Under the pieces are notes generated by a model. That model saw nothing but the letters and a program-made list of their open reading frames with translations, had not been told where the DNA came from and searched no databases. Positions 1 through 64,000 of a DNA stretch of 64,000 bases are shown here, one piece after another; positions within the stretch are counted from its first letter, which is position 1; each line of letters begins with the position of its first letter. The stretch is taken from assembly GCF_035946055.1 (NCBI RefSeq), contig NZ_CP108364.1, positions 5,332,001 to 5,396,000 of the forward strand. The letters run 5' to 3'. The position numbers and the translations under genes are program-made. Source of the DNA: Streptomyces sp. NBC_01341. Lineage in GTDB: Bacteria > Actinomycetota > Actinomycetes > Streptomycetales > Streptomycetaceae.

Positions 1-716
1 GCCTCGTCGCCGTAGGTGTCCGCGTAGACGAGTTCGTGGGTGGTGAGGATCACCGGCGTGCCGGGGTGCTTGGCGATGACGTCCTTGGCCCAGGCGATGG
101 TGCCCGGCGACGGCCGCCAGTCCAGGGAGAGCACCATCCACTCGCGGCCGGCCGCCCGGAACAGGTGGTACGTGTTGTAGCCCCCCGGGCTGGCGCCGCC
201 GAAGGTGGGCGCGTGACGGAAGCGGTGCGGGCCGAAGACGTCCAGATAGGGCGAGTCGCCCCGGGTGTCGTCGGTGGAGGAGCCGATGTCGTGGTTGCCC
301 GCGACGACGCTGTAGGGGACACCCTTGCGGTCCAGGACGCGGAACGCCTTGTCCACGGCCGCGAATTCCCCCGCCTGGCCGTTCTGGGTGATGTCACCGA
401 GATGAGCCAGGAAGACGATGTTCTCGTCCTCGGCCTGTTCCAGGAGGTACCGGAACGTCGCCTCGACGGGGGCCGGGTGGATGCTCGCGCCGTCGAAGAG
501 GAACTGCGTGTCCGGCATCACGACCATGGTGAACCGCGAGGCGTCGGTGTCAGGGTGCCAAGGGCCGTCGTTCCCCTTGGCCTCGGCGGCCGTTGCCGTC
601 GGTGCCGTCGCGGCCAGCCCCGCGACGGCGGCCCCCGCGAGTCCCGCGCCCACGAGCATGGACCGACGGCTCAAGCGGAGCTGAGGTCCGTCCGGTATGT
701 GGTGTGTGTCGCACAT
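1..716 (-). CDS. Tat-exported metallophosphoesterase (partial, 3' end outside window)
   Basis: This is the first 238 codons of a calcineurin-like phosphoesterase; the gene continues past the left edge. A twin-arginine signal is visible near residues 16-20 (SRRSM), followed by an Ala/Gly-rich hydrophobic stretch to about residue 44, so the protein is probably exported folded. Metal-binding motifs of the family appear in order: PDTQ near residue 68, GDITQNG near 107, GNHD at about 140-143 and TTHE near 226. The usual C-terminal GHxH motif would lie outside the window. The ATG chosen precedes the Tat motif by 16 residues; its ribosome binding site is weak (GGGATC). Substrate cannot be told from sequence. 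Family call is firm, specificity unknown. Confidence 0.85.
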   Translation of the reverse strand, partial: MCDTHHIPDGPQLRLSRRSMLVGAGLAGAAVAGLAATAPTATAAEAKGNDGPWHPDTDASRFTMVVMPDTQFLFDGASIHPAPVEATFRYLLEQAEDENIVFLAHLGDITQNGQAGEFAAVDKAFRVLDRKGVPYSVVAGNHDIGSSTDDTRGDSPYLDVFGPHRFRHAPTFGGASPGGYNTYHLFRAAGREWMVLSLDWRPSPGTIAWAKDVIAKHPGTPVILTTHELVYADTYGDE

Positions 717-965
717 GGTGATCCCGCTTCATGAACAATCCGGCAATGTCGGTCGGACGCTACGTGCGGCGGGCGAGCCCCGGCTCAATGACGGGAGAAG
801 GGTGGGTGAACGGCGCAAGACGCATGTTTCGGACGCATCCTCCGCCGTGCTGCCGGGCGTGCAAAGGCCGTGGCGGGGGGCTTGGGTGTCCCGGGCCGTG
901 GTCAGAAAGACGTGGTCCGGGAGGGTGGTGCGGCCGGGTGCGGCTGATTCACCGTCATGAGGCCG

Positions 966-1568
966 TCAGAGTACGTCGGGGCGGAAGTCCCGGCCCATCT
1001 CGTCGAGGATCTCGTCGATGACCTCGCCGGGCTCCCGGGCCAGGTCCTCCTCGATCCACATGCGCATCGCGATCCGCAGCGAGGAGAGGAAGGCGGCCGC
1101 CAGGACCCTCGGACGCACCGGACCGCCGCCGGGGCCTCGGCGTGCGGCTATGGCGTCCGCCAGGTCCCGCTCCAGCGCCGCGTGGTTGGCGAGCTGGCGG
1201 GCGAGGAGCGAGGGGTGGCCCATGGCCAGCCTCGTGCGGACGGCCCATTCGCGCTCCGGGGGAGCGACGTGTTCGGAGAACTCCGCCACCGCCGCCCTGA
1301 GCGCGGTCCAGGCGGGTTCGTCCGCGGGGCGTTCGCGGACGGCCCGGACCAGTGAGCCGATCTGCTGCTCCTCGCCGTAGAGGAGGGCGTCCTCCTTGTT
1401 GGTGAAGTAGTTGGAGAAGGTCCTGCGGGAGATGCCGGCCGCGTCCGCGACCGCCTCCACCGTCACGTGATCGAAGCCGTGCTCGACGGTCAGGCGCAGT
1501 GTCGCCTCGTGCACGGCCTGCCGGGTGGCCGCCTTCTTGCGTTCCCGTAGTCCCACAGAGCTCTCCAT
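966..1568 (-). CDS. TetR/AcrR family transcriptional regulator
   Basis: A 200-residue one-component repressor. The N-terminal helix-turn-helix spans roughly residues 12-58, with the recognition-helix region GISRRTFSNYFTNKEDAL typical of the family. The C-terminal ligand/dimer domain is variable and gives no ligand. The longer open frame adds 20 residues; I chose the internal ATG (MESSVG) because a GGAG lies a short distance upstream and the family usually starts just before the helix-turn-helix. It is divergent from the HemK-like methyltransferase gene about 270 bp away, which is its likeliest local target, though no clear palindrome was seen between them. Confidence 0.85.
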   Translation of the reverse strand: MESSVGLRERKKAATRQAVHEATLRLTVEHGFDHVTVEAVADAAGISRRTFSNYFTNKEDALLYGEEQQIGSLVRAVRERPADEPAWTALRAAVAEFSEHVAPPEREWAVRTRLAMGHPSLLARQLANHAALERDLADAIAARRGPGGGPVRPRVLAAAFLSSLRIAMRMWIEEDLAREPGEVIDEILDEMGRDFRPDVL

Positions 1569-1837
1569 GGGGCCATTATCTCCGGCGCCCCACACATTGC
1601 GCAGTGGGCAAAATCGCTCCGTGCGCATGCCCGTACCGGCCGATGAGCGCCGCCGGTACGGGGCACCGCCGTGTCCGGGGTCGGGTAGTCTGACCCCTCC
1701 CGAGACCGGGACCGACCAAGGAGGTGAGACCCATCAACGCTGTCGCAGGACGGGTGCTCGCCTCTCGTCGTCGCCGGCCCGACAGGGTCTGAGCGGCCGC
1801 GGAGCGCCCATCGGTTTTCCCCGAAAGGCTCCGCCCC

Positions 1838-2626
1838 ATGCAGGAATTCCCGCCACCGCTCGCCCTCTCCGCCATCGTCACCACACTGCGTGCCGCCGGC
1901 TGCGTGTTCGCCGAGGACGAGGCGGCACTCCTTTGCTCCACGGCCGACGGACCCACCGAGCTCGCGGCCATGGTCGACCGCCGTGCGGCCGGCCTGCCGC
2001 TCGAACACGTCCTCGGCTGGGCCGAGTTCTGCGGGCTGCGGATCGCGGTGGATCCCGGGGTCTTCGTGCCCCGGCGGCGCACCGAGTTCCTCGTCCGCCA
2101 GGCCGCCGCCCTCGCTCCCGAGCGGGCGGTCGTCGTCGACCTGTGCTGCGGTTCGGGCGCGCTGGGCGCCGCCCTGACCGCCTCGCTGTCCGGGGCCGAA
2201 CTGCACGCCGCCGACGTCGAACCCGCCGCGGTGCGCTGCGCGCGCCGCAACGTCGGCGACCGCGGGACGGTCCACGAGGGCGACCTCTTCGCGCCCCTGC
2301 CGCGTACTCTGCGCGGTCGCGTCGACGTACTCCTCGCCAACGTCCCGTACGTGCCGACGGGTGACGTGGCGCTGCTGCCCCCGGAGGCACGCATCCACGA
2401 GCCGCGCGTCGCGCTCGACGGCGGCGGTGACGGGCTCGACGTCATGAGGCGGGTGGCCGCGGAGGCGGCGGGCTGGCTCGCCCCGGGAGGCAGCCTGCTG
2501 GTCGAGGCCAGTGAGCGGCAGGCGGCGCGCGCCGAGGAGGCGCTGGGCGGCGGCGGGCTGATCCCCCGTGTCGTCGTCTCCGACGAGCTGTACGCCACCG
2601 TCGTCATCGGGACGCGGCCGCGGTAG
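1838..2626 (+). CDS. HemK/PrmC-like protein N5-glutamine methyltransferase
   Basis: A 262-residue SAM-dependent methyltransferase of the HemK/PrmC family. The SAM-binding motif DLCCGSGALG lies at about residues 101-110. The substrate-side motif, NPPY in canonical PrmC, reads NVPY at 168-171, and the usual PRPETE reads PRRRTE. A GGGGDGLDV-like segment typical of the family follows. PrmC methylates the glutamine of release-factor GGQ motifs. The altered NPPY suggests a paralogue with another amide substrate rather than the housekeeping PrmC, which normally sits beside prfA; that is inference. It stands alone between a divergent TetR gene and glnE, with a short AAGG ribosome binding site before the ATG. 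Confidence 0.8.
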   Translation: MQEFPPPLALSAIVTTLRAAGCVFAEDEAALLCSTADGPTELAAMVDRRAAGLPLEHVLGWAEFCGLRIAVDPGVFVPRRRTEFLVRQAAALAPERAVVVDLCCGSGALGAALTASLSGAELHAADVEPAAVRCARRNVGDRGTVHEGDLFAPLPRTLRGRVDVLLANVPYVPTGDVALLPPEARIHEPRVALDGGGDGLDVMRRVAAEAAGWLAPGGSLLVEASERQAARAEEALGGGGLIPRVVVSDELYATVVIGTRPR

Positions 2627-2741
2627 CCGACCCCGGGGGAGGCGCGGAGGGAGCCGGGGCTCCGCCCCCTCTCCGTATTCACCTGCGCAGGGCTAGGCTC
2701 GAAGGGCGCATATGTGAGGTCGGCTGGCAGGAGAACACGGA

Positions 2742-5738
2742 ATGACGACGGTGCCGGGACGCAGAAGCAGCACGTTCACCAGGCTGCTGCGGCACGGTTT
2801 CACCGATCCGTCCGCCGCCGAGAGGCTGCTGGATCTGCCCGAGCTGTCGTCCGTCCGGGCCGATCCGGTCCTCTTCGACGCGCTCGGGGCGACCGCGGAC
2901 CCCGATCTGGCGCTGAACAGCCTGGTACGGCTCGTGGAGGCCGAGGAGCCCGCTGAGCGGCAGGTCCTCCTCGACACCCTCGTCACGGCCAAACCGCTGC
3001 GGGACCGGCTCCTGGGCGCGCTCGGCGCCTCTGAGGCGCTCGGGGACCATCTGGCACGGCACCCGCACGACTGGCACGCGCTCGTCACGTACGAGGCCAC
3101 CGATCTGCACCCCGGAGTCCCCGAGTTCGAACGCATGCTCGATGACGTGGTGGATCCGGACGGGCTGCGGGTCGCCTACCGCAGGTCCCTCCTGTCCATC
3201 GCGGCCCGCGACGTGTGCGGGACGACGGACGTCGCCCAGGTCGCCGCCGAGCTGGCCGACCTCGCGACGGCCACCCTGCGGGCGGCACTCGCCCTGGCCT
3301 GCGCCGCGGCCCCCGCCGACGCCGCGCAGTGCCGGCTCGCCGTCATCGCGATGGGAAAGTGCGGAGGACACGAGCTGAACTACGTGTCCGACGTCGACGT
3401 GATCTTCGTGGGCGAACCCGCCCCGGGGGCGGAGGAGAGCGGCGCCATCCAGGCCGCCACCCGCCTCGCCGCCCACATGATGCGCGTCTGCTCCGACACC
3501 ACCGTCGAAGGCACCATCTGGCCCGTGGACGCCAACCTCCGCCCGGAGGGCCGCAACGGACCTCTGGTGCGGACCCTGTCCTCCCATCTCGCCTACTACC
3601 AGCGCTGGGCCAAGACGTGGGAGTTCCAGGCCCTGCTGAAGGCCCGCCCGGTGGCCGGCGACCCCGACCTCGGGGCGGAGTACGTCGCCGCCGTGTCGCC
3701 GCTGGTGTGGCAGGCCGCGGAACGGGAGAACTTCGTCGGCGACGTGCAGAAGATGCGCCGCCGCGTCGTCGACAACATCCCCGTCGACCGGATCGACCGT
3801 GAGCTCAAGCTCGGCCCCGGCGGGCTCCGGGACGTCGAGTTCGCCGTACAGCTCCTGCAGCTCGTCCACGGCCGCAGCGACAGCACCCTGCACTCCGGGT
3901 CCACGCTGGAGGCCTTGCGCGCCCTCGCGGACGGCGGCTACGTCGGCAGGGCCGACGCCGCCCAGCTGGACGAGGCCTACCGCTTCCTGCGTGCCATGGA
4001 GCACCGCATCCAGCTCTACCGGCTGCGCCGCACGCACCTGGTCCCCGAGGACGAGGCCGACCTGCGGCGGCTCGGGCGCTCGCTCGGGCTGCGTACGGAC
4101 CCGGTCGCCGAACTCAACAGGGCGTGGCGCCGGCACGCGTCCGTGGTGCGGCGGCTGCACGAGAAGCTCTTCTACCGGCCGCTCCTGGACGCGGTCGCCC
4201 AGCTCGCCCCCGGCGAGAGCAGGCTCAGCCCCAAGGCCGCCGTCGTACGCCTCGAAGCCCTCGGTTACGCCGACCCCGCCGCCGCGCTCCGGCACCTGGA
4301 GGCTCTGTCGTCCGGGGTGTCCCGCAAGGCGGCCATCCAGCGCACGCTGCTGCCGGTGCTGCTCGGCTGGTTCGCGGACTCGGCCGACCCCGACGCGGGA
4401 CTTCTCGGCTTCCGGCAGGTCTCCGACGCGCTCGGCAAGACCCCCTGGTACCTCCGCCTCCTGCGGGACGAGGGCGCCGCCGCCGAGAACCTCGCCCGGG
4501 TGCTGTCCGCCGGGCGGCTCGCCCCCGACCTGCTCATGCGCGCCCCGGAGGCCGTGGCCATCCTCGGCGACCCCGAAGGGCTCCGGCCGCGCCGCCGGGA
4601 ACACCTGGAGCAGGAGGTGCTCGCCGCGGTCGGCCGGGCACAGGGCGCCGAAGCGGCGGTCGCGGTGGCACGAGGGGTGCGGCGGCGGGAGCTGTTCCGC
4701 ACGACGGCGGCCGACATCATCGGCTCCTACGGCACCGAGGACAACCCGGCGGAACCCGATCCCGGCGCGCTCGTGGACCGGGTCGGCTCCGCGGTCACCG
4801 ATCTGAACGCCGCCACGCTCTCCGGAGCCCTGCGCGCCGCGGTGCGCGCCCGGTGGGGGGACACCCTGCCGACCCGGTTCGCCGTCATCGGGATGGGCCG
4901 TTTCGGCGGCCACGAACTGGGTTACGGCTCCGACGCCGACGTCCTGTTCGTGCACCAGCCCCGGGAAGGGGTCGCCGACGAGGAGGCGATGCGGGCAGCC
5001 AACACCGTCATCACCGAGATGCGCAGGCTGCTGGAGCTGCCGACCGCCGATCCGCCGCTGCTCATCGACGCGGACCTCCGCCCGGAGGGCAAGAGCGGCC
5101 CCCTGGTACGCACCCTGAAGTCGTACGCGGCGTACTACCGGCGGTGGGCGCTGGTCTGGGAGAGCCAGGCGCTTCTCCGTGCCGAGCCGATGGCAGGTGA
5201 CGCGGATCTGGGCCGGGCCTTCGTGGAGCTGATCGACCCGCTGAGGTACCCGGTGGAGGGCCTCGGGGACGACGCCGTGCGCGAGATCCGGCGGCTCAAG
5301 GCGCGGATGGAGTCCGAACGGATGCCGCGCGGGGCCGATCCGACGCTCCACACCAAGCTGGGGCGGGGCGGGCTGAGCGACGTCGAGTGGACGGTGCAGC
5401 TCATGCAGATGCAGCACGGCTGGGCCGAGCCCGGACTGCGGACCACGCGTACCCGGGAGGCCCTCGCCGCGGCGTGCGCGGCCGGCCTGATCCCGGCCGA
5501 GGAGGCGCAGACGCTGGACGAGGCATGGGTCCTCGCCTCACGGGTGCGCAACGCGGTGATGCTGGTGCGGGGGCGGCCGGGCGACACCTTCCCCTCGAAC
5601 CCGCGCGAACTGACCGCAGTGGGGCGCTACCTCGGGTACGAGCCGGGGCACGTAGGGGACATGCTGGACGACTACCGGCGGATCACCCGGCGGGCACGGG
5701 CCGTGGTCGAGGAGAGGTTCTACGGCGCGGCAGGCTGA
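2742..5738 (+). CDS. glnE: Bifunctional glutamine synthetase adenylyltransferase/adenylyl-removing enzyme
   Basis: A 998-residue GlnE that switches GlnA by adding or removing AMP on a conserved tyrosine. Two homologous nucleotidyltransferase domains are visible: the N-terminal one has GKCGGHE followed by DVDV (about residues 207-222), the C-terminal one has GMGRFGGHE followed by DADV (about 712-735). By analogy with E. coli GlnE the N-terminal half removes AMP and the C-terminal half adds it. Each domain is followed by a helical regulatory segment with a PGGLRDVEF- or RGGLSDVEW-type motif. A good ribosome binding site (GGCAGGAG) precedes the ATG. The target glnA lies about 38 kb away in the same window. 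Confidence 0.97.
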   Translation: MTTVPGRRSSTFTRLLRHGFTDPSAAERLLDLPELSSVRADPVLFDALGATADPDLALNSLVRLVEAEEPAERQVLLDTLVTAKPLRDRLLGALGASEALGDHLARHPHDWHALVTYEATDLHPGVPEFERMLDDVVDPDGLRVAYRRSLLSIAARDVCGTTDVAQVAAELADLATATLRAALALACAAAPADAAQCRLAVIAMGKCGGHELNYVSDVDVIFVGEPAPGAEESGAIQAATRLAAHMMRVCSDTTVEGTIWPVDANLRPEGRNGPLVRTLSSHLAYYQRWAKTWEFQALLKARPVAGDPDLGAEYVAAVSPLVWQAAERENFVGDVQKMRRRVVDNIPVDRIDRELKLGPGGLRDVEFAVQLLQLVHGRSDSTLHSGSTLEALRALADGGYVGRADAAQLDEAYRFLRAMEHRIQLYRLRRTHLVPEDEADLRRLGRSLGLRTDPVAELNRAWRRHASVVRRLHEKLFYRPLLDAVAQLAPGESRLSPKAAVVRLEALGYADPAAALRHLEALSSGVSRKAAIQRTLLPVLLGWFADSADPDAGLLGFRQVSDALGKTPWYLRLLRDEGAAAENLARVLSAGRLAPDLLMRAPEAVAILGDPEGLRPRRREHLEQEVLAAVGRAQGAEAAVAVARGVRRRELFRTTAADIIGSYGTEDNPAEPDPGALVDRVGSAVTDLNAATLSGALRAAVRARWGDTLPTRFAVIGMGRFGGHELGYGSDADVLFVHQPREGVADEEAMRAANTVITEMRRLLELPTADPPLLIDADLRPEGKSGPLVRTLKSYAAYYRRWALVWESQALLRAEPMAGDADLGRAFVELIDPLRYPVEGLGDDAVREIRRLKARMESERMPRGADPTLHTKLGRGGLSDVEWTVQLMQMQHGWAEPGLRTTRTREALAAACAAGLIPAEEAQTLDEAWVLASRVRNAVMLVRGRPGDTFPSNPRELTAVGRYLGYEPGHVGDMLDDYRRITRRARAVVEERFYGAAG

Positions 5739-5741
5739 GAG

Positions 5742-5763
5742 GCCCCGGCCAGCGGGCCGGGGC
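5742..5763. terminator. Hairpin between convergent glnE and PAP2 genes
   Basis: A perfect 9-bp GC-rich stem (GCCCCGGCC / GGCCGGGGC) with a 4-base loop starts four bases after the glnE stop codon. There is no T-tract, as is common in Streptomyces. It could serve both converging transcripts. Confidence 0.6.
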
Positions 5764-5803
5764 GGGCCGACGCACTCAGTGCCCGAAAGGGGCAGGAAAC
5801 GGG

Positions 5804-6757
5804 TCAGGCCTTCTCGGCGGCGCTCGACGCGGTCGCGCGCGGACGCACGCGCGGTCCGGGATTCCGGCGCACCGCGCGCAGCCGTCCGGCGCGGGCGGCG
5901 ACCTGTTTCGGAAGGCGGTGCGGCAGCGTTCCGTACCAGGCGTACGAGACGGCGAGGCCGAAGCTCAGGCACACCATGCCGCCCACCGCGTCCAGCCAGA
6001 AGTGGTTGGCGGTCGCCACGATCACGACCAGCGTGGCCATGGGGTAGAGCAGGCCCAGGATGCGCGCCCACGGCGCGGACGCCAGGGCGAAGATGGTCAG
6101 ACCGCACCACAACGACCAGCCGATGTGCATCGACGGCATCGCCGCGTACTGGTTCGACATGTGCTTGAAGTTGCCCGAGGCCATCGAACCCCAGGTCTGA
6201 TGCAGCACCACGGTGTCGAAGAACCCCCCGCCGCTCATCAGCCGGGGAGGGGCCAGCGGGTAGAGGTAGTAGCCGAGGAGCGCCACCGCCGTGGTCGCGA
6301 ACAGGACGAGGCGGGTGGCCGCGTAACGGCCGGGATGGCGGCGGAACAGCCAGATGAGCACGCCGATCGTCACGACGAAGTGCAGCGTCGCGTAGTAGTA
6401 GTTCATCGACACGATCAGCCATGTCACCGAATTGACGGCGTGGTTGACCGACTCCTCGAAGGCGAGCCCCATGCTGTGCTCGACGGACCAGATCCAGTCG
6501 GCGTTCCGCAGGGCCGCGTCCTTCTGCTCGGGCACGGCGTTGCGCACCAGCGAGTACAGCCAGTAACTGACCGCGATCAGCAGGATCTCGAACCAGAGAC
6601 GCGGACGGCGCGGGGCCCGGAGGGCCGCGAGGGAGAAACGGGTGCGTAGGCGTGACCTGACCGTGCGCGTGGAACCGGACTCCGTCCCTCCGTCCGCGAC
6701 GGGTGACGGGGTGGCCGCCGTGCGGTCTTCTTGTGTGGTCACGTGCGATTCACCCAT
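5804..6757 (-). CDS. PAP2-superfamily membrane phosphatase, inositol-phosphorylceramide-synthase-like
   Basis: A 317-residue membrane protein with a charged N-terminal tail and about six hydrophobic segments (near 54-70, 112-137, 148-167, 205-228, 236-250, 258-275). PAP2 active-site motifs are visible as MPSMHIGWS at about 207-215 and NHFWLDAVGG at about 251-260, giving the two catalytic histidines. The spacing and the HxGWS form match the PAP2_3 (aureobasidin-resistance/IPC synthase-like) branch, which acts on lipid phosphates or head-group transfer at the membrane. The ATG is chosen at MGESHV; the GTG five codons further in is an equally possible start, since neither has a strong ribosome binding site. 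Convergent with glnE. Confidence 0.88.
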   Translation of the reverse strand: MGESHVTTQEDRTAATPSPVADGGTESGSTRTVRSRLRTRFSLAALRAPRRPRLWFEILLIAVSYWLYSLVRNAVPEQKDAALRNADWIWSVEHSMGLAFEESVNHAVNSVTWLIVSMNYYYATLHFVVTIGVLIWLFRRHPGRYAATRLVLFATTAVALLGYYLYPLAPPRLMSGGGFFDTVVLHQTWGSMASGNFKHMSNQYAAMPSMHIGWSLWCGLTIFALASAPWARILGLLYPMATLVVIVATANHFWLDAVGGMVCLSFGLAVSYAWYGTLPHRLPKQVAARAGRLRAVRRNPGPRVRPRATASSAAEKA

Positions 6758-6833
6758 AGGCGCAGAGTCTGCCAGATACGTCCCCCTCCGCCCGATGATC
6801 CTACGGTCGGCTTCCGGTCGCACGTTCTGTTCC

Positions 6834-7877
6834 TCACGGACGGGGGCGGGCTGCCGCGGACGGGCCCGGCCCGGAGGCCGTCGAACCGCGGACGACCAGC
6901 TCGGGCATGAACACGAACTCGCTGTGCGGTGCGGGTGTGCCGCCGATCTCCTCCAGCAGCGTGCGCACGGCGGCCTGACCCATCGCCGTCACCGGCTGAC
7001 GGATCGTGGTCAGCGGCGGATCGGTGAAGGCTATGAGGGGCGAGTCGTCGTAGCCCACCACCGAGAGGTCCCTCGGGACCTCCATCGACAGTCTGCGTGC
7101 CGCCCGGATCGCGCCCAGCGCCATCATGTCGCTCGCGCACACCACCGCGGTGCAACCGCGCTCCATCAGAGCCGAGGCGGCCGCCTGGCCGCCCTCCAGC
7201 GTGTACAGGGAGTGCTGGATCAACTCCTCCACGGCACCGGCCGTGAGGTCCAGCTGCTCCTGCATCGTGGCGTGAAATCCCTCTATCTTGCGGAGCACCG
7301 GCACAAAGCGCTTGGGTCCGACCGCCAGGCCGATGCGCTGGTGGCCCAGGGCCACCAGGTGCGTCACCGCGAGCCGCATCGCAGCCCGGTCGTCAGGGGA
7401 GATGAACGGCGCCTGGACCTTGGGTGAGAAGCCGTTGACCAGCACGAACGGGACACCTTGGGCCCGTAGTTGCTCGTAGCGCTGCATGTCGGCCGAGGTG
7501 TCGGCGTGCAGCCCCGAGACGAAGATGATGCCCGAGACCCCGCGGTCGACGAGCATCTCGGTGAGCTCGTCCTCGGTGGAGCCGCCCGGGGTCTGGGTCG
7601 CCAGCACCGGTGTGTAGCCCTGTCTGGTCAGCGCCTGGCCGATCACCTGGGCCAGCGCCGGGAAGATCGGGTTCTCCAGCTCGGGTGTGATCAGGCCGAC
7701 CAGACCCGCGCTGCGCCGGCGCAGTCGCACGGGACGTTCGTAGCCGAGTACGTCGAGCGCCGCGAGGACGGATTCGCGGGTGGCCGCAGCGACACCGGGC
7801 TTGCCGTTCAGTACGCGGCTGACCGTCGCTTCGCTGACCCCCGCCTGAGTTGCGATATCGGCAAGCCGTGCGGTCAT
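6834..7877 (-). CDS. malR: LacI-family maltose/maltodextrin repressor MalR
   Basis: A 347-residue LacI/GalR repressor. The helix-turn-helix and hinge helix (RLADIATQAGVSEATVSRVL) occupy residues 4-23 onward, followed by a periplasmic-binding-protein-like effector domain to residue ~330. From memory it closely resembles S. coelicolor MalR, including the end ELVVRGSTAS. It is divergent from malEFG and is expected to repress it without maltose or maltodextrin. No Shine-Dalgarno sequence precedes the chosen ATG, so the message may be leaderless; a GTG 13 codons upstream is an alternative. A close paralogue lies at the far end of the same operon. Confidence 0.93.
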   Translation of the reverse strand: MTARLADIATQAGVSEATVSRVLNGKPGVAAATRESVLAALDVLGYERPVRLRRRSAGLVGLITPELENPIFPALAQVIGQALTRQGYTPVLATQTPGGSTEDELTEMLVDRGVSGIIFVSGLHADTSADMQRYEQLRAQGVPFVLVNGFSPKVQAPFISPDDRAAMRLAVTHLVALGHQRIGLAVGPKRFVPVLRKIEGFHATMQEQLDLTAGAVEELIQHSLYTLEGGQAAASALMERGCTAVVCASDMMALGAIRAARRLSMEVPRDLSVVGYDDSPLIAFTDPPLTTIRQPVTAMGQAAVRTLLEEIGGTPAPHSEFVFMPELVVRGSTASGPGPSAAARPRP

Positions 7878-8235
7878 GAGGGGACTGTACCGGGCGCGTG
7901 TCGGATTGCCCACCATGCGCAGGATTCGGGCAGTCCGACCCGGTCGGCCGCGCCTTCGGGACGCGCGGCAGCAATATCTTGCAAGAGCTTGCGGGCGACG
8001 ATCCCTCTGCGCGATCCGATCTTCCTACCGGGCGCCACAGGGTTCTGGCCAGGCATGGACAGGGGTCGGGCGGTTCCGTCAAGAGGCTTGACGGCAACCT
8101 TGCGGACACGCCAATGTAACGATCGCCGGTGCTTGCAGAAATCTTCCGCAAGGTCTTTCGGTCGTCTTTCATCCTTGTTACGTTCACGTCGACCCGGCGC
8201 CGCGACGGAGCGGTACGGCAGTTGAAGGAGTTCAG
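7878..8235. promoter_or_regulatory. malR-malE divergent control region with candidate MalR operators
   Basis: This 358-bp intergenic region contains no gene. It carries two clusters of the CTTGC motif associated with MalR control in Streptomyces. One, at about 7972-7995, reads CAATATCTTGC followed by AAGAG and CTTGCGGG. The other, at 8132-8152, is an imperfect inverted repeat, CTTGCAG n7 CCGCAAG, about 85 bp before malE. The first resembles the sequence upstream of the secreted amylase gene. A strong ribosome binding site (GAAGGAG) lies just before malE. The -10/-35 elements could not be assigned confidently. Confidence 0.65.
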
Positions 8236-9507
8236 ATGCGACGTGGCATAACGGCCACCGCCCTGGTCGCGGCCCTGGCGCTCGCGGCGACCGCCTGCGG
8301 CAGCGACGACGAGTCCGGCGGCAGCAAGAGCTCGGGCGAGCTCTCCGGCACGGTGACGTGGTGGGACACCTCGACCGTCGGCAGCGAGGACAAGGTCTTC
8401 AAGAAGCTCGCCGAGGGTTTCGAGAAGAAGCACCCGAAGGTCGACGTCAAGTACGTCAACGTCCCCTTCGGTGAGGCGCAGAACAAGTTCAAGAACGCCG
8501 CCCAGGCCGGTGCCGGCGCCCCGGACGTCATCCGCTCCGAGGTCGCCTGGACCCCCGAGTTCGCCGACCTCGGGTACCTCGCCCCGCTGGACGGCACCGC
8601 CGCGCTGAAGGACCAGGACGACTTCCTGGAGCAGGCCGCCGCGTCCACCGAGTACAAGGACAAGACCTACGCGGTCCCGCAGGTCATCGACTCCATGGGC
8701 ATCTTCTACAACAAGAAGATCTTCGCGGACGCCGGTGTCGAGGTCCCCAAGAACATCGCCGACCTCGAGACCGTCTCCAAGACGATCAAGGACAAGACCG
8801 GCAAGACCGGCCTCTACCTCCGCGGCGACGACGCGTACTGGTTCCTCTCCTTCCTCTACGGCGAGGGCGGCGACCTGGTGGACGCCTCCTCCAAGTCCGT
8901 CACGGTGGACAAGCCCGAGGGCGTCAAGGCCTTCAAGACCGTCAAGGACCTCGTCGACTCCGGCGCCGCGAAGACCGACGCCACCGACGGCTGGGAGAAC
9001 ATGCAGTCGTCGTTCAAGGAGGGCAAGGTCGCGATGATGATCAACGGCCCCTGGGCCGTCGCCGACACCCTGACCGGCAAGGAGTTCACCGACAAGGCGA
9101 ACCTCGGCATCTCCCCGGTGCCGGCCGGCTCGGCCGGACAGGGCGCCCCGCAGGGCGGCCACAACCTCGCCGTGTACGCGGGCTCCAAGAACCTGGACGC
9201 CTCCTACGCCTTCGTCGAGTACATGACCTCGGTGGAGTCCCAGGCGCAGACCGCCGGTGAGCTGAACCTGCTCCCGACCCGCACCTCCGTGTACGCCAAG
9301 CAGCAGGCCGTGAACAGCGAGATCGTGCAGTTCTTCAAGCCCGTCGTCGAGACCGCCGTCGAGCGCCCCTGGATCCCGGAGACCGGCAGCCTCTTCGCGC
9401 CGCTCGTCACCGAGTACACCAAGGTCCTCACCGGCCAGACCACGCCGGAGAAGGCCGCCTCGACGACCGGCGACTCCTACCGCAAGCTCCTCAAGGGCTG
9501 GAAGTAA
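8236..9507 (+). CDS. malE: Maltose/maltodextrin ABC transporter substrate-binding lipoprotein
   Basis: A 423-residue extracellular solute-binding protein of family 1. The lipoprotein signal peptide has a lipobox ending ATAC with the acylated cysteine at residue 21, followed by an acidic serine/glycine linker, so the protein is anchored outside the membrane. The body shows the family's features (GTVTWWDTS, QVIDSMGIFYNKKIF, MINGPWAV). It captures maltodextrins released by the amylase and pullulanase encoded downstream and passes them to MalF/MalG. First gene of the operon, 21 bp from malF. Its codon bias is extreme, consistent with high expression. Confidence 0.96.
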   Translation: MRRGITATALVAALALAATACGSDDESGGSKSSGELSGTVTWWDTSTVGSEDKVFKKLAEGFEKKHPKVDVKYVNVPFGEAQNKFKNAAQAGAGAPDVIRSEVAWTPEFADLGYLAPLDGTAALKDQDDFLEQAAASTEYKDKTYAVPQVIDSMGIFYNKKIFADAGVEVPKNIADLETVSKTIKDKTGKTGLYLRGDDAYWFLSFLYGEGGDLVDASSKSVTVDKPEGVKAFKTVKDLVDSGAAKTDATDGWENMQSSFKEGKVAMMINGPWAVADTLTGKEFTDKANLGISPVPAGSAGQGAPQGGHNLAVYAGSKNLDASYAFVEYMTSVESQAQTAGELNLLPTRTSVYAKQQAVNSEIVQFFKPVVETAVERPWIPETGSLFAPLVTEYTKVLTGQTTPEKAASTTGDSYRKLLKGWK

Positions 9508-9528
9508 CTCAGGAAGGCAGGCCGGCTG

Positions 9529-10545
9529 ATGGCTGTCCACACCAGCCAGTCGGTGGCGAAGGCCGCGGGCGACGACGTCGCCCGCGGCCGGAGCCGCGGT
9601 ACTGGTGAATCCGCTCCACCGAGCAAGCTCCGGCGGGCCATGTCGGTCCACTGGTACGCCTGGACCATGGTCGCCCCGGTCGTGATCGTGATCGGCGTGA
9701 TCATCGGATACCCGCTGGTCCGCGGCATCTACCTGTCGCTGACCGACGCGAACGAGCGCAACGTCGCCCGGTCCATCGGTGTGAACGAACTGCCCGCCAC
9801 CTACGAGTTCGTGGGCGTCGACAACTACGTCGACGCGCTGACGGGTACCCAGTTCCTCGGCACGCTCGGCTGGACACTGGTGTGGACGGTCTCCTGCGTG
9901 GGCATCACGTTCTGCCTGGGCATGGGCCTCGCCAACATCCTCAACCGCCGGATCGCCGGACGCTCCGCCTACCGCATGGCCCTGATCCTGCCCTGGGCCA
10001 TCCCCGGCTTCGTCTCGGTGTTCGCCTGGCGCTTCCTCTACAACGAGGACCGCGGGCTGCTCAACAAGATCCTCGGCGGCGCCGGGATCGACGGCATACC
10101 GTGGCTGAACGACCCCACGTGGGCCAAGCTCTCTGTCATCGCCGTCAACGTCTGGCTGGGTGTGCCGTTCATGATGGTCGCCCTCCTCGGCGGGCTGCAG
10201 TCGATCCCCTCCGAGCACTACGAGGCCGCGGAGATGGACGGAGCCACCGCCTGGCAGCGCTTCCGGCACATCACGCTGCCCGGGCTGCGCCCGGTGTCCA
10301 CGACGGTGATCCTGCTCTCCACCATCTGGACCTTCAACATGTTCCCGGTGATCTTCCTGCTGACCCGCGGCGGACCCGGTGAGGCCACCCAGATCCTGGT
10401 GACGCAGGCGTACAAGTTCTCGTTCGAGATCAGCCCGCGCGACTTCGCGCAGTCCTCCACCTGGGGCGTGCTGATCCTCGTACTCCTGATGCTCTTCGCC
10501 ATGGTGTACCGGCGAGTGCTCCGCACGCAGGGAGACAACTGGTGA
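9529..10545 (+). CDS. malF: Maltose/maltodextrin ABC transporter permease MalF
   Basis: A 338-residue binding-protein-dependent permease. After a polar N-terminal tail of about 40 residues, hydrophobic segments run from about 44-64 onward, giving roughly six membrane spans. The cytoplasmic EAA loop, which docks the ATPase, is visible as EHYEAAEMDGATAWQRF near residues 225-241. MalF forms the membrane channel with MalG. A ribosome binding site (AGGAAGGCAGG) precedes the ATG. The stop codon overlaps the malG start by 4 bp, implying translational coupling. Confidence 0.95.
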   Translation: MAVHTSQSVAKAAGDDVARGRSRGTGESAPPSKLRRAMSVHWYAWTMVAPVVIVIGVIIGYPLVRGIYLSLTDANERNVARSIGVNELPATYEFVGVDNYVDALTGTQFLGTLGWTLVWTVSCVGITFCLGMGLANILNRRIAGRSAYRMALILPWAIPGFVSVFAWRFLYNEDRGLLNKILGGAGIDGIPWLNDPTWAKLSVIAVNVWLGVPFMMVALLGGLQSIPSEHYEAAEMDGATAWQRFRHITLPGLRPVSTTVILLSTIWTFNMFPVIFLLTRGGPGEATQILVTQAYKFSFEISPRDFAQSSTWGVLILVLLMLFAMVYRRVLRTQGDNW

Positions 10546-11420
10546 CCACCGTCACGGCAACCCCGAGCCGGCACGGCGCCCGCAAGGTCCGCCGCCGCGG
10601 CGACCGCTCGCCTGCCGCCTCCGTCGCCCTGCACCTCACCCTGATCATCGCGTCGGTGATCGCGGTCTTCCCGGTGCTGTGGGTCCTGCTGACCTCGCTG
10701 AAGCCGGCCAGGTTCGCGACGACGACGGACTTCTTCAGGGAGACCACGTTCGAGAACTACACGAACCTGATCAAGGACACCGAGTTCCTGAGCTGGTTCG
10801 GTAACTCGGTGGTCGTCGCGGGACTCTCCACCGTCATCGGTGTCTTCGTCTCCGCCACCACCGGCTACGCCGTCAGCCGCTTCCGCTTCCCCGGCAAGCG
10901 CGGGCTCATGTGGACGCTGCTGATCACCCAGATGTTCCCGGTCGCCGTCCTGATCGTGCCGATCTACAACATCATGTCGACCATCGGCCTGCTCAACCAG
11001 CCGGCCGGCCTCGTCATCACCTACCTCACCATCTCGGTGCCCTTCTGCGCCTGGATGATGAAGGGCTTCTTCGACACGATCCCGCACGAGATCGACGAGT
11101 CGGGGCAGGTCGACGGGCTCACCCCCTTCGGCACGTTCTGGCGGCTCATCCTGCCGCTCGCCAAGCCCGGCCTCGCCGTCACCGCCTTCTACTCCTTCAT
11201 CACCGCCTGGGGAGAGGTGGCGTACGCCTCCGCCTTCATGGTCGGCGACGAGAACCTCACACTCGCCGGCGGACTGCAGAAGTTCGTCAACCAGTACGGC
11301 GCCCAGTGGGGCCCGATGACCGCGGCGTCCGTGCTCATCGCCATCCCGGCCGCACTGGTCTTCCTCTTCGCGCAGAAGCACCTCGTCACCGGCATGTCCG
11401 CCGGAGCCGTCAAGGGCTGA
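10542..11420 (+). CDS. malG: Maltose/maltodextrin ABC transporter permease MalG
   Basis: A 292-residue permease that partners MalF. It starts with GTG inside a GTGA overlap with the malF stop. About six hydrophobic segments are visible (near 27-48, 84-108, 121-140, 152-170, 195-220, 255-280). The EAA loop reads EIDESGQVDGLTPFGTFW near residues 187-204. No ATP-binding subunit follows in this operon; in Streptomyces such sugar permeases are served by a shared ATPase, MsiK, encoded elsewhere (family knowledge). Confidence 0.95.
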   Translation: MTTVTATPSRHGARKVRRRGDRSPAASVALHLTLIIASVIAVFPVLWVLLTSLKPARFATTTDFFRETTFENYTNLIKDTEFLSWFGNSVVVAGLSTVIGVFVSATTGYAVSRFRFPGKRGLMWTLLITQMFPVAVLIVPIYNIMSTIGLLNQPAGLVITYLTISVPFCAWMMKGFFDTIPHEIDESGQVDGLTPFGTFWRLILPLAKPGLAVTAFYSFITAWGEVAYASAFMVGDENLTLAGGLQKFVNQYGAQWGPMTAASVLIAIPAALVFLFAQKHLVTGMSAGAVKG

Positions 11421-11518
11421 AGCGCCCAGTCCGCACGCACCGCACGCCACGTCACGGCGGCGCCGGATCCCCGACCCGGTCCCGGCGCCGCCCCCCACCC
11501 AGACACCCCAGGGACGAC

Positions 11519-13201
11519 ATGACCCAGCACCTCGCTGCCCCCTCCACCGGCACGTCCGACGACGCCCCGGGCCACCGCACCGGCTGGTGGCAGGACGCGG
11601 TGATCTACCAGGTCTACCCGCGGAGCTTCGCCGACGGCGACGGCGACGGCATGGGCGACCTCGCGGGTGTCACCGCCCGGCTCCCGTACCTCAGGGACCT
11701 CGGCGTCGACGCCGTCTGGCTCAGCCCCTTCTACGCCTCGCCGCAGGCCGACGCCGGCTACGACGTCGCCGACTACCGGGCGATCGACCCGATGTTCGGC
11801 ACGCTGCACGACGCCGACGCGCTGATCCGCGAAGCCCACGGCCTGGGGCTGCGCATCATCGTCGACCTGGTGCCCAACCACTCCTCCGACCAGCACGAGT
11901 GGTTCAAGCGCGCCCTCGCCGAGGGCCCCGGCTCCGCGCTGCGCGAGCGCTACCACTTCCGCACCGGTAAGGGCGCAGGCGGCGAACTCCCGCCCAACGA
12001 CTGGGAGTCCATCTTCGGCGGACCCGCGTGGACGCGTACCACCGACCCGGACGGCACGCCCGGCGAGTGGTACCTGCACCTCTTCGCGCCCGAGCAGCCC
12101 GACTTCAACTGGGAACACCCCGCCGTCGCCGACGAGTTCCGGTCGATCCTGCGCTTCTGGCTCGACATGGGTGTCGACGGCTTCCGCGTCGACGTCGCCC
12201 ACGGCCTGGTCAAGGCCGAGGGGCTGCCCGACCTCGGGTCGCACGACCAGCTGAAGCTGCTGGGCAGCGCCGACGATGGCCTGCCCTTCTTCGACCAGGA
12301 CGGTGTGCACGCGATCTACCGCAGCTGGCGCACCATCCTCGACGAGTACCCCGGTGAGCGGATCGCGGTCGCCGAGGCGTGGACGCCCACCGTCCAGCGC
12401 ACCGCCAACTACGTGCGTCCCGACGAGATGCACCAGGCCTTCAACTTCCAGTACCTGGCCACCGCCTGGGACGCCGCTGAGCTGCGCGCCGTCATCGACA
12501 CCTCGCTCGACGCGATGCGCCCGGTGGGCGCACCCGCCACCTGGGTGCTGTCCAACCACGACGTCACCCGGCACACCACCCGCTTCGCCAACCCGGCGGG
12601 CCTCGGCACCCAGATCCGTACCCCCGGCGACCGTGAGCTCGGGCTGCGCAGGGCGCGCGCCGCCACCCTGCTCATGCTCGCCCTGCCCGGCTCCGCCTAC
12701 GTCTACCAGGGAGAGGAGCTCGGCCTCCCCGACGTCACCGACCTGCCCGACGAGGTGCGTCAGGACCCGTCGTTCTTCCGGGCCGAGGGCCAGGACGGCT
12801 TCCGCGACGGCTGCCGGGTGCCGATCCCGTGGACCCGCGGGGGCAGCTCCTACGGCTTCGGCAGCGGCGGCAGCTGGCTCCCGCAGCCCGACAGCTGGGG
12901 CGAACTGTCCGTCGAGGCGCAGAGCGGCAAGGAGGGCTCCACGCTGGAGCTGTACCGCGCCGCGATCGCCGCCCGCCGCGAGCACCCCGGACTCGGCGCC
13001 GGTACGGACGTCGAGTGGCTGGACGCCCCCGAGGGCGTGCTCGCCCTGGGCCGCGCCGGCTTCGTCTGCACCGTCAACACCACCGGGGCGCCCGTGCGGA
13101 TCAGCGCGCCCGGCGTCCTGCTGCTCGCCAGCGACCGCGTGACCGTGGACGGCGACACGGTCGACCTGCCCGCCGACACCACGGTGTGGTGGACGGTGTG
13201 A
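11519..13201 (+). CDS. aglA: Intracellular GH13 alpha-glucosidase
   Basis: A 560-residue glycoside hydrolase family 13 enzyme with no signal peptide, expected to cut imported maltodextrins to glucose in the cytoplasm. The (beta/alpha)8 barrel starts at QVYPRSFADGDGDGMGD near residue 30. Catalytic residues are the nucleophile in DGFRVDVAH (about 219-227), the acid/base in VAEAW (about 285) and the transition-state aspartate in SNHDVTR (about 345). The ATG (MTQHLA) has an AGGGA ribosome binding site and lies 98 bp after malG, probably in the same transcript. The last bases overlap the next regulator gene by 4 bp. Confidence 0.92.
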   Translation: MTQHLAAPSTGTSDDAPGHRTGWWQDAVIYQVYPRSFADGDGDGMGDLAGVTARLPYLRDLGVDAVWLSPFYASPQADAGYDVADYRAIDPMFGTLHDADALIREAHGLGLRIIVDLVPNHSSDQHEWFKRALAEGPGSALRERYHFRTGKGAGGELPPNDWESIFGGPAWTRTTDPDGTPGEWYLHLFAPEQPDFNWEHPAVADEFRSILRFWLDMGVDGFRVDVAHGLVKAEGLPDLGSHDQLKLLGSADDGLPFFDQDGVHAIYRSWRTILDEYPGERIAVAEAWTPTVQRTANYVRPDEMHQAFNFQYLATAWDAAELRAVIDTSLDAMRPVGAPATWVLSNHDVTRHTTRFANPAGLGTQIRTPGDRELGLRRARAATLLMLALPGSAYVYQGEELGLPDVTDLPDEVRQDPSFFRAEGQDGFRDGCRVPIPWTRGGSSYGFGSGGSWLPQPDSWGELSVEAQSGKEGSTLELYRAAIAARREHPGLGAGTDVEWLDAPEGVLALGRAGFVCTVNTTGAPVRISAPGVLLLASDRVTVDGDTVDLPADTTVWWTV

Positions 13202-14244
13202 CCGTCCCCGCACCCAGGACCGGACCGGCACTTCGGCTCTCCGACATCGCCGGACAGGCGGCCGTCAGCGAGGCCACCGTCAGCCGCGTCCTGAACGGGA
13301 AACCGGGCGTCGCGGACACCACGCGTCAGCGGGTGCTCGCGGCGCTCGACATCCTGGGCTACGAACGCCCGGTCCGGCTGCGGCAGCGCAGCGCCGGGCT
13401 GATCGGGCTGGTCACGCCCGAACTCACCAACCCGATCTTCCCGGCGTTCGCGCAGTCCGTGGAGCAGGTGCTCGCCGGACACGGCTACACGCCCGTGCTC
13501 TGCACCCAGCTCCCCGGCGGCGCGACCGAGGACGAGCTGGTCGAACAGCTCGTCGAGCGGGGCGTCGGCGGGATCGTCTTCCTGTCCGGACTCCACGCCG
13601 ACACCTCGGCCGACCCGGCGAGGTACGCCGCGCTCAGCGACCGGGGGGTGCCCTTCGTCCTGATCAACGGCTACAACGACCACATCAGCGCCCCGTTCGT
13701 CTCGCCCGACGACCAGGCCGCCGTACGGATGGCCGTCGGGCACCTCGCCGAACTCGGCCACCGGCGGATCGGCCTCGCCATCGGGCCGCAGCGCTACGTG
13801 CCCTCCCGGCGCAAGCGCGACGGCTTCGTCGCCGCCGCCGTCGCGGTGCTGGGAATGGACCGGGAGGAGGCCGAACTCCTGGTCTGCTCGACGCTGTTCA
13901 GTGTCGAGGGGGGACAGGTCGCGGCCGGCGCGCTGCTCGACCGCGGCTGCACGGGCATCGTGTGCGGCAGCGACCTGATGGCGCTCGGCGTGGTCCGGGC
14001 GGCCCGGGGGAGAGGGCTCGACGTCCCGCGTGACGTCTCCGTCGTCGGCTTCGACGACTCCCAGCTCATCGCCTTCACCGACCCGCCGCTGACCACGGTG
14101 CGCCAGCCGGTGCAGGCGATGGCGGCGGCGGCCGTGGGCGCGCTGCTGGAGGAGATCGGCGGAAGCCCCGTACAGCGCACGGAGTACGTGTTCCAGCCGG
14201 AGCTCGTGGTGCGGGGGTCCACAGCGGCGGCGCGGAGCGCCTGA
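13198..14244 (+). CDS. Second MalR-like LacI-family regulator
   Basis: A 348-residue LacI repressor starting at a GTG that overlaps the alpha-glucosidase stop (GTGA), so it is probably translationally coupled to the mal operon. The helix-turn-helix (LSDIAGQAAVSEATVSRVLN) is nearly identical to that of MalR, and similarity extends through the effector domain (SAGLIGLVTPEL, SGLHADTSAD, DPPLTTVRQPV, ELVVRGSTA). It therefore looks like a duplicate of MalR that may recognise the same or similar operators and a related sugar. Which of the two is the dominant repressor cannot be told from sequence. A terminator hairpin follows. Confidence 0.9.
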   Translation: MTVPAPRTGPALRLSDIAGQAAVSEATVSRVLNGKPGVADTTRQRVLAALDILGYERPVRLRQRSAGLIGLVTPELTNPIFPAFAQSVEQVLAGHGYTPVLCTQLPGGATEDELVEQLVERGVGGIVFLSGLHADTSADPARYAALSDRGVPFVLINGYNDHISAPFVSPDDQAAVRMAVGHLAELGHRRIGLAIGPQRYVPSRRKRDGFVAAAVAVLGMDREEAELLVCSTLFSVEGGQVAAGALLDRGCTGIVCGSDLMALGVVRAARGRGLDVPRDVSVVGFDDSQLIAFTDPPLTTVRQPVQAMAAAAVGALLEEIGGSPVQRTEYVFQPELVVRGSTAAARSA

Positions 14245-14260
14245 GGCGGGCGCGGGAGAG

Positions 14261-14295
14261 GCGGGCCGGGTCCGGAGGGGGGGGACCCGGCCCGC
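14261..14295. terminator. Hairpin between the LacI gene and the whiJ-like regulator
   Basis: A perfect 13-bp stem (GCGGGCCGGGTCC / GGACCCGGCCCGC) with a G-rich 9-base loop lies 16 bp after the LacI stop and just before the stop of the converging regulator gene. It probably ends both transcripts. Confidence 0.7.
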
Positions 14296-14297
14296 CC

Positions 14298-15371
14298 TCA
14301 GCTCCCGGAGGCGTAGGTCAGGAAGGCTTCCCAGGCGACGGGCGCGAAGCCGAGACGGGGGCCTCGGATGTCCTTGGAGTCACGCACGTGCACGGTTCCG
14401 GGGGCGGTCGCCACCTCGACGCAGTCGTTGCCGTCGCCACTGCTGCTGTAGCTACTCTTCAGCCGGTGCAGCTCCATGGCTCCCCGTGCGGAGGGCTTGT
14501 GGATCATCTCTCTCCCAGCAGTTTGCTCAATGAAGGCCAACGACTCACGTGGCGTAAGAGCCTGCGCCCGGATCATGCCATAGCGCAATCCGAGGATTCT
14601 TAGCTGCTTCGGGTCGGAGACCGGACGGCCACTGAACGCTCCCTCCGAACGCCCCACGGCGCTGCCGTCGGGAAACTTCAGCACTTCGATCAACCCGCCT
14701 GTCCCAGGATGCTCTTCCCTATGGGTCGGCATGACCTGGATGGCTACGTTCCGCAGGTGTCCCAACTCCAGCAGACGTTCGAGTTGATGGCGCAGAACCA
14801 TTCTGCCTCCGACCGGACGGCGGAGCGTCACCTCTTCTTGGACAAAGCTCAGCGTCGGAACGGGCGACCGTTCGAAGATGGACCGCCGGGCCAACCGGGC
14901 AGCCACTACCCGGTATATCTCGTCCTGTGTGTAGGCCGGCAGCCATGAGGCGAAGAGGACCCGCATGTGTTCCTCGGTCTGCAACAAGCCATTGACGTTG
15001 TGGTGGTGGTACGCCTCCACCTCCACCGCCCTGGCCTCCAGCTTCGCCAGGTCCCGAACCTTCTTCGGGTAGCGGACCTCCGCCATCTCCCGCTTCGGCA
15101 TCGCGAGCTTGCCGCCCGCCCCCAGCACCGCGTCCGCCCGGTCCAGGAACTCCGGCCGGGGGATGCGGCGGCCCCCCTCGACCTTGTAGACCAGGTCCTC
15201 GCCATATCCGATCGCGGCCCCGAAGTCGCCGGCCCGCATGCCCGCCGACTCCCGCCATGCCTTGATCTGGCGGCCCACGGAGGCGACCAGCGCCGCGTCC
15301 GACTCGTCATCGGGGTCGACTTCCCAGCCGGGCTCGTCCGCTGGGGGCTGCCCACCGACCCGGCCGCGCAC
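14298..15371 (-). CDS. WhiJ-like helix-turn-helix/DUF5753 regulator fused in frame to DUF397
   Basis: An XRE-type regulator of the WhiJ family, abundant in Streptomyces. It has a helix-turn-helix (VGRQIKAWRESAGMRAGDFG and following), a DUF5753 domain (YHHHNVNGLLQTEEHMRVLF through ALTPRESLAFIEQTAG) and, unusually, a DUF397 tail (LKSSYSSSGDGNDCVEVA to the end). DUF397 is normally a separate small protein encoded just downstream; here its usual start, ATG with a GGGAGAGAG in front, is inside one continuous frame. The start is uncertain: the frame stays open far upstream, antisense to a broken ATPase gene. I chose a GTG about 24 codons before the conserved WEVDPDDES segment, but the original start may have been deleted. 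Such loci act in development and antibiotic control. Confidence 0.7.
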   Translation of the reverse strand: MRGRVGGQPPADEPGWEVDPDDESDAALVASVGRQIKAWRESAGMRAGDFGAAIGYGEDLVYKVEGGRRIPRPEFLDRADAVLGAGGKLAMPKREMAEVRYPKKVRDLAKLEARAVEVEAYHHHNVNGLLQTEEHMRVLFASWLPAYTQDEIYRVVAARLARRSIFERSPVPTLSFVQEEVTLRRPVGGRMVLRHQLERLLELGHLRNVAIQVMPTHREEHPGTGGLIEVLKFPDGSAVGRSEGAFSGRPVSDPKQLRILGLRYGMIRAQALTPRESLAFIEQTAGREMIHKPSARGAMELHRLKSSYSSSGDGNDCVEVATAPGTVHVRDSKDIRGPRLGFAPVAWEAFLTYASGS

Positions 15372-15659
15372 ATCGTCGCCGAACTGGCCGCCAACGCCGT
15401 CGAGCACGGCCGCGTACCCGGCCGGGACTTCCTCCTGCGCCTGGCGGTCCACGACGGCGCGCATCTGCGTATCGAGGTGACCGACACCCGGGGTGAACAG
15501 CGTCCGCCCCTGCCCGGAGCCGTCGACGTGCCGGTGGACGACGCCGAATCGGGACGCGGTCTGCTGATCGTCGAAGCGCTCGCGGACCGCTGGGGCATCG
15601 ACATGGGGCCCGTTCCGCGCACGACGGTCTGGGCTGAACTCGACATGGTGCGGAACTGA
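15330..15659 (+). pseudogene. AbaA-like ATP-binding (anti-sigma/HATPase) gene lacking its 5' end
   Basis: The forward strand encodes the C-terminal two thirds of a small GHKL-type ATPase of the kind paired with WhiJ-like regulators. The N box (ELAANAVEHG), the DTRG motif and the G2 segment ESGRGLLIVEALADRWG are intact, ending VWAELDMVRN. The first ~40 residues, the start codon and a promoter are missing: similarity begins at about WGLPTD, directly against the 5' end of the divergent regulator. This fits a deletion that removed the shared intergenic region and both gene starts. The upstream frame happens to remain open antisense to the regulator, so a chimeric product cannot be excluded. Confidence 0.65.
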
Positions 15660-15886
15660 GAATCCTGATCGACCGGCTGACCGCAGAGGAGGGCAGGCGG
15701 GCCGCTTCACACCCCGCTGTACTCGATGAGGGAGCGGGAATCGATCAGGGGTGACGAAAAAGTGCCTTCCTCCGCGATCCGGAGGCTCTGAGGTAAGCCT
15801 GTCGTCCCGCTCGGGAAGGCACTTTCACTTTGACGCTCGCGATCCGGATGCCCTAGCACCCGAAAGGCGGAGGCTGGTCGCAGGAA
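15660..15886. repeat. Gene-free stretch with a 12-bp inverted repeat
   Basis: No gene is recognised here. A perfect inverted repeat, AAAGTGCCTTCC at 15759-15770 and GGAAGGCACTTT at 15814-15825, encloses 43 bp. It could be a transcription terminator, or the remaining ends of a small mobile element; no target-site duplication or transposase fragment was recognised. Confidence 0.45.
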
Positions 15887-15997
15887 TCAGAAGCGTCCCG
15901 CGACCTTCCAGTAGATGTAGCCATCCTGAGAGGTCATCAGCCAGCAGATGCCCTTTCCGACCTGACGGGCGGTTGGAAAGGGCTCAGTCAGCCGGTC
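15887..15997 (-). pseudogene. In-frame open extension beyond the stop of the secreted protein gene
   Basis: Directly after the TGA of the secreted protein gene the same reading frame stays open for 36 codons and then ends at another TGA. The peptide contains GKGICWLMTSQDGYIYWKVA. The DGYIYWKV part resembles the DGNIYQTRV strand within the upstream protein. It may be the lost last strand of that protein, cut off by a nonsense mutation, or a neighbouring remnant. No start codon or ribosome binding site of its own was seen. Confidence 0.4.
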
Positions 15998-17050
15998 TCA
16001 CCCGTGATTGACACTGCTGAAATCCGCTGCGCGCTTGTAGTCGACGGCCCCGTTCGCCTGGGTGCGAACATAGTAAAGAAGGGCGTGAACCGCGACGACC
16101 AAGACGGTGTGGCACGCGGGACTGCGAGTGACCTCGTCGTACCACGAGCTGACGGCTCCCTCCCGAGTGATCGCAATGCTGGTGATGGTGTCATCGTAGG
16201 AATTGACCATGGTCACCAACCCCCAGCCGTTATCGGTGAGTGCGATGGAGGGGGAGTAGTCCGTCGCGCGCGGCACGTTTCCGCCCAGGGCGTAGGGGGT
16301 GGTCCAGTAACCGCTCCCGTACGTCTGTCGGGACAGGTAGAGCTGCCCCGACGGAATGTCGCGCCAGACGGCGACGATCTGGTTCCAGCTGCTGATCTGA
16401 GCCGCGATGGCGGGGGTGTCCACGGTCCGGGCACCCGGGATGTCCGAGGGTGCGCTCCAGCGGTTGTTGCCGCCGTTGAAGTACGTCGTCCAGGCGAACG
16501 GGCCGGATGCACCGACCCAGGCGAGCATGAAGGAGTTGTTCGGCAATGCGGTTGCCGACGGGCCGGTGTAGGGCGACGTCACGACTGTGCTGGGTACCTG
16601 AGCAGCACGAGGGATCACCGTGGGCAGGTATCCGTCGGACCTGAGCTGGACGCGCGTCTGGTAGATATTCCCGTCGACGCCGGTGTGGAAGATGCGGAAG
16701 TTTCCACCGCTTCCGTTGTCGGTCCAGATGACGGACGGTGCCGCGCGCGTCTGTGCGAAGGTGCCGTCGACCAGCGCCGGTACCTGGCGCGCGTTCGAGC
16801 GGTTCACCGAGATCCAGAGGGAATTGTCGGTGTGGGAACGCCATGCGTGAACGACGTTGCCGTGCGAATCCCTGGCCTCTCCCTCTGTGCTCTGGGAGTA
16901 TATCTGGCCGGCGTCGTACTGCACCGGCAGCCAGCCGAGGTCCTCATCCGGGAGTGCGGCGTTGGCAGGGACCGCGATTCCGAAGACGACAGCGCCGGCA
17001 GCGATCAACGCAACGATCGCCATTCGGAATCGTTTGAATTGTGCGAGCAT
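15998..17050 (-). CDS. Secreted beta-propeller-like protein of unknown function
   Basis: A 350-residue exported protein. A classical signal peptide runs from a basic start (LAQFKRFRM) through a hydrophobic core to an ANA-A cleavage site near residue 32. The mature part has repeated units with tryptophan and Asx/Gly turns (SVIWTDNGSGGNFRIFHTG, DIPSGQLYLSRQTYG), suggestive of a propeller or lectin-like fold. No catalytic motif was recognised. I chose the ATG with AAGGA eight bases upstream rather than a GTG seven codons earlier. Third-position GC is visibly lower than in neighbours (for example around the signal peptide), suggesting recent acquisition. A 115-bp repeat covers its upstream region, and a fragment of a related gene lies beyond on the other strand. 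Confidence 0.7.
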   Translation of the reverse strand: MLAQFKRFRMAIVALIAAGAVVFGIAVPANAALPDEDLGWLPVQYDAGQIYSQSTEGEARDSHGNVVHAWRSHTDNSLWISVNRSNARQVPALVDGTFAQTRAAPSVIWTDNGSGGNFRIFHTGVDGNIYQTRVQLRSDGYLPTVIPRAAQVPSTVVTSPYTGPSATALPNNSFMLAWVGASGPFAWTTYFNGGNNRWSAPSDIPGARTVDTPAIAAQISSWNQIVAVWRDIPSGQLYLSRQTYGSGYWTTPYALGGNVPRATDYSPSIALTDNGWGLVTMVNSYDDTITSIAITREGAVSSWYDEVTRSPACHTVLVVAVHALLYYVRTQANGAVDYKRAADFSSVNHG

Positions 17051-17107
17051 GTTTTCCTTATTCGTTCTCACGGTGGCTGATCACATGAACTCCGGTGCAT
17101 CCTTGGA

Positions 17108-17222
17108 AAGCGGGACGTGGAGCGGGATCAGTTGATCGATAGGGGGGATGGTTGGCTGGCCCCTCCGCCGTGAAGTGCTTGCGAGGTAAATAGAATATCA
17201 GCTCGGATGATGATCATCATCC
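17108..17222. repeat. Direct repeat copy 1, upstream of the secreted protein gene
   Basis: A 115-bp segment starting AAGCGGGACGTGGAGCGGGA and ending in the perfect 18-bp palindrome GGATGATGATCATCATCC. A second copy about 590 bp away in the same orientation is roughly 90% identical by eye. It covers the likely promoter region of the secreted protein gene (reverse strand), including an AT-rich core (GATATTCTATTTACC in that orientation). Confidence 0.85.
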
Positions 17223-17440
17223 AGTCCCTGGTCATGCCATCCGAGGTGTCGGGGGCCCCCTCGCAGATTCCAGGGGCCTCGTCCGTCGACGCGCCGGCCA
17301 TGGCCTATGACCCCTCACGGGGCCAGGTCATCATGGTCTACCGCAACACGGAGAGCAGCCTGGTGACCATGCAGCGGCAGAATTACGGATCGTCCTCCTG
17401 GGCAGCCCCCCGGGAACCCGGGTTCTCGGGTGGAGGTCTC
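17223..17440 (+). pseudogene. Fragment of a paralogue of the secreted propeller-like protein
   Basis: The forward frame here encodes SGAPSQIPGASSVDAPAMAY followed by RNTESSLVTMQRQNYGSSSW. This aligns without large gaps to the region APSDIPGARTVDTPAIAAQ to RQTYGSGYW in the intact gene on the opposite strand. Only about 65 residues are recognisable. There is no signal peptide and similarity stops abruptly at both ends, so it is a gene remnant inverted relative to its intact relative and trapped between the two repeat copies. Confidence 0.6.
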
Positions 17441-17589
17441 GTCACGTACGGAGAGGGCGGGGGATCCGCTCCATGCCCCTCAGCAGGAGTGGCACCGTCG
17501 CCGGATGCATTTAGCGTCGCGGGCCACCGCGTCGCGGCCCACCGGGTCGTGGCCCCCGCGACCCGGTGGGGGCAGCCACGGCACCGGAT

Positions 17590-17690
17590 CGAGTGCGGCC
17601 CCGGACCGCCTCGCGCGGGACAGGCCCCACGTCGGCACCCCAGCGGTCCGCGAGCGCTCCGACGACCGGCGCGCCACGATCAACCCCGTC
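17590..17690 (-). pseudogene. Remnant of an AbaA-like ATP-binding gene
   Basis: On the reverse strand a short frame reads GAPVVGALADRWGADVGPVP and then REAV. It matches the GLLIVEALADRWG...MGPVPRTTVW end of the truncated ATPase two kilobases away. Only the final G-box segment survives; the flanking frame is not recognisable. It is a second decayed copy of the same family in this locus. Confidence 0.55.
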
Positions 17691-17700
17691 GGTCCTCGAC

Positions 17701-17816
17701 AAGCGGGACGTGGAGCGGGATCAGTTGATCAATAGGGGGGCATGGTCGGCTGGCCCCTCCGCTGCGGAGTGCTTGCGAGGTAAATAGAATATCAGGCTGG
17801 ATGATGATCGTCATCC
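17701..17816. repeat. Direct repeat copy 2
   Basis: This second copy of the 115-bp repeat differs from copy 1 at scattered positions and by one inserted base. Its terminal palindrome is imperfect (GGATGATGATCGTCATCC). The downstream gene it would have served is only a remnant. Together the copies bracket a ~480-bp block of gene fragments. Confidence 0.85.
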
Positions 17817-18156
17817 GTCTTACGGTGCAGTGTTGTGCCGGATGCCGGATGCCGAGGGCTGCGGGGTCTCGAGTGTTCGGTGGCCGTAGGCCGTTCGCTC
17901 CTGCCGCACCTTGTGTGCGGTTTTGGGTGACACCCGTCCCGGGTGGTGTCATCCGCTCGCCGGGGGTGTCGCGCGAACGGTCGACGCATCCGCCGCACCG
18001 GGAGAGACCCGGGCGTCGGCCCGGGGGTGGGCCGGCGGGGAAGCGGCGCCGGGGCCTCTCCGCGGTGTGACCGGCCCGGCCGGCCGGGCGCGTGGGGTTC
18101 GGTGGACCGGACCCCCGGCCGGCCGGACCGGAGTCGGGTGCAACGTAACAGCCTCG
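17817..18156. other. Stretch without a recognisable gene
   Basis: About 340 bp of GC-rich sequence lies between the repeat and the amylase control region. Open frames exist on both strands but have no convincing ribosome binding sites, motifs or codon signal. Palindromic GGCCGGCC-type clusters occur near 18070-18130. I see no gene. Confidence 0.5.
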
Positions 18157-18305
18157 CAATATCTTGCGTAAGTCCTTGCAGGAAGAAATCTCCGGGATTT
18201 CGCGGATGTGAGCGGGACGTTAGCGGGTTGTGTCCAGGGGGTTGACCGGGACTGGTCAGGCTCGTACGGTCTGCCGCACCGAAGGTGTTGCAGTCTTGCT
18301 GCAAG
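18157..18305 (+). promoter_or_regulatory. Amylase promoter with candidate MalR operators
   Basis: A likely promoter is TTGACC (18242-18247), 17 bp, TACGGT (18265-18270). About 18 bp further, TTGCAG tcttg CTGCAA (18288-18304) forms an inverted repeat, with CTTGC-T-GCAAG nested inside it: a good operator placed to block transcription. Farther upstream, CAATATCTTGC at 18157-18167 followed by CTTGCAG at 18175-18181 repeats the arrangement seen between malR and malE. Shared elements suggest MalR control of both loci. Confidence 0.65.
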
Positions 18306-18392
18306 AACCTTCAAAGCCTTGGACGGCACGGCGCGTTGCCACGTGAGGCTGCTCCGCCATCCCCGCACTTCCCCCACCGCAGGAGGAAAGTC

Positions 18393-20099
18393 ATGGCACG
18401 CAGATCCCTGTCTGCCGCGCTCGCCCTCGCCACGGGCGCCGCCGTCCTCGCCATCCCCGCCGGAACCGCCCAGGCCGCGCCGCCCGGCGGGAAGGACGTC
18501 ACCGCGGTGATGTTCGAGTGGAAGTTCGCCTCCGTGGCCAAGGCCTGCACGGACAGCCTCGGGCCCGCCGGCTACGGCTTCGTCCAGGTCTCGCCGCCCC
18601 AGGAGCACATCCAGGGCGGCCAGTGGTGGACCTCGTACCAGCCCGTCAGCTACAGGATCGCCGGCCGGCTCGGTGACCGCGCCGCCTTCGCGAACATGGT
18701 CTCCACCTGTCACGCCGCGGGTGTCAAGGTCATCGCGGACTCGGTCATCAACCACATGTCCGCCGGTTCGGGCACCGGCACCGGAGGGTCCTCGTACAGC
18801 AAGTACGACTACCCGGGCACCTACTCCGTCAACGACATGAACGACTGCCAGGCGCAGATAAGCAACTACGGCGACCGGGCCAACGTCCAGAACTGCGAAC
18901 TGGTCGGCCTGGCGGATCTGGACACCGGCGAGGACTACGTACGCGGCAGGATCGCCGGCTACCTCAACGACCTGCTGTCCCTCGGTGTCGACGGCTTCCG
19001 CATCGACGCCGCCAAGCACATGCCGGCCGCCGACCTCGCGAACATCAAGTCGCGTCTGAGCAACACCGGCGTGTACTGGAAACACGAGGCGATCTACGGC
19101 GCCGGCGAAGCCGTGTCGCCGTCGGAGTACCTCGGCAGCGGTGACGTCCAGGAGTTCCGCTACGCCCGCGGCCTCAAGCAGGTCTTCAACAACGAGAACC
19201 TCGCGAACCTCAGGAACTTCGGCGAGGGCTGGGGCTTCATGGAGTCCGGGAAGTCCGCGGTCTTCGTCGACAACCACGACACCGAGCGCGGCGGTGACAC
19301 GCTGAACTACAAGGACGGCGCCAAGTACACCCTGGCGAGCGTCTTCATGCTGGCCCACCCCTACGGCTCCCCGGACGTCCATTCCGGCTACGAGTGGTCC
19401 GACAAGGACGCCGGCCCGCCCAACGGCGGCCAGGTCAACGCCTGTTACAGCGACGGCTGGAAGTGCCAGCACGCCTGGCGCGAGATCTCCTCCATGGTCG
19501 GCTTCCGCAACGCCGCCCGCGGTCAGGCCGTCTCGAACTGGTGGGACAACGGCGGCGACCAGATCGCGTTCGGCCGAGGCTCCAAGGCCTACGTCGCGAT
19601 CAACTACGAGGGCTCCTCGCTGACCCGGACCTTCCAGACCTCGCTGCCCGCCGGTGACTACTGCGACGTCCAGTCCGGCAAGGGCGTCACCGTCAACGGT
19701 TCCGGGCAGTTCACCGCCACCCTGGGCTCCGGCACGGCCGTGGCCCTGCATGCCGGCGCCCGCACCTGCACCGGCGGCACGGCCCCCGACCCGGGCAACG
19801 GCCAGTCCGGCGCCTCCTTCGGCGTCAACGCCACCACCCAGCCCGGCCAGAACATCTACGTCACCGGCGACCAGGCGGCCCTCGGCAACTGGGCGCCCGG
19901 CAGCGCGCTGAAGCTCGACCCGGCGACGTACCCCGTGTGGAAGCTCGACGTGGCCCTGCCCGCCGGGACCTCGTTCGCCTACAAGTACCTCCGCAAGGAC
20001 GCGAGCGGCAACGTCACCTGGGAGAGCGGTGCCAACCGCACCGCCACCGTGCCGTCCTCCGGCAAGGTCACGCTGACCGCCGACGTCTGGCGCAGCTGA
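18393..20099 (+). CDS. Secreted GH13 alpha-amylase with C-terminal CBM20
   Basis: A 568-residue extracellular alpha-amylase that hydrolyses internal alpha-1,4 bonds of starch. A Sec signal peptide with cleavage after AQA lies at residues 1-28. The catalytic barrel carries [10 protein letters not shown] (nucleophile, about residue 204), KHEAIYG (acid/base, about 233) and VDNHDTERG (about 294-302), in the order typical of actinobacterial (GH13_32-type) amylases. A Thr/Pro/Gly linker leads to a CBM20 starch-binding domain (about 472-568, with [12 protein letters not shown] and VWKLDVALP). The ATG follows a near-perfect AGGAGG. Its promoter carries MalR-type elements, and the pullulanase gene follows 93 bp later. 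Confidence 0.95.
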
Positions 20100-20192
20100 C
20101 GCAATCGACCGCGGGCCGGGGACGCGAGGGTGAGCGTCCCCGGCCCGCTCCGCCACACCGCCCGATCCCCGAAAGCCGAGGAGTACCCGCCC

Positions 20193-23100
20193 GTGTCCCG
20201 AACCACCCTCCGCCGGGGAGCCGTCGCCGCACTGTGCGCGGCGCTGCTGCCCGTCGTACCGGCGGCCTCCGCGTCCGCCGCGCCCAGACCCCCGTCCCCG
20301 CCCTCGGACGCGAAACTCGCGAAGGAGCCGGCCAGGCACGACCTGACCCGCGAGCAGTTCTACTTCGTGCTGCCCGACCGGTTCGCGAACGGCGACACCT
20401 CCAACGACCGGGGCGGTCTCACCGGCTCGCGGCTGGAGACCGGCTACGACCCCGCGGACAAGGGGTTCTACCAGGGCGGCGACCTCAAGGGCCTCACCCA
20501 GCGGCTCGACTACATCAAGGGTCTCGGCACCACGGGGATCTGGCTCGCCCCCATCTTCAAGAACCGGCCCGTGCAAGGCACCGGTGACAAGGCCTCGGCC
20601 GGCTACCACGGCTACTGGATCACCGACTTCACCCAGGTCGACCCGCACTTCGGGACCAATGCCGACCTCACGAAGCTGATCGACAAGGCCCACGGCAAGG
20701 GCATGAAGGTCTTCTTCGACGTCATCACCAATCACACGGCCGACACCGTCGACTACGCCGAGAAGAAGTACGGCTACAAGCCCAAGGGCGCCTTCCCGTA
20801 CCTCGATGAGGAAGGCCGGCCGTTCGGCGATGTCCAGGAGATCGCGAAGGTGGACGCCGACTCCTTCCCGTACACCCCCGAGAACAAGGGCAAGAAGGTC
20901 CCGGCCTGGCTCAACGACACCACGATGTACCACAACCGGGGTGACTCGACCTATGCCGGCGAGTCCACCGAGTACGGCGACTTCTCGGGCCTCGACGACC
21001 TGTGGACCGAGCGGCCCGAGGTCGTGTCCGGCATGGAGAAGATCTACGAGAAGTGGGTCCGCGACTTCCGGATCGACGGGTTCCGCATCGACACCGTCAA
21101 GCACGTCGACCTGGACTTCTGGACCCGGTGGGCGACCGCCCTCGACGGATACGCGGCGAAGCACGGCAGGGACGACTTCTTCATGTTCGGCGAGGTCTAC
21201 TCCGCCGACACCGCGATCACCTCGCCGTACGTCACCCGGGGACGCCTCGACGCCACCCTCGACTTCCCCTTCCAGGAAGCCGCCCGGCAGTACGCCTCCC
21301 AGGGCGCCCCGGCGTCGAAGCTCGCCGCCGTCTACGCCGACGACTACCGCTACACCAGCGACCAGGCCAACGCCTACGAGCAGGTGACGTTCCTCGGCAA
21401 CCACGACATGGGCCGCATCGGGACCTTCCTGAAGCAGGACAACCCGGAGGCCGGCGACGCCGAACTCCTGAAGCGCGCCCGCCTCGCCGACGAGCTGATG
21501 TTCCTCGGCCGCGGGAACCCGGTGATCTACTACGGCGACGAGCAGGGTTACACAGGGGCGGGCGGCGACAAGGACGCCCGGCAGACGATGTTCGCCTCGA
21601 AGACCGCCGACTACCTCGACGACGACCAACTGGGCACGGACCGTACGCACGCCTCCGACGCGTTCGACACCTCCCACCCGCTCTACCGGTCCATAGCCGC
21701 CCTCTCGACGCTCACCCGTGAGCACCCGGCTCTGCGCGACGGCACCCAGACCGAGCGCTACGCCAGGAACTCCGTCCACGCCTTCTCGCGAACGGACACC
21801 AGGAAGCCGTACGAGTACGTCGTCGCCTCCAACAACTCCACCCAGGCGAGGACGGTCGAGCTGCCCACCGAGTCGGCGGGCATGACCTTCCGTACGCTGT
21901 ACGGCGGCTCCGGCACCGTGCGCAGCGCCGCCGACAGGACCGTCGAGGTCACCGTGCCCGCGCTGTCCAGCATCGTGCTCCGCGCCGACAAGCCGCTCGG
22001 CACCCCCGCCACCAGGCCCTCGATCGCCCTCAAGGCGCCGGCCGCCGGAGCGACCGGCACCGTCGAGATCAGTGCCGAGGTGGACGGCGGGGACCTGAAC
22101 CGCGTCGTGTTCGCCGCGCAGACCGGCAACGGGATGTGGACCACCCTCGGCTCAGCCGACCACGCCCCGTACAAGGTCACCCAGCACCTGGACGACTCGG
22201 TGAAGGCCGGGACCCCGCTGCGCTACAAGGCCGTCGTCATCGACCGCGCGGGACGCACCGTGAGCGCTGTGGCCTCCACGACCGCCGGCCAGGCCCCGCC
22301 CGTCCCGAAGCCCGTCGCCGTCGACCGCGACCAGGCCGTCGTCCACTACAGGCGCGCGGACGGCGACTACGACGGCTGGCAGCTGAAGTCCGGTGACGTG
22401 ACCGCCGATTTCGTCGGGCGCGACGCCTACGGCGCCTTCGCCTGGATCGACCTGGAGGAAGGCGCCTCCTCGGTGCCGTACACCGTCGAGAAGGACGGCA
22501 CGGCCGACGGGCCCGAGCGGACCGTCGACCTCGGGAGGACCGGCCAGGTCTGGATCGAGCAGGGCAAGGACGAGCAGTCCGCCGAGGCCCCCGAAGCCCC
22601 TCCCCAGGACACCTCCAAGGCGGTCCTGCACTACCACCGGGCCGACGGCGACTACGCGGGCTGGGGCCTGCACACCTGGACCGGGGCTGCCGCGCCCACG
22701 GACTGGGCCAAGCCACTGGAGCCGGCGAGGACCGACGCGTACGGCGTGACCTTCGAGGTCCCCCTCACCGACGGCGCCACCTCGCTGAGCTACATCCTCC
22801 ACAAGGGCGACGAGAAGGACCTCCCCAGCGACCAGTCCCTCGACCTCGCCTCCTACGGACACGAGGTCTGGATGCTGGGTGGCAAGCCCGGCTACCTGCT
22901 GCCGCAGACGGGCGGCGCCCCGACGCCCGACCTCACCAAGGCCGAAGCCCAGTGGATCGACGCGAACACCGTCGTCTGGAAGGTGAAGGCCACCGACGCC
23001 ACCAGCCAGCAGCTCGTGTACGCGGAGAAGGGCGGCATCTCGGTCGTCGACGGCGCCCTGTCCGACGAGGGGCGGTGGCTGCGCCTCGGCGCCACCGCCC

Positions 23101-25499
23101 TCACCGACGCCCAGAAGGCGAAGTACCCGCACCTCGAGGACTACCCGGCCTTCGCCGTCGACACCCGGGACCGGGACCGCGTCCGTGAGTCCCTGCGCGG
23201 CCAGCTGATCGCCACCCAGCGCGCCGCCAACGGCGCCCTCCTGGCCGCCACCGGCGTACAGATCGCCGGGGTCCTGGACGAGCTCTACGGGAAGGCGGCG
23301 AGCGGCGCCGCCCTCGGCCCGGTCTTCCGCAAGGGCGGCCCGACGCTCTCCGTCTGGGCACCCACCGCCCGCACGGTCTCGCTCGAACTCGACGGCAGGA
23401 CCGTCCCGATGCGGCGCGACGACCGCACCGGCGTCTGGTCGGTCACCGGCAAGAAGTCCTGGACGGGCAAGCCCTACCGCTACGCCGTCCAGGTCTGGGC
23501 CCCCACCGTCCAGAAACTGGTCACCAACAAGGTCACCGACCCCTACTCCACCGCCCTGACCGCCGACTCCGCCCGCAGCCTCGTCGTCGACCTCGACGAC
23601 CCGGCGCTGGCACCACGCGGATGGTCCGGCCTGAAGAAGCCCGCCGCCGTCCCGCTGCGCAACGCGCAGATCCAGGAACTCCAGGTCCGCGACTTCTCGA
23701 TCACGGACTCCACGTCCAAGCACCCGGGCGAGTACCTGGCCTTCACCGACACCCGGTCCGACGGCATGAAGCACCTCAAGGAGCTCGCCGGTTCCGGCAC
23801 CAGCTACGTACACCTGCTGCCCGTCTTCGACATCGGGACCATCCCCGAGAAGAGGGCCGACCGGCAGCAGCCCGCCTGCGACCTGACCGTCTACGCCCCC
23901 GGCTCCGAGGAGCAGCAGGCCTGCGTCGCGAAGACCGCGGCCAAGGACGGCTTCAACTGGGGCTACGACCCCCTGCACTACACCGTTCCCGAGGGCGGCT
24001 ACGCCTCCGACCCGGACGGCACGAAGCGCACCGTCGAATTCCGGCAGATGGTCCAGGGGCTCAACGGCGCCGGACTGCGGACCGTGATGGACGTGGTCTA
24101 CAACCACACCGTCGCGGCCGGCCAGGACGACAAGTCCGTCCTCGACAGGATCGTCCCCGGCTACTACCAGCGGCTCCTTGAGGACGGCACGGTCGCCACC
24201 TCGACCTGCTGCGCCAACACCGCGACCGAGAACACCATGATGGGCAAGCTCGTCGTCGACTCGGTCGTCACCTGGGCCAGGGAGTACAAGGTCGACGGCT
24301 TCCGCTTCGACCTCATGGGACACCACCCCAAGGCCAACATCCTCGCGGTCCGCAAGGCCCTCGACGCGCTCACCGTCGCCAGGGACGGCGTCGACGGCAA
24401 GAAGATCATCCTGTACGGCGAGGGCTGGAACTTCGGTGAGATCGCCGACGACGCCCGCTTCGTCCAGGCCACCCAGAAGAACATGGCCGGCACCGGCATC
24501 GCCACCTTCTCCGACCGGGCCCGCGACGCCGTGCGCGGCGGCGGCCCCTTCGACGAGGACCCCCGGGTCCAGGGCTTCGCCTCCGGCCTCTACACCGACC
24601 CCAACACCTCACCCGCCAACGGCACCGAGGCCGAGCAGAAGGCCCGGCTCCTCCACTACCAGGACCTGATCAAGGTCGGCCTCACCGGCAACCTCGCCGA
24701 CTACACCTTCACCGACACCCGGGGCCGCACGGTCAGGGGATCGGCCGTCGACTACAACGGGGCTCCCGCCGGATACGCGGCGGTACCCGGCGACGCACTC
24801 GCCTACGCCGACGCCCACGACAACGAGACGCTCTACGACGCCCTCGCCTTCAAGCTCCCGGCCGGCACCCCGGCCGCGGACCGCGCCCGCATGCAGGTGC
24901 TGGCCATGGCGACGGCGGCACTCTCCCAGGGGCCCGCGCTCTCCCAGGCGGGCACCGACCTGCTGCGCTCCAAGTCGCTGGACCGCAACTCCTACGACAG
25001 CGGCGACTGGTTCAACGCGCTGCACTGGGACTGCCGCAAGGGCAACGGCTTCGGCCGGGGGCTGCCGCCCGCCGCCGACAACAAGGACAAGTGGTCCTAC
25101 GGCAAGCCGCTGCTCACCTCCGCCGCGCTCAGCCCCGGGTGCGCGCAGATCACGGGCGCGTCCGCCGCCTACCAGGACCTGCTCACCATCCGGACCACGG
25201 AGCAGGAGTTCGGCCTCACCACAGCGGCCGAGGTGCAGGACGCCCTGTCCTTCCCGCTCTCCGGCGCGGACGAGACGCCCGGCGTGATCACCATGCGGCT
25301 GGGCGGGCTCGTCGTCGTCATGAACGCAACCCCGGGCACGCAGAACCAGGTCGTCCCCGGCCTGGCCGGAAAGTCCTACGCCCTGCACCCCGTGCAGGCG
25401 GCAGGAGCCGACCCCACGGTCAAGAAGGCCGCGTACGAAGGGAAGTCGGGCAGCTTCACCGTGCCGGGACGCACGGTCGCCGTGTTCTCCGCGCGCTGA
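20193..25499 (+). CDS. pulA: Giant secreted bifunctional alpha-amylase/pullulanase
   Basis: A 1768-residue exported enzyme with two full GH13 catalytic modules. After the signal peptide ([12 protein letters not shown]), the N-terminal module carries [10 protein letters not shown] (about 296), FGEVYSAD (about 332) and GNHDMG (about 404-409). Two CBM41-like starch-binding repeats follow ([14 protein letters not shown] near 713, [14 protein letters not shown] near 812). The C-terminal pullulanase half has CBM48-type and barrel segments with [11 protein letters not shown] (about 1369), GEGWNFGE (about 1410) and [11 protein letters not shown] (about 1541). It would cut both alpha-1,4 and alpha-1,6 bonds. 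The GTG start has GAGGAG eight bases upstream; the longer frame has no better start. Likely co-transcribed with the amylase. Confidence 0.93.
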
Positions 25500-25596
25500 C
25501 GGCCCGGGCACCGGCCGGAACCGCCTTGTGCGGCCAAGACGATCGGGGAAAGCTGAGGTCCCACAGCCCGACCGCACCCGCACCCAGGAGCGCCAG

Positions 25597-25947
25597 ATGC
25601 CGCAGATCACCGTCGACTACTCCGCCGAGCTCGACGACGGCTTCGACCGACGCGGCTTCGCCCTCGCCCTCCACCCGATGGTCGCCGAGACCGTCACCAC
25701 GAAGATCCCCAGCTGCAAGACCCGCTTCCGCCGCGTCGAGGAGTCCGTCGTCGGGGACGCCCCGGCGGGCGACGCGATCGTGCACGTCGAGGTCGCGCTG
25801 CTGGCCGGCCGCACCCCCGAGCTCAAGGAACGGCTCGCCGAGGCGATCCTGGGCCTGCTGGCCGGCCACCTGAAGCCGGCCGACGGCCTGGTCGTCCACA
25901 CCTCTGCCGAGACCAGGGACCTCGACCCGTCCTACGCCAAGCGCTGA
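25597..25947 (+). CDS. 5-carboxymethyl-2-hydroxymuconate isomerase-like protein (tautomerase superfamily)
   Basis: A 116-residue protein starting MPQITVDYS. The proline exposed after removal of methionine is the catalytic base of tautomerases, and the fold and length match the CHMI family (AELDDGFDRRGFA, HVEVALLAGRTPELKE). CHMI acts in homoprotocatechuate degradation, but no other gene of that pathway is nearby, so the substrate is open. A clear CAGGAG ribosome binding site supports this ATG over an upstream in-frame one. It is convergent with a TetR gene whose stop is only a few bases away. Confidence 0.8.
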   Translation: MPQITVDYSAELDDGFDRRGFALALHPMVAETVTTKIPSCKTRFRRVEESVVGDAPAGDAIVHVEVALLAGRTPELKERLAEAILGLLAGHLKPADGLVVHTSAETRDLDPSYAKR

Positions 25948-25951
25948 GGGC

Positions 25952-26674
25952 TCAGGACCGCCGCTGCGGCGGCACCACCGGCACGGCGGGCGCCAGGGCG
26001 GCGAGCCGCGAGAGCAGCTCGTCGAACGGGCCGTCCGCCGGTTCCTGGGCGAAGACCCGCAGCATGATGCCGGCCATCTCCTGGTCGTACGCGGCGCTCA
26101 CCGACGCGAGCGCCGCGAAGTCGTGCACCAGCTGCAACTCCAGCTCCGCACGCGGGATGCGTTTCCCGTCCAGCCAGAGCAGCGCCGTCGACTCGGCCAG
26201 CGACACCCAGGACCGCACGACCAGTTCGAGCCGCGCGGGCGGCGACGGCACACCGAGGTGCGCGACGATCTGCTCGTACGCCGCCTGCCGCACCCCGTCG
26301 ACGAGGGCGTCCGCCGTGGACGAACCACCCGCGGGGCCCCCACGCATCAGTGCGGCGAAGCCCGGCCCGTGCTCCTCGACGAAGTCGAAGAACCGCTGCA
26401 TCACCCGGATCAGCCTGGCCCCCAGCGGACCTTCGTGCGCTTCCAGGAAACGGCCGGCCAGCTCGTCCGCCGCCCGCTTCAGCGCGGCCTCGTACAGGCT
26501 CCGCTTGCCGGGGAAGTAGTGATAGACGAGCGGGCGCGAGATGCCGGCCGCCCCAGCGATCTCGTCGATCGACACGTCGTCGGGCGAGCGGTGGCTGAAC
26601 AACTCCAGCGCGACGCCGATCAGCTGGGCCCTGCGTTCATCGACGCCCATCCTGCGCCGCACACCGGTCGTCAT
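25952..26674 (-). CDS. TetR/AcrR family transcriptional regulator
   Basis: A 240-residue repressor with a typical N-terminal helix-turn-helix (SIDEIAGAAGISRPLVYHYF followed by PGKRSLYEAAL, about residues 33-65) and a helical ligand domain. The start is placed at MTTGVRRRMG; the downstream MGVDERR is an alternative, and no strong ribosome binding site distinguishes them. No ligand can be inferred. The gene tail-to-tail neighbour is the tautomerase-like gene; upstream lies a large protein gene on the same strand about 90 bp away. Confidence 0.85.
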   Translation of the reverse strand: MTTGVRRRMGVDERRAQLIGVALELFSHRSPDDVSIDEIAGAAGISRPLVYHYFPGKRSLYEAALKRAADELAGRFLEAHEGPLGARLIRVMQRFFDFVEEHGPGFAALMRGGPAGGSSTADALVDGVRQAAYEQIVAHLGVPSPPARLELVVRSWVSLAESTALLWLDGKRIPRAELELQLVHDFAALASVSAAYDQEMAGIMLRVFAQEPADGPFDELLSRLAALAPAVPVVPPQRRS

Positions 26675-26764
26675 GCCGGACAGCCTAACGGGGGTGGCTG
26701 TCTGCAGGTCCGCCACCTTCACCAGGCGGTTCCGAGGCCGGGCGGAGCGGCGGTCACCCTGTGG

Positions 26765-28690
26765 TCAGCGAAGAGCGCCCACCCGGCTGCCGTCCGCCAG
26801 CACTCCCGCCAGCCGCGCCCGGTCGCCCTCCCTGGCCGGCAGCGCCAGCAGCCTTCCGTCGGTCCGGCCCCGCACCCCGCCCGCCGCCGAGAGTGAGGCG
26901 AACTGCCGGGAGCCCGCGGCCAGTACGTACCACCGCCCGCCGTCCGACTTCCACAGCACGCCCGCCAGCACCCGCGGCCTGCGCATCCCGCAGTCCGGCG
27001 AGTCCTCGGCGCGCGCCGCGACCGCACCCGGGGCCCCGGCCCCGCCCGACAGCTCGGGCGGGGCCTGGAACTGCGCCAGGACCCTGCTCCCCGTGCCCCG
27101 CCAGGTGTCCGCCCTGGTGCACAGCCACTGTGCGGCCCCTTCTCCTTCCGGGAGCTGCTGTCGCGCGTACGCCCAGGAGTTCACCGAACGGACGCCGTGG
27201 GACCGCACCGCCGGGAGCAGGCACGCCGTGCGCGCCCAGCTCTCCCGCTCGGCCCGGCCCGACACGTCGTGCGGAGCTGACGGCGCCCCCGACGTGAGCC
27301 GGGCCGGGGTGAGTTCACCGAGGTCCGTCATCAGCCGTGCGGCCGTGCCGTCCCGCACCTCCAGCGCCTGCCAGGACCGGCAGTCCGCCCGGCCCTCCTC
27401 CCGCGGCTCCGGCACCGCCACCGGGTCCGTCACCCCGTGCCGGTCCAGAGCCAGCGCCCGCGGCGCCCGGAGCGGTGCGAGCAGATCGCGTACGGCGGCC
27501 TCGCGCACCCAGGGCGCGGTCAGATAGCGGATCCGGCCGTCCCGGCGCTGCACCACCAGCGCACTGGCCGACACGGCGTCCGCACCGTCCACCCGGGCGA
27601 AGTCCAGCGCCGCACCCCCGGCCGGATCGGCGTTGCGCGGTTCGGCGTAACGCACCACGCGCAGACCGTCGTGGAACAGGACCACCGCCGCCCGGCCCAC
27701 CTCGCCCGCGTAGAGCAGCTGCGGAGGGCCCATCGGGGGCCCGTCGGGTGTCCCGGGCGTCGCGGACGCGGCCACCGCCGGCCCCGGCCGCGCCCACGCG
27801 GCGAGGGCGCGGCGCAGCAGCCGGCTGTCCCCGGTCCGGTCGCCGCGCGTCGGCCACACGGTGAAATCCGTACGCTCCGAGCCCCGCCAGAGCCCGGCCG
27901 GTACCCTGCGCAGCGCGGCGGGGTCCAGGGCCCGCTGGGCGGAGTGGTGCAGGGAGTAGAGCGGCGCGGAGGCGGGACCCGGGCCGCCCAGGCCGTCCCC
28001 CGGGGCGAGCAGAAGCGTCCCGCAGACGACCACGGCCCCGAGCCCGGCCAGGACGGCCCGCCCGCGCCGCGCGCGTCGGGCCGCGTCGGGCGGCCTGACC
28101 TGGAGCGAGCACGGGTCGAACTCCGGCGAGGCAAGCAGCGCGTACGGCGCCGTGAGTGCGTCGGCCTCCAGCAGCGCGGCCCGCGGGTCCGCGACACCTG
28201 CCGCTTCGAGCACCCCGCACACCTCGGCGTCGTCGAGCCCCTCCAGCCCGCGGAGTACGTGCGCGGCCCGGGAGGGCCCCGAGACACCGGCCAGCGCCTG
28301 CTCCAGGGCCAGTTCCTCCGCCCCGCACGAGTGCGGGAACAGCCGCAGCCCCCACACCTGCGGCACCAGCGGAGGGAACTGCGCCCGGCGGGGCCGGGCG
28401 AACCTCAGCAACGGCAGCCCGGCCTCCAGCGCGGAGCGCACCACCCGGAGCCGTACGTACGCGTACGCGTGACCCGGGTCCGCGCCCTCCCCGGCGGCCA
28501 GGGCCCGCTGCGCCAGCCAGTGGGCCGACACGACACGGCGGTTGCGGCCCAGCGAGGGGGCCAGCACGAGGTAGGCGACCCGGACCAGGCGCGCGTAGTG
28601 CTCGGCGGGCGCGGCCTCGGTCCGGTCCGGGACGGCCGGTGTCGCGAACGGGCGGCCGGCAGGCGGCGGTACTGCTCGCTGAGGGGGCAT
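26765..28690 (-). CDS. Large single-pass membrane protein with sigma-factor-like N-terminal region
   Basis: A 641-residue protein of unknown function, apparently of a streptomycete-specific type. Residues 30-70 (ARLVRVAYLVLAPSLGRNRR) and 145-165 (VLRGLEGLDDAEVCGVLEAA) resemble regions 2 and 4 of ECF sigma factors, but the DNA-binding parts look degenerate. One membrane span is predicted at about 211-229 (AVLAGLGAVVVCGTLLLAP). The large C-terminal part, with several well-separated cysteines, would be extracytoplasmic. I do not recognise an enzymatic motif. The coding frame shows strong G/C third-position bias throughout and starts at an ATG close to the divergent lipoprotein gene. Confidence 0.7.
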   Translation of the reverse strand: MPPQRAVPPPAGRPFATPAVPDRTEAAPAEHYARLVRVAYLVLAPSLGRNRRVVSAHWLAQRALAAGEGADPGHAYAYVRLRVVRSALEAGLPLLRFARPRRAQFPPLVPQVWGLRLFPHSCGAEELALEQALAGVSGPSRAAHVLRGLEGLDDAEVCGVLEAAGVADPRAALLEADALTAPYALLASPEFDPCSLQVRPPDAARRARRGRAVLAGLGAVVVCGTLLLAPGDGLGGPGPASAPLYSLHHSAQRALDPAALRRVPAGLWRGSERTDFTVWPTRGDRTGDSRLLRRALAAWARPGPAVAASATPGTPDGPPMGPPQLLYAGEVGRAAVVLFHDGLRVVRYAEPRNADPAGGAALDFARVDGADAVSASALVVQRRDGRIRYLTAPWVREAAVRDLLAPLRAPRALALDRHGVTDPVAVPEPREEGRADCRSWQALEVRDGTAARLMTDLGELTPARLTSGAPSAPHDVSGRAERESWARTACLLPAVRSHGVRSVNSWAYARQQLPEGEGAAQWLCTRADTWRGTGSRVLAQFQAPPELSGGAGAPGAVAARAEDSPDCGMRRPRVLAGVLWKSDGGRWYVLAAGSRQFASLSAAGGVRGRTDGRLLALPAREGDRARLAGVLADGSRVGALR

Positions 28691-28800
28691 GTTCAGCAGA
28701 ACGAGCGAATGGTGCGATGGTCACTCCGGCACGCGCGCCTCCGGGAGCGGGTTGCGCGGTTTCCCCGCGCCGGGTGGTACCACCGGGGCACGATGGCCGG

Positions 28801-29277
28801 ATGGTGCAACCGCAGGAGTGGCGACGAGTACGGGCCCCCCGGGCCGCCGCGGCCGTGCTGGCGGGGTTCGCCCTGCTCACCGCCTGCGGCGGAGGAGCGC
28901 ACGACGACGACGCGCCCGACGTGCCGGCGACCGCGAAGGGGACCCTGGAGCAGCTGGCCTCGAAGGCGGACTGCGAGCCCAACGTACAGACGGACGCCGA
29001 GGAGCTGCGCCAGGCCAACTGTACGACCGGGGACGGGCGTTACGTGCTGGCCACGTTCGCCACCGACCGGGGGCAGCGGGAGTGGATCAACGAGGCCAAC
29101 GACTACGGCGGGTCCTACCTGGTCGGCCGGAAGTGGGTCGCCGTCGGTGACCCGGAGGTGGTCGCGGCGCTGCGCGGCCGGCTCGGGGGGACGGTGGAGA
29201 CCGCCTCGCCGCACCACTCGGGGAACAGTGGCAGTGGGGGGAGCGAGGGCGGGCACTCCGGTCACCACGGGAGCTGA
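28801..29277 (+). CDS. Small secreted lipoprotein of unknown function
   Basis: A 158-residue protein with a type II signal peptide: basic N-terminus, hydrophobic core (AAAAVLAGFALLTAC) and the lipid-modified cysteine at residue 29. The mature part contains a short alpha/beta region with two cysteines (ADCEPN, QANCTT) and ends in a Gly/Ser/His-rich tail. No domain name is assigned. I chose the ATG giving a proper signal peptide; the longer frame upstream runs antisense to the neighbouring gene. It is divergent from the sigma-like membrane protein, 110 bp apart. Confidence 0.75.
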   Translation: MVQPQEWRRVRAPRAAAAVLAGFALLTACGGGAHDDDAPDVPATAKGTLEQLASKADCEPNVQTDAEELRQANCTTGDGRYVLATFATDRGQREWINEANDYGGSYLVGRKWVAVGDPEVVAALRGRLGGTVETASPHHSGNSGSGGSEGGHSGHHGS

Positions 29278-29306
29278 CCGCGCAGGTTCTGGGGCCGCCC
29301 GCAGGC

Positions 29307-29350
29307 CCCCGTCCGGATACCGCCGGGCTCACGGCCCGGTCCGGACGGGG
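29307..29350. terminator. Hairpin between convergent lipoprotein and DUF1996 genes
   Basis: An 11-bp stem (CCCCGTCCGGA / TCCGGACGGGG) with further inner pairing lies 30 bp after the lipoprotein stop and 24 bp before the converging DUF1996 stop. It probably ends both transcripts. Confidence 0.65.
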
Positions 29351-29373
29351 CCCCGGGTGGCGGGGTCACCGCG

Positions 29374-30885
29374 TCAGCGGCACTTGCGTGCGCCGTTGAT
29401 GCAGCTCACCACCTTCTTCATCAGCCTGTCGTCGAAGACGTTGATGAAGTCGCCGTGGTCGGTGACCGGCTTGTGCAGCTGCTCCGGGAAGGAGTCCACG
29501 GCGAAGCCGGGGCCCGGCGGGACGTCGTACACGATGCGCTGCACCAGCTGCGGGATGGCCCGGAAGCCGCTGGGGCACCGCCCGTCGTCCTGTGCGAACG
29601 CGACATGGGTGCGGTGGTTGGCGCTGTCGGTGTTCCGGCCGTCCCAGCAGCTCTGGAAGGCGAAGGAGCGCACCACCTGGCTGCCTTCGGGGCAGATCGG
29701 GTACTTGTCCTTGAGCTGCCTGTTCTCGAAACCGGTACAGCTCCAGGAGGCGTTCGCGTTGGCGTCGCCGTTGGTGAGGGACTTGGCGTCCCCGGTGATG
29801 ATGCGCAGGAAGCGAGGCATCGCCGTGACCTTCCCGGCGGGAGAGCCCACGAACTTCAGCGTGACCTGGGAAGGGGTCTGGATCTCCCCGGTGTTCTGGT
29901 CCTTCCCGCCACCGTCCGCGGCCACGTCGTCCTCGTCCTGACCGTTCTGCAGGCGCAGCACGGGCCAGTAGTACGTGGACCGGTCGCCGCGGTTCCGGCA
30001 GGTCGTCTCGCCGGCCGCCAGGTCGTCGTCGCCGGCGAAGGCGTCCGTGGCTTGGTTCCCGACGTAGTCGTGCATGTGGTGGGCGCCGTTGCTCACGCCC
30101 GGGGCCGCGATGACGTTGTCGGGGTTGAACTTGCCGTTCTCGTTGCGGCCGCATGAGGTGGTGAACGTACCGCGCGAGGCTCCCCGGCGGAGGCGGGGAC
30201 GGTCGACGTCGGGCTGGACCGACTCGATGTCGACGAAGTCGGAGGCCTCGGGGCCGTTGCCCTGCTGTCCCTGGTCCCCTCCCTGGTCGTCACCCCCCTC
30301 CTGACCGCCGTCCTGGCCGTCGCCCCCGTCCTCGCCGGGATCCTGGCCCCCGCCTTGACCGCCGTCCTGGCCGTCACCTCCGCCTTCGCCCTGGCCGCCG
30401 CCGTCCTCGTCGTCCGCGCGGAGGCTGCATCCGGCGAGACCGTCCAGCCCCTGCGGGCGGTCACCCGCCGCTCGCTCCACGGCGATCCCGATGCGGTCCA
30501 GACTGGCCGTCCGCTTGCTCTGCAGCGGGCCCAGTACCGCGTTCTGTGCCAGACCGGGATCCCGGGAGATCTGCTCCCTGCGGTCCGCGAACTGCCGGTA
30601 CGCGTCGGTGATCTGCGTATCCATGGCCGCCAGTTCGCGATCGACCTCCGGCCGCGCCTGTTCCGGTACGTCGGGAAGGGCTGTTCCCGCGTCAGGGCAG
30701 TCAATGGTGGACATCTGGCGAGCCGCGGTCAGAGCCTGTCCGGGAGGCGAGCCGGAACCGCTCTCGCCCGCACTCGCGTAGACGTTGACGGCGACCAGCC
30801 CACCTCCACCCAGGATCAGCGCGGCCGAGGCGACGATCGCCCGGTTGGCCAGTGTCGAACGTTTCTTGCGCGATGTGCGTCCCAT
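29374..30885 (-). CDS. Membrane-anchored DUF1996 protein with Gly/Asp/Gln-rich linker
   Basis: A 503-residue protein with an uncleaved signal or anchor at about residues 15-37, a helical segment (VDRELAAMDTQITDAYRQFA), a low-complexity linker of about 55 residues rich in Gly, Asp and Gln (about 158-213), and a C-terminal DUF1996 domain. Typical DUF1996 features are visible: NGAHHMHDYVGN, WPVLRL, and paired cysteines (ASWSCTG, YPICP, QSCWDG, CINGARKC). DUF1996 proteins are exported and of unknown function, often linked to the cell surface in fungi and actinomycetes. The ATG has a GGAG a few bases upstream. A two-component system is encoded directly upstream on the same strand. Confidence 0.85.
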   Translation of the reverse strand: MGRTSRKKRSTLANRAIVASAALILGGGGLVAVNVYASAGESGSGSPPGQALTAARQMSTIDCPDAGTALPDVPEQARPEVDRELAAMDTQITDAYRQFADRREQISRDPGLAQNAVLGPLQSKRTASLDRIGIAVERAAGDRPQGLDGLAGCSLRADDEDGGGQGEGGGDGQDGGQGGGQDPGEDGGDGQDGGQEGGDDQGGDQGQQGNGPEASDFVDIESVQPDVDRPRLRRGASRGTFTTSCGRNENGKFNPDNVIAAPGVSNGAHHMHDYVGNQATDAFAGDDDLAAGETTCRNRGDRSTYYWPVLRLQNGQDEDDVAADGGGKDQNTGEIQTPSQVTLKFVGSPAGKVTAMPRFLRIITGDAKSLTNGDANANASWSCTGFENRQLKDKYPICPEGSQVVRSFAFQSCWDGRNTDSANHRTHVAFAQDDGRCPSGFRAIPQLVQRIVYDVPPGPGFAVDSFPEQLHKPVTDHGDFINVFDDRLMKKVVSCINGARKCR

Positions 30886-31068
30886 GGAACTCCTCCGCTT
30901 CGGGGCTTCGAGTCAGAAGCGTGACGTCCCATACGGACGGGGCGCCCCGGCCGTTCAGAGCGGCCCGGAATTCCTCCGGCGGACCACACGGGCGGGCCCC
31001 GGGGCCGTCGCGACGGCCGGCCGTCGTCGAGACCGGGGCCGGCGGGCCGGCTGCGTTCCCGTACCAGG

Positions 31069-31716
31069 TCAGCCCCGGTCGAGGTAGGCGAGCACCGCCA
31101 GTACGCGCCGGTTGTCGTCGTCGGACACCGGCAGGCCGAGCTTGGCGAAGATGTTCGAGGTGTGCTTGGCCACCGCGCGCTCCGTGACCACCATCTGCGC
31201 CGCGATCGCACCGTTGGAACGGCCCTGCGCCATGAGCTCCATGACCTCACGCTCGCGGGGTGTCAGGCCGCCCATCGGCTTGTCCGCGGAGCGCCGGGAC
31301 AGGAGCTGCGAGATGACCTGCGGGTCCATCGCCGTGCCGCCCGCGGCGACCCTGCGCACGGCGTCGACGAACTGGTCCGCGTCGAACACCCGGTCCTTCA
31401 ACAGGTACCCGACGCCGCCGTCGCCGTCGGCCAGCAGCTCACGGGCGTACAACTGCTCCACGTGCTGCGACAGGACCAGCACCGGCAGCCCCGGCCGGCT
31501 GCGGCGGGCGGCGAGCGCGCACTGCAGGCCCTCGTCGGTGTGGGACGGCGGGAGCCGTACGTCGACGACGGCGACGTCGGGTTTCAACTCGGCCAGAGCC
31601 TGGGCGAGTTCCGGCCCCGACTCGACGGCCGCCGCGACCTCGAAGTCGTACGCCTCCAGCATGCGTACGAGGCCGTCGCGGAGCAGGAAGAGATCTTCGG
31701 CTAGGACAACGCGCAA
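31069..31716 (-). CDS. NarL/FixJ-type response regulator
   Basis: A 215-residue regulator with a receiver domain (acidic pair near 7-8, phospho-acceptor Asp52 in VAVVDVRLP, lysine in YLLKDR) and a C-terminal LuxR-type helix-turn-helix (LTPREREVMELMAQGRSNGAIA). No ATG or GTG fits the N-terminal boundary. A TTG inside the end of the kinase gene, preceded by GGAGA, gives the expected start MRVVLAED, so the gene overlaps the kinase by 16 bp. It is the partner of the kinase encoded upstream. Target genes are unknown. Confidence 0.88.
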   Translation of the reverse strand: MRVVLAEDLFLLRDGLVRMLEAYDFEVAAAVESGPELAQALAELKPDVAVVDVRLPPSHTDEGLQCALAARRSRPGLPVLVLSQHVEQLYARELLADGDGGVGYLLKDRVFDADQFVDAVRRVAAGGTAMDPQVISQLLSRRSADKPMGGLTPREREVMELMAQGRSNGAIAAQMVVTERAVAKHTSNIFAKLGLPVSDDDNRRVLAVLAYLDRG

Positions 31717-32969
31717 GGGATCTCCATGGTCACCATGGTGGGGCCGCCCGCGGGACTGCTGACGGCGAGTACGCCGTCGAATGTACCCAGCCGGCGTTCG
31801 ATTCCGCTGAGTCCCGATCCCCCCGTGACCGCTGCCCCGCCCCTGCCGTTGTCGGTGACCGAGATCCGCAGCATGCCCCCGGCGTGGTGCACGTCCACCC
31901 ATATGCGGTCCGCGCCCGCGTGCTTCACCGCGTTCGTCAGGGTCTCACTCACCGCGAAGTACGCCGCCGACTCCACGGGTGCCTCGGCACGGCCCGTGAG
32001 CTCCACCGTCACCTCGGAGGCCACCGGCAGGCGCAGGGCAAGCGCCCTCACCGCGTCTCCCAGCCCCCGCTCGGCGAGCACCGGCGGATGGATGCCCCGT
32101 ACGAGGTCACGCAGCTCCGCCAGGGCCTCCGCCGACGACGTACGCGCCATCGCCAGCAACTTCTTGGCCTGCGCCGGGTCCTTCTCGACCAGCGCCTCGA
32201 TGGTGCCGAGGTTCATGCCCATCGCCACCAGCCGGGCCTGCGCCCCGTCGTGCAGGTCCCTCTCGATGCGCCGCAGTTCGGAGGCCGCCGTGTCCACGGC
32301 CTCGTGGCGCGTCTCGGTCAGCCGGTCGATGCGCCGCGCGAGCTCCCCCTGCGCCGGTGCCAGCGCCGACCGGGCGAGCACGAAGTGGGACCGGAGCAGC
32401 GGCTCGGCCGCCCACAGTCCGACATGGAAGACCGCGATGCCGAGGGCCGCCGCGGCGAGCCCCGTCAGCTGGCTGCCGACCGGCACGAATCCGTACCAGT
32501 ACGTGCTGTCCTCGAACACCCGCCACAGCCCCGCCGCCAGGACCAGCCCCTCCACCGGATAGGCCACCAGCGCGAAGGTGAGGACCAGCAGCACGTAGCC
32601 GGCCGTCATGTCGAGCAGCAGCCACCGCAGGTCCCGCCAGGTGGCCGGGTCCTTCAGCAGCAGCGTGGTCCGCTCGACCCGGCCGTTGAAACCGGTGCGC
32701 GGATCCTTCGGGAACGGCCGGTAGGGCACCGGGATGCGGACGTCCGACCAGGTCGCCGCCAGCAGTCGGCGCCGGTTCGCATGGGCGCGCACCGCCTCCA
32801 GGACCCACGGGGTGGTCACCAGACCCACCCCCAGCAGGACGAAGGCCAGGGAGAGGACCGACAGGACGAAGAGAGCGGTGGAGCCCACGATGCTCGCGAA
32901 GGAGAGGACGAACGCCCGCCCGGCGGTCAGCAACGCGGTCCTGACCCGGCTGCGTGCGGCTCGCTTCAT
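31701..32969 (-). CDS. DesK/NarX-type sensor histidine kinase
   Basis: A 422-residue membrane kinase. Hydrophobic segments near 18-58 and 118-188 form the sensor region (four to five spans, no large extracellular loop). The dimerisation/phosphoacceptor box ERDLHDGAQARLVAMGMNLG places the phosphorylated histidine at about 240. HATPase_c motifs follow: an N box with TLTNAVKHAG and a G box with DNGRGG and GLSGIERR. The ATG is preceded by GGGGAGA. It is translationally coupled to the response regulator. The signal is unknown. Confidence 0.9.
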   Translation of the reverse strand: MKRAARSRVRTALLTAGRAFVLSFASIVGSTALFVLSVLSLAFVLLGVGLVTTPWVLEAVRAHANRRRLLAATWSDVRIPVPYRPFPKDPRTGFNGRVERTTLLLKDPATWRDLRWLLLDMTAGYVLLVLTFALVAYPVEGLVLAAGLWRVFEDSTYWYGFVPVGSQLTGLAAAALGIAVFHVGLWAAEPLLRSHFVLARSALAPAQGELARRIDRLTETRHEAVDTAASELRRIERDLHDGAQARLVAMGMNLGTIEALVEKDPAQAKKLLAMARTSSAEALAELRDLVRGIHPPVLAERGLGDAVRALALRLPVASEVTVELTGRAEAPVESAAYFAVSETLTNAVKHAGADRIWVDVHHAGGMLRISVTDNGRGGAAVTGGSGLSGIERRLGTFDGVLAVSSPAGGPTMVTMEIPCALS

Positions 32970-33171
32970 CGTGTCTCCCCTCGCCGGGCCCCCCCGTCGG
33001 ATCCCGTTCGACGCACAGTCTCGCCCCTGCGGACCGTGCGCCGTCAGCCGTTCCGCCACCCGACCGGGGGTGTACCTGGCACCACCACCGGCCGCCCGCA
33101 CCGGCCGTCCACCGACGGCGGGAGGCCCCGGGGAACAGGTCCCCGAGGCCTCCCGCCGTGTGCGCCGGAGC

Positions 33172-33792
33172 TCAGGGCGTGTACTTGTAGCCCACGCGCC
33201 GCACCGTCTGGATCGACCGCCGGTGCTCCGCGCCCAGCTTGCGGCGCAGACGGGCCACGTGGACGTCGACGGTCCGCCCGTCGCCCACGTGCCCGTAGCC
33301 CCAGACCGTCGTCACCAGCTGGTCACGGGTGTGCACCCGGTGCGGATGCGCCACCAGGTGCGCCAGCAGCTCGAATTCGAGATACGTGAGGTCCAGCGTC
33401 ACCCCGTCCACAGCGGCGGTGCGCCGGGTGGAGTCGATCCGCACGGGGCCGCTCGCGGCAGGAGCGCCCACAGGCTCCGGCACGAGCTGCTGGTGCCGGG
33501 CCGTGGCCACGGCCCCGGCCAGGGCCGGCTGCTGGTCCGCGGGCACGAGCACCAGGTAACCGACCATCGGCGGCCGGCCCGGCAGCGCCGGCAGCGCGTG
33601 CTGGGGCGCGGGCAGCCAGGTGGCGCCAGGCGGCAGGAAGCCCGCCACGTCCGTGAGTTCGACCACCTCGTCACGGTCGACGGCGCGAAGCCTGGGACGG
33701 TCGGGGGAGAGGGTGGGGCGGGCGGCGGTGGAGGCCGCAGCGGACGCCGCGGTGGCGGCGGACGCTGCGGAGAAGGTACGGGTGTCAGCCAT
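33172..33792 (-). CDS. Winged-helix (OmpR-type) DNA-binding protein without a receiver domain
   Basis: A 206-residue protein whose C-terminal ~90 residues are a Trans_reg_C winged helix (LDLTYLEFELLAHLVAHPHR, then DVHVARLRRKLGAEHRRSIQ). The N-terminal part is Ala-rich and then carries a short domain (VVELTDVAGFLPPGATWLPAP) that lacks the aspartate pocket of a receiver, so it is an orphan regulator not switched by simple phosphorylation. Such proteins occur in many Streptomyces genomes. The start is at MADTRTF; the ribosome binding site is weak. A possible leader peptide lies 77 bp upstream. Confidence 0.85.
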   Translation of the reverse strand: MADTRTFSAASAATAASAAASTAARPTLSPDRPRLRAVDRDEVVELTDVAGFLPPGATWLPAPQHALPALPGRPPMVGYLVLVPADQQPALAGAVATARHQQLVPEPVGAPAASGPVRIDSTRRTAAVDGVTLDLTYLEFELLAHLVAHPHRVHTRDQLVTTVWGYGHVGDGRTVDVHVARLRRKLGAEHRRSIQTVRRVGYKYTP

Positions 33793-33869
33793 GGGGTCAG
33801 CTCTTTCGCGCGAGGAGTCGTCGAGGACGTACGTCGTGCGCGCGGGCCGAAGGCCGGTGTGAGGCGGCT

Positions 33870-33989
33870 TTAGAGGGCCTGCGCGTTCCACGCGCGGCAA
33901 CACACCCGGTCGAAGTCATGGTGCTGACGGGAGGGCCAGAACGGCTCGAGGTCGCTGCGACCCGACGCGGTGTGCTGGAAGCCGGTCAT
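33870..33989 (-). CDS. Candidate 39-residue leader peptide with a Cys-Cys near its end
   Basis: A short frame (MTGFQHTASGR ... HHDFDRVCCRAWNAQAL) starts at an ATG with a GGGGAC in front and ends 77 bp before the winged-helix gene. Its tail recalls the basic/His-Asp plus cysteine pattern of actinobacterial leader peptides that sense cysteine supply, but the match is loose. An ATG 11 codons upstream in the same frame is possible. Conservation in other Streptomyces would decide whether it is translated. Confidence 0.35.
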   Translation of the reverse strand: MTGFQHTASGRSDLEPFWPSRQHHDFDRVCCRAWNAQAL

Positions 33990-34117
33990 GTCCCCATTGA
34001 AGCAGAGATTGCGGCTGTGCATCAGAGCCCTCTCACCCGTCGATACGGACCTCGCGCCGGACACCTCACCCCTCTCCTGCGCACCGGCCGCCCCACGGCC
34101 GTGCGGGGATCCGGGCA

Positions 34118-34155
34118 CACCGAAGGGGCGTCCGCCCGCGGACGCCCCTTCGGTG
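34118..34155 (-). terminator. glnII terminator hairpin
   Basis: A perfect 16-bp stem (CACCGAAGGGGCGTCC / GGACGCCCCTTCGGTG) with a 6-base loop begins 36 bp after the glnII stop. The strength of the stem makes a terminator likely. The 130 bp between it and the leader-peptide candidate hold nothing I recognise. Confidence 0.8.
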
Positions 34156-34191
34156 ACCGTGCCGGTGAGGCCGGAGCCGTCCCGGTGGGGA

Positions 34192-35226
34192 TCAGACCTG
34201 GTCGGCCTTCTCCAGCGCGGTGCAGCAGGTGTCGACGATCAGCCGCGTGACGACGTACGGGTCGACGTTGGCGTTCGGACGGCGGTCCTCGATGTAGCCC
34301 TTCCGGTCCTGCTCGACCTGCCACGGGATACGGACCGAGGCGCCGCGGTCGGAGACTCCGTAGCTGTACTCGTTCCACGGGGCGGTCTCGTGCAGGCCGG
34401 TCAGGCGGTCGTCGATGCCCGCGCCGTAGTTCTTGACGTGGTCCATCGGCTTGGAGCCCTCACCGAGCGACTCGGCCGCCGTGATGATCGCGTCGTAGCC
34501 CTCGCGCATCGCCTTCGTCGAGAAGTTGGTGTGCGCGCCCGCGCCGTTCCAGTCGCCCTTGACGGGCTTCGGGTCCAGCGTCGCGGAGACGTCGAAGTCC
34601 TCGGCGGTGCGGTACAGCAGCCAGCGTGCGACCCACAGGTGGTCGGAGACCTCCAGCGGCGAGACCGGTCCGACCTGGAACTCCCACTGGCCGGGCATGA
34701 CCTCGGCGTTGATGCCGGAGATGGCCAGACCCGCCTTCAGGCAGTTGTCGAGGTGCTTCTCGACGATGTCGCGGCCGAAGATCTCGTCCGCGCCCACACC
34801 GCAGTAGTAACCGCCCTGAGCGGCCGGGAAGCCGCCCTCGGGGAAGCCCAGCGGACGGTGGCCGTCGAAGAAGGTGTACTCCTGCTCGATGCCGAAGACC
34901 GGCTCCTGACCCGCGAACTGCTCGGCGACCGGGCGCAGCAGCGCGCGGGTGTTCGACGCGTGCGGAGTCATGTCGATGTCGAAGACCTCGCACAGGACGA
35001 GGACGTCGTCACCGCCGCGGATCGGGTCCGGACACGTGAAGACCGGCTTCAGCACCCGGTCGGAGGCGTGACCCTCGGCCTGGTTGGTGCTCGAACCGTC
35101 GAAACCCCAGATGGGCAGGTCCGCCACGTCCGTGGACGGGCTTCCGGACATGATCTTCGTCTTGGAGCGAAGCTTGGCGGTCGGCTCGGTGCCGTCGATC
35201 CAGATGTACTCAGCCTTGAACGTCAC
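34192..35226 (-). CDS. glnII: Glutamine synthetase type II
   Basis: A 343-residue eukaryotic-type glutamine synthetase, which makes glutamine from glutamate, ammonia and ATP. Family landmarks are IWIDGTEPTAKLRSKTK at the N-terminus, the ATP/metal region PVFGIEQEYTF, PGQWEFQVGP and the NGAGAHTNFSTKAMR loop. GSII is not adenylylated by GlnE and is usually induced under nitrogen limitation. I chose the GTG giving M-T-F-K-A-E because it has AAAGGA at good spacing and gives the length known for the S. coelicolor enzyme; an ATG three codons upstream is the alternative. GlnR-type boxes precede it and a strong hairpin follows. Confidence 0.96.
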   Translation of the reverse strand: MTFKAEYIWIDGTEPTAKLRSKTKIMSGSPSTDVADLPIWGFDGSSTNQAEGHASDRVLKPVFTCPDPIRGGDDVLVLCEVFDIDMTPHASNTRALLRPVAEQFAGQEPVFGIEQEYTFFDGHRPLGFPEGGFPAAQGGYYCGVGADEIFGRDIVEKHLDNCLKAGLAISGINAEVMPGQWEFQVGPVSPLEVSDHLWVARWLLYRTAEDFDVSATLDPKPVKGDWNGAGAHTNFSTKAMREGYDAIITAAESLGEGSKPMDHVKNYGAGIDDRLTGLHETAPWNEYSYGVSDRGASVRIPWQVEQDRKGYIEDRRPNANVDPYVVTRLIVDTCCTALEKADQV

Positions 35227-35281
35227 GGACGCCATCCTTTGCGGGTGCTGCGGTCTATGGTGCGCAGCTTCGCAAGCCGCG

Positions 35282-35319
35282 ATTTCCCGGCCGTTGCCCG
35301 TATGTGAACCGCGTGTTAC
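35282..35319 (-). promoter_or_regulatory. GlnR box upstream of glnII
   Basis: Read in the glnII direction: GTAAC n6 TTCAC n6 GCAAC n6 GAAAT. Each half-site is repeated every 11 bp, matching the gTnAc-n6-GaAAc pattern bound by the nitrogen regulator GlnR in Streptomyces. It lies about 55-95 bp before the start codon, a sensible position for activation. Confidence 0.75.
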
Positions 35320-35432
35320 CGGGGTTTCCCCCGGGTGTCGCACGGCAGGTCACCTCCGCCGGGTGCCGTCCCATCCCGCGGCGCACCGGGTGCGGTCCGC
35401 GTAGCGCGGTCGCGTCCAGGCACACTTGTAGC

Positions 35433-36362
35433 ATGAACACACACGTCGCCTCCGGCGGACCGCTGCGCATCGGCCTCGTCGGTGCCGGCCCCTGGGCCCG
35501 CATGACCCACGCCCCCGCCCTCGCCTCCCATCCGGGCGTCGTCCTGAGCGGTGTCTGGGGCCGGCGCCCCGAAGCCGCCCGGACGCTCGCTGCGGCGCAC
35601 GGGACCGAGGCCTTCACGGGCGACGCAGGATTCGACGCGCTGCTGGCCGGCAGCGACGCGGTCGCCTTCGCCGTTCCGCCGGACGTCCAGGCGCCGCTCG
35701 CCGCACGAGCGGCCGCCGCGGGATGCCACCTGCTGCTGGACAAGCCGGTCGCGACCACCGTCGCCGGCGCGCGCGAGGTCGCCGATGCGGCCGGGCGGGC
35801 CGGGGTCGCCTCCGTGGTCTTCTGCACCATGCGGTTCGACGCGGGCACCGCCGCCTGGATCGCCGAACAGGCCGCAGCAGGAGGCTGGTTCACGGCACGG
35901 GCCATGTGGATCGGCGCACTGTTCACCCCGGGCGCCGCCAATGAGTTCGGTGCCTCGCCCTGGCGCCGGGAGAAGGGCGGACTCTGGGACGTCGGCCCGC
36001 ACGCGCTCTCGGTCCTCGTCCCGGTGCTGGGTGAGGTGACGGAGGTGACCGCGGTCCGCGGACCGGCGGACGCCGCACATCTGCTCCTGCGGCACGCGTC
36101 CGGTGCGTCGAGCACGGTGACGCTCGCGCTGGACGCGCCGGAGGGAGCGACCGGGACCGAGCTGGAGGTCCGGGGCGAGGCAGGGGTGTCCTGCCTGCCC
36201 GCGGACGCGGTGGACGCCCGCGACGCCTTCCGGCTTGCCGTCGACGCGCTTGCGGAGGCGGCGCGTACGGGCGTGGCACACCCCTGCGACGTACGGTTCG
36301 GGCTGCGGCTCACCGAGGTGCTCGCCCGGGCCGAGGAGCAGCTCGCGCCGGTGCGCGCCTGA
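35433..36362 (+). CDS. Gfo/Idh/MocA-family oxidoreductase
   Basis: A 309-residue NAD(P)-dependent oxidoreductase. The N-terminal Rossmann motif reads GLVGAGPWARMTHAP (about 16-30). The conserved EKP-type motif appears as DKPVATT near residue 110, and the catalytic-domain motif as WDVGPHALS near 188. Family members oxidise or reduce sugars and inositols, but the substrate cannot be inferred. The ATG (MNTHVA) is taken because the Rossmann strand follows at normal distance. It is convergent with the ArsC-like gene and divergent from glnII, 206 bp apart. Confidence 0.88.
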   Translation: MNTHVASGGPLRIGLVGAGPWARMTHAPALASHPGVVLSGVWGRRPEAARTLAAAHGTEAFTGDAGFDALLAGSDAVAFAVPPDVQAPLAARAAAAGCHLLLDKPVATTVAGAREVADAAGRAGVASVVFCTMRFDAGTAAWIAEQAAAGGWFTARAMWIGALFTPGAANEFGASPWRREKGGLWDVGPHALSVLVPVLGEVTEVTAVRGPADAAHLLLRHASGASSTVTLALDAPEGATGTELEVRGEAGVSCLPADAVDARDAFRLAVDALAEAARTGVAHPCDVRFGLRLTEVLARAEEQLAPVRA

Positions 36363-36372
36363 CCCCGGCGGT

Positions 36373-36732
36373 TCAGCGCCCGAGCGCGTCCCGGACGGCC
36401 TCGTCGGACCTGGCCACCACGGCGGTCCCGTCCTCGGCGGTGATGATCGGGCGCTGGATCAGCTTCGGGTGCCCGGCCAGCGCCGTGATCCACCGCTCGC
36501 GCGAACCGGGCTCCCTCGGCCACTCCTTGATGCCGAGTTCCACAGCCTCGGCCTCCCCGGTGCGCGTGATGTCCCACGGCTCCAGCCCGAGGCGACCGAG
36601 CACGTCCCGGATCTCCTCGGGAGAGGGCACGTCCTCGAGGTAGCGGCGGACGGTGTAGTCGGCGCCCTCGGCATCGAGAAGACTCACCGCGCTGCGGCAC
36701 TTGGAACAGGCGGGATTGATCCAGATCTCCAT
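36373..36732 (-). CDS. ArsC/Spx-family arsenate reductase-like protein
   Basis: A 119-residue thioredoxin-fold protein. The N-terminal CxxC-like motif (NPACSKCRSAVSLL) holds the candidate catalytic cysteine at residue 9, and the conserved LIQRPI segment lies near 94. These are typical of the ArsC glutaredoxin-linked family (YffB/ArsC/Spx). No arsenic-resistance partners are nearby, so a role in arsenate reduction is not established. The ATG chosen puts the motif at the normal position; the longer upstream frame is antisense to the neighbouring small gene. Confidence 0.85.
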   Translation of the reverse strand: MEIWINPACSKCRSAVSLLDAEGADYTVRRYLEDVPSPEEIRDVLGRLGLEPWDITRTGEAEAVELGIKEWPREPGSRERWITALAGHPKLIQRPIITAEDGTAVVARSDEAVRDALGR

Positions 36733-36850
36733 GGGGCCCAGGGTACGGGAGTGACCCCGAAAAGGCCTCTGGCCAGGGGCGATTGTCAGTGCGGGGCAGT
36801 AAAATGGAGGGAGTTCGTGAGGGTTCCACCACCGTGCCAGGAGGTTGCCG

Positions 36851-37120
36851 ATGGCCGTCGCCACAGTCACGACCGAGCCGCTCCACACGCCGCTGCGCAA
36901 GAAGCCGCTCCCCGCGGGCCGGCCCCGCGAGTGGTACGTCTCGCACAACCGTCGCCTGAAGGCCATGCGCCTGGCGATCGCCCTGCTCGACAGCGGTGTC
37001 TACCACCCGTCGAGCGCCGACAACGACCGGATACGCACGACCGCCGACCGTCTCGCCATCCACCCGCCGTCCGACACCACCTGCCGCATGGTCCGCGCAC
37101 TGATCCGCTACGGCCGCTGA
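36851..37120 (+). CDS. Conserved small basic protein of unknown function
   Basis: An 89-residue basic protein (PRKKPLPAGRPREWYVSHNRR-like N-terminal half in sense, helical middle MRLAIALLDSGVYHP, end MVRALIRYGR). No named domain is recognised. A clear AGGAGG six bases before the ATG supports translation from this start; a TTG two codons upstream is in frame. It is divergent from the ArsC-like gene, about 118 bp apart, and followed by a perfect hairpin. Confidence 0.75.
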   Translation: MAVATVTTEPLHTPLRKKPLPAGRPREWYVSHNRRLKAMRLAIALLDSGVYHPSSADNDRIRTTADRLAIHPPSDTTCRMVRALIRYGR

Positions 37121-37138
37121 CCGCACCCCCCCGCACCG

Positions 37139-37168
37139 CCCGTGCCCCCGGACGTCCGGGGGCACGGG
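37139..37168. terminator. Palindromic terminator hairpin
   Basis: A perfect 30-bp palindrome (CCCGTGCCCCCGGAC and its reverse complement) lies 18 bp after the small basic protein gene. The following ~245 bp up to the converging quinone reductase gene holds no gene I can support. Confidence 0.75.
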
Positions 37169-37414
37169 TTCGCGGGTGCCTGGCGGAGCGCCCGGCCGCA
37201 GTTCCGTATACGGCGGGGACGGGGCAGGCCAGGCCGCCTGCGGCGAGCACGGCACCCTCCTCAACGGCTGCCGCGCGCCGCCGACGCGTCATCCGTCGAC
37301 GGCCGAATTCGTGAACCGCCTGAGGGGGAGCACGTGTTCAAGGCTGCACCGTCCGCCGCACCGGACCCGGCAGCGGACCCGGCCGAGGGCGGCCGGAAGA
37401 GCCCGCCGCCCTGG

Positions 37415-38320
37415 TCACGGGGTCAGAACCCAGCGTCCGCGGCTGCCGCCGTCGCGGAGGGCCCGGTAGGCCGTCGCGGCCTCGGCGAGCGGGACCGCGC
37501 CCGCACGGCGTGCTTCGAGCCGTCCCTCTGCGGTCAGCCGCAGCATCTCGCGCAACCGGTCACCGTCCGGGACGACGACCGCGCTGACGACGGTGATGCC
37601 CCGCTCGGCCGGCGGCTCCGCACCGGGAAAGACGCCGGCGTACGTCCCCAGGTCGCGTACGGCGTTCAGAGCCGGGCCGTTGAGGCGCGCGGCATCCAGT
37701 ACCGCGTCGAAGCCCGTGACTCCCTCCAGAGTGCTGATCGCCTCCGTGGCTCCGGCCCGCACCAGGAAGTCCGCGTCAGAGGTGCGGGCGAGCCCGGTGA
37801 CGGACCAGCCGGCGAGCGCGGCGAGGGCCACCGCGTACCCCCCGACCCCACCGGCCGCTCCGGTGACCAGCAGGGTTCTGCCGCGGGAGGGGCCGAGCAG
37901 GCTGATGAGCTGGTCGGCGGTCAGCGAGTTGAGCGGGACCGTGGCCGCGTCCAGCAGGCCGACCCCTTCGGGCACGGGCGCCACGTCCGCCGCCGGCACG
38001 ATCACGTACTCCGCCGCCGCTCCGGCTGCCGAATGGGGTGCGTGGGGGAACGTCATCGCTGCCACCGGCATGCCGGCCGTCAGGTCGTGCACGCCGGGGC
38101 CCACCCTGTCCACGACGCCCGAGACGTCCAGCCCCAGCCCTCGAAGCCGCCCGTCGCCGATCGCGGGCGCGCGGCCGTCGACGGCGTGCAGATCCGCCGG
38201 GTTGACCGCGGCGCCCGCCATCCTGATGCGAACCTGCCCCGTGGCAGGCTCGGGATCGGGGAGGTGCTCGACTGATGCCCCACCTTGTCCTGCGGATGAC
38301 CCGACGACGATCGCGCGCAC
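37415..38320 (-). CDS. Zinc-independent MDR-family NADP-dependent quinone oxidoreductase
   Basis: A 301-residue medium-chain dehydrogenase/reductase. The N-terminal GroES-like domain shows GAAVNPADLHAVDGR and GLDVSGVVDRVGPGV; the nucleotide-binding motif is TGAAGGVGGYAVALA near 150. The zinc-binding cysteines of alcohol dehydrogenases are absent, pointing to the quinone reductase branch. The GTG start has a GAGAGA ribosome binding site. The long upstream frame is rejected because it runs through the operator cluster. It is divergent from a TetR gene, and both promoters probably share the three palindromic operators between them. Confidence 0.88.
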   Translation of the reverse strand: MRAIVVGSSAGQGGASVEHLPDPEPATGQVRIRMAGAAVNPADLHAVDGRAPAIGDGRLRGLGLDVSGVVDRVGPGVHDLTAGMPVAAMTFPHAPHSAAGAAAEYVIVPAADVAPVPEGVGLLDAATVPLNSLTADQLISLLGPSRGRTLLVTGAAGGVGGYAVALAALAGWSVTGLARTSDADFLVRAGATEAISTLEGVTGFDAVLDAARLNGPALNAVRDLGTYAGVFPGAEPPAERGITVVSAVVVPDGDRLREMLRLTAEGRLEARRAGAVPLAEAATAYRALRDGGSRGRWVLTP

Positions 38321-38428
38321 GGTTCTCTCCCTCTGTCGTTGTCCGTAGGTGGGCGCCGCGGCTCGTATCCCCGCCTGTCCGGCGGATCCATCGCACGCCG
38401 GGCATTGCTCCGTACTATGTCGGTGACA

Positions 38429-38498
38429 CCGGAGCGGCGCTCCGGAAGAGACTGTAACGGAGCGGTGCTCCGTTCGCCGAACGGAGCACCGCTCCGTC
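38429..38498. promoter_or_regulatory. Three palindromic operators in the quinone reductase-TetR intergenic region
   Basis: Three related palindromes with GGAGC-n3-GCTCC cores: CCGGAGCGGCGCTCCGG (38429-38445), AACGGAGCGGTGCTCCGTT (38456-38474) and AACGGAGCACCGCTCCGT (38480-38497). The last two are reverse complements of each other, so together they form a larger inverted repeat. They lie between the two divergent genes, the last ending 18 bp before the TetR start: the expected arrangement for autorepression and repression of the reductase. Confidence 0.8.
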
Positions 38499-38515
38499 CC
38501 ACGTGAGGTCATGAC

Positions 38516-39079
38516 ATGCCACCGACGAATCGCGCCGACGCGCTGAGAAACCGTGCCCTGCTGCTGGCGGCGGCCGGTGAGGTCATCGCCGAACACGGCA
38601 CCAACGCGTCACTTCGAGACGTCGCCCGCCGGGCCGGCGTGGGCATCGGCACGCTCTATCGCCATTTCCCCAACCGTGAAGTACTCCTTGAGGCGCTGCT
38701 CGACGCGAACTTCGACGCTCTGCGCGCCCGCGCCGACGGCCTGCTCGCATCCCCCGACCCGGAGGCGGCGCTCCTTGCGTGGCTCGAGGAAATGGCGGCC
38801 GGATCGGCGACGTACCAGGGTCTCCCCGAGTCGATCATGGACGCCCTCGCCAACGAGGAGTCGGGGCTGCACGAGGCATGCGACCGGATGAAGTCCGCCG
38901 GCGGCCGACTGCTCGAACGGGCGCAGGAAGCCGGCTCCATCCGGCCCGAACTCACCATCCGCGCGGTCATCGCGGTCGCTCTCGGCCTCTCGTGGGCCGC
39001 CCAGTACGCCTCCGACCTGTCCGAACAGGTCGGCCCACTGCTCCGCGCGGCGATCGTGGCATCCGGCGCGCGGGAGTGA
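38516..39079 (+). CDS. TetR-family repressor of the adjacent quinone reductase
   Basis: A 187-residue TetR regulator. The helix-turn-helix SLRDVARRAGVGIGTLYRHF followed by PNREVLLEALL lies at about residues 31-62. The C-terminal domain is of the common SbtR/TetR_C_33-like type. The divergent reductase and the three near-identical palindromes between them suggest a xenobiotic- or quinone-responsive switch (inference from layout). The ATG is supported by GAGGTC about eight bases upstream and by the operator ending just before it. Confidence 0.88.
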   Translation: MPPTNRADALRNRALLLAAAGEVIAEHGTNASLRDVARRAGVGIGTLYRHFPNREVLLEALLDANFDALRARADGLLASPDPEAALLAWLEEMAAGSATYQGLPESIMDALANEESGLHEACDRMKSAGGRLLERAQEAGSIRPELTIRAVIAVALGLSWAAQYASDLSEQVGPLLRAAIVASGARE

Positions 39080-39231
39080 CGGAGGCGGCCATCCTTCGGC
39101 GCCCACGTGTCGCACGGAGTGGAAGTGTGACGTGTCACAGACATCGCGGCGGTGCTGTGGGAACTTCAACTCTGCTACTCATCAGCTGAGTTGACGACGT
39201 CCAGTCCCGACGTGCGCGTGGAGAGGGTCGA
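39080..39231 (+). promoter_or_regulatory. Leader region of the oxygenase-methyltransferase-acyltransferase operon
   Basis: Two inverted repeats stand out: TGTGAC-GT-GTCACA at 39126-39139 and ACTCA-n5-TGAGT at 39177-39191, with TCAGCTGA at the centre of the second. Either could be an operator. A good ribosome binding site (GGAGAGGG) precedes the first gene. I could not assign -10/-35 boxes. The preceding TetR gene points the same way, so read-through is possible. Confidence 0.45.
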
Positions 39232-40101
39232 ATGAGCACTCTGCAAGCCATCACGCTCGACCAGGTGGTCGACACGGACCGCTACCCCCTGTCGGACCCG
39301 GAGAGTCCCGAATGCGAGGCGGTGGTCGCGCGGGCGCGCAGCGAACTGGACGCGGTCGGCTGCACCGTACTCCCCGACTTCATCCGGCCCGCACTCCACG
39401 AGGTCCTGCGACAGGAGTGCGCCGCCATCGCCCCGCAGGCGTACTTCGACGTGGAGACGGTGAACGTCTACAACATCGATGTGGACGCCGATCTGCCCGA
39501 GGACCACCCCGGACGGCGCACCTTCCAGCGCGGCAACGCCTTCGTCGCCCGCGACCGCGTGCCCGCGGACGCCCTCATCGGCCGGCTCTACGGCCACGAG
39601 CTGTTCCAGCGCTTCGTGGCCGGCTGCTTCGCGCTGCCCCGCCTGTACGAGCTCGCCGACCCGCTGTCGGGACTCGTGCTCAACGTCGTGCGCCCGGGAA
39701 TGGAGCACCCCTGGCATTTCGACACCAACGAGTACACGGTCAGCATGCTGACCCAGGAGGCCGAGAGCGGCGGCGACTTCGAGTACTGCCCGCACATCAG
39801 GTCCGCCGACGACGAACGGTTCGACGACGTCCGGGACGTCCTGGACGGCCGCGGCGGGCCGATGACCCGCCGTCTCCCGCTGAGGCCGGGCGACCTGCAG
39901 CTGTTCATGGGCCGCTATTCGCTGCACCGGGTCAGCCCCGTGCGGGGCGGCCGGGCGCGGCACAGCGCGATCTTCGCCTACAGCGAGCGCCCCGGCGTCA
40001 TCGGGAGCGTGGCCCGCACCAGGCAGCTCTTCGGCCGCGTGCTGCCCGAGCACCGTGCCGCGGAGGGCCGGGCGGTGCGGGGGGACCGGCTGCTGGACTG
40101 A
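39232..40101 (+). CDS. BesD-type Fe(II)/2-oxoglutarate-dependent oxygenase
   Basis: A 289-residue enzyme with the facial triad of Fe(II)/2OG oxygenases: HFD at residues 162-164 in PWHFDTNEYTVSMLTQ, the distal histidine at about 232 in GRYSLHRVSPV, and the 2OG-binding arginine at about 243. The HxDTNEY signature and following GGDFEYCPHIRS resemble the family that includes the amino-acid halogenase BesD (from memory). Because the metal-binding aspartate is present rather than glycine, hydroxylation and not halogenation is predicted. It is the first gene of a compact operon, 52 bp before the methyltransferase. The substrate, perhaps a free amino acid, is inference. Confidence 0.8.
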   Translation: MSTLQAITLDQVVDTDRYPLSDPESPECEAVVARARSELDAVGCTVLPDFIRPALHEVLRQECAAIAPQAYFDVETVNVYNIDVDADLPEDHPGRRTFQRGNAFVARDRVPADALIGRLYGHELFQRFVAGCFALPRLYELADPLSGLVLNVVRPGMEHPWHFDTNEYTVSMLTQEAESGGDFEYCPHIRSADDERFDDVRDVLDGRGGPMTRRLPLRPGDLQLFMGRYSLHRVSPVRGGRARHSAIFAYSERPGVIGSVARTRQLFGRVLPEHRAAEGRAVRGDRLLD

Positions 40102-40153
40102 CGGACTTCTCCAGACCACGGCCCAGCCACGCGATCCACCAAGGAGAAGCCCC

Positions 40154-40960
40154 TTGCGCCTCGACGCGACCGGAAAAGTCTCGCTGGACCACATCTACAC
40201 CGCACCCGATCCCCGGACGTACTTCCGGGAACTGCGCCCCCTCGGCTACTGCGTGCCCCAACTGGCCAAGCCCTACTTCGAGAAGCTCGTCAAGGAGTAC
40301 CGGGAGACCGAACAGGTCACCGCCCCACGGGTGCTGGACATCGGCTGCTCGTACGGGATCAACGCGGCCCTGCTGAAGTACGACCTCACGATGGACGAGC
40401 TCTACGCACGCTACGACGGCACCGGCCCCACCACCCGCGAAGGGCTCCTGGCGCGCGACCAGGACCTCTCCCGCTCCCGCAGCCCCGCGAACGGCCTGCG
40501 CTTCACCGGCCTGGACGCCTCCACCGGGGCCCTGGCCTACGCCCGCGAGGCCGGCTTCCTCGACGACACCGTCCACGCCGACCTGGAGACGTACGACCCC
40601 ACCCCGGAGCAGCGCGCCCGGCTCGCCGGCACCGACCTGGTGATCTCGACCGGATGCATCGGCTACGTCACCGAACGCACGCTCGTCCGTGTCGTCCGCG
40701 CGCAGGACGGCCGACTCCCGTGGATGGCGCACTTCGTCCTGCGCATGTTCCCCTTCGCCCCCGTCGAGCAGGCCCTGGCGGAACTGGGCTACCGCACGAT
40801 CACGGTCGACGGGGTCTTCAGGCAGCGGCGGTTCGCCGGACCCCAGGAACAGCGACGGGTCCTGGACGGCATGGCCGCGGCCGAGGTGGACGCGAGCGGA
40901 CTGGAGGAGGATGGCTGGCTCTACGCCCAGCTCCACCTCTCCACGCCCCGGAACCGGTAG
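40154..40960 (+). CDS. Class I SAM-dependent methyltransferase
   Basis: A 268-residue methyltransferase with the SAM motif VLDIGCSYGINAALL at about 60-74 and a second acidic motif FTGLDAST. The C-terminal half (HFVLRMFPFAPVEQALAELG) does not place it in a named subfamily, so O-, N- or C-methylation is open. The start is a TTG with AAGGAG seven bases upstream; no ATG or GTG fits, and the longer frame runs back into the oxygenase gene. It is the middle gene of the operon, 38 bp before the acyltransferase. Confidence 0.8.
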   Translation: MRLDATGKVSLDHIYTAPDPRTYFRELRPLGYCVPQLAKPYFEKLVKEYRETEQVTAPRVLDIGCSYGINAALLKYDLTMDELYARYDGTGPTTREGLLARDQDLSRSRSPANGLRFTGLDASTGALAYAREAGFLDDTVHADLETYDPTPEQRARLAGTDLVISTGCIGYVTERTLVRVVRAQDGRLPWMAHFVLRMFPFAPVEQALAELGYRTITVDGVFRQRRFAGPQEQRRVLDGMAAAEVDASGLEEDGWLYAQLHLSTPRNR

Positions 40961-40998
40961 ATCCCATTCCCGCCCTACTCACCGAGAAGAGAGCCGCA

Positions 40999-42810
40999 TT
41001 GAACGTCAGTCAGGAAGCAGCAGCCGGAGCGACCTTCGCCCGTGAGGGCAGTCTGCCGAAGGTGCCGCTGCCCACACTGGAGGCGAGCTGTGAGAGGTTC
41101 CTCGCCTGGTGCGCCCCCTTGCTGACCGAGGAGGAGCGGGCGGCCACCGAGGCCGAGGTCGCCGCCTTCCTGCGGCCCGGCGGCCCCGGCAGGACGCTGC
41201 ACGCGGCGCTGGAGGAGTACGACGCGACGGAGGGGGTGCACAGCTGGCTCGACACCTTCTGGCCGTACCGCTACCTCGGCCGCCGGGACCGCATCGCTCT
41301 CAACGCCAACTTCTTCTTCCTCTTCCAGGACACCGGCCAGGGACAGCTCGACCGCGCCGCCGGGCTCGTCGCCGGGGCGCTCCACTACAAGCGGCGCCTC
41401 GACGAGGGGCTCGTCGCGCCGGTGGAACAGCGCGGGGTGCCGCAGTCCATGGTGCAGAACAAGTACCTCTTCTCCACCACGCGCATCCCCGGAGTGCCGC
41501 TGGACACCGTGCGCGCCCCGTACAGCGAGCAGGCGCCCGGGCCCTCCGCGGCCCGGCACATCGTCGTGTTCTTCCGCGGCACCATGTTCCGCCTGGACGT
41601 CATCGGCCCCGACGGCGTCCCGCACAGCCTCGACGAGATCGAAGGGGGGCTGCGCGCGGTGACCAAGGCCGACGTCCACACGGCGGACGAGGACCGGGCA
41701 GGTCACCTCACCACCATGGCACGGGCCGAGTGGGCGGCCACGCGGCAGGAACTGCTGGCCGGGGACCCGGCCAACGCCAGGACGCTGGACGACATCGAGA
41801 CCGCCCTCTTCTGCGTCTGCCTGGAGGACTTCGCACCCGGGGACACCCAGCAGACCTGCGACGAACTGCTGCACGGAGACCGGGGAAACCGGTGGTTCGA
41901 CAAGGCCGTCTCCTTCGTCGTCTACGCGGACGGCCGGGCCGGCATCAACGTCGAGCACTGCGAGCTGGACGGGACGACCATCCTCAGCTTCACCGACGCG
42001 CTGCTCGGCACCCCGCCCGAGGAGCACTCCCGCCGCTCCGGCGCCCGCCCCCAGGGGCAGCCGGTCCCGCAGCCGCTCACCTTCGGGCTGGACGCGCCCC
42101 TGAGGGCCCGGGTACGCACCGCCGCGGACGCGTTCGCCGCGTACGGGCGGGACACCGCCACCACCACCGTGTCCTTCGGGGACTTCGGCAGCACCGCGGC
42201 CAAGGCGCTCGGGGTGTCCCCGGACGCGTTCGTGCAGACCGCGTACCAGTTGGCCCACCAGCGCGCCAAGGGGCACTTGGGGGCGACGTACGAGTCCATC
42301 GCCACCCGGCAGTTCCGCCACGGCCGAACCGAGGCGATGCGGGTGGTGACCCCCGAGATGCCGGCCTTCGTCGCGGCGATGGAGGACCCCCTGGCGGACC
42401 GCGACGCCCGCCGCGCCGCGTTCCGGGCCGCCGCGGCGGCGCACGTCGCCCGGGCGAAGGAGTGCCAGGCCGGCGCCGCGCCCGAGCAGCACCTCTGGGA
42501 ACTGGAACTGATCCAGCGCCGCCGGGGCGAGGAGCTCGGCGTCGGCGAACAGCCCTCCTTGTACCGCTCCCCGGGCTGGCTGACCATGCGGGACGACTAC
42601 CTGAGCACGAGCTCGGCACCGTCCGAGAACATCCAGTACTTCGGCTTCGGCTCCACGAGCAGCCGCTGCATCGGCGTGGCCTACGTCCTGCTCCCGCAGC
42701 GGTTCAACCTCTACCTGAGCACCCCGCGCACGGTCGCCGACCAGATGCACGCCTTCGCGGACCGGCTTCGCGAGGCGGTCAGGGAACTGCGGGACCTCCT
42801 GGCGGACTGA
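40999..42810 (+). CDS. Carnitine/choline O-acyltransferase family protein
   Basis: A 603-residue protein of the carnitine acyltransferase family, which moves acyl groups between CoA and the hydroxyl of carnitine-like compounds. Family features are the N-terminal LPKVPLPTLEASCERFLAWC, the catalytic histidine at about residue 320 in NVEHCELDGTT, and the C-terminal substrate-binding segment LSTSSAPSENIQYFGFG with the STS-type motif (about 536-553). Length matches the family. It starts with TTG, with GAGAG upstream. Such enzymes are common in eukaryotes and uncommon in bacteria. Its place behind an oxygenase and a methyltransferase suggests the acyl acceptor is made by those enzymes. Confidence 0.85.
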   Translation: MNVSQEAAAGATFAREGSLPKVPLPTLEASCERFLAWCAPLLTEEERAATEAEVAAFLRPGGPGRTLHAALEEYDATEGVHSWLDTFWPYRYLGRRDRIALNANFFFLFQDTGQGQLDRAAGLVAGALHYKRRLDEGLVAPVEQRGVPQSMVQNKYLFSTTRIPGVPLDTVRAPYSEQAPGPSAARHIVVFFRGTMFRLDVIGPDGVPHSLDEIEGGLRAVTKADVHTADEDRAGHLTTMARAEWAATRQELLAGDPANARTLDDIETALFCVCLEDFAPGDTQQTCDELLHGDRGNRWFDKAVSFVVYADGRAGINVEHCELDGTTILSFTDALLGTPPEEHSRRSGARPQGQPVPQPLTFGLDAPLRARVRTAADAFAAYGRDTATTTVSFGDFGSTAAKALGVSPDAFVQTAYQLAHQRAKGHLGATYESIATRQFRHGRTEAMRVVTPEMPAFVAAMEDPLADRDARRAAFRAAAAAHVARAKECQAGAAPEQHLWELELIQRRRGEELGVGEQPSLYRSPGWLTMRDDYLSTSSAPSENIQYFGFGSTSSRCIGVAYVLLPQRFNLYLSTPRTVADQMHAFADRLREAVRELRDLLAD

Positions 42811-42871
42811 CCCCGAGGAGCTGCCACCGGAGCCGGTGCCCCGCCGACGCCTTCAGCGTGTACGAACGACA

Positions 42872-42931
42872 TCAGGGCCTCCCGGCCCCGCTCGGTTCGA
42901 TTCGCGTCTCCGAGCTGCCGGGAAGCCCTGA
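42872..42931 (+). terminator. Hairpin after the acyltransferase gene
   Basis: A 15-bp stem with one mismatch (TCAGGGCCTCCCGGC / GCCGGGAAGCCCTGA) and a 30-base loop lies 61 bp after the acyltransferase stop. It probably ends the operon. The rest of the gap before the converging secreted protein gene holds nothing recognisable. Confidence 0.5.
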
Positions 42932-43024
42932 CTTCATGCCCTCACCGCCGGACGATCACCCGCCAGGAACGTGTCCGGCCTGCGCGTTCCAGGAGCGGTC
43001 GAGATACGGCTTCTCGGGCAAGTC

Positions 43025-43435
43025 CTAATACTGGGGATGCGCCCAAGCCGAGCAGGCGTCACCACCGAACCCATTCGGTCCGCAGACCCTGAATGAAGTG
43101 ACATCCCGGGAAAGAGTTGTGGATGCTGAACTGCGGGCCGGGCCATAAATCTTGTGCATGGTTGCGTCGCCGTTCAGGTAGTAGTCGGCGTGAGCTCCGG
43201 AATTATTCGACCAGACCCAGATCCAGCTCGTCACTCCGGGGCCCGCTGTGCTGTTGTTGACCTGAGCCTGGTAGTCGGCACTGTCAACACCGGTATCGAC
43301 ATGCTTGGACACCGAACAGGCATAGCCGCAGTCAGCCGCCGCCGAGGCTGAGGCGGGGGACGAAGCAAGGGTCAGCCCTGCGACGGTCATCCCGGTGGCT
43401 ACGGCAGCTGCTCGGGTTATTGTTTTCAGCTTCAT
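43025..43435 (-). CDS. Small secreted four-cysteine protein of unknown function
   Basis: A 136-residue exported protein. The signal peptide (MKLKTITRAAAVATGMTVAG onward) ends in SASASA-A near residue 33. The mature ~100 residues contain four cysteines (ADCGYACS, RVCGPNGFGGDACS) likely paired as two disulfides, and Trp/Asn-rich strands (SWIWVWSNNSG). No family is recognised. The ATG is preferred over a TTG one codon upstream. Codon use is looser than in neighbours, as for the secreted protein at 16-17 kb, suggesting an accessory gene. It converges on the acyltransferase operon. Confidence 0.7.
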   Translation of the reverse strand: MKLKTITRAAAVATGMTVAGLTLASSPASASAAADCGYACSVSKHVDTGVDSADYQAQVNNSTAGPGVTSWIWVWSNNSGAHADYYLNGDATMHKIYGPARSSASTTLSRDVTSFRVCGPNGFGGDACSAWAHPQY

Positions 43436-43653
43436 CAACTCACTCGCCTACGTCAAAAAGAGGTTCTTGTGGTCGCAAAAGAAATGGCCAGGTACTTTCA
43501 GCTGGAATTTGCTCACCAGTGTTCGAAAGCCCCGTGATCAACTCCTGCGTATCGACAGTAGGACACGCCGAACCAAGGCTCCACTCGTTTTGACGGTTTC
43601 ATGTCGTCAAGAAGTCATAGTTATCCTCGGTCCTTCCGTCGACCCTCATACGA
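43436..43653. other. Gene-free region upstream of the small secreted protein
   Basis: This AT-richer stretch holds the probable promoter and leader of the small secreted protein gene on the reverse strand. No gene, RNA or clear operator was recognised in it. Confidence 0.45.
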
Positions 43654-43700
43654 CAGCGAGGGCTGGTTCCCCCCGAGGTAGGGGGAACCAGCCCTCGCTG
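43654..43700 (-). terminator. glnA terminator hairpin
   Basis: A perfect 20-bp stem (CAGCGAGGGCTGGTTCCCCC and its reverse complement) with a 7-base loop lies about 140 bp beyond the glnA stop. This is one of the strongest hairpins in the window and probably the glnA terminator. Confidence 0.8.
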
Positions 43701-43839
43701 CTGAATCTGACGTCGAGGCAGGGACCGCCGGACCGGCCTCAGCCTGGAGAACCAGGGGCTTCAACGAGAAACACAGGAGAGTGTCTCTGCGGGGCACACC
43801 ACGTTCCCGGCTCCGGTCAAGGGCACCCGCCCCTGCGTC

Positions 43840-45249
<1,410 letters not shown>

Positions 45250-45348
45250 CCAACTCCTCCTACTCCCGACCCGGGAAAGGGCGGGGTTGCAGCTCGTCTG
45301 TGTGGCCAGTGCGGTGGCACACGCTGGACCCGACCTTAGGCAGAAGGG

Positions 45349-45387
45349 ATTTCTCCAGCATGACCCATTTGTTTCGCACAAGTTAAC
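45349..45387 (-). promoter_or_regulatory. GlnR box pair upstream of glnA
   Basis: Read toward glnA: GTTAAC n6 GAAAC, then six bases, then GTCAT n6 GAAAT. This is two adjacent copies of the gTnAc-n6-GaAAc element bound by GlnR, spaced by whole turns, at the position known for glnA in S. coelicolor (from memory). Confidence 0.8.
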
Positions 45388-45471
45388 CAGCCCGGTTGCC
45401 TGCGGCACCTCGGCGACGTGTTCCGTGCCCCGCCCGGCCAGGTGCAAACGTGGGCGCAGTACCGTGGTCCG

Positions 45472-45939
45472 GTGGACAACAGGCAAGCAATCGGATCGTG
45501 GCTCTCGGGGCCGCGCGCGGCGGCCGAGGAGATGGGCGCCGACTTCGGTTACCGGGGCGAGCGCCTCGGTCTGCCCCAGGAGGGGCCGGGGTCGATCGCC
45601 CCGCTCGGCCGGCGTTTCGGGGCCCTCTTCATCGACTGGATCGTGTGCATGGTGATCGCATACGGCCTGCTCGCTCGCGGTGACCAGCAGGTGGCGGGGA
45701 ACTGGGCGCTCGGCGTCTTCCTCGTCATGAGCCTGCTGACGGTCGGAACCATCGGTTCAACCCCGGGTAAGCGGATCATGGGCCTGCGGGTCGTCGCCGA
45801 GGACGGCGGGCGGCTCGGGACCGTGAGGGTCGCCCTGCGGAGCGTACTGCTCCTCCTGGTCATCCCGGCCATCGTCTGGGACCGCGACAGCCGGGGCCTC
45901 CACGACCGGCTGGCGCGCGCCGTGCAGGTCCGTATCTGA
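45472..45939 (+). CDS. RDD-family small membrane protein
   Basis: A 155-residue protein with an RDD domain: [20 protein letters not shown] with the arginine-aspartate pair, a second hydrophobic segment ([17 protein letters not shown]), the [13 protein letters not shown] motif and a third span ([13 protein letters not shown]), ending in [10 protein letters not shown]. Function unknown; RDD proteins are often linked to transport or to neighbouring enzymes. The GTG ([10 protein letters not shown]) is chosen because known relatives begin [10 protein letters not shown]. It is divergent from glnA. Confidence 0.88.
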
Positions 45940-46089
45940 GCCGTCCGCATCCCGGACACCCGGGTGCGCGGCGCTCCGCACTCCACACGCCGACCGCGAG
46001 CCTGGGCCGGCTGCGGGCGGCCCCCGCCCGTGGCGCCACGGGACAGGACGCCGGGACACGGCGCCGGGGGAGACACAGGGACAGCGAAA

Positions 46090-46129
46090 CGGTGCGGCCC
46101 CGGACGAGATCTCGTCCGGGGCCGCACCG
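46090..46129. terminator. Bidirectional terminator between RDD and DUF4191 genes
   Basis: A perfect 40-bp palindrome (CGGTGCGGCCCCGGACGAGA and its reverse complement) sits between two converging genes, 18 bp from the DUF4191 stop. It almost certainly ends both transcripts. Confidence 0.85.
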
Positions 46130-46147
46130 CTTCACGCTTCCGCGGTA

Positions 46148-46855
46148 TCAGCGCATCTTTCCGCCGCGCGGCATCCGCATGCCCTTCGGCATCGGGCCCT
46201 TCGGCAGCGGCATGTTGCTCATCAGGTCACCCATCGCGCGCAGCCGGTCGTTGGCGGCGGTCACCTGCGGACCGGTGAGGACCCGCGGGAGCTTCAGCAT
46301 CCTGGTGCGCACCTTCTTCAGCGGCACCTGGCCCTCGCCGTCGCCGACGATGATGTCGTGCACGGGTACGTCGACCACGATGCGGGCCATCCGCTTCTTC
46401 TCGGCGGCCAGGAGGCTCTTCACCCGGTTCGGGTTGCCCTCGGCCACGAGCACGATCCCCGCCTTGCCGACCGCCCGGTGGACGACGTCCTGGCTCCGGT
46501 TCATCGCGACCGCCGGAGTCGTGGTCCAGCCGCGGCCGACACGGTCCAGCACCGCCGCAGCGGCGCCCGGCTGTCCCTCCATCTGCCCGAAGGCCGCCCG
46601 CTCCGCGCGGCGTCCGAAGATGATCGCCATCGCGAGGAACGCCAGTACGAAGCCCAGGATGCCCGCGTAGACCGGGTGACCGATCAGGAAACCGATGGCG
46701 AGGAGGACACCGAAGGTGATGATTCCCACACCCGCGACGACGAGACCCACTTTGGGGTCCGACCGCCTGGTCATCTTGTAGGTCAGGGCGATCTGCTTGA
46801 GCCGCCCCGCGTTCTCGGCGCTGTCCGCGCCGTCAGTGTTTGCCTTCCTCGCCAT
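46148..46855 (-). CDS. DUF4191 membrane protein
   Basis: A 235-residue actinobacterial protein with a polar N-terminus, two adjacent membrane spans (about 37-60 and 63-80) and a soluble domain with the conserved AVLDRVGRGWTTTPAVAMNRSQD, GKAGIVLVAEGNPNRV and RTRMLKLPRVLTGPQV segments. It ends in a Met/Pro/Lys-rich tail. This is DUF4191, function unknown; in actinobacteria it is regularly found beside glnA and lipA, as here. Confidence 0.88.
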   Translation of the reverse strand: MARKANTDGADSAENAGRLKQIALTYKMTRRSDPKVGLVVAGVGIITFGVLLAIGFLIGHPVYAGILGFVLAFLAMAIIFGRRAERAAFGQMEGQPGAAAAVLDRVGRGWTTTPAVAMNRSQDVVHRAVGKAGIVLVAEGNPNRVKSLLAAEKKRMARIVVDVPVHDIIVGDGEGQVPLKKVRTRMLKLPRVLTGPQVTAANDRLRAMGDLMSNMPLPKGPMPKGMRMPRGGKMR

Positions 46856-46885
46856 GCAGCGAAGTTTACGTGGCCCGGAGGTGAC

Positions 46886-47086
46886 CTAGGAACGGTGGTC
46901 GGCCACAGCCTTCAGCACGTGCTCCGCCTCGACCCGGTCCTGGGCCCTGCGGCGGTCCTCGAGGACCGCCGTCCAGGCGTTCCTGCGGGCGGTGCGCTGG
47001 CCGCTGCTCATGAGCAGCGACTCGACGGCGCGGAGTGCGGTGGTGACGGACGGGATGGTGTTGGCTCGTACCGGCGCGGCGTGCAT
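46886..47086 (-). CDS. Small charged helical protein of unknown function
   Basis: A 66-residue protein, MHAAPVRANTIPSVTTALRA followed by a long charged helix (QRTARRNAWTAVLEDRRRAQ and RVEAEHVLKAVADHRS). No domain name is assigned; short proteins like it appear at this position in other Streptomyces (from memory). The ATG with GGGGAACG upstream is chosen over a longer frame that reads through a non-coding-looking region. It lies 30 bp upstream of the DUF4191 gene on the same strand. Confidence 0.65.
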   Translation of the reverse strand: MHAAPVRANTIPSVTTALRAVESLLMSSGQRTARRNAWTAVLEDRRRAQDRVEAEHVLKAVADHRS

Positions 47087-47356
47087 CGTGGACGTTCCCC
47101 CTCGGAGCGGATGCGCGCACCCGGCGCGCACTGAGTAGCGGGAAGCAATGACGGCGGTGGCCGTGGAAGCCACCGCGTATGTACCTAGGGTCACTGCTCG
47201 GTGTTACCAGTGCATGACCGGTCGGTCAAACACCAATGAACCTCTGATTTCGGCGCCGCGCACGTCGACGCGGCCCATACGGGCCCCCGACCTGCGGGGG
47301 ACGCACGGACCGCGTCGTCGCGGCTATTACTGTTCAGTAATTACTTGTGCGCCGAT

Positions 47357-48325
47357 TCACACGGAGGGTGTGGCCGCGGTGGCGGCACTGCGGCGCTCGA
47401 TCGCCTGCTGGAAGAGGCGTCCGGCGCGGTAGGACGAACGCACCAGCGGACCCGACATGACGCCGGAGTAACCGATCGCGTCGGCCTCGTCCTTGAGCTC
47501 CACGAACTCGTGCGGCTTCACCCAGCGCTCGACCGGGTGGTGCCGGACGGAGGGCCGGAGGTACTGCGTAATCGTGATGAGCTCGCAACCCGCGTCGTAC
47601 AGGTCCTGGAGCGCCTCGCTGACTTCCTCGCGGGTCTCGCCCATGCCGAGGATCAGGTTGGACTTGGTCACCAGACCGGCCTCGCGGGCCCGCGTGATGA
47701 CTTCCAGGGAACGCTCGTAACGGAAGCCGGGGCGGATGCGCTTGAAGATCCGCGGCACCGTCTCCACGTTGTGCGCGAGCACCTCCGGGCGCGAGGAGAA
47801 GACCTCGGCCAGCTGCTCCGGCTCGGCGTTGAAGTCGGGGATCAGCAGCTCGACCTTGGTCGCGCCCGCCTCCCGCTCCGCCGTCAGCCCGTGGATCTGG
47901 CGCACGGTCTCCGCGTACAGCCAGGCACCGCCGTCCTCCAGGTCGTCGCGGGCGACGCCGGTGATGGTGGCGTAGTTCAGGTCCATCGTGACCACGGACT
48001 CGCCCACGCGGCGGGGCTCGTCACGGTCGAGGGCCTGCGGCTTCCCCGTGTCGATCTGGCAGAAGTCGCAGCGCCTCGTGCACTGGTCCCCGCCGATGAG
48101 GAAGGTGGCCTCGCGGTCCTCCCAGCATTCGAAGATGTTCGGGCAGCCGGCCTCCTGGCACACCGTGTGCAGTCCCTCGCTCTTCACGAGTTTCTGCAGC
48201 TGGTTGTACTCGGGGCCCATCTTCGCCCGGGTCTTGATCCACTCGGGCTTGCGCTCGATGGGGGTCTGGCTGTTCCGGACCTCGAGGCGCAGCATCTTGC
48301 GCCCGTCGGGTGCGACAGCGGACAC
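47357..48325 (-). CDS. lipA: Lipoyl synthase
   Basis: A 322-residue radical-SAM enzyme that inserts two sulfurs into octanoyl groups on E2 subunits and GcvH. Both iron-sulfur cluster motifs are visible: the auxiliary cluster [12 protein letters not shown] (CX4CX5C) and the radical-SAM cluster CTRRCDFCQ (CX3CX2C). A conserved RSSYRAG segment near the C-terminus supplies the serine ligand. The GTG ([11 protein letters not shown]) has a GGGGAG ribosome binding site and matches the start of known relatives. It lies 135 bp downstream of lipB, which supplies its substrate. Confidence 0.97.
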
Positions 48326-48460
48326 TCCGGCACTCCCCTTAGCTCTCACTGCATTGGAATCTTCGGTAAACACCAGGGTACGCCCGTGGTTAGAACGGTC
48401 TTACGTCTGCCCAACCTGTGGCCGAGAGGCCCTATTCCCGGCGGGCCTGTGGGAACCGTC

Positions 48461-49273
48461 TCAGGCGGGCGTGACGGCGGTCTCCGGGGTGCCGACGACG
48501 CGCGGCGCGGGCTCCGCGTTCTCCAGGATCTCCCGCAGGTGCCTCTCGGCGACCGGCAGGACGTCGTCGATCGTGATCTCGCGGCCCAGTTCGCTGCTGA
48601 GCGAGGTCACCCCCGCGTCCCGGATACCGCACGGCACGATCCGGTCGAAGGACGTGTTGTCCGGGTTCACGTTCAGCGAGAAGCCGTGCATGGTCACGCC
48701 CTTGGCGACCCTGATACCGATCGCCGCGAGCTTGCGGTCCTCCCGGCGCTGGCCGGCGTTGGACGGCGCGTACTCGGGGCCGTTCAGCCGGGGATCGAAC
48801 TCCTCGTCGTGCAGCCGGGGGTCGAAGTCCAGCGAGAGCCCGCCGAGGGCCGGGCGGTCCTCGACCGGATCGCCGAGCACCCAGACACCGCTGCGGCCCT
48901 CCACCCGGCTGGTCTCCACGCCGAACTCGGCGGCCGTGCGGATCAGCGCGTCCTCCAGGCGGCGCACGTGGGCGACCACGTCCACCGGGCGCGGCAGCTT
49001 CAGGATCGGGTAGCCGATGAGCTGCCCGGGGCCGTGCCAGGTGATCTTCCCGCCGCGGTCGACATCGATGACGGGCGTACCGTCCAGCGGGCGCTCGCTC
49101 TCCGTCGTGCGCCGGCCCGCCGTGTAGACGGACGGGTGCTCGAGGAGCAGGCAGGTGTCGGGGACGGTGTCCTCGAACCGTGCGGCGTGCACCTCGCGCT
49201 GCCTCTGCCAGGCCTCCTGGTAGTCGACGGCCTCCTCGCCGAATCCCAGACGGACGAACCGCAGCTCACTCAC
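48461..49273 (-). CDS. lipB: Octanoyl-[acyl-carrier-protein]:protein N-octanoyltransferase
   Basis: A 270-residue LipB, which moves octanoate from acyl-carrier protein to lipoyl domains for LipA to sulfurate. Motifs are [47 protein letters not shown] (with the active lysine) and the catalytic cysteine in [13 protein letters not shown]. It starts at a GTG with GGGAGG upstream. A ~25-residue insert ([20 protein letters not shown]) lies between conserved blocks, as in other Streptomyces LipB. Its products are used by the E2 subunit encoded at 59.6-61.4 kb. Confidence 0.96.
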
Positions 49274-49587
49274 TCGGGTGCCTCCCTACTCGCGGTGCCG
49301 CAGGGCCGGGGGGTGTCCCCGGAACCACGTCACCATGCACTGATGTGCGCCCCCAGCCACTGTACGACCGGCGCCGGATGCCGGATCCGGCAGGCCGTAC
49401 GCGGTCGAATCCGTCAGCGATCCGGGCAATCCTCACACGATCGGATGAACGTGGAGCGAAGGGTGCTGGGACCGCGGCCGAGGCGGCTAAATTCGCGCCG
49501 TTCCATAACGGGCTCGCCCGCTCCCACTCGCGGGGGAGCCCGGGAGGGCCGCCCGCCCGGGCTCGATGGCAGGAGACCTTTCAGCTG

Positions 49588-51168
49588 ATGTCGGAACGAC
49601 CGCCCCAGCGCACCCCGAACCGGCGCCTCGCCGCCCTCATCGCGGAGGCCGGGTTCTCCCATGCCGGGCTGGCCCGCCGGGTGGACCAGCTCGGCCTCGA
49701 ACACGGGCTCGACCTGCGATACGACAAGACCTCGGTGACCCGCTGGCTGCGCGGTCAGCAGCCCCGGGGCACCACCCCCGCACTGATCGCCGAGGTCTTC
49801 ACCCGGCGCCTCGGACGCCGGCTCTCGGCACAGGATCTGGGCCTGGACGCGTGCGCACCCGTCTACGCGGGCCTGGAGTTCGCGGCGACACCCGCGGAGG
49901 CGGTCGACATCGTCAGCGGTCTGTGGCGCAAGGACTCGGGCAGTCACGCCGAGCTGCGCAAGATCGCCTTCACCCCGGCCGGACTCGTCGTCCCCAGCCG
50001 GGACTGGCTGATCGGGCGCGCCGACGAATGGGTCGGCCGCGGCGGGACAGCGGACCGGGCGGGCGGGACACCCTCGACGGCCGCCCCGCGCACGACCGCC
50101 GAGGCCCGCGCCCCGCAAGGGCTCCACCAGGCGAACGGGAGCGGCGTCCCGCAGGCACCCGGGCTGCCGCACGGAGCCCGTGACCCCGGGCTCCCACGCC
50201 CTCCCGCGCCCGCGGCGCCGCCCCTCGGCGTCCCGCGCCAGCGGCAGACCGAGCGGGGTGCGGGCCTGCGGGTCGGCAGCGGCGACGTCGCCGCGCTGCG
50301 CTCGGTGGGCGAGCTCTTCCGCACCCTGGACAACGCCTACGGCGGTGGCCACGCCCGGCAGGCCCTCGTCCGGTACCTGGAGCACGAGGCCGAGCCCATG
50401 CTCCGCGGGAGCTACGGCGAGGCCATGGGCAGGCGGCTGTTCTCCGCCGCGGCCGATCTGACCAGGCTGGCGGGCTGGACCTCGTACGACATCGCGGCGC
50501 ACGGTCTCGCCCAGCGCTACTTCGTGCAGGCGCTGCGCCTCGCCCAGGCGGCCGGTGACCGGGCGTACGGTGCCTTCGTCCTGATCACGATGAGCCGCCA
50601 GGCCGTCTATCTCGGGCACGGCAGGGAGGCCATCCAGCTCGCCCGGGTCGCCCAGCAGGGCATCGGCTCCGCCGCGCCGCAGATCGTCATGGCGCTGCTG
50701 CACGCGGTGGAGGCCCGCGGGCACGGCGTCCTGGGGGAGAGCAGGGCCTGCGTCGCCGCCCTCGTCCGGTCGGAACGCGCGTTGCAGGGCGCCAGGCCCG
50801 GGGACGACGTGCCGCACTGGGCGCGCTTCTTCGACGAGGCCCAGCTCGCCGACGAGTTCGGCCACTGCCACCGAGATCTGCAGCAGTACCGGGTGGCCGC
50901 ACAGCACGCCGAGCGGTCGCTCCAGCTGCGGGCGCCCGCCTTCGCCCGGAGCAGGCTGTTCTGCCGCGTGGTACTGGCCTCGGCGCGCCTCGGGCTCGGC
51001 GAACTGGACCAGGCATGCCTGCTGGGTGCCGAGGCGGCCCAACAGGCGGCCGAGATGCGGTCGGTGCGCGCGACGGAGTACGTCCGGGACTTCGAACGGC
51101 GCCTCGAGCCCTACCGCGACGCCGTCGCCGTGCGGGGTTACCGCGACCGGGTCGCCGCCCTCGGCTGA
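49588..51168 (+). CDS. NsdA-like regulatory protein with N-terminal DNA-binding segment and TPR-like helices
   Basis: A 526-residue regulator. The N-terminal ~60 residues (NRRLAALIAEAGFSHAGLAR, then TSVTRWLRGQQP) look like a helix-turn-helix. A Pro/Gly-rich linker follows at about 150-225. The C-terminal half is helical with tetratricopeptide-like repeats (YFVQALRLAQAAGDRAYGAF, LGHGREAIQLARVAQ). The layout matches the Streptomyces family that includes NsdA, a negative regulator of sporulation and antibiotics, but this may be a paralogue. The ATG has an AGGAG at slightly long spacing. The stop is 7 bp from that of the converging FAD enzyme. Confidence 0.8.
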   Translation: MSERPPQRTPNRRLAALIAEAGFSHAGLARRVDQLGLEHGLDLRYDKTSVTRWLRGQQPRGTTPALIAEVFTRRLGRRLSAQDLGLDACAPVYAGLEFAATPAEAVDIVSGLWRKDSGSHAELRKIAFTPAGLVVPSRDWLIGRADEWVGRGGTADRAGGTPSTAAPRTTAEARAPQGLHQANGSGVPQAPGLPHGARDPGLPRPPAPAAPPLGVPRQRQTERGAGLRVGSGDVAALRSVGELFRTLDNAYGGGHARQALVRYLEHEAEPMLRGSYGEAMGRRLFSAAADLTRLAGWTSYDIAAHGLAQRYFVQALRLAQAAGDRAYGAFVLITMSRQAVYLGHGREAIQLARVAQQGIGSAAPQIVMALLHAVEARGHGVLGESRACVAALVRSERALQGARPGDDVPHWARFFDEAQLADEFGHCHRDLQQYRVAAQHAERSLQLRAPAFARSRLFCRVVLASARLGLGELDQACLLGAEAAQQAAEMRSVRATEYVRDFERRLEPYRDAVAVRGYRDRVAALG

Positions 51169-51175
51169 CCGGCGC

Positions 51176-52489
51176 CTACGCGGCCGCGGGGAGGTGTGTC
51201 CCGTCCTCGCGGGGCCGGCTCACCCCCAGGTCCGCGAGGATCGCCGAGGCCGCACGGCGGCCCGAGGCCAGGGCCCCCTGGACGCTGCTCGTGTCGCGGT
51301 GGTCGCCGCACACGTACAGTCCGGCGAGCACCCGGACGGGCCGCCGCGGATCGTGCGGCGGCACCATCGCCGGGACGGCCTCCGGGTCGTGACGGGCGGC
51401 CAGGAGCTCCCAGTCGTGCGTGGGTGTCCCGTACAGCCTGGAGAGGTGCGCGCGGACGGTACGGTCGAGGTCCGGCGGCTGCGGGCCGAGCACCGTGGAG
51501 GTGATCAGGACGCGGCCGCGCGGTGCGCGCGAGGGGTCCACCTCGCTCATCACCGCCGTGTGGGCGACCGGACCCGACCGGTCCGCGTCGAGCAGGAGAC
51601 GGGCCCCGGTCGACGGCGCTTTGGGTGCTGTGTGGTGGAGCACCGTCACCGGGTGGAACGCCGGTGTGCGCAGGCCCGGCAGCAGTTCGGCGGCGGCGCC
51701 CGCACCGGTCGCCAGCAGCAGTGACCGGCAGCCGAGCTCGCCGTGCTCCTTGGTGCGTACGGAGGTGATGCCGGCGGCCGTCACGTGCACCCCGGTGCGT
51801 ACGGTCCCGGGCGGCAGCGCGGCCGCCAGCAGTTCGGGCAGGGCCGAGGACCCGCCCGAGGGCACGCAGAGCCGGCCGCGGGCGTAGTCGCGGAGGGCGA
51901 GTTCGGCGCAGCGGCTCGACGTGGTCAGCTCCGGGTCGCAGAGCAGCGCCGAGAGCAGCGGCCGGAGGAACCCGTCGACGGTGCGGGGCGAGAGGCCGCG
52001 CGCCGCCGGTGCCGCGAGCGCGGGCCTGTCGGGCCGGGCGGTGATGCGGGACTCGGGGGTGGTGGCGAGTCGTGCCAGCCAGGCGCCGAGGCGGGCCTGG
52101 TCGATCGCTCCTCCCAGGGGCGCGCTGGGGGCGCTCGATCGGGAGCGCACTGCGCGGAGTGCGCCCCGCGCGCTCCGTATGTCGCCGGCGCGGTACTGTC
52201 GCCCCCCGCTGTGGACGAGTACCCCGGGTGCGAACTCCCGCAGGACCAGGGCCTCGAGCCCCGGAGCGCCGGTGAGATCCGGATACGCCGTGTTGAGCAA
52301 CGGGCCCGGACCGTCGAGCCGGAAGCCGTCGACCTCGCGGGTGGCCATCCGGCCCCCCACCTCCTCGGCGGCCTCCAGGACACTGACGTCCACTCCCGCG
52401 CCGATGAGCTGGTGAGCCGCCGACAGGCCGGCGATACCCGCCCCGATGATGACCACATCCGCGTGGTCTGCTGTGTGTGCCGTGAGCAC
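51176..52489 (-). CDS. FAD-dependent amine oxidase/protoporphyrinogen oxidase-like enzyme
   Basis: A 437-residue flavoprotein. The N-terminal dinucleotide-binding motif VVIIGAGIAGLSAAHQLIGA is followed by the second FAD motif EEVGGRMAT, and the C-terminal FAD-contact segment reads AGLYVCGDHRDTSSVQGALA. This layout is that of the flavin-containing amine oxidase/phytoene desaturase superfamily; the substrate is not evident. The GTG start follows GGGGAGGGG. A carotenoid or amine role is possible but no pathway partners are near. Confidence 0.85.
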   Translation of the reverse strand: MLTAHTADHADVVIIGAGIAGLSAAHQLIGAGVDVSVLEAAEEVGGRMATREVDGFRLDGPGPLLNTAYPDLTGAPGLEALVLREFAPGVLVHSGGRQYRAGDIRSARGALRAVRSRSSAPSAPLGGAIDQARLGAWLARLATTPESRITARPDRPALAAPAARGLSPRTVDGFLRPLLSALLCDPELTTSSRCAELALRDYARGRLCVPSGGSSALPELLAAALPPGTVRTGVHVTAAGITSVRTKEHGELGCRSLLLATGAGAAAELLPGLRTPAFHPVTVLHHTAPKAPSTGARLLLDADRSGPVAHTAVMSEVDPSRAPRGRVLITSTVLGPQPPDLDRTVRAHLSRLYGTPTHDWELLAARHDPEAVPAMVPPHDPRRPVRVLAGLYVCGDHRDTSSVQGALASGRRAASAILADLGVSRPREDGTHLPAAA

Positions 52490-52676
52490 GTGCCCCTCCC
52501 CGATTCGGTGCGAATGCTGGGGGGCTATTTCCCCCAACGCGGCCCCGGAATGCCGGAGTTCGGGTCGAGGCTAGGCGGATGGCCGATACGGGCGCAGTCG
52601 CGCGCACCCAGGGCACCGGTGCACGGGGTCGCACGGCGGCCGCACGGGCGGGCCGACCCGGCCCGGGTCGGGCCGG

Positions 52677-53576
52677 TCAGCGCAGCGCGGCGCGGATGGC
52701 TTCGTCGATACCGGGGAACGCGAAGGCGAAGCCCGAGTCGAGGAGCCGGCCGGGCAGCACCCGCTGACTGCCCAGGACGTCCTCGGAGAACTCGCCGAGC
52801 GCGATCTTCAGAGCCGGCGCCGGGGCGGTGAACAGGGTCGGGCGCTTCAGTACCCGACCCATCGCGGCCGTCACCTGCGCGTTCGTGACGGGGGAGGGGG
52901 CGGTCAGGTTCACCGGCCCCGACAGGCTCTCCGTGTCCAGGATGTGCCGCAGCGCAGCGACGTGGTCGTGCAGCGCGATGAAGCTCCAGTACTGCCGGCC
53001 GCTGCCGAGGCGCCCGCCGAGCCCCGACTTGAACAGCGGGAAGAGCCGGCCCCAGGCGCCGCCCTCCTTGGCGACGACCAGACCGGTCCTGGCGTGGACC
53101 GTGCGGACACCGGCCTCCTCGGCCGGCGCCGTGGCCTCCTCCCACTCCACGCACACGGACGGCAGGAAACCGTCGCCGGGCGGGGCGCTCTCGTCGACCG
53201 CGCGGTCCCCGGTGTCGCCGTAGTAGCCGATGGCGGACCCGGACAGCAGTACCTTCGGCGGTGTGTCGAGAGAGGCGACGGCCTCGGCGACGGCGGTCGT
53301 CCCCAGCACCCGGCTGTCCCGGATCTCCCGCTTGTACGCGTCGGTCCACCGGTGGTCACCGACCCCGGCGCCGGCGAGGTGCACGATCGCGTCGCAGCCG
53401 ACCAGCCCCGCCACGTCCACGTACTGACGCTTCGGGTCCCACTCCACCTCGTCGCCGGTCGCGGCCGGGCGGCGCACCAGACGCACCACCTCGTGCCCGT
53501 CGGCGCGCAGCGAGCGCACGAGCGCCGCTCCGATGAGGCCTGTCGATCCGGTGACGGCGATTCGGGAACGCAGCAT
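52677..53576 (-). CDS. TIGR01777-family epimerase (YfcH/SulA-like)
   Basis: A 299-residue SDR-family protein with the N-terminal nucleotide motif VTGSTGLIGAALVRSL, the YxxxK-type region around GSAIGYYGDTGDRAVDE, the block RTGLVVAKEGGAWGRL and the C-terminal DUF1731 part (LKRPTLFTAPAPALKIALGE, then GSQRVLP). The family is widespread (YfcH in E. coli), with unknown physiological substrate. The start is placed at MLRSRIAVTGS; an ATG three codons earlier is nearly equivalent. Confidence 0.92.
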   Translation of the reverse strand: MLRSRIAVTGSTGLIGAALVRSLRADGHEVVRLVRRPAATGDEVEWDPKRQYVDVAGLVGCDAIVHLAGAGVGDHRWTDAYKREIRDSRVLGTTAVAEAVASLDTPPKVLLSGSAIGYYGDTGDRAVDESAPPGDGFLPSVCVEWEEATAPAEEAGVRTVHARTGLVVAKEGGAWGRLFPLFKSGLGGRLGSGRQYWSFIALHDHVAALRHILDTESLSGPVNLTAPSPVTNAQVTAAMGRVLKRPTLFTAPAPALKIALGEFSEDVLGSQRVLPGRLLDSGFAFAFPGIDEAIRAALR

Positions 53577-53671
53577 GGCGTCCATCCTGCCCCATGCGCC
53601 GCGACTCATCCGTGATGCGGGGCGCGGAACACGGATGCCGCGCGGGGCGGCCGCGTGGCACAGTGGCGCGC

Positions 53672-54196
53672 ATGGCCGCGCCGCAGATCAGCTCCCTCCG
53701 CCCCGTCCGCTTCGCCGTGCCCGAGGACGAGGCCGAGCTTGCGGAGCTCGACCGGGAGACGTGGTCGGGCCTCCACTCCGTACAGCCGAGGCCGCAGCCG
53801 CCCTACGCACCCTTCTTCGACGACCGGAACACGCCGGGGGACTTCCTGGTCGCCGACGCCGTCACCGAGGACGGGGAGAGGCCGGCGGGCTACCTCCGGC
53901 TGGGGCGCCCGACACTCCTCGCCTGCAACGCCCACGTACGCCAGATCCAGGGCCTCGCCGTCGCCGAGTGGGCGCGGCGCCACGGCATCGCACGGGCCCT
54001 CCTGCACGCCGCCTGCACGGAGGCGCGTCGGCAGGGCGCGGGGCGGCTCACCCTGCGCGTGCTCGGGCACAACAGCCCCGCTCGGGCGCTCTACGCGGCG
54101 GAGGGGTTCGCCGTCGAGGGAATACTGCCCGGGGAGTTCTACCTGCACGGCCGCTACGTCGACGACGTCCTGATGGGCCGTTCGCTCACCGCCTGA
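53672..54196 (+). CDS. GNAT-family N-acetyltransferase
   Basis: A 174-residue acetyltransferase. The acetyl-CoA-binding motif appears as the strand VRQIQGLAVAEWARRHGIAR leading into the helix ALLHAACTEARRQG, followed by TLRVLGHNSPARALYAAEGF, the usual motif B. It is closest in layout to the RimI/PhnO-like ribosomal or antibiotic acetyltransferases, but the substrate is unknown. The ATG (MAAPQISS) is chosen over a longer frame without a ribosome binding site. It is divergent from the epimerase gene. Confidence 0.85.
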   Translation: MAAPQISSLRPVRFAVPEDEAELAELDRETWSGLHSVQPRPQPPYAPFFDDRNTPGDFLVADAVTEDGERPAGYLRLGRPTLLACNAHVRQIQGLAVAEWARRHGIARALLHAACTEARRQGAGRLTLRVLGHNSPARALYAAEGFAVEGILPGEFYLHGRYVDDVLMGRSLTA

Positions 54197-54220
54197 GGGC
54201 TCCCCGGCGTGACCCCGGTG

Positions 54221-54742
54221 TCAGGCCGTCCCGAAGCGTTCCCAGAGCGCCGGGTAGCGTTCCGCGAGCACCCCGTCGTCGTCGAGGCCGAAGGGTGTGC
54301 CCTCCGGCTTCGCGGCCTGCGGCGGCAGCCCGAGGTCGGGCGCGACCACCCCGGTGAGCTGTTCGTAGGCCTCGTCGGCGGCGAAGCCGATCTCCTCGCC
54401 GTCCCCGTCGAGCTCCTCGCCGAAGTCGTCCAGCAGTTCGGCGAGGCTGTCGGGATCGTGCATCGCCCCCTCGAAGACCTCCCGGCCCTGGGCGATCAGC
54501 CAGCAGCGGAAGTAGTCGAACGCGTCGTCGCTCGCCCCGCCGAGCAGCACGGCCGCCGCGCCCCACAGGTCCCAGCGGTAAGCACGGTTGTAGCGGGCCT
54601 CGAAGTGCCGGGCGAAATCCAGCACCGAGTCGGGATCGAGCCGCACCAGCCGTTCGACGAGCAGATCGGCATGGTCCTCGGGGTCGCCCTCGGCGGCCTC
54701 GCGGGTGCTGTCGATGATCTGCCAGAACTCCGTCTCGTCCAT
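54221..54742 (-). CDS. DUF4240 protein
   Basis: A 173-residue acidic cytoplasmic protein. The N-terminal MDETEFWQIIDSTREAAEGD and the following LVERLVRLDPDSVLDFARHF, then AYRWDLWGAAAVLLGGASDD and FRCWLIAQGREVFEGAMHDP, are characteristic of DUF4240, found in actinobacterial and myxobacterial proteins of unknown role, often linked to contact-dependent or interbacterial loci. Nothing around it suggests such a system here. The ATG is at the domain start; the very long frame upstream is antisense to the WYL regulator. Confidence 0.85.
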   Translation of the reverse strand: MDETEFWQIIDSTREAAEGDPEDHADLLVERLVRLDPDSVLDFARHFEARYNRAYRWDLWGAAAVLLGGASDDAFDYFRCWLIAQGREVFEGAMHDPDSLAELLDDFGEELDGDGEEIGFAADEAYEQLTGVVAPDLGLPPQAAKPEGTPFGLDDDGVLAERYPALWERFGTA

Positions 54743-54825
54743 CACGGGTCCAGCATCTGCCCCGACGACGGGCGACGCACGCCCAGACACCGAAAAGAGG
54801 CCTTCGGCTTCACTTCCGGGGACGT

Positions 54826-55803
54826 TCAGCCATAGAGGTCGCGCAGCCGTTCGGCCGTATCGGCAAAACGTTCGCGCAGGACGGCGGGCGCGAGGACCTC
54901 TGCTTCCGGCCCGAGGGCCAGCAACTGCTCGTAGGCCACGTCGGCTGACTCGACCGGCAGGACGACCGTGCGCAGCCCGTCGGCGTCCGGGCCGTCCGCC
55001 CCGGCCAGGGCCTCCTCGGCCGCGGCCCGGTCCACGGTGTGCGGCAGCCGGCGCACACCCGCCTCCGACAGCCGCACCGTCACCTCCGTGCGCAGGATCG
55101 ACCGGGCGAACTGCGCCGCCCGCTCCTCCCAGAAGCCCGGCAGGTCGAAGTCCTCGTCCCGCTCGAAGCGGGTTCCTGACACGGCGACCGCGGTGAACCG
55201 GTCGATGCGGTACACCCGGACGTCCTCGCCCGCCCGCGCGCAGACGTACCAGACCCCGGCCTTCAGCACGAGTCCGTACGGTGCCAGCTCGCGCTCCACC
55301 TCGGCGCCGGGCTCGCGACGGTACCGCGCCCGGATGAGCCGGTCGTCCCAGACGGCCTCCGCCACGGCGGGCAGCAGCTCCGGGGTGACCGGGTCGTGGT
55401 ACCAGCCGGGGGCGTCCAGGTGGAAGCGCCGGGCCGCCGTGTGCGAGGCGTCCCGGAGCGACGGGAGGAGGGCGGCCGAGACCTTGAGCCGTGCGGCCGA
55501 CGCGGCGTCGTCGAGGCCCATCTCGCGCAGCGCGGAGGGCAGTCCGGACAGGAAGAGCGCCTCGGCCTCGTGGCGGGCCAGGCCGGTGAGGCGCGTCCGG
55601 TAGCCCCCGATGAGCCGGTAGCCGCCCGTCCGGCCGCGGTCGGCGTACACGGGCACCCCGGCCTCGGAGAGAGCCTGGGCGTCCCGGGTCACGGTGCGCT
55701 CCGACACCTCCAGCTCCCGCGCGAGTTCGGCGGCGGTCATGGAGGCGCGGGACTGCAGGAGCAGCACCATCTTGATCAGGCGGGCGGCACGCATACGGCC
55801 CAT
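54826..55803 (-). CDS. HTH/WYL-domain transcriptional regulator (YafY-type)
   Basis: A 325-residue regulator. The N-terminal HTH_11 (LIKMVLLLQSRASMTAAELA, ELEVSERTVTRDAQALSEAG) is followed by a WYL domain: the block VERELAPYGLVLKAGVWYVC (YGLV...WYV in place of the WYL triad) and RVYRIDRF. A C-terminal WCX extension ends RFADTAERLRDLYG. WYL domains sense small ligands or nucleic acids and often control DNA-damage or defence genes; no such genes are nearby. The start is one of two close ATGs with weak ribosome binding sites. Confidence 0.87.
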   Translation of the reverse strand: MGRMRAARLIKMVLLLQSRASMTAAELARELEVSERTVTRDAQALSEAGVPVYADRGRTGGYRLIGGYRTRLTGLARHEAEALFLSGLPSALREMGLDDAASAARLKVSAALLPSLRDASHTAARRFHLDAPGWYHDPVTPELLPAVAEAVWDDRLIRARYRREPGAEVERELAPYGLVLKAGVWYVCARAGEDVRVYRIDRFTAVAVSGTRFERDEDFDLPGFWEERAAQFARSILRTEVTVRLSEAGVRRLPHTVDRAAAEEALAGADGPDADGLRTVVLPVESADVAYEQLLALGPEAEVLAPAVLRERFADTAERLRDLYG

Positions 55804-55872
55804 TGTGGCGCCCGGCGGTACGACGACGGGGGCGGGCACCGGCCGAACCCGGTACCCGCCCCCGCCGAGGAC

Positions 55873-58554
55873 TCACATCCCGTACTTCTCCCGGGCCTCC
55901 TTGACCTTCGAGGCCGGGATCTCGCCGCGGCGGGCGAGCTGGGCCAGCGCGGCGACCGCGACCGACTCGGCGTCGACCCCGAAGTGGCGGCGCGCACCCG
56001 CGCGGGTGTCGGAGAGGCCGAAGCCGTCCGTGCCCAGCGAGGACCAGTCCTGCTCCACCCACTGGCTGATCTGGTCCGGTACCGCGCGCATCCAGTCGCT
56101 GACCGCGAGGACCGGGCCCGGCGCGCCGGAGAGCGCCTGGGTCACGTACGGCACGCGCTCCTCGCCGCGGAGCAGCGCCGCGTCGGAGTCCAGCGCGTCG
56201 CGGCGCAGCTCGCCCCACGAGGTGGCGGACCAGACGTCGGCCGTGACACCCCAGTCGGCGGCGAGCAGTTCCTGGGCCTCCAGGACCCAGTGGATCGCCG
56301 TACCCGAACCGAGGAGCTGGATGCGCGGGGCGTCCTCAGCCGCCGGCGCGCCCTCCTTGAAGCGGTACAGGCCCTTGACGATGCCCTCCTCGACGCCCTC
56401 GGGCATCGCGGGCTGCTGCTTCGGCTCGTTGTAGACCGTCAGGTAGTAGAAGACGTCCGAGTCCTCGCCGGGGGCCGCCTGGCCGTACATCCTCCGCAGA
56501 CCGTCCTTGACGATCACCGCGATCTCGTACGCGAACGCCGGGTCGTAGTTGAGCGACGCCGGGTTCGTGGATGCGATCAGGTGCGAGTGGCCGTCCGCGT
56601 GCTGCAGGCCCTCACCGGTCAGCGTCGTGCGGCCCGCGGTGGCGCCGACGATGAAGCCCTTGCCGAGCTGGTCGGCGAGCTGCCACATCTGGTCGCCGGT
56701 CCGCTGCCAGCCGAACATCGAGTAGAAGATGTAGAACGGGATCATCGTCTCGCCGTGCGTCGCGTACGACGTGGCGGCGGCGATGAAGTCGGCCATGGCG
56801 CCGGCCTCGGTGATCCCCTCGTTGAGGATCTGGCCGTCCTTGGCCTCCTTGTAGTACATCAGCTGGTCGCGGTCGACCGGATCGTACGTCTGGCCGAGCG
56901 GCGAGTAGATCCCGGCCGACGGGAACAGCGACTCCATACCGAAGGTACGGGCCTCGTCCGGGACGATCGGAACCCAGCGCCTGCCGGTCTCCTTGTCCCG
57001 CATCAGGTCCTTCACCAGGCGGACGAACGCCATGGTGGTCGCCATCTCCTGCTTGCCCGAGCCCTTGTACAGGGCCTTGAAGGCGCGCTCCTCCGGCTCC
57101 GGCAGGGCCACGGCGTGCACCCGGCGGGCGGGGGCCGGACCGCCGAGGGCGGCACGGCGCTCCTGGAGGTAACGGACCTCGGGGGAGTCGGCTCCCGGGT
57201 GGCCGTAGGGGACCAGCCCGTCCTCGAAGGCGCTGTCCGGGATCGGGAGGCCGAGCAGCTCGCGCATGCCCTTGAACTCGTCGATCGACAGCTTCTTCAT
57301 CTGGTGGTTGGCGTTCTTGGACTCGAAGCCCTTGCCGAGCGTGTAGCCCTTGACCGTCTGGGCCAGGATCACGGTCGGCGCGCCCTTGTGCTCGACGGCG
57401 GCACGGTAGGCCGCGTACACCTTGCGGGCCTCGTGGCCGCCGCGGGAGCTGTAGAAGCACTCGGCGATCTTCGCGTCGCTCAGCAGCTTCGCCAGCTCGG
57501 CGAGCGCGGGCTCGGTGCCGAAGAAGTGCTCGCGGATGTAGGCCACGTCGCGGGTGGCGTACGTCTGGAACTGCGCGTCCGGGACCTCGCGGAGGCGGCG
57601 GATCAGCGCGCCCGTGGTGTCCAGCTGGAACAGCTCGTCCCAGGCGTTGCCCCAGAGCGTCTTGATGACGTTCCAGCCGGCTCCGCGGAACGCGCCCTCC
57701 AGCTCCTGCACCACGCGGAAGTTGGCGCGGACGGGGCCGTCGAGGCGCTGCAGGTTGCAGTTGATGACGAAGGTCAGGTTGTCGAGCTGCTCACGCGCCG
57801 CGAGGGCGAGGGCGGCGGTCGACTCGGGTTCGTCCATCTCGCCGTCGCCGAGGAAGGCCCAGACGTGGGAGTTCGACGTGTCCTTGATGTTGCGGTTCGC
57901 CAGATAGCGGTTGAAGCGCGCCTGGTAGATGGCCGAGAGCGGGCCGAGGCCCATCGACACGGTGGGGAACTCCCACAGCCAGGGCAGCCGCCGCGGGTGC
58001 GGGTAGGACGGCAGGCCGTCACCGCCCGACTCCTGGCGGAAGTTGTCGAGCTGCTGCTCGCTGATGCGGCCGTCGAGGAAGGCGCGGGCGTAGATGCCGG
58101 GCGAGGCGTGGCCCTGGATGTAGAGCTGGTCGCCGGAGCCGTCACCCTCCTTGCCGCGGAAGAAGTGGTTGAAGCCGGTCTCGTACAGCCAGGCCGCCGA
58201 GGCGAACGTGGCGATGTGGCCGCCGACGCCGTACCGGGCGCCCCGGGTGACCATCGCGGCCGCGTTCCAGCGGTTCCACGCGGTGATCTTGGATTCCATC
58301 TCCAGGTCGCCGTCGAAGGCGGGTTCCGCGGAGGTGGGGATGGTGTTGACGTAATCGGTCTCCAGCAGCTTGGGCAGCGCGATGCCGGCGCCCTCGGCGT
58401 GCTGGAGCGAGCGCCGCATCAGGTACGCGGCGCGGTGCGGGCCCGCGGCCTTGGTGACGGCGTCCAGGGAGGCCGCCCATTCGGCGGTCTCCTCGGGGTC
58501 GCGGTCCGGGAGCTGGTCGAGCTCGCTCGGAAGCTTTGCTACGGGGTCGGTCAT
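55873..58554 (-). CDS. aceE: Pyruvate dehydrogenase E1 component, homodimeric type
   Basis: An 893-residue thiamine-diphosphate enzyme that decarboxylates pyruvate and acetylates the lipoyl group on E2. The thiamine-diphosphate motif is [10 protein letters not shown] followed by [15 protein letters not shown]. Other landmarks are [14 protein letters not shown] (N-terminal), SFNTLLG-type E1 blocks replaced here by [14 protein letters not shown], and the C-terminal [20 protein letters not shown]. The ATG has GGAAGG upstream. A GntR regulator gene lies upstream on the same strand; E2 and E3 genes follow further upstream, so the three parts are clustered but not in one operon. Confidence 0.97.
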
Positions 58555-58651
58555 GATCGCCGCCTTCCGGAGTGGAGGGGGGTGGAGAAGGCCCTGGCTG
58601 GCAGGACAGGGCGATCGGGCCGGTGGGCCCGCGAGTGAACTGTAAGTCGCC

Positions 58652-58666
58652 GATCGATGATCGATC
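58652..58666. promoter_or_regulatory. Palindrome upstream of aceE
   Basis: A perfect odd palindrome, GATCGAT-G-ATCGATC, lies about 100 bp before the aceE start in an AT-richer stretch that probably holds its promoter. It is a candidate operator, perhaps for the GntR regulator encoded next door; this is inference from position only. Confidence 0.4.
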
Positions 58667-58822
58667 AAAGGATGAAGGGCAAAACTTCTCGATATGAAGA
58701 AAAGTGGCATGCGGTGCCGCGAAACAGGGCACGGAGTGACGGGATCAAAGGGGTGAACCGGACCTCGAGGTGCACAGCAGAGCGCCCGGCGCCGCAGATG
58801 GGCGCGCAGGTCAGGCCGCCTC

Positions 58823-59446
58823 TCACGCGCGCGGGGCGCACCCGAGGACGTGCTCCTTCACCAGGACGGCGATCTGCGGGTCCCGCCGCAGGAACGCCTC
58901 GATGAGCGCCTCGTGCTCCTCCGCGTACGACTTCTGCACCGTGCCCAGCCAGCGGATCGACAGAGCCGTGAACACCTCGATGCCCAGCCCCTCCCAGGTG
59001 TGCAGCAGAACGGCGTTCCCGGCGGCCCGCACCATCTCCCGGTGGAAGGCCACCGTGTGCCGCACCTGCGCCTCGCCGTCGGCCAGCCGGTCCGCCTCGT
59101 AGAGGGCCGCCACGTGCGGAGCGAGCGCCGAGCAGTCCTCGCCGAGGGCCGGGGCCGCCAGCTCGGCCGCGATCTGCTCCAGCCCCGCCCGCACGGGATA
59201 GCTCTCCTCCAGGTCCGCCGCCGTCAGGCTGCGCACCCGGACGCCCTTGTTGGGAGCCGACTCGATCAGCCGGAGCGTCTCCAGCTCGCGCAGCGCCTCG
59301 CGCACCGGGGTCTGGCTGACCTCCAGCTCCGTCGCGATGCGGCGCTCCACGATCCGCTCACCCGGCTTCCAGCGCCCGCTGACTATTCCCTCCACGATGT
59401 GCTCGCGGATCTGTTCGCGCAGCGAGTGGACGACGGGCGGGGTCAT
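58823..59446 (-). CDS. GntR/FadR-family (FCD) regulator
   Basis: A 207-residue regulator with an N-terminal GntR winged helix ([20 protein letters not shown], then [17 protein letters not shown]) and a C-terminal FCD ligand domain with candidate metal-binding histidines and acidic residues ([37 protein letters not shown]). FCD regulators sense small organic acids. Its position between E2 and aceE suggests it controls central 2-oxo-acid metabolism, like PdhR in E. coli; that is inference. A GAAGGAG ribosome binding site precedes the ATG, and a TGTCTAGACA palindrome lies about 67 bp upstream. Confidence 0.88.
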
Positions 59447-59512
59447 GAGGGGCTCCTTCGTGGCGAACCGTTGATGCCTGCACCGACAACGGCGGCCGGG
59501 AACGACCGGTGG

Positions 59513-59522
59513 TGTCTAGACA
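59513..59522. promoter_or_regulatory. Candidate GntR operator
   Basis: The 10-bp palindrome TGTCTAGACA lies just upstream of the GntR gene. Its GTCTAGAC core has the form TnGTnnnnACnA common to FadR-subfamily (FCD) operators. Autoregulation is therefore plausible. Confidence 0.5.
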
Positions 59523-59527
59523 ATACG

Positions 59528-59568
59528 GCGGCGCCCCCGCCCGGAAGTGTTCCGGACGGGGGCGCCGC
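59528..59568 (-). terminator. Terminator hairpin after the E2 gene
   Basis: An imperfect long stem (GCGGCGCCCCCG and its complement, with inner CCGGA/TCCGG pairing) lies about 28 bp past the E2 stop and upstream of the GntR gene. It probably ends the sucB transcript. Confidence 0.7.
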
Positions 59569-59595
59569 TGGTGAGGCTGATTACAGCCGTACCGC

Positions 59596-61410
59596 TCAGA
59601 GACCGAGCTCGACCTCGAACTCGCCCGCCTCGAGGATCGCCTTGACCGTGGTCAGGTAACGGGCGGCGTCCGCGCCGTCCACCAGACGGTGGTCGTAGGA
59701 GAGCGAGAGGTAGGTCATGTCACGGATGCCGATGACCGTGCCCTCCGCCGTCTCGATGACCGCCGGACGCTTGACCGTGGCACCGATGCCCAGGATGGCG
59801 GCCTGGTTCGGGGGCACGATGACCGTGTCGAACAGCGCGCCGCGCGAACCGGTGTTGCTGACGGTGAAGGTCGCGCCGGACATGTCGTCCGGAGTCAGGC
59901 CGCCACCGCGCGCCTTGCCGGCCAGCTCGGCGGTCTTCTTCGCGATACCGGCGATGTTCAGGTCGCCCGCACCCTTGATGACCGGGGTCATCAGACCCTT
60001 CTCGGCGTCCACGGCGATGCCGATGTTCTCCGAGTCGAAGTACGTGACGGTGCCCTCGTCCTCGTTGATCCGGGCGTTGACGACCGGGTGGGCCTTCAGC
60101 GCCTGGGCCGCCGCCTTCACGAAGAACGGCATCGGGGACAGCTTGACGCCCTCACGGGCGGCGAAGGACTCCTTCGCCTGGTTGCGCAGCTTCATCAGCT
60201 TCGTGATGTCGACCTCGAGGACCGTGGTCAGCTGGGCCTGCGAGTGCAGCGCCTTCATCATGTTGTCGCCGATGAGCTTGCGCATGCGGGTCATCTTGAC
60301 CGTCTGACCGCGCAGCGGGGACGCCTCCAGCTTCGGCGCGGCCTTGGCCGCGGGAGCGGCGACGGCCGGAGCCGGAGCGGCGGCGGCTGCCTTGGCGGCC
60401 TCCGCGGCGGCGGCGACGTCCTGCTTGCGGATGCGGCCACCGACGCCGGTGCCCTTGACCGAACCCAGGTCGACGCCGTTCTCGGCGGCGAGCTTGCGGA
60501 CCAGCGGCGTGACGTACGCGCCGTCGTCACCGGAAGGCGCGGACGGGGCGGCCGGCGCCGGAGCCTGCGCGGCCGGGGCGGGCGCGGCAGGCGCAGGCGC
60601 GGGTGCGGCTGCGGGTGCCGGTGCTGCGGGTGCCGGTGCGGCGGGTGCCGGAGCCTGTGCGGCCGGGGCGGGTGCCGCCGGAGCCGGAGCGGCGGCGGGG
60701 GCCGGTGCGGCCTCGGCCGGAGCAGCGGCGGGTGCGGCGGCGGGGGCCGGTGCGGCGGCGGCCGGAGCAGCGGCGGGTGCGGCCCCCGGAGCACCGATGA
60801 CGGCGAGCTTGGCGCCGACCTCGGCGGTCTCGTCCTCACCGACGACGATCTCCAGCAGCACACCGGCGACGGGGGAGGGGATCTCGGTGTCGACCTTGTC
60901 CGTGGAGACCTCGAGCAGGGGCTCGTCCTCCGCGACCTCCTCGCCGACCTCCTTCAGCCAGCGGGTGACGGTGCCCTCGGTGACGCTCTCACCGAGTGCG
61001 GGGAGGGTGACGTCGGTGCCGGAGGCGCCACCGGCCGGGGCGGCTGCGGGGGCCGGGGCCTCCGCAGCGGGGGCCTCGGCGGCGGGCGCCTCGGGGGCGG
61101 GGGCCTCGGCGGCCGGGGCCGGAGCGGCCTCCGGCTCGGCGGCCGGCGCGGACTCGGCCGCGGGTGCGCCCGAACCGTCGTCGATGACGGCCAGCTCGGC
61201 GCCGACCTCGACGGTCTCGTCCTCAGCGACCTTGATGGACGAGAGCACGCCCGAAGCGGGGGCCGGGATCTCGGTGTCGACCTTGTCGGTCGAGACCTCG
61301 AGCAGCGGCTCGTCGGCCTCGACGCGCTCGCCCTCGGCCTTCAGCCAACGGGTGACAGTGCCCTCGGTGACGCTCTCGCCGAGCGCCGGAAGGGTTACGG
61401 AAACCGACAT
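59596..61410 (-). CDS. sucB: Dihydrolipoamide acyltransferase (E2) with two lipoyl domains
   Basis: A 604-residue E2 core of the 2-oxo-acid dehydrogenase complexes, of the actinobacterial SucB type. Two lipoyl domains each carry the [12 protein letters not shown] motif whose lysine is lipoylated (near residue 43 and again near 177). Long Ala/Pro-rich linkers follow each. The peripheral subunit-binding domain ([20 protein letters not shown]) lies near 303, and the catalytic domain ends with [16 protein letters not shown] (HRxxDG). In actinobacteria this one E2 is thought to serve both pyruvate and 2-oxoglutarate dehydrogenases (family knowledge). LipB and LipA supply its cofactor. Followed 57 bp upstream by lpdA. 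Confidence 0.95.
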
Positions 61411-61467
61411 GGTTTCAGTTGCTCCTTACAAAAGTGCGGATGTGGTCGGTCGTCGCCCGGGACTTGA

Positions 61468-62856
61468 TCAGTCGTGGGAGTGGAGGGGCTTGCCGGCCAG
61501 GGCCAGGTGTGCCTCGCCCATGGCCTCGTTCTGCGTCGGGTGGGCGTGGATGAGCTGCGCGACCTCGGCCGGCAGCGCCTCCCAGTTGTAGATCAGCTGG
61601 GCTTCGCCGACCTGCTCGCCCATACGGTCACCGACCATGTGGACGCCGACCACGGCACCGTCCTTGACCTGGACGAGCTTGATCTCGCCCGCGGTCTTCA
61701 GGATCTTGCTCTTGCCGTTGCCCGCCAGGTTGTACTTGAGCGCGACGACCTTGTCCGCGCCGTAGATCTCCTTGGCCTTGGCCTCCGTGATGCCGACCGA
61801 AGCGACCTCGGGGTGGCAGTACGTCACCTTCGGCACGCCGTCGTAGTCGACCGGCACGGTCTTGAGGCCGGCCAGACGCTCCGCCACGAGGATGCCCTCG
61901 GCGAAGCCGACGTGCGCGAGCTGGAGAGTCGGGACCAGGTCGCCCACGGCAGAGATCGTCGGGACGTTGGTCTGCATGTACTCGTCGACGAGGACGTAGC
62001 CGCGGTCCATCGCGACACCCGCCTCCTCGTAGCCCAGACCCTGGGAGACGGGACCGCGGCCGATCGCGACCAGCAGCACCTCCGCCTCGAAGGTCTTGCC
62101 GTCGGCGAGGGAGACCTTCACGCCGTCCTGCGTGTACTCGGCCTTGTCGAAGAAGGTGCCGAGGTTGAACTTGATGCCGCGCTTGCGGAACGCGCGCTCC
62201 AGGAGCTTCGAGCTGTTCTCGTCCTCGACCGGGACGAGGTGCTTCAGGCCCTCGACGATCGTGACGTCGGTGCCGAAGGACTTCCACGCCGAGGCGAACT
62301 CGACGCCGATGACGCCGCCGCCCAGAACGATCGCGGACTTGGGCACACGGTCCAGCTTCAGCGCGTGGTCCGAGGAGATGATGCGGTTGCCGTCGATCTC
62401 CAGGCCCGGCAGCGACTTCGGCACGGAGCCGGTCGCCAGGAGCACGTGGCGGCCCTGTACGCGCTCGCCGTTCACGTCCACCGAGGTGGCCGACGACAGG
62501 CGGCCCTCACCCTCGATGTAGTGGACCTTGCGCGAGGCGATGAGTCCCTGCAGGCCCTTGTAGAGGCCCGAGATCACGTCGTCCTTGTACTTGTGGACGG
62601 CCGCCATGTCGATGCCCTCGAAGGTGGCCTTCACGCCGAACTGCTCGGCCTCGCGGGCCTGGTCGGCGATCTCGCCGGCGTGCAGCAGCGCCTTCGTGGG
62701 GATGCAGCCGTTGTGCAGGCAGGTGCCGCCGACCTTGCCCTTCTCGATCAGTGCGACGTCCAGGCCCAGCTGAGCTCCGCGCAGGGCCGCGGCGTAACCG
62801 CCGCTGCCACCGCCGAGGATCACTAGGTCGAAAACGGTGCTGGCGTCGTTCGCCAC
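61468..62856 (-). CDS. lpdA: Dihydrolipoamide dehydrogenase (E3)
   Basis: A 462-residue flavoprotein disulfide reductase that reoxidises lipoyl groups on E2 using NAD+. Visible are the N-terminal FAD motif VILGGGSGGYAAALRGAQLG, the redox pair in GGTCLHNGCIPTKALLH (two cysteines five apart), the NAD motif VVLGGGVIGVEFASAW, and the C-terminal HAHPTQNEAMGEAHLAL with the catalytic histidine. The GTG (VANDAST) has GGAGG at good spacing. It lies directly upstream of sucB, same strand, and the two are likely co-transcribed. Confidence 0.96.
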   Translation of the reverse strand: MANDASTVFDLVILGGGSGGYAAALRGAQLGLDVALIEKGKVGGTCLHNGCIPTKALLHAGEIADQAREAEQFGVKATFEGIDMAAVHKYKDDVISGLYKGLQGLIASRKVHYIEGEGRLSSATSVDVNGERVQGRHVLLATGSVPKSLPGLEIDGNRIISSDHALKLDRVPKSAIVLGGGVIGVEFASAWKSFGTDVTIVEGLKHLVPVEDENSSKLLERAFRKRGIKFNLGTFFDKAEYTQDGVKVSLADGKTFEAEVLLVAIGRGPVSQGLGYEEAGVAMDRGYVLVDEYMQTNVPTISAVGDLVPTLQLAHVGFAEGILVAERLAGLKTVPVDYDGVPKVTYCHPEVASVGITEAKAKEIYGADKVVALKYNLAGNGKSKILKTAGEIKLVQVKDGAVVGVHMVGDRMGEQVGEAQLIYNWEALPAEVAQLIHAHPTQNEAMGEAHLALAGKPLHSHD

Positions 62857-63113
62857 GTCACGTCCTCCATGCATGTGCGCCGTATGCCGGGCCCCGTCGC
62901 TGGGGTGTGACCGGCCGGTCGGCTGGTGTTCGGCCGCTTGCGTTATTCGGCCCTGTGGTGGGGGCCCTGTCCTGCCGAGAACCCATCTTCGCACTTGTTG
63001 CGGGCGGACGGGACGCGGGCCCCTGCTCCGGGCCGGACGATCACCGGGCCCGAACGGTTACCGATGCGTACAGATCTCCGGAAAAAGCCGGTCGGAGCCG
63101 AAGGGTGAACGCC
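62857..63113. other. lpdA promoter region
   Basis: This gene-free stretch of about 257 bp should hold the promoter for lpdA-sucB. No operator or RNA element was recognised. Confidence 0.45.
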
Positions 63114-63143
63114 CACGGCCCCGGACGTATGCCCGGGGCCGTG
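63114..63143 (-). terminator. pepA terminator hairpin
   Basis: A perfect 11-bp stem (CACGGCCCCGG / CCGGGGCCGTG) with an 8-base loop lies about 56 bp beyond the pepA stop. Probable terminator of that gene. Confidence 0.7.
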
Positions 63144-63198
63144 TACGGCGCGCGAGCACCGCGGGTGGAGCGTCCGTGCGGGACGGCCGGCCCGGACC

Positions 63199-64000
63199 TC
63201 AGCCGAGGTCGCCGGCCGCCGTGCGCTCGGCCAGCTTGACCAGGGTGCGGACCGCGGAACCGGTGCCGCCCTTGGGCGTGTAGCCGTACGGGGCGCCCTC
63301 GTGGAACGCCGGGCCCGCGATGTCCAGGTGCGCCCAGGCGATGCCCTCGCCCACGAACTCCTTGAGGAACAGACCGGCCACGAGGCCGCCGCCCATGCGC
63401 TCGCCCATGTTGGCGATGTCGGCGGTCGGGGAGTCCATGCCCTTGCGCAGGTCGGCGGGGAGCGGCATCGGCCACGAGGCCTCGCCGACCTCCTCGGCGA
63501 TCTCGTGGATCGACGTACGGAACGCGTCGTCGTTGGACATCACACCGAAGGTGCGGTTGCCGAGGGCGAGGACCATCGCACCGGTCAGGGTCGCGACGTC
63601 GACGATGGCGTCGGGCTTCTCCTCCGAGGCGCGGGTCAGCGCGTCGGCGAGGACCAGACGGCCCTCGGCGTCCGTGTTGAGGACCTCGACGGTCTTGCCG
63701 CTGTACATGTGCAGCACGTCACCCGGGCGGGTGGCGTTGCCGGAGGGCATGTTCTCGGCGAGGGCCAGCCAGCCGGTGACGTTGACCTGGAGGCCGAGGC
63801 GGGACGCCGAGACGACGGCGGCGAACACGGCGGCCGCGCCGCTCATGTCGCACTTCATCGTCTCGTTGTGGCCGGCCGGCTTGAGCGAGATGCCGCCCGA
63901 GTCGTAGGTGATGCCCTTGCCCACGAGGGCCAGGGTCTTCTCGGCCTTGGGGTGGGTGTAGGCCAGCTTGACCAGGCGCGGTCCGTGGGTGGAGCCCTGG
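63199..64000 (-). CDS. pepA: Leucyl aminopeptidase, M17 family (partial, 5' end outside window)
   Basis: The last ~266 codons of a cytosolic M17 aminopeptidase, which removes N-terminal residues using two metal ions. The catalytic core is within the window: GKGITYDSGGISLKP (lysine and aspartate ligands), MKCDMSGAAAVFAAV, and NTDAEGRLVLADAL with the metal-binding aspartate and glutamate and catalytic arginine. The N-terminal macro-like domain and start codon lie beyond the right edge. No defect is seen in the part present. Confidence 0.95.
   Translation of the reverse strand, partial: QGSTHGPRLVKLAYTHPKAEKTLALVGKGITYDSGGISLKPAGHNETMKCDMSGAAAVFAAVVSASRLGLQVNVTGWLALAENMPSGNATRPGDVLHMYSGKTVEVLNTDAEGRLVLADALTRASEEKPDAIVDVATLTGAMVLALGNRTFGVMSNDDAFRTSIHEIAEEVGEASWPMPLPADLRKGMDSPTADIANMGERMGGGLVAGLFLKEFVGEGIAWAHLDIAGPAFHEGAPYGYTPKGGTGSAVRTLVKLAERTAAGDLG

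What the first reader, a model, noticed from the sequence alone, without database searches (positions are those of the whole stretch)
39232..42810. Compact oxygenase-methyltransferase-carnitine acyltransferase operon
Three genes spaced 52 and 38 bp apart encode a BesD-type Fe(II)/2OG oxygenase with an intact HxD triad, a class I methyltransferase and a bacterial carnitine/choline O-acyltransferase with its catalytic histidine. Seen: motifs and layout. Known: carnitine-type acyltransferases acylate the hydroxyl of betaine alcohols, and BesD relatives act on free amino acids. Inferred: hydroxylation, methylation and O-acylation of an amino acid or amine, giving an acylcarnitine-like metabolite. 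I know of no described pathway with this exact set. No NRPS, PKS or transporter is nearby.
Basis: partly seen in the sequence, partly recalled or inferred. Interest (0 to 1): 0.75.

Follow-up and report, generated by a model that had tools for sequence, protein, structure and literature searches.

The report
Acylcarnitine-like pathway operon in actinobacteria
Three neighbouring genes, inherited as a unit in dozens of actinobacteria, look like a small pathway that hydroxylates, methylates and acylates a small charged molecule to make an undescribed relative of acylcarnitine.

Summary
In detail: an Fe(II)/2OG oxygenase (OX), a class I methyltransferase (MT) and a carnitine/choline-type acyltransferase (CAT) lie 52 and 38 bp apart. 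They form a real unit. In 295 genomes of the host genus, OX and CAT occur in the same 32; one more has only a divergent CAT. They are adjacent on one strand in 63 of 63 genomes examined, Nocardia and Labedaea included. MT lies between them in 46; in all 16 MT-less genomes of the genus an MT homologue lies elsewhere (background 54 of 263), and one genome fuses MT to CAT. CAT keeps its catalytic residues, but the arginine that binds carnitine's carboxylate is glutamine in 62 of 62, so ordinary carnitine is an unlikely acceptor. OX has the BesD fold with the hydroxylase HxD motif, but its sister clade sits in M24-linked operons, 9 of 15 with a glycine-betaine-type binding protein. That points to a small onium zwitterion rather than a free amino acid. 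Best reading: a dedicated module making an O-acylated, hydroxylated, methylated onium compound distinct from acylcarnitine. Substrate, step order and biosynthesis versus detoxification are inferred. The papers searched gave no description of the set.

The parts
39232..40101 (+). OX: Fe(II)/2-oxoglutarate oxygenase, BesD/HalD fold with hydroxylase HxD triad
   Evidence: PF23169 38.8 bits, cut-off 26; AlphaFold2 mean pLDDT 92.5; Z 20-21 to HalB, HalA, BesD, HalD and the hydroxylase homologue of BesD 7jsd; H162, D164, H232, R243 in 63 of 63
39715..39723 (+). OX H162-F163-D164, the HxD facial-triad codons (third ligand H232 at 39925-39927; 2OG-binding R243 at 39958-39960; roles by family knowledge)
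40154..40960 (+). MT: class I SAM-dependent methyltransferase, own subfamily; target atom unknown
   Evidence: sub-threshold Methyltransf_11/12/23/25; generic class I fold; cis in 46 of 63, fused to CAT in locus L060
40999..42810 (+). CAT: carnitine/choline O-acyltransferase family enzyme
   Evidence: PF00755, E 7e-159; human and mouse CrAT, E 7e-63 to 9e-61
41956..41958 (+). CAT catalytic His320 (= CrAT H343)
   Evidence: H in 62 of 62
42487..42489 (+). CAT Gln497 at the position of the carnitine-carboxylate-binding Arg (CrAT R518)
   Evidence: Q in 62 of 62 OX-linked CATs; R in the two CATs not linked to OX

Best explanation
The three genes are one self-contained enzymatic module. MT methylates a small, common metabolite to an onium-bearing (N- or S-methylated) compound. 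OX hydroxylates it at an unactivated carbon with Fe(II)/2OG/O2. CAT transfers a (probably short) acyl group from acyl-CoA to the new hydroxyl. The product would be an acylcarnitine-like ester whose alcohol is not carnitine. Shown: gene set, intact catalytic residues, co-inheritance, an MT-family gene in cis or in trans in every genome of the genus that was tested. Inferred from residues and relatives: onium-type substrate, non-carnitine acceptor, short acyl chain. Inferred from logic only: order MT then OX then CAT, and that the purpose is biosynthesis.
For: Unit: OX and CAT co-occur 32/0/1/262 in 295 genomes (Fisher p 5e-42) and are adjacent on one strand in 63 of 63. The block also sits in six of 31 surroundings that share no other gene family with the loci compared, so it moves by itself. 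MT: cis in 46 of 63; MT stop and CAT start overlap by 4 bp in 11 of 23 MT-bearing loci; one 902-aa MT-CAT fusion without internal stop; an MT homologue elsewhere in 7 of 7 MT-less genomes of the genus sample and then in 9 of 9 further ones, against 54 of 263 OX-less genomes (full-scoring control 0 of 19). In the one genome of the genus sample with a non-OX CAT, an MT homologue lies about 5 kb from it. CAT: H320, K402, D409, Y431, E432, T444, S536, F550 kept, Q497 for Arg in 62 of 62. OX: trio clade (SH-aLRT 99) joined (95) to a 15-row clade of M24-linked operons (91), 9 of whose 15 rows have an OpuAC betaine-type binding-protein gene in the stretch fetched (Pfam run on one representative of each protein cluster).
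Against: MT is missing in cis in 17 of 63. MT homologues occur in 54 genomes without a strong OX, so MT has a life of its own. MT losses are clustered (at least 4, by parsimony 7 changes), so 16 of 16 is not 16 independent events. OX's sister operons look catabolic. The MT fold match is generic and does not give the target atom. No transporter or precursor gene travels with the block. The roles of CrAT Y452, T465, R518, S552, F566 and M564 are recalled except where PMC11050330 and PMC11852590 support them. OX H159 matches what I recall as a BesD amino-acid contact.
Confidence: 0.5

Rival explanations
1. One reading: OX hydroxylates a free amino acid or amine as BesD relatives do, MT then N- or O-methylates it, and CAT acylates the hydroxyl.
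For: OX fold is closest to HalB, HalA, BesD and the hydroxylase homologue of BesD solved with lysine; Pfam HalD; H159 is invariant in the trio (63 of 63) at the position of the His just before the HxG motif of HalB, which I recall as a substrate contact in BesD.
Against: Identity only 14-17%. The Asp that follows HxG in HalB and HalD is T165 here. The nearest relatives by tree are linked to M24 enzymes and betaine-type binding proteins.
Confidence: 0.22
2. A catabolic or detoxifying module: OX breaks down or tames a methylated zwitterion taken up from the environment, and CAT buffers or exports the product as an ester (or releases CoA), with MT acting as a side or salvage enzyme.
For: The sister OX clade lies in operons with an M24 enzyme and, in 9 of 15, an OpuAC binding protein; other relatives pair with HIBADH-like dehydrogenases (in 38 of 80 loci) or with a formaldehyde-activating enzyme.
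Against: No importer, M24 or HIBADH gene travels with the trio. An acyltransferase and a methyltransferase consume acyl-CoA and SAM, unusual for catabolism. MT appears needed.
Confidence: 0.18
3. Ordinary carnitine: MT and OX together make carnitine (for example from GABA via gamma-butyrobetaine) and CAT makes acetylcarnitine, a bacterial de novo route.
For: CAT family and most CrAT active-site residues are kept; hydroxylation of a betaine by a 2OG enzyme is the last step of known carnitine synthesis (established knowledge).
Against: The carboxylate-binding Arg is Gln in 62 of 62, while the two bacterial CATs outside the trio that were found keep Arg.
Confidence: 0.1

Closest known systems
Carnitine O-acetyltransferase and choline O-acetyltransferase (Pfam PF00755; PDB 1nm8, 1t7q, 2fy2)
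   Same: Full-length homology, catalytic His, CoA-side K423, D430 and E453 equivalents, residues at Y452, T465, S552 and F566 equivalents
   Different: Arg518 (carnitine) or Asn (choline enzyme, recalled) is Gln497 in 62 of 62 OX-linked CATs; CrAT K419 equivalent not kept (S398); F548 where CrAT has Met564
BesD/HalA-E radical halogenases and the lysine hydroxylase homologue of BesD (PDB 6nie, 7u6h, 7u6j, 7jsd)
   Same: Same fold (Z 20-21 over 224-239 residues); Pfam HalD above cut-off; HxD as expected for a hydroxylase
   Different: 14-17% identity; Thr in place of Asp after the motif; separate clade with betaine-associated genes
LysR-OX-M24-OpuA operons of Halomonas, Chromohalobacter, Salinicola, Burkholderia and relatives (found here, uncharacterised)
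   Same: Sister clade of the trio oxygenase, 40-51% identical to OX
   Different: No MT or CAT detected; betaine-type binding protein plus DddP-like M24 enzyme instead, which suggests breakdown
Eukaryotic/bacterial carnitine biosynthesis (N-trimethylation, 2OG hydroxylations) followed by acylation
   Same: The same chemical logic: methylated onium, C-H hydroxylation by a 2OG oxygenase, O-acylation
   Different: A different oxygenase family, no aldolase or aldehyde dehydrogenase step in the block, acceptor pocket not set for carnitine's carboxylate (compared from general knowledge)

Membership tests
Choline/carnitine acyltransferase family (PF00755) | Full-length profile match over the curated cut-off | tested here: met
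   530.5 bits, profile 1-574 of 574, cut-off 22.3
Choline/carnitine acyltransferase family (PF00755) | Catalytic His (CrAT H343) and CoA-side K423, D430, E453 (residues as in PMC11852590) | tested here: met
   H320, K402, D409, E432 in 62 of 62. The further lysine K419 named there is not kept: S398 in the window protein, variable in the family
Carnitine-specific acyltransferase | Arg that binds the carnitine carboxylate (CrAT R518; Arg of the DRHLL motif) | tested here: not met
   Q497 in 62 of 62 OX-linked CATs; Arg in the CATs of G069 and G430. Title of Cronin 1997 seen in the reference list of PMC11050330
Choline acetyltransferase | Asn and Val at CrAT R518 and T465 (recalled) | tested here: not met
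   Q497 and T444 in 62 of 62
BesD/HalD family, Pfam PF23169 | Profile match over the curated cut-off and same fold | tested here: met
   38.8 against 26 bits; Z 20-21 to HalB, HalA, BesD, HalD
Radical halogenase (BesD type) | HxG/A halide-binding motif in place of HxD | tested here: not met
   HxD in 63 of 63 trio members and in 160 of 160 OX rows, repeats of a genome included
Free-amino-acid hydroxylase of BesD type | Turnover of a free amino acid | not testable with these tools
   No assay; residue and context evidence is mixed
Class I SAM-dependent methyltransferase | Rossmann-type SAM fold with GxG-like motif I | tested here: met
   Pfam sub-threshold, model pLDDT 81, Z 10-12 to many class I enzymes, motif LDIGCSYG
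N-methyltransferase making a betaine | Kinship with a known N-methyltransferase | tested here: inconclusive
   C-, N-, O- and S-methyltransferases tie in Z
Dedicated operon (functional unit) | Co-inheritance and adjacency in independent surroundings | tested here: met
   joint transcription itself was not tested

The most novel reading that the evidence does not exclude
Actinobacteria have a dedicated, horizontally moving three-gene route to a class of small acyl-onium esters that are not acylcarnitines or acetylcholine. It was built by recruiting a betaine-degradation oxygenase and an animal-type acyltransferase, and the product could be a signal or a stress solute.
Probability: 0.3. Interest if true: 0.8.

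Novelty: new variant of a known kind. Interest (0 to 1): 0.62.

Why it matters
Carnitine/choline-type acyltransferases are very rare in the actinobacterial sample (4 of 396 genomes), and in the host genus 32 of 33 belong to this block. The conserved Arg-to-Gln change makes a sharp, cheap prediction about the acceptor. If the product is a new acyl-onium ester, it would be a small metabolite class made by three enzymes in about one in nine species of this genus (32 of 295), easy to miss by cluster mining because no NRPS or PKS is involved. The analysis also exposes an uncharacterised oxygenase family, apparently onium-linked, spread over Proteobacteria and Actinobacteria.

Tried and rejected
MT as a chance neighbour: rejected because of the fusion, the overlaps and the trans homologue in 16 of 16. 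A bias (at most 8 candidates scored per genome) was checked by scoring all candidates in 19 of the genomes that had no hit; none gained one (0 of 19; the same query found its target in 10 of 10 genomes). OX as halogenase: rejected by HxD in 63 of 63. Plain carnitine metabolism: lowered by Q497. The OX-linked M24 enzymes being DMSP lyases: not accepted, 239-428 bits for the three tested against the NCBIfam cut-off of 600. Target atom of MT from fold comparison: no answer. Neighbours of the trans MT homologues (36 stretches fetched): several different neighbourhoods, one recurring in 8 loci with molybdenum-hydroxylase-like genes (named by eye), no consistent partner, so no substrate hint. Regulation: no TTA codon in the three genes; the TetR gene upstream in the window is not shared by the loci compared. 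Plasmids: no CAT match in 72,556 records; a search with the flank did not settle the host genus. NCBIfam gave no name for the trio, PADLOC only a weak generic 2OG match to OX. Literature for the set: searches gave nothing describing it. For these only listings were seen, and one search listed 10 of 29 papers, none of the 10 with the term 'carnitine acyltransferase'. Papers on BesD, PMC10187165 and PMC13244439, were searched for named residues without success.
Full report
1. What is there. Pfam gives HalD for OX (38.8 bits, cut-off 26), only sub-threshold methyltransferase models for MT, and Carn_acyltransf over the whole CAT (530.5 bits). NCBIfam has no name for any of the three. The host genus is not named by the tools; from genome size, GC content and the number of species I take it to be Streptomyces (inference).

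2. It is one unit. In 295 genomes of the genus, 36 have any OX match at E 0.001, of which 32 are strong (E below 1e-135) and 4 weak. PF00755 is found in 33. The 32 strong OX genomes are all among these 33; the remaining one, G069, has a divergent CAT (E 6e-92). Fisher p is 5e-42. In the 396-genome phylum sample (17 OX matches at E 1e-5) PF00755 occurs in 4 genomes: the window's, two with the full trio (G343, G522) and G430 with a divergent CAT and no OX match. In the 293-genome order sample 39 had an OX match, 38 of them strong. I examined 63 distinct genomes with the strong OX: all 32 of the genus sample, 24 of the 25 new ones of the order sample (G779 was not fetched; its MT directly follows OX), G522 and G343, and five named ones (Labedaea rhizosphaerae, Nocardia macrotermitis, N. 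elegans, N. nova, N. aobensis). OX and CAT are adjacent on the same strand in 63 of 63, with MT between in 46.

3. Surroundings. Nineteen of 31 compared loci share the glutamine-synthetase neighbourhood of the window. Six (L048, L049, L050, L053, L059, L060) have the block among genes that share no family with any other compared locus. No other gene travels with it in all of them. The three genes are under purifying selection (dN/dS 0.16-0.27 in nine comparisons).

4. MT is needed, in cis or in trans. MT is absent from the block in 17 of 63. In the genus sample every one of the 32 OX-CAT genomes has an MT-family gene somewhere: 25 in cis, 7 of 7 MT-less ones elsewhere (best E 6e-64 or lower), against 54 of the 263 genomes without a strong OX (Fisher p 2e-5). 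I then tested nine further MT-less genomes and found it in 9 of 9 (E 7e-68 to 2e-63). Of the 25 cis genomes 3 showed a second copy (G024, G212, G284). One search scored at most 8 candidates per genome; a full-scoring repeat on 19 of the hit-less genomes found none. Caution: on the OX+CAT tree the MT label needs 7 changes, of which well-supported branches force 4, so the genomes are not independent; for 4 to 6 lineages the chance value is about 0.002 to 7e-5. In G121 MT and CAT are one open reading frame of 902 aa with no internal stop. In G244 MT is in two pieces. In G069, the non-OX CAT lies in a cluster with NRPS-like genes (named by eye) and, about 5 kb away, an MT homologue 38% identical. 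G113 has an MT of nearly the trio type (E 8e-113) but no OX or CAT.

5. CAT pocket. In the alignment with human CrAT, the catalytic H343 is H320. Lys423, Asp430 and Glu453, named in PMC11852590 (passages and section 5 part 1 read), are K402, D409, E432; Lys419, also named there, is S398 and not kept. The Arg of the DRHLL motif is Q497. With the 21-residue offset stated in PMC11852590, that Arg is CrAT R518. That this Arg binds the carnitine carboxylate rests on the title of Cronin 1997, seen in the reference list of PMC11050330 together with a passage on the same motif (passages only), and on recall. Q497 is found in 62 of 62 OX-linked CATs (the contig of the 63rd ends before it); the CATs of G069 and G430 have Arg. 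The residues I recall as holding the trimethylammonium group and the rest of the acceptor (Y452, T465, S552, F566) are kept as Y431, T444, S536, F550. The residue at CrAT M564, which I recall as limiting chain length, is F548; this suggests a short acyl group. So the acceptor is probably an onium alcohol that lacks, or places differently, carnitine's carboxylate.

6. OX. The AlphaFold2 model (mean pLDDT 92.5, 54-sequence alignment) is closest to HalB, HalA, BesD, HalD and a hydroxylase homologue of BesD solved with lysine (Z 20-21, 224-239 residues, 14-17% identity). HxD, H232 and R243 are in 63 of 63, so hydroxylation rather than halogenation is expected. Among the 80 loci, an HIBADH-like dehydrogenase is in 38, a DddP-like M24 enzyme in 24 and an OpuAC binding protein in 15 (Pfam of representatives). 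The trio is in four Nocardia, and OX-CAT without MT in Labedaea. In an 80-row tree (quick method) the 23 trio OX form one clade (SH-aLRT 99) that joins (95) a clade of 15 rows (91), 14 of them M24-linked. Nine of those 15 have an OpuAC gene in the stretch fetched; two of the 15, L102 and L105, were not scanned for it. In more distant relatives the OX gene lies next to a Fae (formaldehyde-activating enzyme) gene in seven loci and overlaps it in six (Pfam run on two of the seven). All this points to methylated onium zwitterions as the substrate class. Against it, H159, invariant in the trio but F, Q, L or Y in many relatives, is what HalB has at this place.

7. MT. The model (pLDDT 81, five sequences) matches class I methyltransferases of all kinds with tied Z 10-12. 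The trans homologues sit in several different neighbourhoods without a consistent partner, which suggests that MT acts on a common metabolite and does not need a private precursor pathway (inference).

8. Mechanism. Proposed: MT methylates, OX hydroxylates, CAT O-acylates. The gene set and co-inheritance are shown; substrate class is inferred from relatives and pocket residues; order and purpose are not shown. Rivals are listed with their tests.

9. Known or new. Paper searches for the set (listings only) gave no description of it; subscription journals are mostly not held, so this is weak evidence of absence. I file it as a new variant of a known kind: known enzyme families in a conserved combination that I found nowhere described.

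Noticed in passing
L148:3897-16912 (genome G069): The only CAT of the genus sample without OX lies in a cluster with NRPS-like, aminotransferase, two further methyltransferase and transporter genes (named by eye), plus an MT homologue about 5 kb away. Its CAT keeps Arg at the carnitine position.
   Followed up: partly
L060:6933-9641 (genome G121): MT and CAT are fused into one 902-aa open reading frame with a linker.
   Followed up: yes
L207, L210, L211, L214, L218, L221, L226, L231 and others: Uncharacterised operons LysR - OX relative - DddP-like M24 enzyme - glycine-betaine-type binding protein in Halomonas, Chromohalobacter, Salinicola, Burkholderia and relatives; probably breakdown of an unknown betaine.
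   Followed up: partly
L106, L107, L108, L110, L111, L112, L114: Distant OX relatives next to a formaldehyde-activating enzyme (Fae) gene, overlapping it in six of the seven, which suggests an oxidative demethylase that releases formaldehyde. Pfam confirmed Fae in L106 and L112; the others were read by eye.
   Followed up: partly
38 of the 80 loci L153-L232, e.g. L153, L154, L162, L164, L166: An OX relative with a 3-hydroxyisobutyrate-dehydrogenase-like gene nearby, mostly in Acidimicrobiales metagenome genomes.
   Followed up: no
L065, L066, L067, L068: Four genomes share a block with several ATP-grasp-like proteins, a desaturase-like protein, a transporter, a methyltransferase and a BesD-like HxD oxygenase; it looks like a small-peptide biosynthetic cluster (named by eye).
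   Followed up: no
L149:9001-10704 (genome G430): A divergent CAT with Arg at the carnitine position, next to a peptide-type ABC transporter (named by eye), in another actinobacterial family.
   Followed up: no
L259 (genome G113, contig C90:1607-2428): An MT close to the trio type (E 8e-113) in a genome with no OX or CAT found; possibly a relic or an assembly gap.
   Followed up: no
window 38516-39079: TetR-family regulator gene (named by eye) 152 bp upstream of the trio on the same strand; not shared by the other loci compared.
   Followed up: partly
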